This document shows positions 1 to 64,000 of a stretch of DNA of 64,000 bases, piece after piece. The DNA is taken from contig NC_016459.1 in the NCBI RefSeq assembly GCF_000226115.1, positions 4,346,501 to 4,410,500 of the forward strand, read 5' to 3'. Numbering within the stretch: the stretch's first letter is position 1; each line of letters opens with the position of its first letter. Both the position numbers and the translations under genes were made by a program. The DNA comes from Thermothielavioides terrestris NRRL 8126. Taxonomy: Eukaryota; Ascomycota; Sordariomycetes; Sordariales; Chaetomiaceae. Below the pieces are notes generated by a model. The model made no database searches. It was not told where the DNA came from and saw only the letters and a program-made list of their open reading frames with translations.

Positions 1-520
1 TCTTCGCCGCTAGTATAGTATTCTCCTCTTCTAGTTTAAGCCAATGTATCGCATCTATAAGTATCTATACAGTGGCCAAATTACTAGCCTAGCTAAATTG
101 CTCTATACGTACCTTAAGTATATAAGTGAACTTAGATTCCTCTAACATAGCTATATATAGCCGGTCTAAGAGGTCAGATATGTCGGTACCTATGTCGCTA
201 GCAACGGAGGCTTCGTAGGCGCGGCGACGGCTATATACTAGATCTTCTATATACACTAGGACCTTGTCTTTGCTAGCAAGAGAGAAAGGAGATACCTAAA
301 TATATAGCTACTAGTATATAATGCGAGAACGTATCGCAATATACTTAATATAGATATAATCTTCTACATTGTTTAAATACCCTATTAGGACGCTATTGCT
401 CTTAGCGAAGGCTATATATACGTAGACAATATAGTCAATGACACTATCTCCGCTAAGGGCTAGGTAAAGGACTACATTGTTCTAGAACTTAGCTTAGATA
501 TAATGCTCCTCAAGCTAGTA
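1..520 (-). pseudogene. C-terminal part of split RIP-dead DNA transposase (runs off window)
   Basis: This is the downstream half of the minus-strand transposase at 8,767-11,419, cut off by the LTR retrotransposon at 521-8,766. Reading from 520 downward gives a frame with TAG/TAA at inferred Trp/Gln positions, then an AFAKSNSVL-like segment and further uninterrupted residues. If one copy of the 5-bp duplication TAGTA is removed, this frame joins the frame ending at 8,767 without a shift. The gene continues beyond base 1. It cannot encode an active protein. Confidence 0.6.
516..520. repeat. 5-bp target-site duplication, left copy (TAGTA)
   Basis: TAGTA directly precedes the 5' LTR, and the same five bases directly follow the 3' LTR at 8,767-8,771. 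Five base pairs is the usual duplication length for Ty3/Gypsy integrases. Confidence 0.8.
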
Positions 521-769
521 TAATACAAGGCAGGAGGAACAGGGGGGTTATGTGACCTATGTGTCTGTGTACGTAGATTAGATAAGGGTGCTCTACGCCC
601 TGCGTTGCAGACTTTGCAACGCTAGGCCCATTCGGCAGGCGGTGTACGTATATATATTCTGCTTTGCAGACATATATTTCTTAGCGTACTATCGCCCAGA
701 TCTTCGATCTACCACTATTATTAAGCTACATCTTATTATTCTATACATTTACGGCACTTCTCTACATCA
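521..769 (+). repeat. 5' LTR
   Basis: The 249-bp sequence matches 8,517-8,766 along its length. It ends in ACATCA. Its start, TAATAC, aligns with TGATAT in the other copy, so the ancestral ends were probably TG...CA with the TG lost to RIP. The short open frame at 588-803 lies mostly in this LTR and is not a gene. Confidence 0.85.
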
Positions 770-1298
770 AGTGGTAGCTACGACTTTAAGATCATTGACC
801 TAATCATTCTTTTTATTATCAATCGACTAGCTTATATAGCGGCTTTGCCGATAATAGTAGCTGGTTGAACCCTCGCTTTCTTTGTATAGCGACTTGACGA
901 GGTCGATAGCGTTGGAAGCACCTAATCCTATTTTCGAACGATAGTTCAGTCGAAGAGCCTCGATTATATAGCGGTTCTACCGATAGCGATTACAATCTTT
1001 AGCTATCGATCGATTAGTCTATATAGTAGCGATCGTGATTGCTAATAGCAGTGGCCAATTAACTATCTAGTTCTTTTTACGTAGCAGCGACGGCCAATAG
1101 CAGTTAGAACACCCTCCTCTTTAAACCGATAAACCTTTTACTAGGCCTTTGTTAACTAGTATTATATCAATGATATGCCTATTCGACCTAACTTCTATAG
1201 TTTAAATTAAAGTGATAATTAAGATAGCTAATTATAGCTATAACACTCGTTTTTGTACCTCCTCGCTAGCGAAGCAACTCTCTAAGTACGACGTTGCT

Positions 1299-4200
1299 AT
1301 GTCTAAGAAGATTAAGGAGACGTTATATACTTTGTATAAAGGCTTTATTCCTCTAGCTCTAGAGCTACCTACTCCCTAAAAGCGTACTTATTGTAATATC
1401 GATATTAGCTAAGATAATTACGATAATATACAACTAGGCGATAAGCTATTCTTCGAAGACGCTTAGAGCGACCCTAAAGAAGCTAAAGACATTCCGAACT
1501 TCCTAGAGTATATTAAGGTTGACACTAATTAGCCTTTTATCAAGTAGCTTAGCTAGACTATTAACGAATATATTACTTTATTTAAAGATACTATTGCTAT
1601 AGTTAATTAACTTTAGGCTAATGTCGTTGAGATTTAATCTATATTCGATAGGTTAATAAGCTTTTACAACTACTTTAAGAACCTACTAAAGCTTATAAAT
1701 CAACTCTAGATAGCTATTACCTAGACTAGAGAAATCGTCTAATAAGTTTAGTACTAGGATAAGCTCTTCGTTTAATATATATATAATATAGACGATTAGC
1801 TAAATAAGATTGATAACGCTATTGCCTAGCTAACTGCTAAGAACCGATTAGCTAATTCTATATTGGCTAAAGAGCCTCTATTAGCTACTCCTATATCGAC
1901 TATAGAGCTATAGCTATATACTCCTTCGATTCGAAGCTACTACTTAGTAGCAATAGCAGCCTCTCTAATAGAGAGCCTCTATACGCCTCCCCTAGTCCAA
2001 CCTATATAACCTTATACGTAGACTGCCTTTCCTATTCCCCTAGAGGGCGTCGACATCGGTATAGCCTATAACCTAGCTATAGGCACGCTACCAGTGTATC
2101 AAGCCTATATTATATACCTTAACAATTTACGCTTAGGCGGCTAGCGCTAGGCTACGTTGCCTCTTAGCGACCTACACTAGGCCGAGTCGCCTTAGAGCGA
2201 CCCTCGCTAAGGCGAGCCGCCTTAGGATAGCCAACGCTAGGCTACGTTGCTTCTTAGGCGGCCCCCTAGTGCTAACGGCTATAATTCGAACGACCTAAGC
2301 GACCTAGACAATAGCGATAATAGACGCTATCCGAACAACTGTCTAAACAATCGTCTACCTTTCCTATCTCCTTTAACTCGTAGTTACTAAGAGTATTCCT
2401 ATAATACCGTTGGTACTAGAGGTAGCTAATCTATCTTTACCTTTAAGATTAAACGTAATAATATTAGTACTTTTAATCCTAGCTATAAGGACTTTAATAA
2501 TATAGGTATTGTTATAGATAGTAAGAATATAATTTTTACTAATATCTATTGCTTTATCTAACGTTTATCAACTTTTTTAGAGGACCTTGACACTAGCTAT
2601 GATATAGCCTAGTAGACCTTATACCTTTTGCCTATAGTTCTCGCTAGTTAAGCCTTCCTCTAGTAGAACGGCGAGGTCACTGTTTAAGACCGTTCATAGT
2701 AGCGCTAGGCTAGCCTAAATACAGTCTTTAATCAATTAGTAGAGCGCTTTACAATAGATCGCTAAGTAGCTATTAACAAGTTTAACCGAGGACAGTTAAC
2801 TATTAGGTATATTGCAAAGAACCTTAACGCCCTAATAAACTTCTTCTAAAAGAAGTTACATTTTATATATATAGTAGGCTAGATCAATTATAATAATTCC
2901 AACTAGTATAACGCTATAAATACTATCTATAACCGTTTAGATTCGACTATTATATCTTTTCTTCTATAGCCTAAGACAAAGTATATTTAAACGTATTATA
3001 TATATAAGATTATAGAAGTATAGCCTACGTTTATTACTATAGCTTATAACAAGTTCCTAGAGTTAAAGAAGTCTTCGTTTACTAGCAAGTCTACTACTTC
3101 TAGCAATACTAAGTCTAATAAGAAGCTCTCTAGATATGCTAATCACTATAGCGACAACCGCTAGAACTACGACGATGACCGCTATAACCGAGATTGCAAT
3201 TAAGGTGGCAAACACTACCTAGATAACTACAATTCTAAGTGTAACGATCGAGCCTAAGACTGAGTATACCTTATCGACAACGTTAATTTAAAGACATTAT
3301 CCGATTTAGAAGCCAACGACGATGCCAATACTAACTATAAGTTATTTGTTTCTAATAGCATCGATAAGTTGAATATTACCTATATAGCTTACAATTCAAA
3401 GCTAACCTATTATAAGTACTATTAAACATTCAATATAGTTCCTACTACTAACGTATATATCTACGCCTATAACAAGACAATCGTTCCTAAGAGCGTTCGC
3501 TACTATTAAGCTGATTAGGCTAACCTAGGCCGTCGAACTTACAGATACTACGATACCTTGTTCGATTCCTAGAACTAGCTCTTCAAGTACCTAAAAGCCT
3601 ATTTAGTAGCCGCTTCTAGCACTATCAAATGCTTAGAGCGTATAATCGCTATCGTCGAGGACGCCTCAGAGGACGATATCCTACTTACCGAAGGCTCTAA
3701 TCTAGCTATAGACTTCGCTACTGACCTGGAAGTATAAAAGGCCCCTAAAGTGGCTAACCTAAGTATCGATAGCCTATATAGCGCCTACATCTACTTATAC
3801 GTTAAGGCCTACGCTTAGCCTAACTACAAAGACTTAAAAGTTTGCCTCGATCTAAGTGCTAGCCGTTCAATCGTCGACAAGACCTTCCTAAGTACCTTCG
3901 AGCACTCGATTAAGCGCTACAATAGCCGAATTCGTAGTATTAGAAAGACCTTGCCTACCTAGTAGGCGACCTTCGTTATTTACCTACTAGGCATTACTAC
4001 TACTGGCCTAGTACTCCTCAAGTTTACTTGGTCTATCTAGGTAGTAGATAAACTACTCGCTAACCTCCTATTAGGAGCTGACTTCCTAAATCTATATTAG
4101 GCCTCTATCGATTATAGTATAAAGATCGCTAGCCTATATAGTATCCTAGAAGGATTCGATATACTATTCGCTATATACATTTGGACGTTCCCCTATATAT

Positions 4201-7200
4201 ATAAGGTCTAGACTATATATACTATTACCTTATAGCCTAAGTAAGAAGTGTATATCGTCGTAGAATATAAGCCTCTCCTAATAGACTAGTCTATAATATT
4301 CAACGCTCGCTATCTTACTGCTTTAAACGCTGTTATTAACGCTAAGACCCCTAAGGTAATAGCTCTTAAGAACCTAACTAAGGGAGTTCTTACTATTTTG
4401 AAGCGCTACCCTATTGGCCAAATCGAAGATACTGATAATAGCGGTTATATCGTATATTCCTAGGAGATAGCCTTTATAGCATTGACTGTAGCGACTGCTT
4501 TAATAGCTATATTATCTACCGCTATAAGCCTTAGTATAGTTCAAACTACTATTTAGTACGCTAGTCCTAGTGTATCAACTATATTCGATATATACGGCCT
4601 AGTTTATACCGTTCTAGGAGACTCTATATAACTTGTAAGCAATATTTTATCCTAGACCCTAGCATCTTCATAAGATTTACTAGAGCCGTCGACGCCTTAT
4701 AGCAATGTAATATATTAGCTAGCTACTTTATCCAAATCTAGACCTATATTACATTAATTAGTACACCTACTAGGCTAGCCTATCTAGCTAACATTACACT
4801 AATCGATCTAAGATCCTAGTATTGAAGGCTATACCAATAGGTGTAATCTAAGCCCTAAGCCTATATACCTAGATTCTACTAATAGGTATAATACGCCTCC
4901 TATATTAGAGGCAGATAGTTACACTAATAGGTATAATCCTAGCCTCGAATTGCCTTCTAATAACTATAAGCCAGTGGTGCTAGAGAAGCACTCGACTCTA
5001 GGCCTTAAGATACCTACTAACTTACTAGAGATACTTACTTCAGAGGGCATATATATATATACCTAAGATTGTAAGCTAGTATAGCGATTTGTTAATATCG
5101 TTAAACGTTATCCTCGCCTATAGAAGGATAAAGGCTAAGTTGTCTAGGACGAAGAGGATATAATGCGAATACCTCTTATAGAAGGCTAGTAGTATTAGAA
5201 GATTCGCGCTCGCTAATACCCTCTAAGCGCTTACGATCGTAAAGTTCTTAACGCTACTTTCGACGAACTACATTGGCAAAAGCGCTTCGAATAGGCTATA
5301 AAGGCTACTCCTTTTATATACTTAGTATTCGTCGTTTAGCGTACCTCTTATAGTAAGATCAAAAGCTATATAGTCATCGATTTACACGCTCTTAACAAAG
5401 TTATAATACTTAACAACTACCCTTTGCCTTTGTAATCGGATATCATTGTATACCTATAAAGCAAGAAGTTTATTACTGCTATTAATGCTATATCCTTCTT
5501 CTACTAATTTAATATATATCCTCTATACTATAACCGCTTTACCCTAATTAGCCCTTGCAGATTAGAATAGCCGAAAATATACCTAATAGGCTACTATAAT
5601 ACTCCTATATATATTTAGCGCTTTATAGATCAATTGCTTCGCCTTTACACCTTTTTCGCCTATATATTTATCGACAATATTATTATCTTTAGTAATACTA
5701 TAGATTAGTATACTAAGCACCTAGAAACCGTCTTTAGCCTCTTTAAGAAGAAGAACATCTCTATCGCTTCCGCTAAATCTTATATCGTATATCCTAGCGT
5801 AGAGCTACTTAGTTTCTATATCGATAGATTTGGACTAACTAATATAGAGCATTATATAGCCGCCTTCTAGAACCTCGCCTTTCTAAATAACCTAAAGGCT
5901 CTAGAGCAGTATATTAACGCATTAGGATTTCTATACCACTTAATCCTATACTATATATAGCTGATCAAGCCTCTCTAGAACCGTAAGACTATATTGCTTA
6001 CAAAAGGCCAAGCTACTAGCTAGATGTAAAATAGTAACCCTAGCAAGCGCGCTGCCTATTGCGCTAAGACTTCCTTCGAGCCTACGCCTACTGAGAAGGC
6101 CTCCTTCGAAGCTATTTAGGATACTATCTATAAGCTGGACCTAACTATTTTAGTCTACTTTAACCCTAATAAGACCCTCTTCTTATAGATCAACGGATAT
6201 TTAGAGTGTAGCTTTAGCGTTATAGCGTTCTACCTTGCCGATAGTTATAAGTGGAAGCTTAGAACTGTTATTCTATCAACCTAGGTTCGACCTATTATAT
6301 TCCTAAGCTAGTACTTTACAAAGGAGGAACTTCGGTATAGGCCTTCTAAATAGGAAGTTGCTAGCCTTGTTTAGGCAGTTAAGAAGCTATATACTATAAT
6401 CTATTTGTTATACAAGCCTGTCGTCGTCTTTATAAATTACGCCTTTATAAAAGGCATCGTCAACTAGACTATTTTAGATATATTGTCTACTAAGCGAGCT
6501 AATTATAGGCTTATCAACGCCTCTATTTACTTTTTATAGTACAACTTAGAGATCTATTACCTTTTAGGCCGCCTAAACCTAGTGCCTAATGTACTTAGCT
6601 ATTTAAAAGCTTTATAGGATAATCCGAACTATAAGAATAGCTTTGGTAATAACGATGTAGTCCTCGACAATATCTAGTTCGCCTTTATAGAAGCGAAGCT
6701 AAATAATAGCCTTTAAACTTACTTTATAGCTATATACTTTTGTAATACTAAGTACGCCGCTATTATTAAAGATCTTACCGTCGAATTAGCCACTAAGGGC
6801 AGTAGCAAGGTTTTCTCTTAGCCTAACCTCCTATTTATCCTTATAGATAGCCTTCTCTACAACATTTAACTCGACGGATTACACTTATTCTATATGCCTT
6901 ACAATATAATTTAGACTATCTTAGAAGCTACCTACGATAAAAAGTACTACTTTGGTACTAAGTGGATATTGTATAATTTGCAAAGTATATTAATAGCCTA
7001 TAAAACCTATAACGTTAAGAAGTATATTAAACTATGCCTAAAGTACTAAGTCAACGTAATAGATTATCGCCCTAAATTAGGCAACTATCAACTAATTCGA
7101 CTATCCGATACCTTGCCAATATACGTTATCGCTATCGATTTTATTCTAGGCCTACCGAAGGTCCTAGCTACTAGTTCACCTTAGCAGCTCCTAAACTACG

Positions 7201-8450
7201 ACCACTTTAATAGCTTGCTTATAGTATTTTATAAGTTATCGAAGTGTACCCTCCTTATTCTAGGCAATTCTAGCTATTCGGCTTAGAAATAGGGGTATAT
7301 TCTAATTCGCCAACTACTTCTTAGCGACTAGGGCGTATCTACTATAATTATCTCTAACTATAATTGTAAGTTTACTTCCGACCTTTGGCAAGGCGTTTAG
7401 AAAGCTCTAGGCACTAAGTTGCTAATAACAATATCCTACTACCTATAAGCGGATAGCCTTTCGAAGTATAAGAACTAGACTATAAAAATCGTAATCCGCT
7501 TCTATATATTTAAGTATTTTAAAGACAATTAGCTAGATATTATTGTACCTCTATAATAGTACTTCAACAACGTTTATATTAAAGCTATTAAATCTTCGCT
7601 TTATAAGTAGCTCTTTAGCTTTAAGCTTCCTAGACCTTTAGAAGCTCTTACTAACTAGGCTACCACTAAGCTAGCTACTATTCTAGCCTTATAAGATACT
7701 CTATATTAGGATGCTCAATTGAGTATAGACTTTACTATAGTATACGCTAAGCGCTATTACGATAGTAAACATCGTAACATTAAGTTCAATGTAGGCGACA
7801 AGGTTTATTTACGCCTATACTACAGTTATTATCTCCTAGACAACCTACCTTAGAAGTATTTGCAATAGTACGCTAGGCCTTTTCTAATTAAGTGCTACGT
7901 TAGGCGCCTAGTATATGAACTAGATCTCCTAGCTAATATAGGTATCTACCTAGTCGTTTCTATTGCTTACCTTCGCCTAGCCCCTTAGGAAGAAAATCTA
8001 TTTAGCTATAATACACCGCTTCCTAGCTCGATCGTCGACTTTTAATTAGACCTCTCCTCTAATAATAACGAATTAGGCGATAAATATAAGGTTGATATAA
8101 TCTTTGACTATAAGGTTACGTGCAAAGGCCTTAAATACCTAATCAAATGGACTAGCTACAGCTAAGAAGAGAGCGTTTAGAAGACTATATATAAGCTACG
8201 CTATATATAGCGTTTAATCAACGAATACTAGGCTTATAAAGGCGATTATCTAGATCGCCTAGTCTTTTAGGAAGAGCCTCCTATACCTAATTAGGCACCT
8301 TAACCGGCCTATAAGCGTGGCTAGCCTTGTAAGAACCCTGTTTCTACTAATGACAACTAGATATAGAAGAAGTTAGTTGACCGCTATCTAGATCAATCTA
8401 GCACTACGCTTCTAGCCCTACGTCGTAGTATTTGATTGAAGGGTATTTAA
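1299..8450 (+). pseudogene. Decayed gag-pol polyprotein of the chromovirus
   Basis: A possible gag start ATG lies at 1,299. Conceptual translation shows, in order: a degenerate zinc-knuckle-like patch near 3,190-3,250; a retropepsin-like LD-x-SAS-RSIVDK segment near 3,840-3,890 (ancestral D-T/S-G); reverse transcriptase around 5,270-5,920 (core YxDD box read as FIDNIIIF); RNase H around 6,150-6,620; integrase around 6,880-7,700, with a degraded HHCC region and a DFILGLP segment; and a chromodomain near 8,080-8,240 (YLIKWTSYS). Stops recur at positions where Gln or Trp are expected, such as the Q and W of the chromodomain. The gag/pol frame relation was not worked out. The end is approximate. 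Confidence 0.8.
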
Positions 8451-8516
8451 TGATATAGAGGATCTAGATAGGCAAGGCAATGAGGGCATTGCCGTTTTTT
8501 CCTGTAGGCCCGGACT

Positions 8517-8766
8517 TGATATAGGGCAGGAGGAATAGGGGGGTTATATAACTTATATGTCTGTGTACGTAGATTAGATAAGGGTGCCCTGCGCCCTATG
8601 TTGTAGACTTTGCAACGCTAGGCCTATTCAGGCAGGCGGTGTGCGTATATATGTTCTACTCTGCAGATATATATTTCTTAGCGTACTACTGCTTAGATCT
8701 TCGATCCACTACCATCATCAATCTACATCTTATTATTCTATACATCTACGGCACTTCTCTATATTA
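8517..8766 (+). repeat. 3' LTR
   Basis: The 250-bp sequence is the partner of 521-769. It starts TGATAT and ends ATATTA (ACATCA in the other copy, a CA to TA difference). The small open frame at 8,584-8,769 lies in it and is not a gene. Confidence 0.85.
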
Positions 8767-8771
8767 TAGTA
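8767..8771. repeat. 5-bp target-site duplication, right copy (TAGTA)
   Basis: Directly follows the 3' LTR and is identical to 516-520. Confidence 0.8.
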
Positions 8772-11419
8772 GTTGAGTAAACCTAGTATTACAACTGACT
8801 AGCAGGTATATACTAATAAGTTATATTAGCTAAGGTAGTATATAGACGACTATAGATGATTATATCTAGGGGGGAACTTCTAGGTCTAAAGAACTCGAGT
8901 ATATTCCTTAACTATAGTCTTCTTAAGGATAGCCTTGATAAGCAGTTTATATATTAGGAGTGATAGGCCCTAATATTCGGAATATACTACGTCGGGTAGT
9001 TAGCTAAGTACTATATCGAGGGCTAGGGTAAGGCGAGCCAAAGCTAGTGCCGTTAGTGCTATCCCCTATTACAAATAGTATTCACGCCTCTTAGATATAT
9101 TAAAGCTATCGATATACTTACGTATTGCAACCGCCTACCAATGGAACCGACTATAGGTATACTTATCGAAGTTTAAGATAGTAAATGGGTTGTCAATGCT
9201 ATCGACGGTCGTCTTTTTACTAATAAAGTAGTAAGGGCAATATTTCAAAGCCTCTAGCCCAAGAGTACTAGAATTGCTATTCTATTAAGGTATATTACTA
9301 GTAAAACAAAGGGTAAAGGTATAGAGGAGTATCTTCTACCCTTTCCTATAGATATCGACCTCAACGCTCTTATCTAGTAGGATCAATGTATATAATATAT
9401 CGACAACCTTATCGAAGATTGAACTGTATAGGCTTAGGAGGAGTAGAAAGGTATTTATATAACGACGACGGTCGTAGGCTATAAACGAAGCAAGTATTAA
9501 GTAAATGCCAACAAGGCTTCGATATATATTCTAAAATAGACCAAACCTATTAATAAAGGTCAGTAGCGGCAGTAAGACGACTAGGAGTACGCCTTCGTTA
9601 GCTTAATCCTACTGCTCAATAAAGAACTTATAGCTATAGTAAGCAAGCTCGAGCTCCACTCGGATTAGGTAAGTATAACAGAGGGCGATAATATCCTTGG
9701 TTCGATATTAAGCGAATCGATATATTAAGAACTTGTCCTACTCCCCTATAATCTGCTCCTATACTATATACTTAGGGTAGTTCGTCTTAGCCCTCTTACA
9801 CTATAGCTATTTACTAGCCTTCTTCCTAGCTTTAGAGTCGGTGGCATCTACCTCGTTATACTAGCTAGGGTCGTTAAGAGCCTTACCCTATCTAAGATCT
9901 TAGAAAACTAAGTAGCTTACAATAGTATACTCCTATAGGATAAACACTAGCTTGTTGTACAATACGACCTTATCCTTTTCCAACGGACTATCGAGGTCGT
10001 CGATAAGTAATGCTACTGCTACTTTAAGGAAATCTAAGATAATAATACCACTAGCAGGTTATAAGCCTATAAGATCCAAATGTTGGAAAGCCTCCTATAT
10101 CTATAAGGTAATATACCTATTGTCGAATAGGTTCTTAGAACGATAGTCGTAGCCAACACTGTAAACTCTACTAAGGTAGTACCTCTCCCTACTATTAATG
10201 CTACCTATATAATAGCAGTCCTCTTTACTATATACGAAGTAGATCTAGTTGGAAGGAAAGATTAGCTTCCTAAGATGGCTATCACTAAATACAAAGTAAG
10301 TATATTGACTAGAGGTAATCCTTATAGATCTAGACCAACAATAGCTATACCAAAGCTCGATAGGGTTATCGACAAACTCTGCTATACCAATATATATATC
10401 GTATATAATGTCGGACGCTAAGATAGCTTTGAAAAGTGACTTAGGGTCATAGAACCAGAGCTTGGCCGTCGAAGGCTTATAGCTCTTTTCCTTGCCTTTA
10501 TAGCTAAGCATAGTCGTAGGTATCTTCTCGAGTTTAAATAGCACGTCGACGATATATATTGGAAGCAATAGTAGGCGATTTACAATCTTAGTCTTTAAGT
10601 ACTAGACCCTCTTAGTAAGATTAGTAATATTATTAATCTTCTAGCTATCGTTGCTCTAGGCTATTTGCAGGATCTTATATAAAGTTTCCTATTCCAATAT
10701 ACTAGTGCCTATAATATACGTATAGAGCCTAAGAGCCTATTCAATAACATAGATTAGTCTTCTTTATTTAGGAGCAAAGGGAGCTTTAGTTAACAGACTA
10801 ATTTAAATTCTAGGATATTATCTATAGTCGGTTAGTATATAATAAATAGCGACTTATCTTCTATAGCAAGCTTATTAGTATAGAAGGCTCCTAACATTGG
10901 TAGTAGGAGTATAAAGGCGGCTAGTGACTCGTTGGGCTATATCGCCTAGTTATTGAAATCGTTGGCAATACCCTCTTCGAAAGGCATAAAGTCTAGCTCA
11001 TCATCATCAACCTCGAGGAGGTCATTGTACTTAGCAACGCGCTTGAACTCCTATTTATCGAACTATAGTAGAAGGTCGAGATATAAATCTATAGGCAGTA
11101 CACCGGCGTTAGCATCTTCGATATCCAGTGTCTCAAAGGCTATATCGAGCTTATCTATATCCGAATCCTCGTTGGCCTCTTCTATAGGTTCTTCGACATT
11201 GTCGTCTAGGCTATCGCTCTTAGGATTATAATCGTATATAGCAGCGTCTTCGCTTAGGTCGACCTCTATCTCAGTAGAAGGGCTAGCCTAAAATAGCTCT
11301 AACTCTGGTTATTTAGCTACTAGCGGCAGTTTAATAGCGCTACAACGAGGTTTAAGCTTAAGCTATAGTTTACGCCCGCCTAAATGGAACAACAAGGTTT
11401 AGAGAGCTTTCGGTAGCAT
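8767..11419 (-). pseudogene. RIP-dead large DNA transposase (N-terminal and central part)
   Basis: The minus-strand frame starts at an ATG at 11,419. It runs through an acidic region (11,280-11,000), a conserved block at 10,568-10,245 (the longest surviving open piece, 107 codons, with KLWFYDPKSLFKAILASDI) and a segment around 9,560-9,290 with a GLYRN-like stretch. It ends in a PDVVYSEY...LSLLIYKLL segment close to 8,770. Stops fall at inferred Gln/Trp codons. From memory, this resembles very large fungal class II transposases of the Plavaka/KDZ/tnp2-like kind, but I could not verify the family. The LTR element splits the gene at 8,767; the rest is at 1-520. Confidence 0.5.
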
Positions 11420-12322
11420 CGTCAGGTATTCTAAGTCTAGCGATAGAAATCGATATCGGAGTTAATAGGCTTAATAAGAGGTTTAATAGAAATTGGTATC
11501 GAAGTCAATGAAGTTGATCAAAATCGAACAATATAGACTTAATACCACAAAGGCTACAATAGTAGATATCAGAATTTATATAGAATTTTAGTAGTTTATT
11601 GCGAGTCTAGTATCGATATAGAAGTAGTAAGAGGAAGGGTAAATCTAGAGGAAAGCATCGTCAACAATAGAACACTCTAAAAAAGCATCACCACCACCAC
11701 TTTATCTACTACTTCTTTTATACCAACTGTCGTAGATACTCTAATGAACCTAGAAATAGTCCTTATTTTATAATTATTTTTATAGTATTGAAGAGTATAT
11801 AGGCACTATATCTTTATTAACGGTTGTTTAACTCCTCCTTTTTATTATTAGCTACTATCTATCAATATTACTACCCTAACTAGCGACAACGTTAGATGAA
11901 AAAATGACCTAACAGTCTAATTAAACTTAGGCAATTAGGGCGGTGAATTATATATATAGAAATTATAAGGTAGAAGGTATTAAAACCTACAAAGTTTTCA
12001 ATTCTCGCTCTCAACCTTCCTCTTTCTCTACTACTCTCAATATCACTACTCCTATATACGAAGTATCGCTAGTCGTCTCTACGATTGTACTCCTTTAGCT
12101 ACCTTTAATCCTACTGTCCTATTATCAATCGGAATTACCCTTGTCGACCTTCTATTGAACATATTTATAGTTCGTTTCTTATTTTATTATTATAACTATT
12201 ATAGCTCTTAATTCCCTATATATTATTACAATTCTTACACTTCTATATTTTAGTTACCTAATAGCTTCTCTTAAATAAAGGTAATAATTTATAGAGCTAA
12301 TTCCTTCTATTAGAATCCCGCT
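11420..12322. other. Gap between two decayed divergent frames
   Basis: AT-rich RIP-type DNA between the minus-strand transposase start and a plus-strand frame. It may have been a bidirectional promoter or internal spacer of one two-gene transposon. A CACCACCAC run lies near 11,690. I see no gene. Confidence 0.4.
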
Positions 12323-13800
12323 ATACCTCCTAAGGAGGCCGCTATTAAGAAGACGCTTATAGGCTCTAAGGGTATATAGACGAGTAGTAAACGTACTCTA
12401 CGTAGCTATACCGAGGACTAGCCTCAGTCTAAACCTAGTTCTACTAGTCTAAGTACATCGCTACTAAAGCGCCCCTATTAGCTAGACGCTTCTTAGCAAA
12501 CGACTATAAATGTTTTACATCTATAGAATTATATCAACTATCTATCTATTTAAGCTAATAAGATATCGTAATAGCCCTAGGGTACCTTTGGCTATCCTAA
12601 GCATAGTAGTACTATAGATAGTACTTATTATCCCCTAATCTAGAGTATCTTCGATACTCTCTAGCAATGTAGCGACGATAGTAAGAATAAAGGCGATAGC
12701 GAAAAACGCTAGCCTCTTTAGTAAATAGTTAGTATTTAATATAATAAAGAATAGTTGACAATACTATAGAGCAAAGGTAAGGGACCTACGTTGCTTAACA
12801 CTATACCTATTGAGGATCGTTTCCCCTAGATCTTCTATAAGCCAATATATAAGAACCTTGTACTCCTTTGTAAAAATCAGCTACTAAAGCTTGTTTAGAA
12901 CAAGGTCGCTAGTCGTACTATCGTTATTATATAGAACAATGATAATAACGAGGACAATGATGAGAACCTTAGCTCCGACGTTAAACAGACCCTAAAGTCT
13001 ACTACTACGTCTACTAGTCTAGTACTTTCGACTAAAGAGAGCGCTATACTAGATAAGTTGTATAAATTATACTTATTTATTTAGAACAACTCCGACTTTA
13101 CTAGCTTTTATACTAAGAAAGTATCTTCTAATACTCTAACGATATTAGAGTATTTCCTAATGTTATACTCTCTTATCCAACGTCGCTTCTCGTCGATAAA
13201 GTCCAACTTCCTTTAACGGTATACCTTTATAAGTTGTACCTAACTACTTTACTATCTCTATCCTATCTTTTACTGTCTAATAAGCAATAGCTTTAGACTA
13301 TCGAGATTATATACACCTACCCTAAGTATATTATTTAGGCTATCGAAGGGGGATATAAATAGTAGTTTATAAAGGCTCTACTTAAGCTGTTTAACGGTAA
13401 TATATTCAAAGCCTTCTTCCACCCTATTTAGAACCTTATCGACTTTAATACGACTATAGCTACTAAGCTATATAGCAAGTACTAGATTAAAAGTATATTC
13501 TTAAGCTTGACTAAGATGTTCTTTATTCTCTTCGACAAAGAGCATTAGCTTAACGATATCGACAATATAGCTAAGGCGTCGCCTATATCGCCAACTAGGA
13601 TACCTAAGCGTCTAGGCGTCAAAGGCTAGAAGTAGGATCTTAAGTACTAGTATAAGATTAAGTACAACTTTAGTGGCTAGGGCTATACCCTAGATAAGTT
13701 CAAGTACGTTGGCTATACGTTATTCGTTTACCTAACGAAGGCTATAAAGTAGTTGGGCAATAAGACCAACGTTAAGAAAGCTAAGAAGACCCTATTTATA
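12323..13800 (+). pseudogene. RIP-degraded coding remnant, unidentified
   Basis: From 12,323 a plus-strand frame reads ATA-CCT-CCT-AAG (I-P-P-K), which would be M-P-P-K if the ATA was an ATG hit by TG to TA. The frame continues for about 1.4 kb with Lys/Ser/Asp/Glu-rich protein-like content and frequent TAG at probable Gln/Trp sites. It has a polar stretch near 12,950-13,030 and a basic stretch near 13,740-13,790. A second open piece lies at about 13,920-14,100. I do not recognise the family. It is divergent from the transposase, so it may be the second gene of that element. Confidence 0.35.
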
Positions 13801-14661
13801 GTATATTGCCCTCTCTATTATTCTATTATTATTACCTACCTTACCCTTCTATTCTGTCTATAACCCTTTACTAACACTTAATATAATAGTCTAGCCTATT
13901 ACTCCCTCCTCTAGCTAACAAGGACAAAGACAACAATCCTTTCGATAGGTTTAATTCTAACGTCGATACGCCTATATTCCCTCTAGACCTTCGCTTCTTC
14001 GACGACGATAGTCAGACTATCTATAGATTCTCGCTATCTAACACTCCTATGCCAATTCGGTTTTCACAGGTCCTAGATACTGATATTATAGATATAGCTT
14101 AAAGGTTACAATCTACTTTCTAAGGTTCTTTCCCCCCTTTTATTCTTCTTCGATACTACTCGACCTTAATGCTCCTAGCTCGTTGGATATAGCTTAGCTT
14201 AGACGGCTATATCGCCACTTACAGTAGCTATCACTATACTCGTCTTTCTTAGACTATCACAGGTATATCTTCCCTTCCTAATCGATAATTGATATAGCTA
14301 ACAATATAGTATCTATAGCGTCACTCCCTCTACCTTCTTAGTTCTACCCTTTGTAGCTCTAGCCCTTAACGACTAAGATGTACGATAGCCTAGAGGTATA
14401 TACGAATATAGTATAGATAGAGAAAAATGGATATATAGGAATATATATACACCTAGGCTTCTACACTAGCTATAGGATAGGTTTTACCTAGTTTCTCTAC
14501 CTAATATCTTTATAGCGATATCCCAAATAGATAGCCTTAGTAACAGTTGATATACAAATTGATCAATTGTTACTACACCTTTATAATCGGGCTACCTTAC
14601 CTATATAGGTATTGTTGCTAACTGTTATAGACACTAGGCTATGGCGACAACACTGCGAATT

Positions 14662-14871
14662 AGCTATAGTTGGCTATAGTCGGCTATAGTCGGCTATAGT
14701 CCTATAAGACTCGACCTATCTATAGATCCTCACGCTATCCTATAGCAATTACAAGCATCCTATAGCACTTGCTCTTATAGTAGAAGCATCCTATAGCAGT
14801 TATAAACATCCTATAGCAGTTATAAGCATCCTATCACACTTGCCTTTACGGTATTAGCATCTTATAGTATA
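14662..14871. repeat. Short tandem repeats (10-bp and ~20-bp units)
   Basis: 14,662-14,703 holds four copies of a 10-bp unit (CTATAGTCGG type). 14,733-14,871 holds several copies of a GCATCCTATAGCA-type unit spaced irregularly by 20-40 bp. Both sit in RIP-type DNA downstream of the Helitron helicase frame. Confidence 0.6.
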
Positions 14872-15500
14872 TAACTTGGAAGTGGGCGCTCTGTAGTGCT
14901 CCCTGTTATGTGAGCACACAGTATACGCTATAGTATATATACTGCCACTGAGCTGCCCCTCTTTAGGAACCAACTATAGACAGTTTATAGGCTCTCCCCC
15001 ACCCCTTTAATAGCCTACTAAGGTATAGCCGACGACCGCCCAAGCTAGCTAGCCGCCTATCCGACTAGCCACGCCGAGCAATTCGACTAGCTACGCCGAA
15101 GCCTACGACGGCTAACGCTGTCTTAGCTTATAGCGCTAGCTCAGTGGGATTGTTTCCTAGCGATAGCATAGTCTAGGCTAGCTCGGCCTAGTCGTCGGTA
15201 TAGCAGCTCGGCCTGCTCACCCGCTTACCACTTCCTATCTTATAGTCTAGTGTCTTGTACTAAACTAAATAAACTATATATATAGAGCTATAATATAGAG
15301 CTGCAATATAAAGCTAAAACTATATAGAATAGAGATCTATTTATATAGTAGAGCTATTAAATATATAATATATATAGCAGCTTTAGAAAATAATAGCTAT
15401 ATCGAATATATAGTAGCTTTAAATACAACGTAATATAGTAGTAATAAAATATAGTTAGGTCAGATGCTTTAAGACTTTAAAGAGGCTACCTAGCTAGCCG

Positions 15501-15733
15501 TTCTACACTATCTCGTATACTAGTACCTACTCCCACTCCCACTAGTGGAAGGTATCCTTGTACTTCTATACTAGTTAGCCCTTTATATACTCTAAGCAGC
15601 CTAGCTACTACCGGCACTAGCTATTCTACACTATCTTATACACTGGCACCTACTCCCGCTCCTACTAGCGGAATATATTTTTATATTTCTATACTAGCTA
15701 GCCCTTTATATACTCTAGGCAGCCTAGCTACTT
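15501..15733. repeat. Two tandem copies of a 123-bp unit
   Basis: TTCTACACTATCT begins at 15,501 and again at 15,624. The intervening sequence, including the CTACTCCC-ACTAG and CCCTTTATATACTCTA segments, matches between copies with C/T-type differences. It abuts the 3' end of the Helitron helicase frame and may belong to the element's 3' region. Confidence 0.7.
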
Positions 15734-15741
15734 CTATAGAT

Positions 15742-18700
15742 CTAGGCATTGTAGATATCTTCCTTCGCTACTGCCTTTAGGGCTAGTAAGCCTTGCTATA
15801 GTATAGCGCTATAGATATCTTTATCAAAATCTTCCTATATAGGAGGATTAGCCTATATAAGATCCTATAGCTTAATATACTAGGGTAGGCGCTAAGTAAT
15901 ATCCTTAGCTCGGACAATATAGTTGGTATTAGCTATTACCCTTAGCGCTAAGAGGTCAAATATAATATCGAATATAACGCTTTATAAAGACTTAATATAA
16001 CTAACTGCTATATATATAAGCCTAGGCTAGAAATCCTTGTCTAAGATGTTAAATACCGCCTTATTAAGCGTAGCGCCCTAAGACTTATATACTATAATAG
16101 TATATACGATTGTTAGAGAGAACTATATATAGGTATAAGTAGAATAGCTATATAAGAAATTATAGTAGGACTAGAAGATAGAGACTATTCTAGTAAGATT
16201 AGGCTAGCCTCCGAAGTAGAGAGGGCCGATATAATTGTTGAACTTGACTAATATAATAAAAGGGGGCTCGGCTCTTAGGTCGACGCTAGTCTTCTATATA
16301 AAGTTATAGATTATGCTAATAGTACCGTTGACGAGGCTAGCGCTAGTCTAGATATTCTCTATCAATATAACCTATATACTTAGTATAAATAGGATCTTCT
16401 TATATAGGTTACTAGCGTTAGTAGCCTCTACCTCGCTCGCCTAGGGCCTAGTGTTGTTAGCAACGGCTAAGTAGTATAGGCGGTTCAAGCCCTTGAGATA
16501 TATAAGGTTGTAGTCGTTGACAGTAGAGTTGCGTAGATAGATCTAAAAGGCGTTGTCAAAGCTTACTACCTCTTATATCAATAGAGCCGACTGAATATAG
16601 GTCGAGAGCAAACGCGACTACTATATAGTTAGGTTATTATACTATAGACTCTTAAGCATATCCTAGAAGCTAGCCTACTTAGCGCTCTACTACCTTATAA
16701 CCTCCTTAAGCTTAACGGTATAGTCGAATATATAGTAGACATTACGTCCAACTATCTCAATAGCACTAAGGTTGGTCTAGTTAGTATAAAGCGGCCTCTC
16801 AACGATAGGGGGTAGCTGGAAAAAGTTGCTAATTAGCATTATACACTAGCCACCGAATAGCTTATTACAATAGCGAGGCTAAATCTCGCCTATCTAAGAG
16901 CTAATCGCTATAAGTAGACGTAAGCTAATTATAGACTTCTTATCGATAATAAAGTACTTAAATTGCTTAAGATTAGCCTATAGGTTGCTCAACTTAGTAG
17001 CATTAAGTATATCGATCTTACCCCTTTTGTTAAACGGTAGTCGTAGTAGCGAATAGATTATATTGCTGTTGATGTTGTTCGCCGCCACGCCTATAGGAGT
17101 AGCGTAGACTACTAGGGATAGCTTACTATAAGCTTATACTAGTTGATTAAGCTAAGTAGAGAGGAGGCGAATAATATACGACTTACTAGTGCTACTATAG
17201 CTATCGACCTAAAGAAGAATAGAAGCTAGATCCTCGCTATATAAATACGCCTTATAGTAGCTAACGAATATATCGAAGATAATATACTACTTAGTGTTAA
17301 AGGTATCTAGGTCTATATCTAAGAGCTCCTCTATATCGTTATCCTTACTAGTATACTAGTCAGCCTTCTTTAGCTTCTAGAACTTAGCTATAATGTCTTC
17401 GAGATTAGGATATTGCCTAATGTATAGCTCCTATAAATGTAGTAGATCGATATTGTAGTTACTAAGGATATCAATGTCCTTCGTCTCTACTAGGTGGTTA
17501 AGAAGCGTAGTTATAAGCTCCTCCTAATTACGTAGCTATAGCTCTTTACTCGGCGGCTCTTCGAATTCCTTCTCTAGCTTAGGTACAATAATAGCGCTAT
17601 AGTAGTTATTAGGATATTAGTGAATCTCAAGGCAATAAATATAAGCCTCGTAGTATATCTTAAAGACTATATTATCTATAGTCTTAAGCTTATTAGAGTT
17701 ATAATATGTATAGCTCAATATTAGCTTAATATAGTAGAAGTCTTTGAACTAGTCGCTCGTCAGATCTAGCTTATAATAGGGAAAGTAGTTAAGTATATAT
17801 AGCTCGGCCTAGATAAAGCGCCACTAGTAATATAGGCCCTAGCTCTAGTCGATATTATAAAGGAAGTCGAAGTATATTAGGTCTTCTTATAGCTCAATAT
17901 AGCTAAGATACTTCTAATACTATAAATATACCATTAGAGGTTAATTCTCTAGGTTGATTAGAGTAGATATATACTAACGATCGAATAGGCGATAGTCAAC
18001 TATCTATATAACGTATAAGCCTTCTTAGAGTAAGAGATATATTAGGAGGTATACTACCTCCTAAGTAGACTAGTCCTACTTAGAAATTAGCTTGTTTATT
18101 AGCTTAGTAGCAAAGAAAACAATAGAGTTATAGCTAGCGAGCCAGGGTATAATCTTATATAATAGCTTTAGATAGGATTTGCTCTTCGTCTCGCCTTTAG
18201 AGTAGTACTTAGTAGCGTAGTTGAGTATAGCGTCGACGCTAATGCAAGGGCTAATATCTATATTAGCTAGCTAGCTAAGCGAAATAGTACGATTATAGCT
18301 ATTGAGCTATATATCATTATATATACTATTAAATATATAGTAGCTAGGATTGAAGTTGCAAGTAACGATCAGCTCCTTATATTGTAGGCGAAGGTAATAG
18401 AACTAGTATACTAGCTAGTCGGAGAGCTAGCCGTCGAGCAAGTTGCGGCGCTATATATAGTACATCTTAGTATAAATATACTACTATACTCTATTAATAA
18501 CCTAGGATAGTATATCGAAGGTAGGCTATTTATTCTCAAAGAGTATAGCCGTTAGGACGTTAGCCTCGCCCTACGCTATAATATAGCCTAGCTATAGGTT
18601 AATAGCGGTAATATAATAGCCTTAGCGTTCGTAAAAGGCTTGTTAGCCCTCTAAGGTCTATAGCTCTAGCTCTATAGTGCTAACGCACTAGTATAGGCTA

Positions 18701-21700
18701 TAGTTGTAAAAACTACTATAGGCCTACTACTTATAGTGATCCTAGTAGTCGACAATACTGAATTTAGGCGTTAGTACAAGCTCCTAGAACAGGTTATACC
18801 GCTAGAAGAAGTAGTATATAGCGATATATAGATTGTTATAGAGGTTCTTATATATAATACGTACTTGCTCCTAATCTAAGGCCTACTTCCACTTATCGTA
18901 GCGTAGTATATACTAGGCTAGGCTATCCTAGTGCAAGTCTGCTAAACTAAATATAATGAACAACGTAGGTATACCGAGCGTATATATATATATATTTAGC
19001 TAGTAGCTATAGCTAGTCTAGAAAGTATATATACTACGTAAAGTATCTACATATTTAACGATAGAGTTGAGCAGGCGTTGCGCCTCAGGAGCGTTAGATT
19101 CAAATGTAAGGTATAGCTCCTTAAGGTCTATACGGTTCTAGTTTATATACTTTACAAAGTAGGAGCTTTTAACGTTAACGATGCTCTATATCTATATGTT
19201 GAACGCTATAAACTAGAAGTAAGAGTACTATATAAAACGGCTGTCCTAGTACTATATAGTATACTAGATATAGTCGTTGTATATAATAGACCTTATCCAA
19301 AGGGACACGAACTTAGCCTACCTATAGGGGAAGAGGGTAGAGAACGTCTATAATAGCAATGGCTATAAACAGTTAAACTCGTTTAATAGCGTCTAGCGGA
19401 TATCGCCTATTTCGATATATAGCTATAAAGGTAGCTGCTTAAAATACTACGACAATTGTTATAAGTGTATTTACTTATATAACTAGTCTAGGTTCGCCTC
19501 CTCCGCTACTATATTGGGTATAGCGCCCTCGTCAATAAGATATAACTCGTCGTTAGCCTTGTCAACCACTTCTTAGATATCTACTAGGTTAATATCTTTA
19601 ACTAGGAACTCGCTAATAACGCTCTCGCTATCTAGTAGCTAGCTTAGCTACTTCTCGTTTATAACAATATTGTAGTAAATAGGGTAATTTACTACTAAGA
19701 ACTCTAGCTATACTTAGATATTAGACTACTTAATGTAAAAGTTATAATAGAACTAATAGAGAATATACAGCTATTAGTTAAAGTTAGTAGGCTATAGAAT
19801 AATAATATCAAGCTCCTAGGGAAGATAGGGGAGCTAGCTATAAACCTTATTAACATTATAAAGGAAGTTAATAATATAGCTATAATATTTATACTATTAG
19901 CTATAGTATAGGAAGACTTCTATATAAATATATCTATAGGCGATCAACTGCTCTTCGATCTATAATAGCTCTAGCAAGCTGTCTAGTACATCGCTAAAAT
20001 TAAGATTATTCTTAGCCGAGAAGAAGAGTAGCTCCTTAAAGCGCTTCGCTCTATTATAAGCAATATAGCTGGTATAGACTCTATCCTCGAGCTTTATATT
20101 AAACTAGCGTTCCTTATATATAGAGTACTCGAGTATAATATTCTTAGCTAATTTAGCCTTAAATTTCTATAGTAGAAGGCGATCTTATATCGTCAATGTA
20201 TTAGCCTCTAGATCGTCGTCGAATATAGGATTTAGAACTAGCTTAGGTATAGGTATAGGCTTAGGTTCAACCGGCTAGCTCGCTAAGACCGCTCTCGCTA
20301 TACGTAAGATATAACTATAGCGCGCTAAGCTATAATAGTGTACTAGTATCCTATAAGCTAGAGTAGATATAGCTAGAGAGCTACTACTACTAAACGGATT
20401 ACTAGATAACAGTATCTCTACTAAAGAACTAAAGCTGCTTATAGATGTTTATAATACTTGCCTAAGACCTTCAATATATACTAAGCACTATTAGTAGACA
20501 TTTTGCTTATCGCCTTTAGTGTTAAGGAAGTCGCTCTATAACTACGTTATACTATAGTAGAAGTAGACCTTATACTATCTTAATAGATCCCGCTATTAGC
20601 TAGCATTAGTATAGTAAAAATAGAAGCTAGTAATAGCGTTAACAAATTATAGAAGGTATACTATACTATAAGCGTTGTAAATAATATAACGATCGTTGTC
20701 TAAGGCGCCTATAGCTATAGGCAAGGCTAGAGTGCTAGCTATTAGAATAGGAGTGCTAGCTATTAGAATAGAAGGAGTACTAGCTATCAGAATAGGGGTG
20801 CTAGCTATTGGAATAGGAGTGCTAAGTATAAATAGGGCAAGATCTTTGCTATAGGTATAGCAAACTAGCTTTATAAACAGCGATATAGGCGAAAGAGCCT
20901 CGCTATATCAATAGTAGACGCAATAATCACGCTTAATGATTATAAGCTAATAGCGAGCTATAGCTATAGTAGGTAAATCCTAGGAAGTCTAACCTTAGCG
21001 AAGGAAGTAAAGCGTATACTATACGATAGATATAGCCTACGAAAGAAAGTTCTAAATACGATAGAGCGTCTATAGCTATAGCTATAGCTATAGTTGTTAT
21101 AGAAATAGCTACTAGGCGACCAGAGTATATAGGCGGCGATTAAATGTAAAACCCTTAGTTACCATATATAGCTATAAATAACACTTAGTAGGCTAATGTT
21201 CCTAACCTAGCTATTGACCGATCACTATTCTAACCTATAGGCTGACCATTATATATTGATAGCGACTTAGAACGATCTCTAGCGGATACTAACCGACGAT
21301 AGGAGATAGCAGCTAGAGGCTACTAGATTAAGGAGAGCCTACTACAATAGTAGACTCAATACTATTAGATTAGATAGCTAGGCTAGGTGGAGGCATTGCT
21401 AGAGACTCTAGCTATATAGGCTCTAGGCGTATAGATCCTAGGCGTATAGAACCTAGGTAGGTAAATATCTTATAGATAGGAAAACGGGGTTAACGGCCAC
21501 TAATATATAGCTTCTCTAGTAAAGAGAGGTTAGTATCGCCAATAGTACATTTACCGAAGATAGTACTAGAGATAATGCTAGAGACCTTAGCAATAAAACT
21601 AACTACTTAGCTAGAGTAGGCTCTTTATAATATAGTTAAACTAAGCATTATAATATAGCAAGGACGACTAATATACTTAATAACTATACCTTAGCAATCT

Positions 21701-21850
21701 ATATAAGTCACAGTTAGGCTATACTTACTAGCGAACTATATAATAGGAAGCTCTCTCTTATACTTATAGCAATGGCGAGTCTCTCCTCCTAGGAGGTTAG
21801 ACGTATCCAACGATGGTTGCCGAGCACCACCGCTTAGTAGAGGCGGAGGC
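15742..21850 (-). pseudogene. RIP-dead Helitron Rep/PIF1-like helicase
   Basis: Minus-strand conceptual translation shows a possible N-terminal Cys-rich region (about 21,850-21,600, C-x2-C type). A Rep region with a LFIIFSLADLH-like motif lies near 19,000-18,930. The expected HUH (H-N-H) pair near 18,700 now reads Y-N-Y. A PIF1-type helicase follows: a Walker A segment (TSKSYIIRLL) near 17,190, RLPFNKRGKIDIL near 17,020, a degraded DEKS-like motif II, NFFQLPPIVE near 16,815, and a C-terminal GATLNKAVF-like block near 16,060. A terminal TAG lies at 15,742-15,744. Stops occur at many Gln/Trp codons. Rep plus helicase in one frame is diagnostic of Helitrons. The 5' and 3' termini (TC, hairpin-CTRR) were not located, so the N-terminal limit is approximate. 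Confidence 0.7.
20730..20825. repeat. ~21-bp tandem repeat inside the Helitron frame
   Basis: About 4.5 copies of a GAGTGCTAGCTATTAGAATA-type unit. On the minus strand it is in frame and encodes a seven-residue repeat of ASTPILI type, so it may have been a low-complexity linker of the ancestral protein. Confidence 0.65.
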
Positions 21851-22747
21851 GGAGATATACCACTAGGTGCAATAATCTCTAAAGTGACAAAGGCTCTATA
21901 TAGCGGTCAACGATGCCAATAGAATAGGCTAAAGTGCGATAGCTTGCTTACGTTATATATACAATTAAACCGACAGATATTCTATATAGATCTCGTCAAT
22001 CGGTATATATATAGCTATAGCGTTGTATTTGAAATAAGTATATTCAACTTAGTTAATTTGATCGATCGAACTTTTTTTACAACTTAATAGATAGATAAGC
22101 GATTTAGTAGATAGGCGATTTATAGGTATACTAGGCGGTATACAACGTAGTAGGCCTAGCGTATATAATTACCCCCTTTAAAGCCGTTAAAAAGGAGCTC
22201 AACACTATAGCGATTATCGCTAAATCGCCTATTGCCTAGCTAACGGTCTCCAACTCCTATATATTTTCTATATTTAGAAGAGCAAAAGTTTTAGCGCAAC
22301 CACTATAGCGACTGCCACCTATCCCCTTATACTCTAGCCTAAAGGGAAACGTCTATAGGGCGGTAGTTACTAGTCGTTTTACTAAAGTAGCTAGCCTACG
22401 TCCTTATACCCTTAGTAAACCTATAGAATTGTAAAGTTATACCCCTAGTAAGCCTATAGAATTGTAAGGTTGGTTAATATCTTGAATTAAACGCTAGATC
22501 CTTAAGCCTTTTAAATTAAATCGACGACCTATTAACTAATTAGTAGTATTACAATATCAAAGTATCTACAACTATCTACTTCTATTTATTTTCTATAAGT
22601 TGGCTACTTAACTGCTAAGCTATCTATACGTCTATAGCTATACGTCTATAGGTCCCGTTGGACAATCGCTATCTTAGCTTAGGAGCTTATATACTGCTAT
22701 CTGGATAAAGAGATAAAGGTATTCGCAACGTTGCTGCCGCTACCGCT
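21851..22747. other. AT-rich spacer without recognisable gene
   Basis: RIP-type DNA between the Helitron frame and the minisatellite. I see only short stop-rich frames and no clear repeat. Confidence 0.4.
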
Positions 22748-23265
22748 ACCACTATAGTAAGTTTGTCGAACACTAGCGAGTTCGCCTATCGTATATAAGT
22801 TCGTTAGCTATAGCTAGTTTATCTACTATAGCCGCTAAACAGCTTATCCGCTATATACAAGTTTGTTAGCCGCTAGCGAGTTTATCCACTGTAGCTAGTT
22901 TATCTACTACTAGCAAGTTTATCTATTGCATATAAGTTCGTTAGCCGCTAGCGAGTTTATCTATTATAGCTAGTTCATCTACCGCTAGCGAGTTTATCTA
23001 CTATATATAAGTTCGTTAGCTACTAGCTAGTTTATCTACTATATGTAAGCTCGTTAGCTATATCTACTATATACGAGTTCGTTAGCCGCTAGCTAGTTTA
23101 TCCACTGTATACAAGTTCGTTAGCTATATCTACTATACGCAAGTTCATTAGCTATATCTACTATACACAAGTTCGTTGGCCACTAGCTAGCTTATCCACC
23201 GTAGCCAGTTTATCTACCGCTAGTGAGTTTATCCACTATACGCAAGTTCGTCAATCGTATATAGC
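22748..23265. repeat. Minisatellite of GTTCGTTAGCC...GAGTTTATC modules
   Basis: About 0.5 kb built from irregularly alternating modules: GTTCGTTAGC, CGCTAGCGAGTTTATC, TAGCTAGTTTATC and CACTATA-type linkers. Each is repeated many times with transition-type differences. Module order varies, so it is not a simple monomer array. Confidence 0.75.
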
Positions 23266-23363
23266 TTTGGCTATTTGTTGAACCTACTATAGTAGTAGGC
23301 TATGTAAATAGAGTTGGAGAACTGCTATAGTGGTGGTTGTAGTAAGGTGGTTACCCTAAGCCA

Positions 23364-23465
23364 CCTACCCTGCACCTCCGGCGCAGTGGTAGTTATCTCC
23401 CAAAGGACCTACCCTGCACTGCTCCCAACCGACCTACCCTGCACCTCCTACCTACCCTGCACCCA
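23364..23465. repeat. Clustered CTACCCTGCACC motif
   Basis: Four copies of CTACCCTGCAC lie within about 100 bp, some followed by CTCC. A near copy (CTACCCTGCACGTCC) occurs at the end of the second 152-bp promoter repeat near 52,113. Confidence 0.5.
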
Positions 23466-23570
23466 CTATATTTGAACGGCTGCATCTTAGCCAAACCTTT
23501 ACCAAAATGGAACTGGCCTATATATATCGATACTTTAGTCAAAGGACTATATATCTATATATATACCATT

Positions 23571-23585
23571 TAGGGTTAGGGTTAG
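23571..23585. repeat. Short interstitial telomere-like motif
   Basis: TAGGGTTAGGGTTAG, about 2.5 units of the fungal telomere repeat TTAGGG, located in the transition between AT-rich and gene-rich DNA. Confidence 0.5.
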
Positions 23586-23589
23586 TAAA

Positions 23590-24651
23590 GCCTTCAAATT
23601 TGGAGTTAAAGTAGGTGGGGCTATAGAGGCAGTAGGACCGGTGATTGGTTGGAGCTAGTTCGCGAGCTCGCGAGGCGATTTTTTGGAAAACCCGGCCAAA
23701 TGAGTTTTACGGGTGTGGGAAATCCGCCCCACAGCCCGCTAGCTCGTGCAGAACACTGCACCTAGGCCGGTGGGTATACGAGCGGGAGAGGAGATGCCCG
23801 CTCAATAGTGGAATACAAACAACTGTTCAACGCAACGCAAGCCTATATTAGTCCTTTATCTAGCCTGTGCCGCACTGCCACTATAGAAGGCTATAGGCCT
23901 ATTAGGCCCTGTAAGCCCTTCTAAGTTCTCCTGCTTGGTTCTAAGCTATAGTGCCGCAAAGCTTCTAGAATAACCCAATCTCAACACTACTATAGCAAAT
24001 TCGTTATCGTATAGCTTTGTCAGCTTGCCCTATATTAAATAAAGCCCCTAAGCTACAACGCTATACTACTATAACGTCAACGTCTCCCTTGGTAGCGCCT
24101 ACTATACTATATTCTTAAGATACGTTAAACGGCTATCGATAACCCGATATATACTATAAGCCAACGATGTAGTAAGTACCTAGATATCACTATTCTACAT
24201 TGTTCTAGGATTAGCACTATAAAGAGATATAGCTAAAAGGGAGAAAGATAGAGAAAAGATCGGGGACATCTCTACCGCTAAGACATAGTATAGCTGTAGT
24301 ATCTAATCGAAACAACGAAAACTCTGGAGGATTTGCCTAGTAGATGAACCGAAGTCTCCTTCCTCGCTTCCTCTGTGTACACAGTACACATTCGAAAGGC
24401 ATCGTCATTGAAGCTTCGCTTCAATTAAGTCCGACATTATAAATGGAAGAAACACTCGAGCAGGTTGCAATGAGTGGAATTTGTGAGCAAGCTCCGGTAA
24501 GTCCGTCGTTTCCTCGAGTTATGAAAGAAGATATAGGCGGTGAATGCTCGGGAGGAATGCTGTCCCTCGTTGCTTTAGGATCTCATATGACTGCATGTCC
24601 CACGAGCTATCTTCACATCTCTCTTAGTTTGTACACCTCTGAATCTCAAGC
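23590..24651. other. Transition zone, no supported gene
   Basis: Composition changes from RIP-type to ordinary DNA here. A GC-richer island (23,600-23,850) includes a short palindrome TTCGCGAGCTCGCGA. The open frame starting at 24,443 overlaps the next gene out of frame and is not convincing. Confidence 0.4.
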
Positions 24652-25880
24652 ATGGACACCCTACCTAAAACCCAACGTGCGCTGGTGCAGAAGAGCTACG
24701 CGGAGCGCCTTGTTGTCGAAGAGGTGCCAGTTCCGCAACCTAGTCCCGGCTCAGTCGTTCTCCGTGTGGAGGCATCGGCCATCATCTCGTACCAGAAGCA
24801 GATCTGCAATGGGACTCGCAAGTACCCATACTCGACGCCAATGGTGCCGGGCACATCGGCAGTGGGGCGAGTCGTTGCCGCCGGACCCGACGCTACGGTC
24901 CTAAAGCCCGGTCAGCTGGTCCTGTTCGACATGTACATCCACGCGCGTGACGACCCGGGCACCGTCATGTTCTCGGGCCTGTATGCCGGCGGCGACGGAG
25001 GCAAGATTCTCATGGAGGGCGAATGGCGCGACTCCAGCTTTGCACAGTTCGTCAAGGCGCCGTTGGAGAACTGCCATGTCCTGAACGAGACGAGACTGTG
25101 CAGAGAGCTGGGCTATACGGTCGGACAGCTCACATGGATCGCCCGAGCTGTTGTGGCATACGGCGGCCTCCGAAGCATCGGCCTGCAGGCTGGCGAGACT
25201 GTGTAGGTTTCGCTGCTCCTTCAAGTCTGTGGCTCGGGCTTCTTTCACCGGTGCTAGGTGCTAACGTCGATAAGCATCATCTCGCCGGCCACAGGGGGGT
25301 ATGGCGGCTCAGGCGCCATCGTCGCAGCGGCCATGGGGGCACGCGTTATCGCTCTTGGGCGGAATTTAGCCGCCCTCAATAGCCTAGCAGCGCTGTCACC
25401 ACGGATTCATGTTGTGCAAATGTCGGATGACCACGAGGCCGAGATGAAAGCACTCACGGCGTTCAGAAAGGCCGACGCGGTCCTGGATCTCTCGCCGCCG
25501 ATGGCTAAAGGCTGGTCGCATTTGACGAGTTGCAGTGCGTTATCCCTTACAGTTGGAAAAAAAAAAAAAATAGCATCTCAGTTATGCTGACGAAGATAGT
25601 CCTGTCACTCCGACATAGTGGTCGTGTCAGCCTCATGGGCGGCGTAGGGGAAGCCGAGCTCCCGCTCTTCTTCATTGTGCGCAACGATATAACGCTCAAG
25701 GGCAAGTTGATGTATGACTACGCTGATGTTCGGGACTTCATCAAGTTGGTAGAGACGGGTGTGTTGAGCCTGAACCATGTCAAGATTGCCGGCACCTTTC
25801 CTCTGGAGCAGTGGGAGGAAGCGTTTGACGCAGCGGAGAAAACGAGATTCGACGATGTGGCGCTGCTGTCGGCGTGGTAA
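24652..25880 (+). CDS. MDR-superfamily oxidoreductase (quinone reductase/alcohol dehydrogenase-like)
   Basis: My model has three exons: 24,652-25,202, 25,275-25,534 and 25,600-25,880, giving 363 residues. Intron 1 has donor GTAGGT and branch CTAAC. Intron 2 has donor GTGCGT and branch GCTGAC, and contains a run of 13 A. The joined frame reads through as a medium-chain dehydrogenase: a GroES-like N-terminal half (VLRVEASAI, MVPGTSAVGRV), then the nucleotide-binding loop GGYGGSGAIVAAAMGARVI and a C-terminal HSGRVSLMGG stretch. The Cys and His expected at the catalytic zinc site of classical alcohol dehydrogenases are absent (SAIISYQKQI instead), so a zinc-independent NAD(P)H reductase is more likely. 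The substrate is unknown. There is no signal peptide; cytosolic. Confidence 0.85.
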
Positions 25881-26641
25881 ATTGCTAGATATTCCTTCTC
25901 GTCATTGACGGAAGAGATGCCCCGAGTGAGACGCTGGTCCGAACAGCCGCCGTCATGTGCGCCACGTCTGCTTGGACAAGTTGATCTTTGTAACAGAGGC
26001 TTGCGCTTTAGGTTGTGGTTAACTTCCCGTTGGCGTTGTGTGAGGCCTTTTGGAGTTGCCGTTCCGCAACATAGCTAATAGAGAGAGATGGGCTTGCGTC
26101 AGATCGAAGCTTTACCTGGGTCATCTACTTTGTCTGGCTTGTCGGTGAGTTCCGGTGATACTCTGGGAACTGTAACCCCTAAGCTAGGCTGAACCATTTA
26201 CGAACTCTCAGTTAAGATTAAGCGGTTGCGAGGATCCGAATCGCAACTGAGACAATACCGTTCATATATCGAGTTTAGCCAAAAATACTGAGAAAAACAT
26301 AGTGGCTTCTTGCAGCCGTGAACGCATGCGCTTTTCAGGTTGAGAGGCTAGGATGGATACTTGGACCACTAAAACAGGTTTACATCAATCTTTTGCTTGA
26401 CGTAATGAACCTGAGAACTTCAATAACCTTCTCTACCTTTCCCCTTATGGCATTTTACTTCTCATCTTCACATCGCTGTCTTGATCACGTCTGAGTGCCA
26501 CGGAAAACCAAGAACCACATTTTACAGTGCAGCCATTTGTTACCGTTTCTGACCTGCAACCCCGTATGCCGTTTCCGAAACGCTCAAGATATACATCACC
26601 CGTGATGACCCTGGACGGCCTACCCAGAGGACAACAAGACC
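25881..26641. other. Intergenic, convergent 3' ends
   Basis: Lies between the tail-to-tail oxidoreductase and PY-motif genes and should hold both 3' UTRs. I see no gene or repeat. Confidence 0.5.
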
Positions 26642-27658
26642 TCACCGCCTCACTGTCACAGTGACCACGATTCCCCATCCCGTCTTGCTTTCCCATATCC
26701 CAAACTCGTTTTCCCTCCGAAACGTAACCTCATCCGCCCGCACGGTCATCTTGACCGAGCCATCCTCGCCCGCCGGTCCCGGACTGGGGAGCGTCGGCGA
26801 CACAGGCGACGGCGCCACTGGCGACGTCTCCCCGACGCTCTTCTTCCTCCCGCCTCCCAGCCCCCAGCGTCCCCACCCCGACTTCTCCTTCTCGGCCGCC
26901 TTCTTCTCCACCACGGCCGCCTGCACACGCTTCCGCTCGAGGTTCGGCTCGGGCCGCAGGTACGCCGCGAGCCGGCGCGCCATCGCCTCGTCGCGGAACC
27001 ACCACGCGTTCGCGCCGCCGTCGCCCCCGGCTCCGCCTTCGCCGCTATCAAACCGGCCCCATTCGTCAAACCCGGCTTCTCTCGCGCCAGCAAGCGCACT
27101 CGCACGCCCGTCCCCCTCCTCCTCTCCCCCTCCCACGCCCCCCCGCTTCCTCTTCTCCCCCTCCCCTCCCGATCCCTTACCCCCCTTATTATAACCATCA
27201 TCAACAACAACCCTCTCCACCTTAACCACCTCCCCCTCCCGACGCCTCTCCACGGCCCCGCTGAGCGCCCACCCCTCGGCAGCGGGTACCGCGGCGGCGG
27301 GGACGAGCGTCAGCTCGGCGACCGCGGAGGAGGCGGAGGCGGCCAGCGCGTCGTTGAGCCCGGCCAGGAACGCCTCGACGTGCGGTACCAGCCGCGTCGT
27401 CAGGTCGAGGTCGCGCGCCGCCTGGGCGGTGGCGCGCACGAGCTGCGAGGCGCGCAGGCGGGCGGGCAGCGTGCGCAGGTGGGTTGTCAGTGGGGACGTG
27501 GGGAGGGGTAGGCCCGTTGTTGGGTCGGTGGTTGTCGTGAAGGTGCTGAGGTTGGTGAGGGGAGGGGAGGAGGAGGAGGTGGCTTCGGTGTAGGACGGGG
27601 GCAGGTCGGCGCGGTTGTTCATGTTGTTGTTGTTGTCGCTGTCGTCGGGAGAGCCCAT
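26642..27658 (-). CDS. Uncharacterised PY-motif, low-complexity fungal protein
   Basis: An intronless 338-residue frame if it starts at 27,658; an in-frame upstream ATG at 27,916 would add 86 residues. The later start is chosen because the N-terminus then opens with an Asn/Asp-rich tract followed by LPPSYTEA (residues 19-26), a PPxY motif of the kind bound by WW domains of Rsp5/Nedd4-type ubiquitin ligases. A helical Ala/Leu-rich region (about 60-110) follows, then a Gly/Glu/Lys-rich disordered stretch (about 145-210), a WWFRDEAMARRLAAYL helix (about 219-234), and a C-terminal segment with alternating hydrophobic residues (WGIVVTVTVRR). I do not recognise the family; the PY motif hints at ubiquitin-linked or arrestin-like partners, which is inference. 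Confidence 0.65.
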   Translation of the reverse strand: MGSPDDSDNNNNMNNRADLPPSYTEATSSSSPPLTNLSTFTTTTDPTTGLPLPTSPLTTHLRTLPARLRASQLVRATAQAARDLDLTTRLVPHVEAFLAGLNDALAASASSAVAELTLVPAAAVPAAEGWALSGAVERRREGEVVKVERVVVDDGYNKGGKGSGGEGEKRKRGGVGGGEEEGDGRASALAGAREAGFDEWGRFDSGEGGAGGDGGANAWWFRDEAMARRLAAYLRPEPNLERKRVQAAVVEKKAAEKEKSGWGRWGLGGGRKKSVGETSPVAPSPVSPTLPSPGPAGEDGSVKMTVRADEVTFRRENEFGIWESKTGWGIVVTVTVRR

Positions 27659-29403
27659 GGTTGTGGTGGTTGCTTGTGGACAGGCTCGGGTAAGCAGAGA
27701 GAGTGGTGGTCTGACTGGTGCCTTCGCGGATGAGGCAACCTCAGCTGTCAACTCAGATTGGCAGCAGCTCGCCGCTGATGACTTGTCTCGAAGGTGATGC
27801 GGTTGCTTGCTCAGTGGAGTGGCCGACAGGCTCTTGTGATGGCCGATGAAAGATGATAACGGGATGACACATGCCGTGTCTCCCCGCTCAGGTGTTATCG
27901 AGCATGGCGGGTTCAAAGAAGCTGGCGCATGACATTCGGCGTGTTCTTCTACCGCTGAGATTGGCCGGTGTGTGCCTTGCAGGGTGCGAGCTTGGTATTA
28001 TTGGGTCGCAGTGGAGGCTGTGTCAGGCAAGGCGCTGCAGTTAGCCCGTTTGCGGGGAATGGGGGTAAGTTCTGGAGTTATAACGTTACAGTCTGGAGGT
28101 ACTCCGTACCTTTGTCCACTACCTTCGTGGGCCCCACCGTCGGCAAACGATTGGTCGCAGAGTCGCTCTGCGCTCCAGATCTGGCGACCGATCAATTCAT
28201 GCACTGCAAAACCCCACCCTGGACTGCCAGGTCGGTGGACCACTCCATGGCCTGCTGCAGGCCGCTGGGTCGGCTGCTTCGCTTGCACTCAGGGAACTGC
28301 AACACCCTCCACTGAACGTGAAGGTGATGTCACACGACGTGTGGCTGAAGCTGCACAAAGAAGAACCAGGATCTAACCGACCTAACCCAAGAAACGGCAC
28401 CGAGAGGCAGTACGGGCTGCTTTTTGTCGCCGGTGGGGCCAAGGAGCAAGGCCCGCCGCTCAGGCAGACTGGAGACCGCGCGCCTGCGTGGTTCGGTCAC
28501 CAAATCAACTGCGCTCGGTCAAGGCTTCTTGTTGGGCTTGCTGACCTAGGCATGCTCTATGTTGGCCGGGCGGCAGGTGCGACCATGGCCCTGAGTCGCG
28601 GTCTTATCCAAATGCGAGCAATGCGTGGCACGGGCGAATCGCTCGCTTTTCCACTTGGCATGCGTGATGCACATGCAACGGGAAAGTTAGGGGTGGTTAG
28701 CTTTGGTACACAGCAGTGCACGTGGTGAGTGAGGGGGTTTTGGGCTCTGCTCAGCCACCCTCGTCTGGTGATGATCCTGGCCCTGGCGACCATGAGGCTG
28801 ACACCATTCGTCGAGCGCTTCCGCTTCCGCAAGAGCCATTTTGCCGTCGATGATGGTTGGCCTTGCGGCTCAAGTTCATCGTTCCCTGCAGCCAAGTTCA
28901 GACCAGCCCCTTGGCTCACCCAACCGAGCCTCCATTGACAAAGGCTGTGCGCTCCAGCTTTGCTGAGACGGCTGTGGGCCGCTGGCCTTTTGGTTGGGCG
29001 CACATGTCCTCACCGGCTGGCTGCTGGGCGACTGCCCGGGACTGCATGCACATACAAATACACCCACATGTCGGTGCAGAGATCCTCTCTATCCTCTGAA
29101 TCTTCCGTTCCCATCAATCCCCAACGCTTTTCTGTTTCTTTCTCTTTTCCATCTTCCACCAAGACCCCAACGTCTCCTCGATTCCCGCTCGGCGTCAGAG
29201 TTGCGGTCCCGCTGCTGCAGTGAAAGAAGGACCCTTTCCTAAAAAGGATATAACAGCGGGAGGAACGAGTCGCAGGCCCTCATCGCCGGGCACCTACCAC
29301 CTGCCCGACAGAGGTACTCACCACACCGCGTCACCTGCGTTGACGACCGGCCAAACCAGCATAACCCCCGAGTATTCTTCGAGTCTTCGCACCGCTCGTC
29401 AAG
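27659..29403. other. Intergenic between divergent genes, no supported gene
   Basis: About 1.7 kb of moderate-GC DNA. Open frames up to about 150 codons occur on both strands but overlap each other and show no motif. A pyrimidine-rich stretch at 29,100-29,200 lies upstream of the flotillin gene and may belong to its promoter/5' UTR. Confidence 0.45.
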
Positions 29404-31210
29404 ATGGCCTCTTACAGGGTCGCCGCCCCCGATGAGTACCTTGCCATCACGGGCATGGGAATCAAAAATGGTGAGCGCCTTCGTTCCCGTCCCACAAGAT
29501 GCTCTGCTCCTGTCCGGTTCCGCACTGACCCGTCACACAGTCAAGATCTGCAAAGCAACATGGGTGTGGCCCTTCCAGCGCGTCATGCGCTTCAGCGTGC
29601 AGCCCCACGACTACGCCATGAACTTGCAGGCCATGACCAAGGAGAAGCTCCAGTTCCTGCTGCCCGTCGTCTTCACCGTCGGCCCCGACGTCAACCAGCG
29701 CGGCGCCAACACTAAGCATCCGGCCCACCAGCCGGAGGCTCCCATCACCGGCGCCGGCAGTGACGGCACCCCCGCGGGTGACGACTATGTCCGCGACCAC
29801 CGGCGCGAGGATCAGGGCGACGCCCTGATGAAGTACGCCATGCTGTTGGCCGACTCTGGAAACCACAAGGGCACCAACAACCGCCAATTTCTCGAGAACA
29901 TCGTGAAGGGCATCATCGAGGGCGAGACCCGCGTGCTGGTGTCCAGCATGACTATGGAGGAGATCTTCACCGAGCGCGAGGTCTTCAAGCGCCGCATCTT
30001 CCGGAACATCCAGAGCGAGCTAGATCAGTTTGGCCTCAAGATCTACAACGCCAACGTACGTGCCAAAACTCCATACGTGCATATAAGTGTTTTTCCTCTT
30101 TCTAGTTCTTGCTGACTTCACATTAGGTCAAAGAGCTCAAGGACGCCCCAAACTCGGTCTATTTCGAATCCCTCAGCCGCAAGGCCCACGAGGGCGCCAC
30201 GAACCAGGTATGGATCTTGCTCTTTTTTGAGTCTACTTTCGATTCAAACAACATACTTACGAACATTACAGGCCCGGATCGACGTCGCCGAGGCTCAACT
30301 GCGCGGCAACGTGGGGGAGGCGAAGCGGAAGGGCGAGCAGGAGCGTGAGATCGCCAAGATTCACGCCGAGACAGCGGTCCAGAAGACGGAGCGCGACATC
30401 GAGCGGGCCCAGGCCGAAGCCATCCTCGCGACCCGCAAGACCGAGCTCAACCGGGACGTCGAGATCGCCCGCATCGCCGCCACGCGTAAGACGGAGGCCC
30501 AGGATGAGGACCTCAAGCGCGAGGTGCAGATCAAGCGCGCCGCGGCCGAGATGGAGCGGCTCCGCGCCAGCGACGTCGTTAAGGCCACCATCGCCCGCGA
30601 GTCGAAGCAGCAGGCCGCGGACGCGAAAGCCTACGAGATCGAGGTGGAGGCCAAGGCCAACTTCGAGAAGCAGAAGCAGAGCGCCGAGGCGGGCGCGTAC
30701 AAGGTCAAGATCGACACGGACGCCGCCGCCTACAAGACCAAGCAGGACGCCGAGGCCTGGAGCTATGCCGCGGTCAAGAACGCCGAGGCCAACCTGCAGA
30801 AGAAGCTGAAGGAGGCCGAGGGTCTCGCCGCCACGGCCGACGCCTACGCCAAGATGAGCGCGGCCTTCGGCGGCCCCGCCGGCCTGCTGCAGTTCCTGAT
30901 GATCGAGAAGGGCACGTACGTCGAGCTGGCCAAGGCCAACGCCGAGGCCATCCGCGGCCTCCAGCCCAAGATCACCATCTGGAACACCGGCGCCGAGGCC
31001 GGCGTCGACGGCGGCCACGGCGGCGGCAGCGTCGCCAACCAGAGCAGCATCGCCACCATGCGCAACATCTACCAGATGCTCCCGCCGCTCATGACGACCA
31101 TCAACGAGCAGACCGGCATCACGCTGCCCGAGTGGCAGTTTGGCCGTCTGGCCAACCAGATGTCCCAGCTCGAGCTGGAGAAGAACAGCAAGCCTAATGG
31201 GAAGCCCTGA
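29404..31210 (+). CDS. floA: Flotillin (SPFH/Band 7 membrane-scaffold protein)
   Basis: My model has four exons: 29,404-29,470, 29,541-30,055, 30,127-30,207 and 30,272-31,210. The introns are 70, 71 and 64 bp, with donors GTGAGC, GTACGT and GTATGG, and together give 533 residues. The N-terminal half is an SPFH domain (starts MASYRVAAPDEYLAITG; EGETRVLVSSMTMEEIF; REVFKRRIFRNIQSEL). The C-terminal half is a long helix rich in Ala/Glu/Lys with repeated EA pairs (AEAQLRGN, AQAEAILATRKTE, AEANLQKKLKEAEGL), the flotillin coiled coil. Flotillins sit on the inner leaflet of the plasma membrane in sterol-rich domains and oligomerise; in filamentous fungi they act near growing tips. There is no transmembrane segment, as is usual for the family. 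Confidence 0.93.
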
Positions 31211-32026
31211 GGAGCTGAGGACAGGCGTCGAGGAAGTTCACTCATTTTTCTCTCATCATTTGTGCTGTGAGACGGTGCGGGAGTTCCCGTACCTCATCAT
31301 GAACGGAGGCGAGATGGATAGGGGATCAGGGAGTAGGTGGCAGTGATGGGGCGACAGATTGTTTTGCTCCTGCCCTTCGGACGGTCTCCTATGTTTATTG
31401 TGGGGGTCTACAGATCGGGATTTGCTGCTCTCTTGGATGGGTGGGGGCAGCGCTACAACTTGTTTTCTTTGTCATTACGCGCCAGCGGGGGAAACACAAG
31501 ACGCTCTTCAGCTCAGCAGTTTTCTTAGATATGTATTCACTAGCTAGGACCATGGTAAGGGATGCGGGCCGGTTCAAGAACAATTTTTTCCATGCATACT
31601 GGCACGGCGCATGACCGCAGACCGGAAAAGATCGAGTCTGCCTGGCTCGAACTCGGAAGGTTGGAGCCGTGACAGTCCCACCCACAGGGTACATCGCAGA
31701 GGCAACGGCGAGCCAGTGATTGACGAACCACACCCTGTACTTCAGCCAAGCCCACGGATTGATCCCCTTACTGTCCCTCTGTCTCAGAGCGGTCGCTGCC
31801 TGCAGAGTACACGGAGAATTTGCCGCTTGTGCGGAGATACGCCTCTGTCTTAAGTCCAGGTGTGGAGAAGCTTGCTCGCTGCTATGGCTATGGCCGCGGG
31901 GTTAAGAGACGCTTCAAAACAGATATATACCTGAGTCTCAAGCTCAGGTTCAACCCCTCCTCACCGAATCAGAATCCCATCGACCTGAACTCACTCTCCT
32001 TCCTAAGCCCTTAAAACACCGTCATC
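31211..32026. other. Intergenic: flotillin 3' UTR and SDR promoter
   Basis: A TATA-like ATATATA lies near 31,922, about 105 bp before the next start codon. CT-rich sequence follows, as is usual in fungal promoters. No gene is supported. Confidence 0.45.
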
Positions 32027-33015
32027 ATGGCTTTCAACTACAAGCGCGTCCTTCTTGTCGGCGCCACCGCCGGAATCGGTGCCGCCTTCGCCGACAAGCT
32101 CATCCAGGAGGGCGCCAAGGTCATCGCCGTCGGGCGCCGTCAGGAGAGACTAGATGCCTTTGTGCAGAAGCACGGCCCGGAGAAGGCCAGTGGCGTCAGA
32201 TTCGACGTCAACGACACCGCCGGGATGGACGCTTTCGTCGAGAAGTAGAGGCCCCTAACCACGACTCGCTAAATCTTCTGATCTATATTTCCTTTCGCTA
32301 ACCAACATCTCCCCTGAAACTGAAAAACAGAATTGTGACCACCTACCCCGACCTAGACTGCGTCTTCCTCAACTCGGGCACGCAGCACCCGGTGCGGCTA
32401 TCGCGCCCGGCCGAGGTCGACCTGGCGGCCTTCCACGCCGAGATCGCGACCAACTTCTCGCGCCTCGTCGACCTGTCGCTCAAGTTCCTGCTGCACCTGC
32501 TGCCCAAGCCCGTGCCGACCGCCCTCGTCGTCACCGGCACCAACCTCGCCATGGTCCCCGCCGTCACCCTGCCCGCCTACTCGGCCTCCAAGGCCGCCCT
32601 GCACGCCTACCTGCTCTGCCTACGCCGCCAGCACCAGGGCGCGCGCACGAAGATTGTTGAGATTTGGCCGCCGGTGGTGCAAAGTAAGTTCCTTTTTTTT
32701 TTTCTTCTCTCTCTTTCTTTCCCCGCGTCCTCCAATCCTTCACCACTCACCGTGGGTCGTGTTCTCTTGCTGATCGCCTGGTAACCCCCTTCCTTAGCCG
32801 AGCTCCACGACTACATGGGCCCGGAGGTCGGCCGGGCGATGGGCATGCCGGTCGTGGAGTTCGTGGACCGCACGTGGGCGCAGCTGGCGACCGGCTCGGA
32901 GCACGTCATCATCGGCTCTATCGGGCCCGAGAATGAGTTCCTGGACTTGGTGAGCCGGCGTCGGAAGGCCTTTGACGCTCTCTCAGATGGCATGCTGGCG
33001 CATTTTGAGCTGTAG
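32027..33015 (+). CDS. Short-chain dehydrogenase/reductase (DltE-like)
   Basis: My model has three exons: 32,027-32,244, 32,331-32,683 and 32,798-33,015, giving 262 residues. The introns are 86 bp (donor GTAGAG, branch GCTAAC) and 114 bp (donor GTAAGT). The N-terminal Rossmann motif reads GATAGIG (residues 12-18), followed by a VGRR segment typical of NADP-preferring members. The NAG-type motif is NSG, and the catalytic pair is in YSASK. The length and the C-terminal region resemble the DltE-like group of classical SDRs. Cytosolic NADP-dependent oxidoreductase; the substrate cannot be read from the sequence. The start is the only ATG before the Rossmann motif, in a good context (ATCATGG). Confidence 0.88.
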
Positions 33016-33346
33016 CTGCTTGGTTTTTAGCGTTCAATTTCATCCTAAAGTTCACAAACTTCCCGCGAGATCGGCCTCGGAGGAAACCAGTCAGTCAAAC
33101 ACACAACGTGGGAGGCCAGTCCTCTCACTTGCGGCTTCCTTTGCCTCGGGACAATTGCAACACGCAATCAGCTTAGGCGGTCTACTTGGATATCACAGCC
33201 ACCCGCGCCATCTCTCCCTGCAAGAAAAACCGACAATTCCACCCTCATAAATCCCCAACCGCCGCGCCAACCGGCCCTTGAACACCCCTCTCGCCCTGAT
33301 GTTTAATCTAAAACACTACCAACCACCAAGCAACGAATAAACCTAC
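33016..33346. other. Convergent intergenic spacer
   Basis: About 330 bp between the tail-to-tail SDR and palA genes; presumably both 3' UTRs. Nothing else is seen. Confidence 0.5.
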
Positions 33347-36285
33347 CTAACCAAACCGGATGCCCGCACTAGGCTCCCACGTCCCTCGCACAGGCGGCTT
33401 AGTAGCCGCCGCCGCCGCCTGCCTCCCGCCCTGCGCATTATTACCCCCGTTGCTCCCCCCAGCAGCAGCAGCAGCAGCAGGAGGAGGAGCAGGCGAGCCC
33501 GCGAACCTGATGCCTATCTCAGGGGTCCAGGCGCCCTGCATGTTCGCCATCGGCGCGACGGGCGGCATCGGGCGAGGCTGCTGCGGCGGGACGTCATCGG
33601 CACAGCTCTGGATCTGGGCGGGCTCCGTGGGCTGCAGCGGCGGCGGGGCGGGCGCGCTCTGCCGTGCGCTGTGCGGTTGTGGCTGCGTTGGCGGGCGTTG
33701 GGTGTAGTACGATGCGGGGGGAGAGTTTTGATATGTTGTGGCTGGCGGTGGTTGTGGCGGGTGTGCTGCTGGGACGGGGTTGAGGGAGAGTGATGAGAGA
33801 GGGGGCATGGAGATCTCCCTGGGGGCGCGAGAGTTACACGTCAGTCTCATGGCAGACAGGGGGGGTGGGGCTGTGGGAACTGACTCCTCAAGCTCACGCG
33901 CTTCCTTCCTCCTTTCGTTGACCCAGTGGCGGGCCTGATTCCGGAATTGCTCCACGATCCGGCTGAGATCGTTGTAGAACTTCCGGCCAGCCTCGATGTT
34001 GCTGACGATCTCCTTGTACTTGTAGTAGGCATTGTCCAGCCGCTGCAGTGCCTTCTCGCGGTCGTGGCTCCCCTTTTCGCCAAGGCTTCGTTTCTGCGCC
34101 TCAAACTCGCGGTTGGCTCGCTGGAGGTCCGCGATGGTCTTCTCCTGATCTGCACGCTCCTTCTCAACTACCTCGAGCTCAGACTCATAAGTGCTATCTA
34201 GGCGCTTGTCGAAGAAGTCCTCGAAGTGCGCAGGCACAATGGCGGTATTGGGGTACGTCCGCTCGAGGCGAGCCGCTTCCGCGAGGATATCCGACTTGAC
34301 ATCGTCTGCGCGGCTCCTGGCTCTCAGTGACTCGACGCGTTTCCTTCTCCTCGACTCGAGCCGCAACACGTCGTTGTAGGCGCCCCGCAGCTTCCCAATG
34401 GCCGGCTTCAGAAGCTCGGGGATCTCAGTTTTCCGGCTGTTGGGAATGTAGTCCAAAAGGCCCCGATCAGGGCCCGCGAGCAAAGCCAGCGTGTCCTTGA
34501 CAGCGGCGAACTTCTCGCGCACCACGGCATCGCTGGAGGTGCTAGATGCGAAGTAGCCGTCAATCTCAGCCGCTTGGTTCCACAACCTCGCCCCGCCGTC
34601 GCGGCTCGGGTCGATCCGAGACTCTGGTCGCGACCAGCGCTGTGTGCCGTGCTTCAGGCGCAAATTCCTGTCCTCTTCTTCTTCGGCGGCCAGTAGCGCT
34701 TTTCCTTCTTCAAAGATCGCCCGATCGCTCGCGCAGAGCTTGTCGATGTCTGCGAGCCCTCGTTGGAGCCTGTTGAGCGCATCGGCCTGGCGGATCTCAT
34801 CGGCACGTTGGACAAGCGTGCTGGGCAAGCCCAGTGGTTTCTCCAGGGCTTGCAGCGAACCTGGCAAATTGAGGCTGGACAGGATCTGGTGGATCTGGTC
34901 TGTCATTGCTTCTAGCTCCGCAATGATGTTGTTGTTGACAAGGCGGTCTCTGCGCTCTTCGTAGATCGAGATTGCTACATGAACAGAGAAGGGAACCAGC
35001 TTGGAGAACAGCGCAGGGCCGAATTCTGCGCGATCCCCCAAGTAATCGTAGGGCTTGGCGACCTGGGGAGGAACGCGGGCAACAGCCATGTTGGCGCGGT
35101 CGAGGATCTTCAGCTCGGACTTGGGTGGCACGACCTCTGCCGAGGATCAGCATTGCTCGTCGAAGGGCGCTCGAAGGAACTCACGGAAGTAAATGTTGTT
35201 GTTGTCCTTCTCAGCCCTTTTCAGGCCCTCTTCTACGCGCCTCTTGAGGCCCTGCATGTCCTCCACCACGGCCTTGCTGATGTAGCCTCCCTTGCGTTCT
35301 CTCAACCCTTCGTTCACGCATGCGAGAGCGTCGGCCAGGCGCGCGACCTCCTCCCCGTACTTCCTCTTCTCCAAGCAGTCGCAGGCGGCACGGTACTGGG
35401 CGGCCGCAGCGAAGTGGTGGTGCTTCGCGCTCATGTGATGGATCCAGGCCGAGCTGATGGCCTCGCTCTGCATCGCCGCCTCCCCGGCCAAGTTGTACAG
35501 ATCCGACACGCTTGCTGCGAGCTTCGCGATCGAGGCGTCCTTGTATCCGTCCGTTACCGCCTTCTGCCAGAAGGTCTCCTGGCTTTGGGCCAAGAAGAGC
35601 TGGATCAGGGATTCGAGCGAGGCCTCGTCCATGTCGTCGGGCGGGTTGGCCATACGAAGCTCGGGAAGGACGACGACTTTCATGTGGCTCAGAACCCCAG
35701 CCGCCTGAGAGAAATAGCTCGCGGCCGTCTTCAGCCCCTCGGTGCTGCCGCGGTTGGATGCCACAGCAAGCTGGGAGTAGAGGGCGGCAAGGTTGTATAG
35801 CACGTTCATTAGCTCGTACTTGATGTTGTTCTGGACTAGCGGATGCTCCGTGTGGTAGCCGAGGGCGGGGTACCAGGAGAAATCGGCGCCGATCTGGCGT
35901 TGCGGCCAAGAAAGTCAGCCCGGCCATCCTCCGCGAGTGGAAAGATGAAAAGGAGCCGCAATAGGAGTTCTCTCACGTCTATTGGGAATTTCCCGCTCAT
36001 CCACACCAGCTGGGCGGCGTATGCTTGGAGCTTCTTGATGCCGCTGGGATGGGCTTCGCGGACGTTGACGGCATCGCGGCGGAGGGCGTCGATGGCTTCG
36101 AGATCATGGCGGAACATATCCGGGTGCTGGTCGTACTTCTGGGAGATGTACTGGCGGATTGACGACGCGAGCGATATCTGCGACGACTTCCGGAAGGGAA
36201 GCGATAGGACGTTGGAGCTGGGCGCACCGCGGTCAGCCGGCGTTGGAGTTGGCGCCTGGAATAAACATGCGACTCACGTTGTCAT
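33347..36285 (-). CDS. palA: PalA/Rim20, BRO1-domain pH-signalling protein (ALIX family)
   Basis: My model has four minus-strand exons: 36,285-36,278 (only 8 nt, ATGACAAC), 36,217-35,977, 35,893-35,185 and 35,136-33,347, giving 915 residues. The introns are 60, 83 and 48 bp. The BRO1 domain covers about the first 370 residues (starts MTTSNVLSLPFRK; GKFPIDIGADFSWYPALGY; NVLYNLAALYSQLA). A coiled-coil V domain follows (about 380-720: RADEIRQADALNRLQ, AEAARLERTYPN), then a Pro/Gln-rich tail with two W-x-P-x2-GIRF motifs. PalA links the ambient-pH sensor and ESCRT-III (Vps32) to the protease PalB that processes PacC. The BRO1 domain binds Vps32, and the V domain binds YPXL/I motifs in PacC. Acts at plasma-membrane/endosomal sites. 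Confidence 0.92.
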
Positions 36286-39200
36286 GGCGAACTGTGCAAT
36301 TGTGCGTCCTTGCAGCACCGAACAGTCCCGAGAAGGGCCTTTCCTCGCCGAGCCTTGTCGTGGCGTTCCGCGATCCGGTCCAGCGTTCTCCTGTCGTCGG
36401 GTGTCTGATGTCATCAGGCACCCGGCTCAACTGGTGCAGCCATCCTTGGGATGATCTGTTTAGCGGGGCATTTTTGCAGTGTCAGCGGCAACCCAGGCAA
36501 CAGCCAACTTGCCCCACCCCGCCCCACCTGCCTTTCTTTGCGATTGCCTGCGGCAATTCCTCAGGCCTCGCAGCGCGAGCCTCAACTGAGCCATTGAAAC
36601 CGGAAGGATTCCAATTTTATTTCGACATCAAGTGCACAAGTGTCGTTCAACTCGGTCTGGTCGAACTGAAATTTTTGCCTGCTCGCTACAGACTGGAAAT
36701 ACCCACGCCTGGACTCATCTCCGTCACCTCGCTATCTCCCATTCTTATTCCTTACCACAGTATGTTTTTTATGATGTCGCCTGCCAGCTGACTGGCCAAA
36801 AGCAAGAGGCCCGATGTTCGCGACCCTCTCCACTGTCTCCAGTGGGCAGCGACCTGCAACTTCATTCAGTGCGGGCAAGCACACCAGGCGCTTCGTTCTC
36901 GTTCGCAAGCTTCCGGTTGATCTCATTTTGCACAGTCACGGCTTCACCGACTGCTGCAGAATCATCAAGCGTCCGCCGGTGCTGCAACCCCGCGCCGACT
37001 ACCAGGTGGCGTAGCCGAAGCTGGAGCGGGCCTCGCGGAACGCTCACGCACCCTTATCCGATCCGTACGGTTCTCGGAACTGCACTGGCGCGGAGCGCCC
37101 ACGCATCGTTATCCGATCTGTACGGTTCCCGGAACTGCATTGGCCATGCCACAGGAAATAGGATGTTTGAACAGGTTGCTCTGCAGCTGTGCCTCGGACA
37201 CCCATCAACCTCAGCTGGCGAATGCGGACGAAGAGGGGTCTCAGGGCTGAGAGCCCAAGGCGAATCAACCGGGTCGTCAGTCCCTCGTGTCCCCAAAAGC
37301 GCGCATTTTCAGTTCAAGAGCATGTGGGGCTGCGCATCATATCCTTGCGAGAACATGGCTTCGGCCTTGATGCTTTTTCTTCCCTCCTGACTGCCGAAGG
37401 GCTGCGGTGCCACCTACGCGCTCACTCTCTGGGGGCCTTCGTTCAGCAAGGAACAGCCAAGTGGCTGAGATTGACGCCTCCGAACAGAATACATTCTGTT
37501 CATTTCGCATGCAGCATTGAACCTAGGTTCAATTCTACCTACATATCCTTGCAGGTCATGGACCGTTTGACAGCGTGGCCGCCGTCGCCTCCACCCCCCT
37601 GTGCACGTCTCACGAACAAGACCGGTAGGACTCGCCTGTCTCTGTTGGGTACACGATACTTTCCAAGTCCGTGGACTCAGTCATATATCTTGTCGGTGCC
37701 GCAAAGCTCACTGAACACGAGTCTGGCTTCCGTGGGCTGAGCGCCCCTTGCCTTGGGTCGCTTCTGCGGAAGCACTCTGCTTGATACAGATGCTTGGGTA
37801 TCGCTGCATACGGAAATGGCCTGATGGACCAAGACATCAGGTGGTCCGGTTGCACAAGCTGCAGCCACAAAGCCTCAGTCCCTGCAGCGCCATACGGAGT
37901 GAACAGTGGAACACTCAGGAAAGCTTGGCAAAGTGTTTGCCATTTGGCCGGTGCGTCGTGGCCAAATGTGAACCATGGCTTTCCCGGCAGACTGGCACAC
38001 CACTTTGTCTGCTCTGAACAAAGATCCAGCTTGTTTGTGCAGTCGAGCACATCATGTGTAGTATGCACAGTAACTTACACCAGGTATCGCAGCAGACGGC
38101 CCGGGATGCAACTGCAACAGTGGGACAAATCGATCTGAGGGCTGGGCACCGCTTAGTCTGGACGATGCAATTATCCCGCGGAGCAAGGCGGCGTGCACAA
38201 AGCCCTGGGGCCATCAGCCAAGGGATTTCCGGACGTCCGAGTTAAGGAGAGCTGCGATGGCACCACAGGTCCTGTGCATGGTCTTACAATGTTCAGCTCA
38301 TATCACTGCAAAGCCGCTACTCTATCTCACTTCGACTGCCAGGGAACAACGTTGGCGGATGATTCGACGAGGGCGACTGACTGCGGGGTCATCGGGGCTT
38401 GAGCGGGATCCTGTCTCTGGCAGACAGGATGCGGCTTGTGCGACATTCGGAGCTTTTCTCGTCCCAGCACCGTGGCTGCGTCAACAACGTCGCTGGAAAA
38501 TGCAAGAGTGGACACGGACTATTCCGTGCCGAACATGCAACCCCCTTTCCGCACTGGAGGGCTGAAGCGGTGTGGCAGTTTGCTGCACGGAGCTAAGTCC
38601 GGACATCCCCAACTCAATGTCCAAAGCGCCTTCCAGCCCAGGCACCGTGTCGCCCCGGTTCTCGTTCCTGTTGTGAGACATACGTCGCGCAGTAGCGGCT
38701 CTCACTGCATCCTGCCGTCTTGGGGCTCGTCGCACTGGCTGATTCGGCCTCTTACGGGAAACTCGCAGCACTACAGCTGCGGACGGAGCAGTTGTGGCGT
38801 CCAACTTTGTGGCCCTGATTCTCGAATGAGCCTGCCGAGAATGGACGATCTTCAAGCCATCGCTAGCCAAAAGGGGCAGCGTGCAGCGCGCAATGTGCAG
38901 AAGCTGGAGAGTAACGGAAATCCGGGTTGTGTGATATTGCGACTTCCCGGTCGGTGTCTAAGAACTGTCCGTTTTGTCACCCCCGCTGGGCCGGCTCCGG
39001 ACGCAGGATACACGAGGTTTCCATGGTTGGGCTATAGCCTGAACCACTGCAAGTCGTCTGGAGCGCTTGGCAGACGAGTTCCCATGGCCCCAATGACGAG
39101 CATCGACAAGGCTAATCAAAACAGTATGCCGCCTTTGTGCGGCGGAATCCCACAGACCAGGATGCATTCCGGCACCCATGGCCAGACCACCGCCCGTCCG

Positions 39201-39656
39201 GACTCTCTCCACGCTTGAGTCCTGCTGACCCTGCCCGTGAAGCCACTTGGCTCGTGGTTGGCTGCTGGGTTAAGGAAATGTGGCCCTGCCGCTAAATAAG
39301 GTATGTCATCTAACCATGTACGGCTGTAGTTACAGTGCACGATGTGTCTCTGGATGGCCGAGCTTGCTTATTTGGGCAGTGACTGCCCTCCTCCGCCGCG
39401 GCCAAAGGAGCGCCTGGGGTTCCGGAAGATGCAGGCTGTTAGACAGGCGTGACCTAGGTTACGGCACGTCCCACTCATAACCAGACCTCGCGCTCGCCAG
39501 TTGATGGGCTAAGTGGAAATCGCGGCTCCTATTAGAAGCGTTGAGGTCACCAGAAGGGGCACCCTTCCCCCTTTTCGCCTCCCTACCTACTTCATCCACC
39601 ATCTCTCAGCGTTCATGTCGTAGGTGGCCGCCCTGGCCGACATCCATTCTCTCGAC
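36286..39656. other. 3.4-kb gene-free interval
   Basis: Moderate-GC DNA with many overlapping short frames on all strands and none with a recognisable motif or splice pattern. It contains the 55-bp tandem repeat at 37,045. It must hold the promoters of palA (leftward) and the P450 (rightward). It may be an old decayed locus, but I cannot identify one. Confidence 0.4.
37045..37145. repeat. Two tandem copies of a 55-bp unit
   Basis: CACGCA..TTATCCGATC.GTACGGTTC.CGGAACTGCA begins at 37,045 and again at 37,100, with a few C/T differences. Confidence 0.75.
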
Positions 39657-41471
39657 ATGGAGGGTCTCACATTGATCCTGCTCTACCTGGCCATACCGAG
39701 CCTTCTCTTCTCTGCCATTAGGCAGATTCTATCATGGAAGAAGGCTGGGGGTTCCAAAGCCAGGTTTCCTGGACCGCAGCAGTTCCCCATCGTTGGGCGT
39801 GTCCATGACCTGCCCCGATTTTCGCTCTGGTTGAAGTTCAAGGAGTGGGCCGACATATACGGGCCCATCTACTACACCAGGGCCCTGAACCAGCCGTTCA
39901 TCATCGTGTCGGACCAGAAGATTGCGGAAGAGTTGCTCGTTAAGAGGGGCCACATCTACTCAGGTCGACCTCAGATCCGATCCCTCATCAGACACAAAGA
40001 GGGCCCGGCGTATTCTGCCTTGATGGACCGCCATGGTGAGTTGGCTTGCAGACCCGTTCTGCCCCCGTTCAAGCTGGTTACTGACAAGCCGCGTCCCAGA
40101 CATCTGGAAAACGCAACGCAAGTGGGCGCATGCCGCCGTGATGGAGGCGTACCAGCACCACTTCTACGGGCACGTCGAGCGCGAGACGAAGCGCTACCTG
40201 GGGCTGGTGCTGCTCGACCCGGCCCGCTTCCTGGACTACACGCGCGAGTACTGCGGGCGCATCATGTCGCGGCTGGCGTGGGATGACGCGACCCAGGGGC
40301 GCGCCAACGGCGACAGCGCCGACCAGACGCTGCACTGCATGAGCGTGTCGGGCCCCATCACCAACACCATGACGCCGCTATGGTACCTGCCGGCGCCGAT
40401 CAACCCGTGGTACAACTTCGAGATCAAGCGCGAGGCCGAGCAGCGCGCCTGGTGGCTGAACAACTTCCGGCTGGCCAAGCACCGCATGAAGAATGGCGAC
40501 CTGCCCAGCGACACGTGGGCGTACCGGTACTTTCAGCAGCTGAAGCGCGAGGGCAACGAGACGCTCGACCAGGCCGAGGACCAGGAGGTGTTTGCGAGCT
40601 GCATGATCGGGTTCCTGAACCTGGTCGGCGTGGTCACCATCAGCGGGCCGCTCAAGTTCTTCCTGATGGCCATGGCGCTGCACCCGGAGTGGCAGAAGAA
40701 GGCCCAGGCCGAGGTGGACCGCGTGTGCGGCGACCGCATGCCGACGATAAAAGACTTTGCTGATCTCCCCACTGTCCGAGCATGCCTCAAGGAGACCGTC
40801 CGGTGGCGGTCGGGCGTGCCGCTGGGTGAGTCGCTTGCGAACATCGTCTCTCCTCCCTCTTTCCTTGCACCAAAACTGACTGACTTTTTCCATCCGACCA
40901 GGCGTCCCCCATCAAGCGGAGCGCGACGACGAGTATCGGGGTGTCAAGATCAAGAAGGGCACCATCATCCTCGCGTGCGAATGGTAAGCCCGCTCGCCCT
41001 CCCTCTCGCATTGTTGCTTGCGCAACAACCCACTCTAACCACCCCCAACCCCCGCGCGGCAGGGCCCTCAACCGCGTGCCGGACAAGTACCCGGACGGCG
41101 ACAACTACCGGCCGGAGCGGTGGCTGGAGCCGGGGTGGCCGACGTACCAGGAGCCGCTGACGCGGTACCCCAACTTCCGCGAGGGGCAGGCGATGCACAC
41201 GTTCGGGTGGGGGCGGCGCACCTGCCTGGGGCAGACGATCGTGGACGACGAGACGTTCGTCTTCGGCGCCGCGGTGCTGTGGGCCTTCGACCTCGCGCAG
41301 AAGGTCTGCCCCTGCACCGGCCGCCCCGTGCCCATCGACTCCCAGGCCACCAACAGCCACGTCATCCTCGAGCCCCTGCCCTACCAGCTCAGCATCAAGG
41401 TGCGCAGCCGCGAGCGCGCCCGCCACATCCTCGATGGCTATCACGAGGTCATGGCGGAGCTGAAGGTTTGA
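39657..41471 (+). CDS. Cytochrome P450 monooxygenase (fungal, membrane-anchored)
   Basis: My model has four exons: 39,657-40,035, 40,100-40,825, 40,902-40,983 and 41,063-41,471, giving 531 residues. The introns are 64, 76 and 79 bp with donors GTGAGT, GTGAGT and GTAAGC. A hydrophobic N-terminal anchor (about residues 4-22) is followed by a proline hinge (FPGPQQFPIVG). The ExxR motif is KETVRWR, the PERF-like motif is RPERW, and the heme loop FGWGRRTCLG contains the ligand Cys450. The I-helix region reads MIGFLNLVGVVTISG rather than the usual A-G-x-D/E-T-T/S. It should oxidise a small hydrophobic molecule at the ER membrane with a P450 reductase; the substrate is unknown. The start is the first ATG in frame; an earlier ATG at 39,615 meets a stop at once. 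Confidence 0.9.
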
Positions 41472-43269
41472 GGCGAGCGCGCGCCTGAGCGTTTGCGAGC
41501 CGCTGGTGCGTGGTGTCCTGCGTCTGCGTGGGTTGATGTGGGAAGGGTAGGAGGGGGGCATCATCTGAGATCTATACTGTCGAGAGGGTGTGTGCGGGGC
41601 AATTCGTAGCTTGGTATGCTGCACTGGCCGGTTGCAGGGGACTGATCGGATGAGAAATATCACGGCCGATGGGAGCGTGGTGTCGGTTTCTCTGTTTTGT
41701 TTCTGTCTTTCATCTATCCTATCTCTCATGTGTTGTAGTGGTCCTAGCACCTGCTGTCAGATGTCACAATTCCAGGAACATCAACCCCCCCCCCCCCCCT
41801 TTGCTGGCTGGCTGTAGTTTCCTTGTGTTCTTGCCCGATGCAACTTGAATTGGGAGCTTCTCTCGGACTCCCCCAACTTGGGAGGCGAAGCCAGCAGGGA
41901 TTTAGATTGTGGCGCGGTCTAACCATTGCCTTAACGATGGAGACAGTGTTCTCCGGTGTAGGTTTGCCTACAAACGAACTGCCCTTTTTGCCGGCGAGGT
42001 GGTGTGCTCGGATTTCGGCACGGTCCAACCGGAGGATATGAAGCAGCCTAGTCTCGCTTCTCCGCCTAGGTAAGTCACATTCGAGCGGTGCTTGCAATTC
42101 GTAAAGTTGTTGATAGGCTGGACATGTCGCCTCTTGCTTGACGAATGGTTAAAAAGTGCGAGATTAGACTGTCTTGCTGTAGACATTCGGCACAGGTGGC
42201 TATGTCGCGAGGAGGCAGTTCAATTATTATTACACCATCTAAGGGCGGCCAGCATTCAAAAATTTACACCGGACTAACTTCAGCGCTATCCTAGGACTCT
42301 GACCGCCTTCATTTGTTAGATTTCCTCATCGTAATTTTCAATCTCAGCGTATTCACCCACAGAAAATCCGTATCACCAGTTGATGGCGCCGAATTCAGAG
42401 TCGCCACTCTTTTTCCGGCTCCTCGACACAGACCCGAGGCTGCTGTGAGCGGCGAGGAGGGCTCGTATCATCTCACTCAACTCCCTCCCAAGAGTGGCGA
42501 GGCAGCATCGACTGCAGAACGACTGCAGGGGCCCTGAGATAGAATACACTCGGCCCTTTTGCGAGAAGAACTGGGGGTGGACACCGGCTACGGCGAGGTC
42601 ACAACACGGGCTCGTGAGGTAGAATCCTGGGGACTATCTGCGGCACAAGGCATCTGAGGAGGTCGGATCTCCAGTGGAGTGTATTCTCAGAAGCGTTGAG
42701 ACATATCGCCGCATACGCGGAAGTTGACGTCCATCGGTAACTATTTTGGTCTAGATCGAGCGTTTCAGAATCTGTTGTGTCAAATGTGAACTGGACATTC
42801 CATACACGGCCGAGTTTCGTGAAGTTGGGGGCGGAAAATGGTAACCGGAAAAATACCTTGTTTCTGTGGGTCAAAGCAGGGGGCTGGGACACTTCTGCCA
42901 GTCAGCAACGATATCTCCCCTCTCAACGCCGGATGCTCCTGTGTAGTGTATTTGCGACAATGGACTGGCTTATAAGTGAGCGAGTGGTGATCCGGCATCC
43001 TCATGAACAACACGACTTGGGCGGGCTAACAGGGCATATTTGGGTCCAACCTAAATGGATACCCCTGAGTGATTAATTCCCCGGCCCGGCCGAGGTAGGA
43101 CACTCGAGTCGCACGAAGGAGCAAGCAACTCGGAGAACTTCTTCCTGGTCACCCGCTCACTGTTTACTCGCGATCTGTACAAAACCCCGCGCGCGATCCC
43201 AGCCGCCGCTTCCTGCCCACCGGTCTCCTACGAAGCCAAGAATCCCAAACGCGTTTCAGCTGAACCAAG
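41472..43269. other. Intergenic, no supported gene
   Basis: 1.8 kb between the P450 and alcohol-dehydrogenase genes. It holds a run of 15 C at 41,785-41,799. Open frames are short and overlapping. Confidence 0.45.
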
Positions 43270-44605
43270 ATGCAGCTGCCACTCCAGACCGAAGCTCTCG
43301 TGTTGTCTGAGGCCGGCGGGCCCTTTGTGCTGACGCCGATCGTCATCCAGGACCTGCGGCCGGACGAGGTGCTGGTCGAGATAAAATACTCGGGCGTGTG
43401 CCACACCGTATGTACGCCCCCGTCACAGCCCTCACGGCCCTCACAATGACCCCTCCAGCCACCCGGTGAATGGACAGCTAACTCGGCCCATCACCCACGA
43501 GTAGGACTTCTGGGTCCAGCAGGGCAATCTCGCCGATGTCATGGGGTTTCCGGCCATTGCCGGGCACGAGGGCGCGGGGATTGTCCGGGCCATCGGCTCC
43601 GACGTCAAGAACAAGTCCCTCCAGGTGGGCGACGCCGTGCTGCTCTCGTTCACCGCCTGCGGGGACTGCGATGATTGCAAACACAATTACAGCCGCTGCC
43701 GCATGTTCGGCCCACTCAACCTGACCGGCACCCGGCGTCAGGATGGCACCAGCCCAACCAAGCTGCTCGATGGCAGGCCAGTGCGCAGCCAGTTCTTCGG
43801 GCAGTCCTCGTTTTCCCGCTTCACGGCAGCACACGAGCTCTGCGTCGTCAAGTGCCCCTCTCCCGAAGACCTGGCCATCTACTCCCCGATGGGCTGCGGC
43901 TACCAAACCGGCGCCGGAACCATCCTCAACGTGCTCAAGCCGAGGCCCGACCAGACGGTGGCCGTGTTCGGCGCCGGCAGCGTCGGGTTTGCCGCCATCA
44001 TGACCGCCGCCAGCATCCCGGCGAAGCAGGTCATCGCCATCGACATTGTGGAGCAGAAGCTGGCGCTGGCGAGGGAGCTCGGGGCGACGCACACCATCAA
44101 CACGGCCGCGATCCAGGGGAGCGTCGTCGACGAGGTCATGAAGCTGACGGGCGGCAAGGGCGTCGACTTCGCCGTCGACACGACCGGCGTGTCGGCCGTC
44201 GTCGAGAAGATGCTGGACTGCCTGGCATATGCGGGGACGGCGGCGTCGGTGGGCGCTCCGCCCAGGGCGGACAAGATCACCGTCAACGTGGGGTCCTTCT
44301 TTGCCGAGAAGAAGAATTGGCTGGCCATCGCCGAGGGCGACTCTCACCCGCCAGAGGTTGGACCACCAGGATCACCAGATCTTCGACTTTTGGTTGGCGC
44401 TAACTTGGACAGTTCATTCCCCGGCCGATCGACCTGCACAAGCAAGGGAAGTTTCCCATAGAGAAAATCTGCAAAGTGTACCCTGTGGCGGACCTCAAGA
44501 CAGCGATTGCGGACATGAAGACTGGAGCAGTAAGGGCTTTATTCGCGCTTTCGCGCTGGACGTGGCTAACACACGCAGGTTATCAAACCAATCATCCAGT
44601 TCTAG
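43270..44605 (+). CDS. Zinc-dependent alcohol dehydrogenase (aryl-alcohol type)
   Basis: My model has four exons: 43,270-43,407, 43,505-44,356, 44,413-44,529 and 44,579-44,605 (nine codons including stop), giving 377 residues. Introns 2 and 3 are 56 and 49 bp; the donor of intron 2 (GTTGGA) is weak, but skipping the intron breaks the family alignment. Catalytic zinc ligands are visible: Cys44 in SGVCHTD, His67 in GHEGAG, and a Cys in PMGCGYQTGAG. The structural-zinc lobe has Cys98, 101, 104 and 111. The nucleotide loop is GAGSVGFAAI, followed by an acidic residue (IAIDIV) suggesting NAD. The sequence resembles benzyl/aryl-alcohol dehydrogenases. It lies 1.1 kb from the GH172 gene; membership in that cluster is not supported by the shared operator. 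Confidence 0.88.
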
Positions 44606-45704
44606 GGGTGAGATAAGTGGCTGGACGGTGTGGAGAGACAGTCAAAGCTTGCATGATCGTGGGTGGTAATGCCATCTCTGTTGAGCGTCTCAACTCAATC
44701 AATGCTGCTGTCATTCAACACTTGGACCGGTTTCTCGAAGAGCGGTCTCGTGTGGGATGGTATCAGAGGCTTCTTGAGTATCGGAGACTTCTTGACGGCC
44801 ACCTCACACCTTCTTTTCCTTGACCGCCGCGGCTTACCCTCCTGGCTGCCCCGTCCGGCACCGTTGCCTCTTTCCTTGTCTGCCGCCACCCCACCCGAAG
44901 ACCACTTGGGGATTGAGGAATGGGAGGGAGGAGGAGGGGGGTCAGGGACATTGACATGCCGAGCGATTACAACACACTGAACGTTGCAACTGAACGCTGA
45001 ATTACGGTGTTTATATGTCAATTCTTTATTTAACTAGCTCAACTCGCCGCTGGCGCCTGGAGCGCTGCACCCAGGCGACGAGGCAGCTGCGAAAGAAACC
45101 ACGGTCTTGACCCAGCGAGCGCTCGCTCACAGGAAAAGCCAGCAGCTCATCGGATACACAAGCCCAGTGAAATCATTCTTGCGCTCCTCAAACGTGGGCC
45201 CGGGCTCCTGGATGGTGAAGTTGAACGCCGACGGACCCTGCCAGTCGCCCATAACGCTGCGGATCGGATAGAAGAAGCCCTGAATAGGCGGTTCAAAGGT
45301 AGAAGAAGCCACTGGCATACTCTGTCAGGGCCATTCAGGGGTAAACTCAGGGGAAGGGCTACAGAGGTTTGTCATAACATTCAGTCCTAGGAAAGGTATC
45401 GCAATTAATGCGTTTTGAGCGATTAGGATGATCAGAATGGTAGCTGCGAGAGGGTTCGAAGCGCAAGCGGGCTCATAAGCTCTCGCAAGCCACTGAGCAA
45501 CTGGATATGGCGAATGTGGTCTATTGATTCTGTGTAATATACGGGAGAAACAGGGGAGAGAAATAGTGGGCCCTGCAACACATTGCATCCTCCTTCTCCC
45601 TCCGGAGCAGTAGCATCGAGGTCGACACAACATCTTCGTCACCGTTGTGCCCTGTCTCGCTCCGCATTAACCATTTCCCACCTCTGCCCATCTAGGCACA
45701 GAAC
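44606..45704. other. Intergenic with one short open frame
   Basis: Lies between convergent alcohol-dehydrogenase and GH172 genes. It contains the small frame at 45,127-45,318 and otherwise nothing I can name. Confidence 0.45.
45127..45318 (-). CDS. Possible small ORF or relic, 63 codons
   Basis: The frame starts MPVASSTFEPPIQGFFYP and ends in VYPMSCWLFL. The composition looks protein-like (Trp, Phe and Pro well represented) but there is no motif or signal peptide, and I do not recognise it. It lies about 390 bp downstream of the GH172 gene on the same strand. It could be a remnant of a longer gene or a chance frame. Confidence 0.2.
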   Translation of the reverse strand: MPVASSTFEPPIQGFFYPIRSVMGDWQGPSAFNFTIQEPGPTFEERKNDFTGLVYPMSCWLFL

Positions 45705-47081
45705 CTAACCCTGCAAGCTCTTGATGAAGCGCGCCCTGATATCCTTGGCAATCTCGATATTGTTCTGCGCTCTCCTCCGGGATGCCTCGGCGCGCCTCTC
45801 CAGCCACTGGTTGCGGTCCCGCACAAAGGCTTCGAGCCGCTCCTCTCTCTGCTTAATTAGCTGCCGCTGCGCGTCCGTCAGGGGCCTGTCGGCGGCCGGC
45901 TCGGGAGGCGGCGCGACGGTGGGCCGGTTCGGCAGCCGCTGGTCGACGGGCAGGATGTCCAGCTTGGGCCCCGGAAGCGTCTGGTACCAGTAGGCCGTGG
46001 TGGACCAGTCGTCGCGCAGGTGGTTGGCGTGGCCGTGCTCCAGCTTGACGGTGATCTTCTTGCTGAAGCGCACGGGGTCGGCCAGGTGCCAGCGGTACGA
46101 GACCTGGTAGCCGGGCACGTCCTCCTCGTGGATGATGGTGCCGCAGAAGGGGTAGGCGTTCTTCTGCATGCCCCAGCCCTGGCTGAAGTAGTCCTCGCCG
46201 CCGGTGCCGTGCATGCTCGGCGGCCAGGTGTCGTCGTCGATGAAGATCAGGTCGTCGCCCTCGCCCCACCAGGTGCCCTGGTGGTGCAGCACCGAGTGGT
46301 TGCAGCCGATGTAGGCGCCCGCGCCGGTCGTCTCGAGGATGGTGTAGCCGTCGCCGGTGAGGTTGGGGACCTGGGTCTCGAGGCTGTTGGTCTGCATGGC
46401 GTTCGGGGCCCAGCCGTTGGTGGGGTTCTCGCGCCGCCAGTGGGCGTGGAAGTAGAGGATCTCGTTCGGGTCGAAGGGGGCCGGGAGCAGCTCGTAGTCG
46501 ATGTAGAAGTACTGGAAGTAGGCGTGCTCGCCCTGGTTCTCAATCTCGATGCGGGCGCGCTTGTTGAACGGCATGGTCAAGTAGCAGTTGAAGGCGGCCG
46601 AGCCGCCGAACTTCTTCTCCTCGGACGGCTTCACCGAGACGGTGAAGGGGAGGGACTGGAAGTTGGCGGCCATGGAGTGGCCGAGGCAGAAGAAGTCGCC
46701 GATGGGAGCGAGGACGTTGGGCGTCTCGGAATCGTCCCAATACATACGGATGAGCACCTTGCGGTAGTAGTCGGGATCACTGTCTTCGTAGCTGAGACCC
46801 AGGGCGTTGTGGATCTCCATCATGGCGACGCCCGACTTGGAGTACGGAATGAGGCCCGGACCGAGGATGCGGCGGCACGTCTGGACGAACCACAGGTGGG
46901 TGATCATGCCCGGGCCCTCCAGATCGGCGAGGACCGCCGTCTCGCCCGGCTGCACGACGAAGGCATCCTCGTTGAGGCCGGACTGGTCCCAGCTGGAGAT
47001 GCGAGCAGTCCGCGCGGTCTTGCGCTGGGCCACCGAAGAAAGCAGATCTCCTCGGGCGAGGGATGGAACCGGGGTCGTCAT
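45705..47081 (-). CDS. GH172-type (DUF2961) glycoside hydrolase
   Basis: An intronless frame of 458 residues from the ATG at 47,081; the open frame extends 32 codons upstream, but those residues look unlike the family. The core matches DUF2961, now GH172, whose bacterial members hydrolyse difructose dianhydride I (alpha-fructofuranosidase) or D-arabinan. Two acidic residues lie in the expected conserved loops: Glu274 in GTWWGEGDDLIF and Glu296 in HGTGGEDYFSQGWG. Their spacing (22) is close to the catalytic Glu pair reported for the Bifidobacterium enzyme, as I recall it. No signal peptide is visible (starts MTTPVPSLARGDLL), so it is probably cytosolic. The C-terminal 60 residues form a charged helix. 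Divergent from a Zn2Cys6 regulator, with a shared operator-like palindrome at 47,467-47,490. Confidence 0.85.
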   Translation of the reverse strand: MTTPVPSLARGDLLSSVAQRKTARTARISSWDQSGLNEDAFVVQPGETAVLADLEGPGMITHLWFVQTCRRILGPGLIPYSKSGVAMMEIHNALGLSYEDSDPDYYRKVLIRMYWDDSETPNVLAPIGDFFCLGHSMAANFQSLPFTVSVKPSEEKKFGGSAAFNCYLTMPFNKRARIEIENQGEHAYFQYFYIDYELLPAPFDPNEILYFHAHWRRENPTNGWAPNAMQTNSLETQVPNLTGDGYTILETTGAGAYIGCNHSVLHHQGTWWGEGDDLIFIDDDTWPPSMHGTGGEDYFSQGWGMQKNAYPFCGTIIHEEDVPGYQVSYRWHLADPVRFSKKITVKLEHGHANHLRDDWSTTAYWYQTLPGPKLDILPVDQRLPNRPTVAPPPEPAADRPLTDAQRQLIKQREERLEAFVRDRNQWLERRAEASRRRAQNNIEIAKDIRARFIKSLQG

Positions 47082-47772
47082 TTTTGGTAGTGGGTTGGGG
47101 TTCGAGGTAACTGGATGTGTGTATAGTGAGTGTCTTCGATTCGATATCCGCAGAAGTTGGATCCAAACTTGGATCAAGTCCTCGAGACGCAGACATCTTG
47201 CCCGATTTATAGTGTATACCCTGGATTTAGGAACGCCAGATCACGGGTGGATTTTGAGAAACTCGAGATCCGCTTTGTGGGCATGAAAGAAAACGGAGGG
47301 CATTCAATGACCGAGGAGCTTCACGGCCATCGACAGACTGGGAGGCTGGCCATGCTTGGCAGAGTGCCGGGAGTGGTCCTTGCGGATCCACCATCCACCA
47401 TTACACTGCCATATCCCTGGAAGTTCGAAGCATGGCGCCTCAACATCCGTCACGTGCGGGTAGCATCGCGGAGTTGTCGCTAGCTCCGCGATAATTCCCA
47501 CTTTTGCGAAGCCGGTGCGGGTCTCGTGGTTCTGGAACTTCGACCAGCATCACCAGATGAAGGAGGCAGTCTCGGCGGAGATAGCTATTTCAGACCCACG
47601 TCCCCAGATGCCCTGGATGTTCCGGACCCCCCACTACTGACCGATCTGCCGTCTGCAGTTGCACCGGCTGTGGAAGCGGCAATGCCATGCGACAGTGTAC
47701 TCAGCCGAGAGTCAAGACGCCGAGACCCACGCCGAGACCGACACGGAGACAGTCCAATCATCTGATCATCTG
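47082..47772. promoter_or_regulatory. Divergent promoter, GH172 / Zn2Cys6 regulator
   Basis: A 691-bp intergenic region read in both directions. It contains the 24-bp palindrome at 47,467-47,490, about 385 bp from the GH172 start and 283 bp from the regulator start. Confidence 0.6.
47467..47490. promoter_or_regulatory. Palindromic operator candidate, copy 1
   Basis: CGCGGA-N12-TCCGCG, flanked by T and A so that the arms extend to TCGCGGAG/CTCCGCGA (8 bp, perfect). CGG...CCG inverted triplets with fixed spacing (CGG-N14-CCG) are the classic site type of Zn2Cys6 regulators. The same element with identical spacing occurs twice in the GH32/transporter promoter. Confidence 0.6.
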
Positions 47773-49757
47773 ATGGCCGAGCAAGATGTTCCAGCAAGCC
47801 CCTCTGGGGTCCCAGAGGAGGACGCGAACCCGCCAGCTCCAAACCCCAATGCTCCGCCAAGACAGCGCCGCAGCCGGGCCATCACGGCATGTAACGCCTG
47901 CCGGACGAGGAGGACGAGATGCGATCGGCGCAGCCCCGCTTGTGGCTTCTGTCGCACCCGCGGACTCGATTGCCAATACGAGCAAAGCCAGACCAGCGCC
48001 GCGTCTAGGTGAGTTTTGTCACTCCCGTGCTCAGCAACAACACGTCACATGGAGTGTCCGCCTTCGGATCTCGAGTCCTAACACCGCTGCTCGCCCGCTC
48101 CAGAGTGGAGGCAGAGCTTGCCGCCATCAACCGCCGGCTGGACTACATCGCTAGCTCCTTGCAGGCAACGCATCCAACGCACCCGCACCCGCATTATCAA
48201 CATCCCCAACAGCTTTCCCCGGTCGTGGACGCGGAGAATCAAGATCATGCCGATAGCCATGCGTCTCATGCCGTGACAGGGGTCGAAAGATCGCCCTTCC
48301 AGCTGCTAGTGACCGACTGCATGATGGAGGTGCTCGGTCTCGGCCCCGGATTTGCGCGGGATCTCGTGCGGCTCGAGCGAGCCATCACGCCACCGCATGC
48401 ACGAATCGGCCTCGCGGCGCGCCTGTGCTTTCTACCGCAGCAGCAAGCGCTCGCCGCGCTCGATGCCTTCTCCGCCCACGTCCACATCTGGTACCCGATC
48501 CTCCGCCCGGGCTTCACGGAGCGCTACGTTAGCGTGCTCTCAGGACCGCTGGCGCCCGGTCCGGAGTCTTGCTTGGTGCTGTCGGTGGCGGCGGTGGGTG
48601 CCCTCGCTCTGGAAGACGAGGTGGTGCGAACAGGGGCACCATCACCATCATACCCCGAAAAGAACAGCGAGCTCTATCTGGAAGCCGCCACTGCGTCGCT
48701 GCCGGCTGTGCTCACCGATGAGAGCATCGAGAGTATCCAGGCGCTGGTGCTGCTGAGCATCTACCACTGCTGCCTTTCCAGGCCTTGCCAGGCTTATGAC
48801 TACGCCATGAATGCCTCCTTCAAGGTGCAGAACTTGCTCAAATGCGTGCATGAGGTGGGAAAGGAGGACGAACTCTACGAGCAGGCAAAGAGGTGTTATT
48901 GGGCCGTCCTCCTGCTAGAGAGCGAGCTGCGCGACCAGCTCGAAATGGTCGACAGCGGCATCTGGAACTGCGACGACAAGGTCGACTTGCCCGACAGCCG
49001 CCGTTCATGGCACTTTGATCTCGATGCCGGCTCTCCGGGCACAACAACAGCCTCCTCTCCCGGCAGCATCATCAGCCGAGCATCGGCAGACGGGGGCGCC
49101 CATGCTTCGGACAGGGTCCAGGCATACTTCCTAGCCGAGATTGCCATGAGGCGCATGCTCCATCGCTGCTACACGGCCATCCGCAGGACGCCGCACGGCG
49201 ACATCGTCTACGCGCCAGCCATCGCGCTCGAGCTCGAAACGCAGCTCGACGAATGGCAGAGCTACCTGCCCGACGCCGTCCATTTCCGCCACCTGGCTGC
49301 CCCGGAGCCTCTGAGCAACTTCCTCCGAGTGCAGTACTACTGCTGCAAGATGTCCATCTACTGGCCGGCCGTGTATCAGTGCATCCAGGACGGCGGCGCC
49401 ACCACCCCCGAGATCCTCGAGCACTGCGAGAGGTTCTTTCACGCGTATATGCAGTCCATTCCCAGCTTGTTGACGGCCGTCCGCGACTGCATCGTCAACC
49501 GCTGGACGCTCTACGCCACTATCTTCACCACCTCGATGGCGGTCCTCCAGGCCGCTGCGACACCCTGTCTGCGGACCGGCTGTGCTGTCGACTGGGCTCA
49601 CCTCCTGGCCTGCCTGCGGTCGACAAGGACGGTAGACGTCCGCATCGTGCAGGCCAGCCCCTCGTTATCCCTGTTGCACCGCACGCTCGCCGATCGGCTG
49701 GCAGACGTGTGCCCTGACGACGCTACTATTACAGCTCCAGCCCATCCCATACCGTGA
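47773..49757 (+). CDS. Zn2Cys6 (Gal4-type) transcription factor of the sugar cluster
   Basis: My model has two exons, 47,773-48,008 and 48,104-49,757, giving 629 residues. The intron is 95 bp (donor GTGAGT, branch CCTAAC). The binuclear zinc cluster spans residues 40-67 with Cys40, 43, 50, 57, 60 and 67 (CNACRTRRTRCDRRSPACGFC...C), preceded by a basic stretch (PRQRRSRA). A short linker/dimerisation region follows (VEAELAAINRRLDYI). The middle and C-terminal parts are the usual alpha-helical fungal regulatory domain. Lying between GH172 and GH32, with CGG/CCG palindromes in both neighbouring promoters, it is the obvious candidate regulator; this is inference. Its last 29 bp overlap the 3' end of the GH32 gene on the other strand. 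Confidence 0.87.
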
Positions 49758-51582
49758 TCGTCTCAAACACGGCGCTGCCCGCGCTTCCCGTCGCGAAGGC
49801 CGTCACCCCTCCCAAGTCTTGCCCGGAGCCCGAGTACACCATGGTCGCGAGCGCAAAACGGTCGTTTGCGAATACCTCGAGGATGTCTCCATCCGACAAG
49901 ATCCGAATACGAAGTTTCTCTATGCTCTCTGTTCCATCGGCGTCCCGTGTTGTAAGGAGGGTGAAGGGACCGGCGTCCGGACACTTGTTGACCGCCGGGT
50001 CGGTGTTCGAGGCGTGACGGTCGACAACGATGGTCTCGGTCGCGGCCGAGAATGTCACCGTGGTACATGTGGACAGATCTACGTTGTGGCGCAGGTGGAA
50101 GCCAACGTCTTGACATCCCGCGCCGATCGCGACGGTGGCCGCGAGCTCCCAACTTGTAGAGCGGGTGTGGCAGATGCCTCGCCTCGTGATCGAGTTGGAC
50201 TCCGGCAAGGCGATGTCGGTTGCACTGTGCTGATGATGGCTGGCCTCACGCAGCTGCGCCAGTTCCGCGACCGGCCTCACGCCCAACGTCAAGACGGTGA
50301 AGGTAGTTGTGTCCCCGTCCGGCTCCGGCCTGAGCACGAAGGGAGAGATGTCCCGCAGGGAGCTCCGCAGGGCGCCGACGACTCGTGGGATCCGGAGGAG
50401 GAAGATCTCGCGAGGGACCGCAAGAGAACCGTTCCAGCCCTTTTCCGCAGCGGCGCCCAGGGGCAGGTCTTCCTCTGGAATCCAGCCGTACACAATCGTC
50501 CGACCAGTCCGGGGGTCCGTGAACGAGTTCGCGGCGTAGTACGGTCCGTGGTCGAGGTATCCCCCGTGTTCGTATTGGAATCGAACACCGCCGTCGCCGC
50601 TGGCAACAAGGCGGCCCGACATCCACAGCTGAGCCCTCACCGTCCGCGACGGCGCCGCCGCGGCCGTGACGGAGCGCTCATAAGAGCGCACATGATCCTT
50701 CTCGACGTCTCCTTCGGCGCCCAGAATCAGAAAGTGTCGGACCTCCGACTCGGCCCGCAGCGCCACCAGGTTGGCACACTCCCAGTTGACGCCGTAGTTG
50801 CCACTCCACTTCGGCGACGGCTGGAACCGCGCGGGCAGGTCGACCAAGGGACCAAGGCATCTCCACTCCTCTTCAGGATCGTCGCGACGGATCTCGTACA
50901 GAAACACGGTCGGCCCGCGGTCTTGTATGCCGCCCGAGACGAGCCCGTAGAGTACCGGCCCCCTCCCACTCTCCGAGGACCTGCGCTCGGCGTCGCAGGG
51001 AATCAGAGGCAACTCCGTCACGAACGGATCCCGAAACCCGGTGACGGCCACGCCGGCCGGCTCGCCAGCCACGACGGGGTTGCGCGCCGATTTCGTCCAC
51101 GTCTTGCCGCCGTCGCGAGACAGCGCGATGGCCAAGCCCGCTGCGCTGCGCGGGTACGGCGGCGTGCTCCAGTGGAAGGGCAGTTGTCTGACCGACGAGT
51201 ACGCAACCCGCAAGGTACCGTCCGACTCGTTGGCGGGAGGGATCCAGCAGCCGGTGAACACCCCTTGGGCGTCGTATGCTTGGTCCGGGAGGAGCGCCGG
51301 GGACGGGTCGGCTGGCGTCCAGCACAGCATGTCCTGGGACACGATGTGTCCCCAGGACATGTTGCCCCATTCGCATCCGGACGGGTTGCCTGCGTAGGGT
51401 GATGGGATTTTGCGTTAGGTCTTTGTCGTGACTGGAATGAACACAACCTCTGGGGAAGGCTCACATTGGTAGAAGAGATGATACGTCTTGGTGTTCGGAT
51501 CGTAGCCAGGAGCGCATGGGTCGTTGATCCAGCTGTTTGCAGTGAAGTGGAACCTGGGTCGCCGTGACGTCGAGTGTCCCAT
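49729..51582 (-). CDS. GH32 beta-fructofuranosidase/fructanase, intracellular type
   Basis: My model has two exons, 51,582-51,465 and 51,389-49,729, giving 592 residues. The intron is 75 bp (donor GTGAGC, acceptor CGCAG). The three GH32 signature acids are present: Asp21 in NSWINDP (nucleophile), Asp160 in GFRDPFV (transition-state stabiliser) and Glu243 in NWECANLV (acid/base). An N-terminal five-bladed propeller and a C-terminal beta-sandwich (about residues 400-592) are expected. The N-terminus (MGHSTSRRPRFHFT) has no signal peptide, unlike secreted inulinases and most invertases, so action on an imported sugar is inferred. WINDPC replaces the common W-M/L-NDPNG, which may bear on substrate choice. 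Shares its promoter with a sugar transporter. Confidence 0.9.
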
Positions 51583-51845
51583 GGTGGACAGAGAGAAAGA
51601 GAAGGCAGATCAGGGGCCGATGGAAACTGTCTGAACTTAGTGGTGACTCGCGTTCCAGAGCTGGACTAGCCGAGGGAACGGACACAACGGCGTGCGTGCG
51701 GTAGGCACGGTACGTATATGGCGAATGACTCCTTGAGTTTCGAACTTGTCATCAAGGGCTTCATGTTGGCCATGTTCACCCATCCCTCATGATGTAAACC
51801 CCTTAACTAAATAGAGTGTGGCGTCAAATAGCCGCGATCATCTTG

Positions 51846-51869
51846 TGCGGAATTAAGTTGATGTCCGCG
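51846..51869. promoter_or_regulatory. Palindromic operator candidate, copy 2
   Basis: TGCGGA-N12-TCCGCG, with one mismatch to the perfect arms (TG for CG at the first two bases). Same 24-bp length and CGG-N14-CCG spacing as copies 1 and 3. Confidence 0.55.
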
Positions 51870-51998
51870 AAGCCTATGTACATAACACTCCGAATTACAC
51901 CCATCCACCCCTGGTGTTCGGGCTAATAGTGTAATTCTTGGCCGACTTAGCCCGGGGGCTGTCCTGAGTGTGGCGTCAAACAGCCGTGGATCATCTTT

Positions 51999-52022
51999 CG
52001 CGGAGTTAAGTTGAAGTCCGCG
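51999..52022. promoter_or_regulatory. Palindromic operator candidate, copy 3
   Basis: CGCGGA-N12-TCCGCG with perfect arms extending to TTCGCGGA/TCCGCGAA. It begins CGCGGAGTT as copy 1 does, with the identical spacing. Confidence 0.6.
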
Positions 52023-52487
52023 AAGCCTCAAGACAGTACACTACGGATTATACCCTACGCTACCCCTGGTCTTCGGGTCGATACACTAATTCTTAGCTGA
52101 CTCAGCCCGGGTCTACCCTGCACGTCCCAATGGCGATGTATCGCGTTCATCCCCTTGCATGACTGGACCGCAGTCTGGCCTTCAGTTGTAGCAGTCCGCC
52201 TGCTGTGGAGTTCCTCGTGGCGCAACATCCGGGGTCCCTGGGGTTCCCCAGGATCCCCAGATCAACCCAGATTAGCGGATTTGTCGCGGGGAATGGCTTT
52301 TTCACCCCCGCACCCACCTAGTGTACATACACTATTGCGTCCTTGGGCTGTTGGCTCAAGCCCGGTTGTTGATTTGAGAAACCGGTCACCTCGTCATGCA
52401 CAAGGTACTGCACCTACGTGTTGAGAGATAAAGCCTCACTCCTGCTCCTGCCAGATTGATTTTATCTGACTTGCGGCATTGTCATCG

Positions 52488-54481
52488 ATGGCATTCGAGT
52501 CCATTCGCACTTGGGCACAACAAGTCTGCAGCGACTCAAGAGTCAGAACGGCAACACCACTGAATCCGCGAGTCATCACGCAACGAGTTGACACGATGAT
52601 TCTGATACACGGGTAAGTAGAGTACCTGCCTACCTTCTCATATTGATCCAACACAAGCAAAAGCGGAAACTGACCAGCATTCCATCCCAGCATCGACTAT
52701 TCTGTTGTCAATCCCGACAACAAGTGGAAGATGCTGAGATCACAGTCGCGATTTGCGCTCTTGGGTTAGTCAAACCGCCCCCTGAGTCCAGATGTCCTGT
52801 CCATAACTTGAGGTTATGTCGGTAATGTATCTAACACTCAAGGACACAACCAACAGCGCTCCTGATCTCGTCGGGCGTCGTGATGCAAGGATTCGACATC
52901 GTGGCTGGAGGACAGCTCGCGGCCCTGCCCGCGTTCAAGGAAAAGTTCGGGGTGCTGCAGGACGACGGCAGCTACCTGATCCCGGCCCACTACCTATCCG
53001 CCTGGAACTCGATCGCCCCAGCCATGGAGATAGCCACCTCCTTCATCTTCGCCCCGCTGCTCGAGAAGTACGGCCGCAAGTGGGGGATCCTGGCCGCGTC
53101 GCTCATCTCGACTGTCGGCGTCATCCTCCAACAGCTGGCTCCGGACTGGCGGACGCACCTCGCCGGCAGGGCCGTCAACGGCATCGCCATCGGCATGATG
53201 TTCACCATCTCACCGCTCTGGATCGGCGAGACCTGTCGCCCGGAGCTCCGCGGCTTCTTCCTGTGCTTCTTCAACACCAGCATCGTCTTTGGCCAGTTTG
53301 CTATTGTCGTTGTCTCGCAGGGCAGCAATCACCTGTCGGGCAAATGGCAGTGGTGGCTGCCCGTCGTCGCTATGTACTTCTTCCCCTGTAAGTCAAAGAG
53401 TTCCCCCCACCCTCCCTTGCAGTCTCGGTGACCACTCTGCTAACACCAGCTGCATTCCTTGACGATAGTAATCCTCACCGTCGCCTGGCCCTTCTTCCCT
53501 GAGTCGCCCTCCTGGCTCATCCGTCACGGCAAGCGAGAGGAGGCGAAAAAGGCCCTGCGCCGCATCTATGGCTTCAAGGAGCAGGCATTCTACGAGATCG
53601 AAGCGTCACGCATGGAAGAAGAGGTCCGTCTCACGAGGGATCTGGGCGGCGGCAACATCGACCCAAGCCGGCCTCGCAAAAGGATCCTGGGCGTCGACGT
53701 GGAGCGCGCAGCCGAGTGCTTCGACGCGGCCAACCGCAAGCGCACGCTGACCGCCATCTTCGCCGCGTCCGCGCAGCAGATGATCGGCGCCACGTTCGTG
53801 ATCGGGTACGCGACGTACTTCTTCGAGCTGATCGGCGTCAGCAACTACTTCGCCGCGTCCATGGCCCTGTACGCCGTCATGCTCGCCGCCAGCATGTCGG
53901 CGTTCCCCCTGACCGAGATCTACGGCCGCCGGTTCCTGATCGTCGGCCCCCAGTTCGCGCTCTGCTTCATGCTTCTCATCATCGGCATCCTGGGCTGCGT
54001 CCCGGACAAGACCAAGGCCAGCTGGGGCATTGTCGCCCTGCTGTATATGTGGGCGATCATCTACCAGCTCTCCATCGGCGCCACCGGCTTCGTGCTGGCG
54101 TCCGAGATCGCGACCTTAAGGCTCAGGGCGACGACACAGGGTCTCATCACCATCACCAATGCTGTCTGGGGCTTGATCATGCAGTTTACCGTTCCGTACA
54201 TGATCAATCCCGATGCCGGAAACTTGGGCGGGAAAGTTGGCTTTATCTTTTTGGGTACGGGCCTGATGGCTAGCGTCGGGGGCTGGTACCTGTTCCCCGA
54301 GACCAAGGGACTTTCCTTTGAGAAGTTGGATCAACTGTATGCCATGAAGGTGCCCCCGAGGCTGTTTCAGAAAGTGGCGGCCGAGGGCATGGGCCGACAT
54401 GACGCAGGAGAGCATGTTGAGAAGGAAGACGGGATCATTACTGAGGAACACGTCCGAGTCGAAACATCGAGAGTGGCATAG
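52488..54481 (+). CDS. MFS sugar porter (maltose-permease/hexose-transporter type)
   Basis: My model has four exons: 52,488-52,612, 52,691-52,764, 52,857-53,387 and 53,469-54,481, giving 580 residues. The introns are 78, 92, 81 bp with donors GTAAGT, GTTAGT and GTAAGT. Twelve transmembrane segments are expected. Sugar-porter signatures are visible: an MQGFD..AGGQL first helix, [37 protein letters not shown] and [15 protein letters not shown]. The N-terminal exon is the least certain part: it is open from an ATG at 52,488 to a good donor and joins in frame, and no nearer ATG works because a stop lies upstream of exon 2. Likely proton-coupled uptake of a fructose-containing oligosaccharide for the cytosolic GH172 and GH32 enzymes; the specificity is inferred from context only. 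Confidence 0.87.
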
Positions 54482-55874
54482 GCAGGCCTTAGGGTTGCGT
54501 GGTCTGCTGTCTACCTAGAGTTGGAAGACGACCCTGACCTAAATAGCTTCTTCCGGCGCCTGTCTGACAGGTCGTGCCCCCTACAGGTTCTTACTGTGCC
54601 TTACCCAAAACTGATTCTCAATCTTGGAACCATTTGCTTTGCCATCCATTGTAGAACGTAGGAATCCTGAGAATTTTTTGCAAAAAAAAAAAATAAAAGA
54701 AAAAAAAAAAAAAAAGCACTCTGCCGACGGAAAACAAAAGCGTGGACAAACCACTCCGTTTAGATCGGCTAGCGAAACTCTTGCTCGACCATCTGTCCTC
54801 TGAGCTTCTGAAGACGTTCGAAAATGATTGCCTTATTCAAGCGACGGCTTCGGCGCCTAGAGCTCTTCATGAACTGTTGAGCCATGCTACTATGCGGAGA
54901 ATCCGGGGCAGACCCGACGGCTGCGGCTAAAAATGGAGAGACCGCGATGTCCACAGCGTAGAGAGGCGAGCATGAGGGCGTTCCAGGTTGTTCGGGCCGT
55001 GAAGCCTGGATGTCATGTTGCTTTGGAAACGCCTTGTGTCGAGACTGTAATCTACCTCCGACAGTAGCTAAACATCGAGTCCAATATAACGAGGGCTAAG
55101 TTAGCATCGTCAGAAATTTCTCGAGCGCTATTATCAAAGGAAAAAGCAGAAGGAGAAGTAGGGGGAACAGAAGGAGAACAGGAAAGAAACGCGAGATGAG
55201 TCAGCTCTCTCGTTTCATTGGCCCCCTTCCGCTTACTGAATGGCGACCCGCAATGTCGGTCCGAGACTTGTGTACTCATCTTTGAGCACTCGTAGCCTCG
55301 CTAATTTCGAACGAATTCCGCCACGCCGCTGCTGGAAAACCGGATTGAGCGAGTGCTGACTGATTGTGAGCTCGCCAATGGGTGGTTGTGGTGTGAGAGC
55401 CCGGGAGATTAGCCAATCAGAAAGCGTGGATTACCAAGCTCCCCGAGCAGCCACGCAAGACCTGGGCGGATGTGGTAAGTGGCGTGGACAGAGCAAACAC
55501 AATAATAACCAGGAAGGAAGCAGCAAGTATGACGGTTTCTTTGGAGACTTGCTTCCATTCAACTCCAGCCTCGCACAGGGCCTTGACTCGTGTGATCTTC
55601 TCTTCCGCTGCCAGACCCTAACCCTAAGTGGTCTCCCGTCGTTCGTTCTCCGTTGAGGTTGTGTTGAGAACAGCCCAGCTGGAATAACCAAACTCATAAC
55701 CAACTTCCATTCTGGGACATCTTCAAGCTCAACCTCCAGTGCGCCAGAATTGGCCCGTTGTTGATATTGCTTTTTCATAACACCGCCCAATAATCTCATC
55801 AAGTCATCACAAATTTACGCCACCTCTTCAGCGCCTCTAATCTCCAAACAAAACGCACTTCCGTCATCCTCACA
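54482..55874. other. Intergenic: transporter 3' UTR and ccc1 promoter
   Basis: Contains A-rich tracts at 54,678-54,715, a telomere-like ACCCTAACCCTAAG at 55,615-55,628 and a CCAAT element at 55,413. The minus-strand frame at 54,769-54,954 ends in an Arg-rich helix-like stretch but is too short to support as a gene. Confidence 0.45.
55413..55432 (+). promoter_or_regulatory. CCAAT-N12-ATT, possible CBC/HapX iron-response site
   Basis: CCAAT, twelve bases, then ATT. This fits the CSAAT-N12-RWT pattern I recall for binding of the CCAAT-binding complex with HapX in Aspergillus, which controls vacuolar iron storage genes. It lies about 440 bp upstream of a Ccc1/VIT1 transporter start, a known target class. 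Single CCAAT matches are common, so this remains a candidate. Confidence 0.4.
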
Positions 55875-56720
55875 ATGGCTCGCCCATCAGACCGGTCGCC
55901 CCTCCTCCCCCGTACCAACGGCACCGTCGCGCCGGACCACCCCTCGCCGTCGCGGCTGCGCCCTAAGGCGGTGAACCGCATGTCGTCGGGCGCGCCCGAC
56001 CCGGAGCACCCGCACGCCGAGAAGCACATGGGCCAGTTCGACTCCATCGTGCGCGACGTCATCATCGGCTTCTCCGACGGCCTGACCGTGCCGTTCGCGC
56101 TGACCGCCGGCCTGTCATCGCTCGGCAACACCAAGATCGTCATCATCGGCGGCCTCGCCGAGCTGTGCAGCGGCATGATCAGCATGGGCCTGGGCGCCTA
56201 CCTGGCCGCCGACACGGAGCGGCAGCACTGGGAAGCCGAGTTCGCGCGCGAGTCCGCCGAGGTCGACACGGTGCCCGAGGTGGAGCGCGCCGAGATCTTC
56301 GACATCGTGGCCGGGTACGGCGTCAGCCGCGCCGCCGCCGAGCCGCTGGTGCGCGAGCTGACCGCCGACAAGGACACATGGGTGCGCTTCATGATGGACT
56401 TTGAGCTGCGCCTGCCCGAGCCCGACTCGGGCCGCGCCTGGGTCTCGGCCGCCACCATGGGCCTGAGCTACTTCGTCGGCGGCCTGATCCCCATGCTGCC
56501 CTACTTCTTCATGCATTCGGCCCAGCGCGCCCTGCTGGTGTCGGTGCTCATCACGGTTGTGATCCTGCTTGGGTTTGGTTTTCTGAAGAACTGGGTTACC
56601 ATCCGCACGCGGAAGGCCGGGTTCTGGGGGGCAGTGCAGACGTTGATTGTGGGTGCGCTGGCCGCGGGGACGAGTTACGGCATTGTTAGGCTTCTGGATA
56701 CAAGTGGGGGCAGTGTGTGA
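55875..56720 (+). CDS. ccc1: Vacuolar iron transporter, CCC1/VIT1 family
   Basis: An intronless frame of 281 residues. The N-terminal 50 residues are disordered (Pro/Ser/Arg-rich). The membrane domain then opens with VRDVIIGFSDGLTVPFALTAGLS, the family signature with Asp in the first helix, followed by a GGLAELCSGMISMGLGAYLAADTE second helix. A cytosolic acidic/helical domain (about 120-180: EVDTVPEVERAEIF) corresponds to the metal-binding loop. Three C-terminal helices follow (MGLSYFVGGLIPMLPYFF; LLVSVLITVVILLGFGFL; TLIVGALAAGTSYGIV). The protein moves Fe2+/Mn2+ from cytosol into the vacuole in exchange for protons and protects against iron overload. Length and five-helix layout are normal for the family. 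Confidence 0.93.
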   Translation: MARPSDRSPLLPRTNGTVAPDHPSPSRLRPKAVNRMSSGAPDPEHPHAEKHMGQFDSIVRDVIIGFSDGLTVPFALTAGLSSLGNTKIVIIGGLAELCSGMISMGLGAYLAADTERQHWEAEFARESAEVDTVPEVERAEIFDIVAGYGVSRAAAEPLVRELTADKDTWVRFMMDFELRLPEPDSGRAWVSAATMGLSYFVGGLIPMLPYFFMHSAQRALLVSVLITVVILLGFGFLKNWVTIRTRKAGFWGAVQTLIVGALAAGTSYGIVRLLDTSGGSV

Positions 56721-57238
56721 GGTTGGACTATGCGGGACAAAGGGAATGGGACTGCGCTCTTGGCCCAGAGGCATGTACGATATTGATGTTGTATAGCACA
56801 GCCCGAACTGGTTCGTCCCGGTCATCTGTGACTGGGCGCTGCATCAACTAGAAGTCTAGAGGTGATTACGGAAGCAATACGGGGGATTTCTTCGGCGTAC
56901 TGATTGTCCTGCGTTCACAGGTAAGGTAGGTATGTTACCTTTGTTCGGCCTACCGCGCAGTTGATCGTCGCTGCCGGAAGCGACTATGAACCAGGCTCTA
57001 CGGCTGCGACACAAAGAGACTGGCGAACAACAAAGCACCCGGTCGCACCTTGGCCGAAAGCCATTTTTGCCCAGATAGAATGGGCTCCGGGCTTTGTGTC
57101 TGACGAGGCGATTCTGCGTTGCGATTCTGCCGGATTCCTCGCATTGTGATGAGATTTCGCTTGACTTTCGCTCTTAAGAGTGCTTCATCAGGGGCTCCGG
57201 CTGAGGAAGGAACCTCCTGTATCAAACAGCCGGTGAAG
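56721..57238. other. Intergenic spacer
   Basis: About 0.5 kb between same-strand genes. An in-frame ATG at 57,149 could extend the next gene by 30 residues. Nothing else is seen. Confidence 0.45.
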
Positions 57239-60200
57239 ATGGCTGGCCGTCAACATTTGCAGACCAGGGAGGAGGCTCCAAACTATCTGAACCCTGCCAA
57301 ACTCTCCGCAGCCGAGCCCAGGAAGACGGCGAAACCGAGAGCCGGCCCCAAGTCAAGCACGATGGACAGTATCCCAGCGCCATACACTGGAAGAGTCACG
57401 AGGTCGAGGGCCGCGCAGCTCGCTGCAGCTGGGCTTGCTCCTTCCACATTGTCTGCTGCCGACACCGCAGCCTCGAGCGCGGGCGCAAGAAACACGGAGT
57501 CGGAGCCGAATGCTGTATTCAAAGCTGCCGGCAGGGGTAAGAGGGCTCCCACCGGCGAGCTACCCGGCAAAGCATCGCGAAATCCAGATCCAGCAGAAAC
57601 CGCTCGTGAAAGCAGTGACAGACCCACGATCCGTGAAATAAAGGAGGGAACGGGGTCATCAGACCGGGATGGGAACAAAGTGCAAGCGCCTGCTCCGGCC
57701 CAGTCGGGGACCACAGCCCCAAGCCTCCCAGCGCCTGTTGGCCCTCCTCTTGCAGCAAACACACCCACCTCCCGCATCCGTCCTAAAGCCAAGACTAGCG
57801 ACTTTTACGACACTTCTCACAGTCCCACAACTGATTCCGCAGTATCAAAAAACTCAGTTGCTCCCACAACAGAACGGCCACCAACACAAGCTGCACCTGA
57901 AGAAGCAGCAGTTCGGCCCAAGACCCCTCGCATCCCTTGGGAACTGTACGGCATTCCCGACGAGCCCGCATCTACCCAAACTATGCCGAAAGAGATCATG
58001 CCAGGGAAGACGGAAAAGCAGGGCCACAAGAACTAGTCGGCAAAAAGACAACATGCCGCGCCCAGAAAACCTACCATGGGGATTTCACAGAAGCATGTTC
58101 CCAGCCCCTGGCCGCGAGACAACGGGCCTGTTTCAGCAGAGCAGGCCATCGCGCCCCCATTGATGACAAGCTGGCAAGACATCGACTCCGAGTCAGAGGC
58201 GGACGCACATGACAGGGAAATGGGAGAGGACTACATCCCCGTCGGACCCGGGCCGATGCCCCGGGTCCCCAAGCTGCTCAAGGGCCCTCGCAAGCGGCCA
58301 AGAAAACAGCCCCGAGCTTCCGTCACTCCTGACAAACCAAAGCCGGCCGCCACCCGCGAGGCCGCTAAAAGCACCCCCTTGCCCACGCCTCCCGAACCAA
58401 CAACAACATCAGCGACCCCGCCCCCAGAACCGCCCACCACCCCAGCTGCATCAGAGCCCGCCGCGAAAGCCAACCCGGCGATCTGGAACGTGGACCCGCG
58501 CACCGCGCTCGGCCGCCCACAACGCGCCTGGCCCGCCCGGCCAGGAACCGTCTACTGCGAGGTGTGCTTCCGCGACGACGTCGCCCGGTGGGTGCGGTTC
58601 CGCGACGGCGCCATCAGAGTCCTGTCTCTGCTCGGCGGCGACGCGGCGCTGGCCGAGCTGCGGACGCTCGCGCAGGAGGTGGAGGACGCGGAACGGGAGG
58701 TGATTCTCGAGCAGGTGGCGGAGCGCGCGGGTGGTGGTGGTGGTGGTGGTTGGGGTTCGTCAAGGAGGCGGCTGCGGAGCCCGCCGCCTCCGCCGTACGT
58801 GCCGTCTGATTCGGAAGAGGATGATGAAGGTTCAAAGGAAGGGATGAGGGCGGGGAGGAAACGGAAGAGGGGGGGCGATGGAGGCGGGGAGGGCGGTGAA
58901 ATCCTGGCCAGGAAGATCGTCGTGCTGTCCGAGCATAACCCGCCCGTGACCGTGCCGCACTTTCACGAGTACCCTGCCGATGTCATCGGGCTTGTGCTTC
59001 TGCGCGTCTTGGCGGAGAGGCCCACATCGGATCTCGCTCGACGCCAGAAGGAGGAGATCAGGCTGATCTTGGACAATCTGCGGCAGGAGCTCGGTGTTGC
59101 ACCAAAGGCCTTTGACCAGATGGCTTCGTACTGTGGGTGGTTGGTTGTGCGCTGGAGGACGAGAAAGCCAAGTGCAGGAGGCTCGAGGCAGCCTGGCTCC
59201 TACGGTGTCAAGGATGGATGGTGGCGGTGGGAGTTTGACGACGCCCTGCAGGCTGCACACGAACAGCACAGGACTCCGCCGTCATTCTTTGCTGTGGACC
59301 TCGAAAAGAACGCTGAAGAGGCAGAGCTGGCCAGGATCCGGGCCATGGAGGCTGCCACAGCCCAGGACCGCGACGACAATTACGACGCAGACAAACAAGG
59401 AGCAGGGGGGCTGGCTCAAGTAAAGCAAGCCCTGGGCCTGACCATGGCCAGCAACCTTTTCCTCGCGTCCATCGGCGACCAGCTCGCCGAGGCGCGGCAG
59501 AACCTTATGAGCAGTCATGACCACAGCCCGGGGAAGAAGCGTCGGCGCGATGACGGCAACAACGCCCCATCACCCACCGCCGACGTCCCGCCCCTGAAAC
59601 GGCACAAACCCAACCACCCGGTCGCCTCACCACAATCCCAGCCCACCGACCGTCAACCACTTCACCACCACCGCCAAGCACAACAGCCCCTGACAACCCA
59701 CCTCCCGTGCCGGTACTGCTCCGAGTCGGACGCGGTGCGCCACCACGCCGCGCGCCGCCAGCCCTTCCCCTACACCACCGCCACCCACCACTACACTACC
59801 ATCACCGACGACGACAGCACCAAGCCGTGGATCAAACCGCTGATGTGGTCCCTCAACTACACGCACGCGGCCGCCGCGCGCGTCCGCTCAGCAGCCGAGT
59901 TCATCGCGCTGCTGCTGCCGCCGCCGCCCGGCGGCCCATCATCCTCATCCTCACCACCACCATCGCCATCATCACCGACGACGAACTCCACGGCGGCTGC
60001 GTACACAACCACCCCCGGCATCATCACGGCGCGCGCGTGCGAGGGGATCAAGTTCCTCGTGGACGTGACGGGGGGCGAGACGCGGGTGGTGCTGGTGGAG
60101 ATGGGCGGGGTGTTTGACGCGGTGCTGGCGCGGCGGGGCCAGGGTGGTGGTGGTGGTCGTCATCAGCGGCGATTGTGGGGAGAGAAAGAGGAGGAGGAGC

Positions 60201-60406
60201 GTCGCAGTCGTAGTGGTGGTGGTGGTGGTGGTGGTGGTGGTGGTAGTGGTGGTGGTTTTTCGGCAAAATCAAGGGGCCGGAGCCGGAAGAGGGTGCGGTT
60301 TGCGCCGCCCGGCGTCGTGGTGGTGCGGGATGTGGGGGCCGCGCGGCCGGTTGGGATGTGGGAGCGCTGGAGCGATGGGCGGTTGGAGGGGTACAGGCCG
60401 GTGTGA
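57239..60406 (+). CDS. Large low-complexity hypothetical protein (possible in-frame stop at 58,034)
   Basis: Two long open stretches, 57,239-58,033 and 58,037-60,406, share one frame and are separated by a single TAG at 58,034-58,036. Either a TAG mutation (CAG to TAG fits a C-to-T change) splits the gene, or an intron removes it; a GT at 57,946 with an AG ending at 58,065 would keep frame (120 bp) but has a poor consensus. The product is Ser/Pro/Thr/Ala-rich at the N-terminus with GRVTRSRAAQLAAAG. A C-x2-C segment lies at 58,558-58,570 (CEVCFRDDVARW). A folded-looking middle (59,000-59,160: FDQMASYCGWLVVRWRTRK) and a second C-x2-C (CRYCSESD) near 59,710 follow, and a poly-Gly tract lies at 60,210-60,260. 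I do not recognise it. Confidence 0.55.
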
Positions 60407-60629
60407 ATTCATGCTGCTGACGTTTTTTTTTTTTTTTTAAAAAAAAAAAATTTTCTAAAAAAAAAAAAAAAAAAGAAAAGTGTTTAAGCTGGGGTTGTCT
60501 TAAAAGCCTGGAGCTTGCACCTTATGAAGGTGTAATGCTGAGATGGATGGAGTCTGGAGTTGGAATGCAAGTGTTCGTCCGAGTTGTCCGTGGCGCCAGA
60601 TTTGCGGCGCAGATAAGATGTGGGGGCCA
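60407..60629. other. Spacer with homopolymer A/T tracts
   Basis: 60,424-60,478 consists of T and A runs that could form a hairpin. The rest, up to the inverted-repeat element, is plain sequence. Confidence 0.5.
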
Positions 60630-60843
60630 TTGTGGTTCTCAAACACCAGGTTAAAGTGGGTCCAAATGGCTGCACCACACACCCATTTTGACAGCAGTAG
60701 CAACAGTGGGCAACCATCGCCATCGAATTTGAAGCTGTAGATACTGCAAAAAACGGCCTAAATGGCCATTTTCTGGTGTTTTCGAGTGCTTGTTGATGTT
60801 TTGATACTTCCTTTTTAGGCATCTCCTCTGTTGCATACGTCGG
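60630..60843 (+). repeat. Terminal inverted repeat, left
   Basis: Starts TTGTGGTTCTCAAACACC and ends GTTGCATACGTCGG-like. It pairs with 62,723-62,936. The near identity shows a recent origin or gene conversion, and no RIP damage is visible. Confidence 0.85.
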
Positions 60844-61057
60844 AGGCGCTACACATACTGCGCGGGCGAGCAACGCCCACAACAACGCCTACAACGCCCA
60901 CCACAACATAGGCATATAACCGCTTAAATCACTGTATTGGGCACGAATTCGAAGCTCCTGATGCATTTTAGCAATATCCTGATGGTGGCTTATTGTTTAG
61001 ATACTTCCTTTTTTAGGCGTTTCCTTCCTATATCGCGGGCATCACTGGCACCGCGGC

Positions 61058-61975
61058 ATCATGACTGTATCGCTGGCACCGCGGGCATCGCGGGCATCGC
61101 GGGCATCGCGGGCATCGCTAGCACCGCGGCATCGTGGCTGTATCGCTGGCACCGTGGCATCGTGGCTGTATCGCTGGCACCGTGGCATTGTGGCTGTATC
61201 GCTGGCACCGCGGCATCGTCGTTGTATCGCAGGCACCGCGGGCATCGCTGGCACCGCGGCATCGTCGTTGTATCGCAGGCACCGCGGCATTGTGGCTGTA
61301 TCGCAGGCACCGCGGGTATCGCTGGCACCGCGGCATTGTGGCTGTATCGCTGGCACCGCGGCATTGTCGTTGTATCGTAGGCACCGCGGGCATCGCTGGC
61401 ACCGCGGCATCGTCGTTGTATCGTAGGCACCGCGGCATTGTGGCTGTATCGCAGGCACCGCGGGCATCGCTGGCACCGCGGCATTGTGGCTGTATCGCAG
61501 GCACCGCGGGCATCGCTGGCACCGCGGCATTGTGGCTGTATCGCTGGCACCGCGGCATCGTCGTTGTATCGCAGGCACCGCGGCATCGTGGCTGTATCGC
61601 AGGCACCGCGGGCATCGCTGGCACCGCGGCATTGTGGCTGTATCGCTGGCACCGCGGCATCGTCGTTGTATCGCAGGCACCGCGGCATCGTGGCTGTATC
61701 GCTGGCACCGCGGCATCGTCGTTGTATCGCAGGCACCGCGGGCATCGCTGGCACCGTGGCATCGTCGTTGTATCGCAGGCACCGCGGCATCGTGGCTGTA
61801 TCGCTGGCACCGCGGCATCGTCGTTGTATCGCAGGCACCGCGGGCATCGCTGGCACCGTGGCATCGTCGTTGTATCGCAGGCACCGCGGCATCGTGGCTG
61901 TATCGCGGGCACCGCGGGCATTGCGGCGTCGAAGCTATATTGCGGCCACCGTGGGTATCGCGGGCATCGCGGGCA
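61058..61975. repeat. GC-rich minisatellite, 28-bp unit with 18-bp variants
   Basis: A main unit of TATCGCTGGCACCGCGGCAT plus CGTGGCTG/CGTCGTTG, repeated about 30 times, interspersed with 18-bp short forms (TATCGCAGGCACCGCGGG). Two spacer variants (GGCTG and CGTTG) alternate, suggesting higher-order repeats. Confidence 0.85.
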
Positions 61976-62620
61976 CTGCAGTAGGGGTCGGTACGGCGGT
62001 CGGCACGCAGGATATCGAACGGCGGTCGGCATGGCGGTCGGCACAACGGTCGGCACGCAGGATATCGAACAGCGGTCGGCACGGCGGTCGGCACGCAGGA
62101 TATCGAACGGCGGTTTGGCATAGCGGTCGGCGCCCTGGTTATTGAACGGTGGTCGGTACAGCGGTCTGCGCCCTGGATATCGAACTGCGGTTGGCACGGC
62201 GGTCGGCACGTAGGATATCGAATGGCGGTCGGCACCGCGGTCGGCGCCCTGGTTATTGAACGGCGGTCGGTACGGCGGTCGGCACGCAGGGTATCGAACG
62301 GCGGTCGGCACCGCGGTCGGCGCCCTGGATATCGAACTGCGGTTGGCACGGCGGTCGGCATGGCGGTTCGGCATAGCGGTCGGCGCCCTGGATATTGAAC
62401 AGCGGTTCGGCATAGCGGTCGGCACCCTGCATATTCAACGGCGGTCGGTACGGCGGTCGGCATAGCGGTCTACGCCCTGGATATTGAACGGCGGTCGGCA
62501 CGGCGGTCGGCACGGCGGTCGGCACGGCGGTCGGCGCCCTGGTTATCGAACTGCGGTCGGTACAGCGGTCGGCATGGCGGTTCGGCACAGCGGTCGGAGC
62601 CCAGGATATTCAACGGCGGT
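61976..62620. repeat. GCGGTCGGC-type minisatellite
   Basis: Repeats of GAACGGCGGTCGGCACGGCG followed by GCACGCAGGATATC or GCGCCCTGGATATC. Units vary from about 38 to 50 bp. Confidence 0.8.
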
Positions 62621-62722
62621 TGCAGATATCGTAGTTATCCTGGCCATCGCAAGCACATCGCAGATATCGCAGGCAATGCAGTATGCAGGCGTTGCTCGCC
62701 TGCGTAAGGTGTTTTAGCGGGC

Positions 62723-62936
62723 CCGACATACGCAACAGAGGAGATGCCTAAAAAGGAAGTATCAAAACATCAACAAGCACTCGAAAACACCAGAAAATGG
62801 CCATTTGGGCCGTTTTTTGCAGTATCTACAGCTTCAAATTCGATGGCGATGGTTGCCCACTGTTGCTACTGCTGTCAAAATGGGTGTGTGGTGCAGCCAT
62901 TTGGACCCACTTTAACCTGGTGTTTGAGAACCACAA
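62723..62936 (-). repeat. Terminal inverted repeat, right
   Basis: Reverse complement of 60,630-60,843 with about three transition-type mismatches. Its outer end is GGTGTTTGAGAACCACAA. Confidence 0.85.
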
Positions 62937-64000
62937 CAGTCCTGAAACACGAGTGTCGGTGGCGACAGCTGCTGAGTGTCCATCGTATGGTCAGTATGGT
63001 CGAAGGATGGTTGCACGGCTTCCGTGTTCTGGCAAGGTTTGCGGCATCTGGTGAAACGGACTTTCAGATGCATATAGTTACACAGTTCCTCGGTGAGAGA
63101 GCAGACGAAGATCTCAATTCGGGCTTGGCCCTTCTCCAATATCTCCCAAACATGGTGCCAAGCCGTTCTGACCGGAGCTCCCCTTCGAAGGAGGGTGAGA
63201 CGCCAACATCCCAGCCGATGGCACTTGTGCGGGAGCTAAAGCGCGGGGCTTTTGACCTGCTTCGACCTATCAACACCGCGAATCACGTCGGTCCTCTTAC
63301 TCGTCCCTGTCCATTGGACAGGGAAGCAACGGATATTTCCTCCCGCAATGTGCAACCCCAAGATTTTGCTGCGCATTGCATTGCGCAGTGTCCCCCCGGA
63401 CCAACCCTCCTGGAACTGTGACTGTCCGAAGGTAGTGTAGTGTCCAGGCACCCCGCAAATCGTTTGTTGCTGCTCGCTTCCTCCTGTCGAAGCAAGAAGT
63501 GAAGAACACAAATTCCTGCCATGCGCCATTGAGATCTGCATGAACCTTTATCCAGTTGTGGACCGCGGGGAATGCGATTCCGTGCAAATCCGCGCGAAAG
63601 AGGGCGGCAAACCTCTTCATCTGAAACAGTTTTCGCAAGCCTCTAAAAAAAAAGGCCCCACCTATGACCTCATCCATGGAACGGCGGCTAGTGTCGAAGA
63701 TGGAAATCACACGAAAACAAGAGAGGGCTTTGTGGATGGCACAGTAAGAGCGGTCTGGGAGTGACCGGGTCGTCTTGTGGAACAGTGAACTCCCACTAAG
63801 CACTGGCTTGGTCAAGGAGGGAGCTGTTCCGTTCATAAATTTGAAGGGCAACATTCTGCGCATCTCTTGTCTGCTTGACGTAGCCGATCCTTGTTTTGAA
63901 TCAGGGACATAACCCAAGATCTGCTGATCGACAGGGCTGTGCCATTGCCGTCCCGGGTGGGTGGCTACAACAAGGTGAAGTATACAGTATACACAGTAAG
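62937..64000. other. Terminal segment, no supported gene
   Basis: Two long overlapping open frames exist: plus 62,744-63,421, which starts inside the TIR, and minus 63,297-63,917 (206 codons, with SMDEVIGGAFFFRGLRKLF). Neither shows a motif I know. The minus-strand one looks somewhat protein-like and could be a relic or part of a gene. Confidence 0.3.

What the first reader, a model, noticed from the sequence alone, without database searches (positions are those of the whole stretch)
45705..54481. Candidate fungal difructose-anhydride/fructan utilisation cluster (GH172 + GH32 + regulator + sugar porter)
A DUF2961/GH172 enzyme with both candidate catalytic Glu residues (274, 296) sits beside a GH32 enzyme with all three catalytic acids, a Zn2Cys6 regulator and an MFS sugar porter. 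Neither hydrolase has a visible signal peptide, which fits uptake then cytosolic cleavage. GH172 is known to me from bacteria (difructose dianhydride I, D-arabinan), where an alpha-fructofuranosidase can act together with a GH32 enzyme. I do not know of a described fungal counterpart.
Basis: partly seen in the sequence, partly recalled or inferred. Interest (0 to 1): 0.85.

Follow-up and report, generated by a model that had tools for sequence, protein, structure and literature searches.

The report
Fungal gene cluster for unusual fructose-sugars
A heat-loving soil fungus carries four neighbouring genes (a sugar importer, two sugar-cutting enzymes and a switch protein) that together look like a dedicated pathway for ring-shaped double-fructose sugars, and parts of the same set sit together in many other fungi, which would give a home to a fungal enzyme activity known since 1982 but not yet tied to a gene by experiment.

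Summary
Four intact genes span 45705-54481 in a 36.9-Mb, six-contig genome (T. terrestris by inference): GH172, Zn2Cys6 regulator, GH32, MFS sugar porter. The GH172 protein is 51% identical to the solved DFA I synthase/hydrolase alphaFFase1. It keeps both catalytic Glu and the two +1-subsite residues needed there for inulobiose but not for a simple alpha-D-arabinofuranoside. It is the only GH172 found in the genome, and its neighbour the only GH32 found. In other fungi, equal contig lengths join at least two of GH172/GH32/MFS on 41 contigs; 16 of these have locus tags within three of each other. New here: both divergent promoters carry the palindrome CGCGGA-N12-TCCGCG, found exactly only 7 times genome-wide. 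Best reading: a self-regulated cytosolic pathway, MFS uptake, DFA I to inulobiose (GH172), inulobiose to fructose (GH32), analogous to the bacterial GH172-GH32 operon. Corrections: fungal GH172 was noted in 2021, and the A. fumigatus activity in 1982. Growth on fructan polymer is not supported, since no second GH32 was found. Activity, substrate and direction are untested.

The parts
45705..47081 (-). GH172 (DUF2961) enzyme, 458 aa, single exon; predicted DFA I synthase/hydrolase (alpha-D-fructofuranosidase)
   Evidence: PF11175 E 6.4e-83; 484-bit match over residues 17-454 to 7V1V alphaFFase1; catalytic and +1 residues kept; only DUF2961 found in the genome
47467..47490 (.). Palindrome CGCGGA-N12-TCCGCG in the GH172/regulator divergent promoter; predicted regulator binding site
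47773..49757 (+). Zn2Cys6 transcription factor, 629 aa, one intron 48009-48103
   Evidence: gene model; PF00172 and PF04082
49729..51582 (-). GH32 beta-fructofuranosidase, 592 aa, intron 51464-51390, no signal peptide seen; its 3' end overlaps the regulator's 3' end by 29 bp
   Evidence: gene model; PF00251 and PF08244; only GH32 locus found in the genome
51814..52111 (.). Two-copy direct duplication (spacing 152-155 bp; blocks 80-95% alike) in the GH32/MFS divergent promoter, each copy holding one regulator-type palindrome
51846..51869 (.). Palindrome copy with 1 mismatch (TGCGGA-N12-TCCGCG)
51999..52022 (.). Exact palindrome CGCGGA-N12-TCCGCG
52596..54481 (+). MFS sugar porter, 544 aa, four exons (introns 52613-52690, 52765-52856, 53388-53468); some relatives are named maltose or alpha-glucoside permease
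   Evidence: gene model; PF00083; homologue names and linkage

Best explanation
A self-regulated cytosolic catabolic module for alpha-fructofuranosidic difructose sugars, chiefly difructose dianhydride I (DFA I) and related compounds such as diheterolevulosan II and inulobiose. The MFS porter imports the sugar. The GH172 enzyme opens the alpha-fructofuranosidic bond by a retaining mechanism (Glu296 nucleophile, Glu274 acid/base), turning DFA I into inulobiose. The GH32 enzyme splits inulobiose into two fructoses and so pulls an equilibrium that by itself favours DFA I. The Zn2Cys6 protein senses a pathway sugar and acts on both divergent promoters, its own included, through CGCGGA-N12-TCCGCG. 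Shown here: intact genes, one copy found of each hydrolase, residue conservation, recurring linkage in other fungi, shared promoter palindrome. Inferred: substrate, direction, binding of the palindrome by this regulator, inducer.
For: GH172: 204 of 398 aligned residues identical to alphaFFase1 (first four alignment blocks; the last 35-column block not counted), and 11 of 12 mapped catalytic, substrate-binding and Ca-binding residues identical (the exception is Asn272, a Ca ligand, to Asp). Glu85 and Lys147, needed for inulobiose but not for pNP-alpha-D-Araf (PMC8605356 Table 2), are both kept; at the Lys147 place the printed alignments show Gly in 4KQ7, a gap in 8AH3 and Asn in 8IC8, and the Glu85 stretch is not aligned in any of the three. 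GH172 and GH32 were each found once in the genome, 2.6 kb apart. Linkage in other fungi: equal contig lengths join GH172+GH32 on 15 contigs, GH172+MFS on 12, GH32+MFS on 28, all three on 7 (one only 6,253 bp), against 0.18, 0.13 and 0.06 after jittering lengths by 10%. Of these 41 contigs 30 bear the same organism name in both lists, none bears different names and 11 are unnamed; 16 have locus tags within three of each other (read by eye). Saxophila (LTR77_001928, _001930, _001931) and Cadophora (IFR05_007124, _007126, _007127) run GH172, one free tag, GH32, MFS, as in the window. A bacterial DFA I operon pairs GH172 with GH32 and an importer, and 13 of 19 bacterial loci fetched here hold a GH32-model match beside a GH172. 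Promoter palindrome.
Against: No activity, growth or expression data. alphaFFase1 favours DFA I synthesis 9:1 (abstract), so the catabolic direction depends on GH32. GH32+MFS occurs on 21 contigs without a listed GH172; Aspergillus ambiguus has its listed GH172 on another contig (18,543 bp) than its GH32/MFS (88,439 bp), and Penicillium psychrofluorescens has GH172 and the listed MFS on different contigs, so GH172 may be an accessory to a more general sugar module. In Exophiala sideris the order differs (no free tag between GH172 and GH32, one between GH32 and MFS), and in Elasticomyces only one tag lies between GH172 and MFS. 31 of the 41 contigs are longer than 35 kb, where sharing a contig is not by itself adjacency. 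Two homologues (P0075, 65%; P0111, 59%) carry the source's name D-arabinan exo-arabinofuranosidase. Three of 58 Met-starting GH172 relatives among the nearest 60 have a fairly hydrophobic N-terminus (1.8-1.9). How a soil thermophile would meet DFA I is unclear, and no extracellular DFA-forming GH91 was sought. The palindrome was found by comparing the two promoters, so its P value is post hoc, and the loose motif is not enriched genome-wide (143 places against 228 for the reversed control). The middle gene in other fungi was not identified.
Confidence: 0.6

Rival explanations
1. Sucrose or short fructo-oligosaccharide uptake module: the MFS imports sucrose/FOS, the GH32 is an ordinary intracellular invertase, and GH172 is an accessory that opens DFA I or similar by-products that GH32 cannot cut.
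For: GH32+MFS is the most frequent pair (28 contigs, 21 of them without a listed GH172); some porter relatives are named maltose or alpha-glucoside permeases; A. niger sucB is an intracellular invertase with transfructosylating activity (PMC5701360, passages); fungal intracellular invertases and maltose/sucrose porters co-occur in Eurotiomycetes (PMC11930586, section 3.3).
Against: Only one GH32 was found in this genome and it sits beside the only GH172 found; lists end at the best 120, so a missing GH172 is weak evidence; GH172 shares the regulator's promoter and the palindrome.
Confidence: 0.22
2. The module runs in the synthetic direction: imported or transfructosylation-derived inulobiose is cyclised by GH172 to DFA I, held as a reserve or released as a sugar that competitors cannot use.
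For: alphaFFase1 equilibrium 9:1 towards DFA I; A. fumigatus was reported to make DFA I from inulobiose (PMC8605356), and difructosedianhydride is listed among its extrolites (PMC4703822, one passage).
Against: Linked importer and GH32 point to breakdown; B. dentium is reported (unpublished data cited in PMC8605356) to grow on DFA I.
Confidence: 0.1
3. D-arabinan scavenging: GH172 is an exo-alpha-D-arabinofuranosidase acting on fragments of actinobacterial cell wall.
For: Other GH172 enzymes do this (PMC10115798, passages; PMC10509167, passages), and the former says D-arabinan degradation is also present in microbial eukaryotes; alphaFFase1 has alpha-D-arabinofuranosidase activity; two homologues at 65% and 59% bear a source's D-arabinan enzyme name.
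Against: +1-subsite Glu and Lys kept and alphaFFase1-like length; the D-arabinan enzyme 8IC8 matches more weakly (100 bits against 484); the neighbour is a fructosidase. A DUF4185/GH183 search of the genome found nothing, but its controls did not ring either, so absence is not shown.
Confidence: 0.05
4. Chance neighbours with no shared pathway.
For: No expression data.
Against: Recurring linkage on 41 contigs, shared rare palindrome, the only copies found of both hydrolases 2.6 kb apart.
Confidence: 0.03

Closest known systems
Bifidobacterium dentium DFA I operon (GH32 BBDE_2039, GH172 BBDE_2040 = alphaFFase1, ABC transporter BBDE_2041-2043, LacI regulator; Kashima et al. 2021, PMC8605356)
   Same: Same two hydrolase families side by side, neither with a secretion signal seen, with a linked importer and regulator; GH172 about 51% identical over 398 columns with the same active site.
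   Different: Fungal version uses an MFS porter and a Zn2Cys6 regulator, a GH32 nearest to fungal ones, two divergent promoters in place of an operon, and a shared palindrome.
Aspergillus fumigatus difructose-anhydride synthase (EC 3.2.1.134) and its proposed gene AFUA_5G00510
   Same: Fungal GH172; the gene with the preceding number, Afu5g00500, is annotated maltose permease (PMC2526178, one table row), matching the GH172-MFS neighbourhood.
   Different: The A. fumigatus gene-to-activity link is itself only suggested in print; I could not read that locus.
Fungal MAL cluster (regulator, maltose permease, intracellular alpha-glucosidase; PMC11930586, passages)
   Same: Same logic: porter + intracellular hydrolase + regulator in one cluster; porter of the same broad class by name.
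   Different: Hydrolases are GH172 and GH32, so fructose-based and not maltose.
GH172 D-arabinan exo-enzymes (ExoMA1, taken as 8IC8; DgGH172; NocGH172)
   Same: Same GH family and catalytic Glu pair.
   Different: Solved relatives 8IC8, 4KQ7 and 8AH3 are shorter (374-378 aa chains) and lack the +1 Lys (Asn, Gly and gap there).

Membership tests
GH172 | DUF2961 domain | tested here: met
   PF11175 E 6.4e-83, whole profile 1-235
GH172 | Catalytic Glu pair (acid/base and nucleophile) | tested here: met
   Glu274 and Glu296 align with Glu270 and Glu291; both present in 60 of 60 nearest homologues
DFA I synthase/hydrolase (EC 3.2.1.134) within GH172 | +1-subsite Glu85 and Lys147 (needed for inulobiose) | tested here: met
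   Glu89 and Lys151 from Met1; among the 60 nearest homologues 54 keep Glu (4 Asp, 1 Gln, 1 gap) and 54 keep Lys (5 Arg, 1 Val)
DFA I synthase/hydrolase (EC 3.2.1.134) within GH172 | Interconverts inulobiose and DFA I | not testable with these tools
   needs an enzyme assay
DFA I synthase/hydrolase (EC 3.2.1.134) within GH172 | Hexamer with active site shared by two protomers | not tested
   residues given by the neighbouring protomer in alphaFFase1 (Asn31, Asp33, Glu85, Lys147, Tyr187) are kept; no assembly model was made
GH32 | Three catalytic acids (WxNDP, RDP, EC) and the GH32 N- and C-terminal domains | tested here: met
   WINDP, FRDP, WEC; PF00251 and PF08244
Fungal intracellular GH32 (groups 5 and 8 of Parrent et al. 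2009) | No secretion signal | tested here: met
   crude hydropathy scan only: window protein -0.26; 0 of 47 Met-starting relatives that keep the NDP motif reach 1.8, highest 1.15; the other 72 of 120 lack the motif, probably for want of exon 1, and say nothing
Fungal intracellular GH32 (groups 5 and 8 of Parrent et al. 2009) | Position in the published tree (group 5, function uncertain, or group 8, invertase-like) | not tested
   tree sequences were not at hand; PMC2728104 passages only
Bacterial-type GH172-GH32 DFA operon | GH172 and GH32 close together with an importer and regulator | tested here: met
   gene order in the window; porter and regulator belong to other families than the bacterial ones, so it works like it but is not the same operon

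The most novel reading that the evidence does not exclude
Ascomycetes carry a widespread, dedicated and self-regulated pathway for cyclic difructose sugars, assembled independently of the bacterial operon around the same GH172+GH32 pair, and an intracellular fungal GH32 lineage filed as 'invertase' has inulobiose released from DFA I as its true substrate.
Probability: 0.4. Interest if true: 0.75.

Novelty: new variant of a known kind. Interest (0 to 1): 0.6.

Why it matters
It gives the fungal activity EC 3.2.1.134, whose gene was not identified when Kashima et al. wrote, a gene neighbourhood, a candidate transporter, a candidate regulator and a predicted binding site, so that one knockout and one enzyme assay can settle it. 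It also questions the label 'invertase' for a group of intracellular fungal GH32 enzymes, and shows two kingdoms pairing the same two enzyme families with unrelated import and control parts. In the literature searched here (open-licence PubMed Central papers only, most seen as listings) I found fungal GH172 homologues mentioned but no fungal GH172-GH32-porter-regulator cluster. From a thermophile, the enzymes might also be heat-stable catalysts for DFA I (inference).

Tried and rejected
Polymer (inulin/levan) use as the main role: dropped, because no second GH32 was found, with the caveat that the genome search reads exon by exon and scores only its best candidates. D-arabinan reading: demoted on +1-subsite residues; the DUF4185 search gave nothing, but its controls did not ring, so it was not used. 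Origin by gene transfer: a quick tree of 132 rows (9 of the 120 homologues were dropped as shorter than 400 aa) puts all 29 rows that I labelled fungal (window included) on one side of one branch from 26 of 28 rows labelled bacterial. The two other bacterial rows are the distant outgroup on a long branch, whose rooting I do not trust, and 75 rows bear no label, so I draw no conclusion on origin or direction. Wider regulon: the five other exact palindromes lie inside stop-to-stop frames of 226-1030 codons, which in this GC-rich genome does not prove that they are coding; no further target genes were named. Of the 136 one-mismatch places one is in this cluster; the rest are listed only in part and were not examined. 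A. fumigatus neighbours other than Afu5g00500: no paper found. No structure prediction was run, because a solved structure at 51% identity was at hand.

The linkage count compares the longest-contig column of the 119, 120 and 117 listed hits that carry one; clusters are at 90% identity and lists end at 120, so unlinked rows prove little.
Full report
WHERE IT IS. The window lies in a genome of 36,912,256 bases in six contigs. A paper lists Thielavia terrestris v2.0 as 36.91 Mb in 6 pieces (PMC4672557, passage), and the best GH32 homologue is from Thermothielavioides terrestris (93% over 92% of the query), a member of the Chaetomiaceae. I take the host as T. terrestris; that is inference from size and homology.

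THE GENES. GH172: 45705-47081 (-), 458 aa, one exon, PF11175 E 6.4e-83. Regulator: 47773-49757 (+), one intron 48009-48103, 629 aa, with PF00172 and PF04082. GH32: 51582-49729 (-), 592 aa, one 75-bp intron; exon 1 is backed by 79% identity to a relative, and the stops counted in that match are the natural stop and the two codons behind it. MFS: 52596-54481 (+), four exons, 544 aa, PF00083. The order makes two divergent promoters (GH172/regulator, GH32/MFS), and the regulator and GH32 genes overlap tail to tail by 29 bp. The gene models rest on splice signals and homology, not on transcripts.

THE GH172 ENZYME. It matches alphaFFase1 (7V1V) over residues 17-454, 484 bits; 204 of 398 residues in the first four alignment blocks are identical. 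Of 12 residues named by Kashima et al. as catalytic, substrate-binding or Ca-binding, 11 are identical; Asn272, a Ca ligand, is Asp. Table 2 of that paper shows that changing Glu85 or Lys147 leaves pNP-alpha-D-Araf activity nearly whole (94-100%) but cuts inulobiose activity to 0.5-4.8%. Both are kept here. At the Lys147 place the alignments show Gly (4KQ7), a gap (8AH3) and Asn (8IC8), and the Glu85 stretch is not aligned in those three. Among the 60 nearest homologues the Glu is kept in 54 and the Lys in 54. This points to difructose substrates more than to D-arabinan. It does not prove activity, and two homologues carry a source's D-arabinan enzyme name.

THE GH32 ENZYME. Its motifs are complete (WINDP, FRDP, WEC). 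No hydrophobic N-terminus was seen by a crude scan, nor in any of the 47 Met-starting relatives that keep the NDP motif (highest 1.15); 72 of the 120 relatives lack that motif, probably because exon 1 was missed, and are uninformative. Among the nearest 60 GH172 relatives, 3 of 58 Met-starting ones have a fairly hydrophobic N-terminus. Parrent et al. 2009 describe two intracellular fungal GH32 groups, 5 and 8, of which group 5 is of uncertain function (PMC2728104, passages). I could not place this protein in either.

SINGLE COPIES. Searches of the own genome with PF11175, PF00251, PF08244 and a GH32 relative found only this locus. PF00251 and PF08244 rang in 4 of 14 control genomes; PF11175 rang in none of the 14, so its own-genome count has no positive control beyond this hit. 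With both enzymes single, their lying within 10 kb of each other has a chance of about 5e-4. The lack of a second, secreted GH32 argues against use of inulin or levan from outside.

LINKAGE IN OTHER FUNGI. The three protein searches list contig lengths and some locus tags. Equal contig lengths join at least two of the three proteins on 41 contigs: 15 GH172+GH32, 12 GH172+MFS, 28 GH32+MFS, 7 all three, against means of 0.18, 0.13 and 0.06 after jittering lengths by 10%. Thirty of the 41 bear the same organism name in both lists, none bears different names, 11 are unnamed; 10 are under 50 kb (2.6 to 37.6 kb). On the long contigs only locus tags show closeness; 16 of the 41 have tags within three of each other (my reading). 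Saxophila: GH172 LTR77_001928, GH32 _001930, MFS _001931. Cadophora: IFR05_007124, _007126, _007127. Exophiala sideris: PV11_04163, _04162, _04160. Exophiala bonariae: GH172 LTR84_002790, GH32 _002788. Pseudogymnoascus verrucosus: VE01_09203, _09205. Elasticomyces: GH172 LTR27_008126, MFS _008124. Trichomonascus, a yeast: GH172 TRICI_005049, MFS _005048. Taxonomy searches place Saxophila, Exophiala sideris, Pseudogymnoascus and the host in four Pezizomycotina classes and Trichomonascus ciferrii (now Blastobotrys) in Saccharomycotina. In Saxophila and Cadophora the order is that of the window with one tag free where the regulator would be; in Exophiala sideris the free tag lies between GH32 and MFS. 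I did not identify that gene anywhere. Against strict linkage: 21 of the 28 GH32+MFS contigs have no listed GH172, and Aspergillus ambiguus and Penicillium psychrofluorescens have their listed GH172 on another contig than the porter.

BACTERIA. Of 19 bacterial loci fetched with the GH172 query, 13 hold a match to a GH32 model next to a GH172. Of the six without, L017 and L019 are contigs under 5 kb, L011 is cut within a second GH172, L014 (8.8 kb) simply lacks it, and L022 and L023 are distant (28-29% identity). The loci were picked by peptide patterns of the fungal protein, so this is not a fair sample of bacteria. It fits the published B. dentium operon and the S. davawensis pathway suggested to run through DFA I (PMC8605356).

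PROMOTERS. The palindrome CGCGGA-N12-TCCGCG lies at 47467-47490 and 51999-52022, with a one-mismatch copy at 51846-51869. The last two sit in a two-copy duplication spaced 152-155 bp. Genome-wide there are 7 exact places; the five others lie inside stop-to-stop frames of 226-1030 codons. At one mismatch the genome holds 143 places, fewer than the 228 of the reversed control, so the loose motif is not enriched as such; within the window at two mismatches it is no more frequent than in shuffles (4 against 3.5). The evidence is its placing: three of 143 fall in 1.7 kb of these two promoters (Poisson about 5e-8). That figure is post hoc because the motif was found there. I propose it as the site of the cluster's own regulator.

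MECHANISM. MFS imports DFA I or a like sugar; GH172 opens it to inulobiose; GH32 splits inulobiose into fructose, pulling an equilibrium that favours DFA I 9:1. Rivals, in order: a sucrose/FOS module with GH172 as accessory; DFA I synthesis; D-arabinan scavenging; chance.

NOVELTY. Fungal GH172 proteins and the A. fumigatus candidate were noted in 2021. I did not find the fungal cluster described in searches, which cover open-licence papers only and of which most hits were seen as listings. I call it a new variant of a known kind.

Noticed in passing
window 1-24000: GC is 35-39% in 4-kb bins here against 56-63% in the rest of the window, with a step at about 24 kb; looks like an AT-rich block, perhaps RIP-mutated (not tested).
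   Followed up: no
window 39624-41160: Pieces of a cytochrome P450 gene in two frames (introns likely), left of the cluster.
   Followed up: partly
window 43505-44461: Zinc-type alcohol dehydrogenase gene next to the GH172 gene; nearest NCBIfam models are NDMA-dependent and S-(hydroxymethyl)mycothiol dehydrogenases, all far below cut-off. No sign that it belongs to the cluster.
   Followed up: partly
window 55794-56720: VIT1-family gene right of the cluster.
   Followed up: no
window 51814-52111: The GH32/MFS promoter carries a diverged two-copy duplication that doubles the regulator-type palindrome.
   Followed up: partly
L005, L009, L010, L016 (Streptomyces): Two GH172 paralogues per locus: one nearer the fungal type (63-65% identity) and one of the type that sits beside GH32.
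   Followed up: partly
Aspergillus fumigatus Afu5g00500 (PMC2526178 table): The 'maltose permease' preceding the proposed GH172 gene by number is listed with a value of 2.72 in a table of transcripts at the start of infection; meaning not examined.
   Followed up: no
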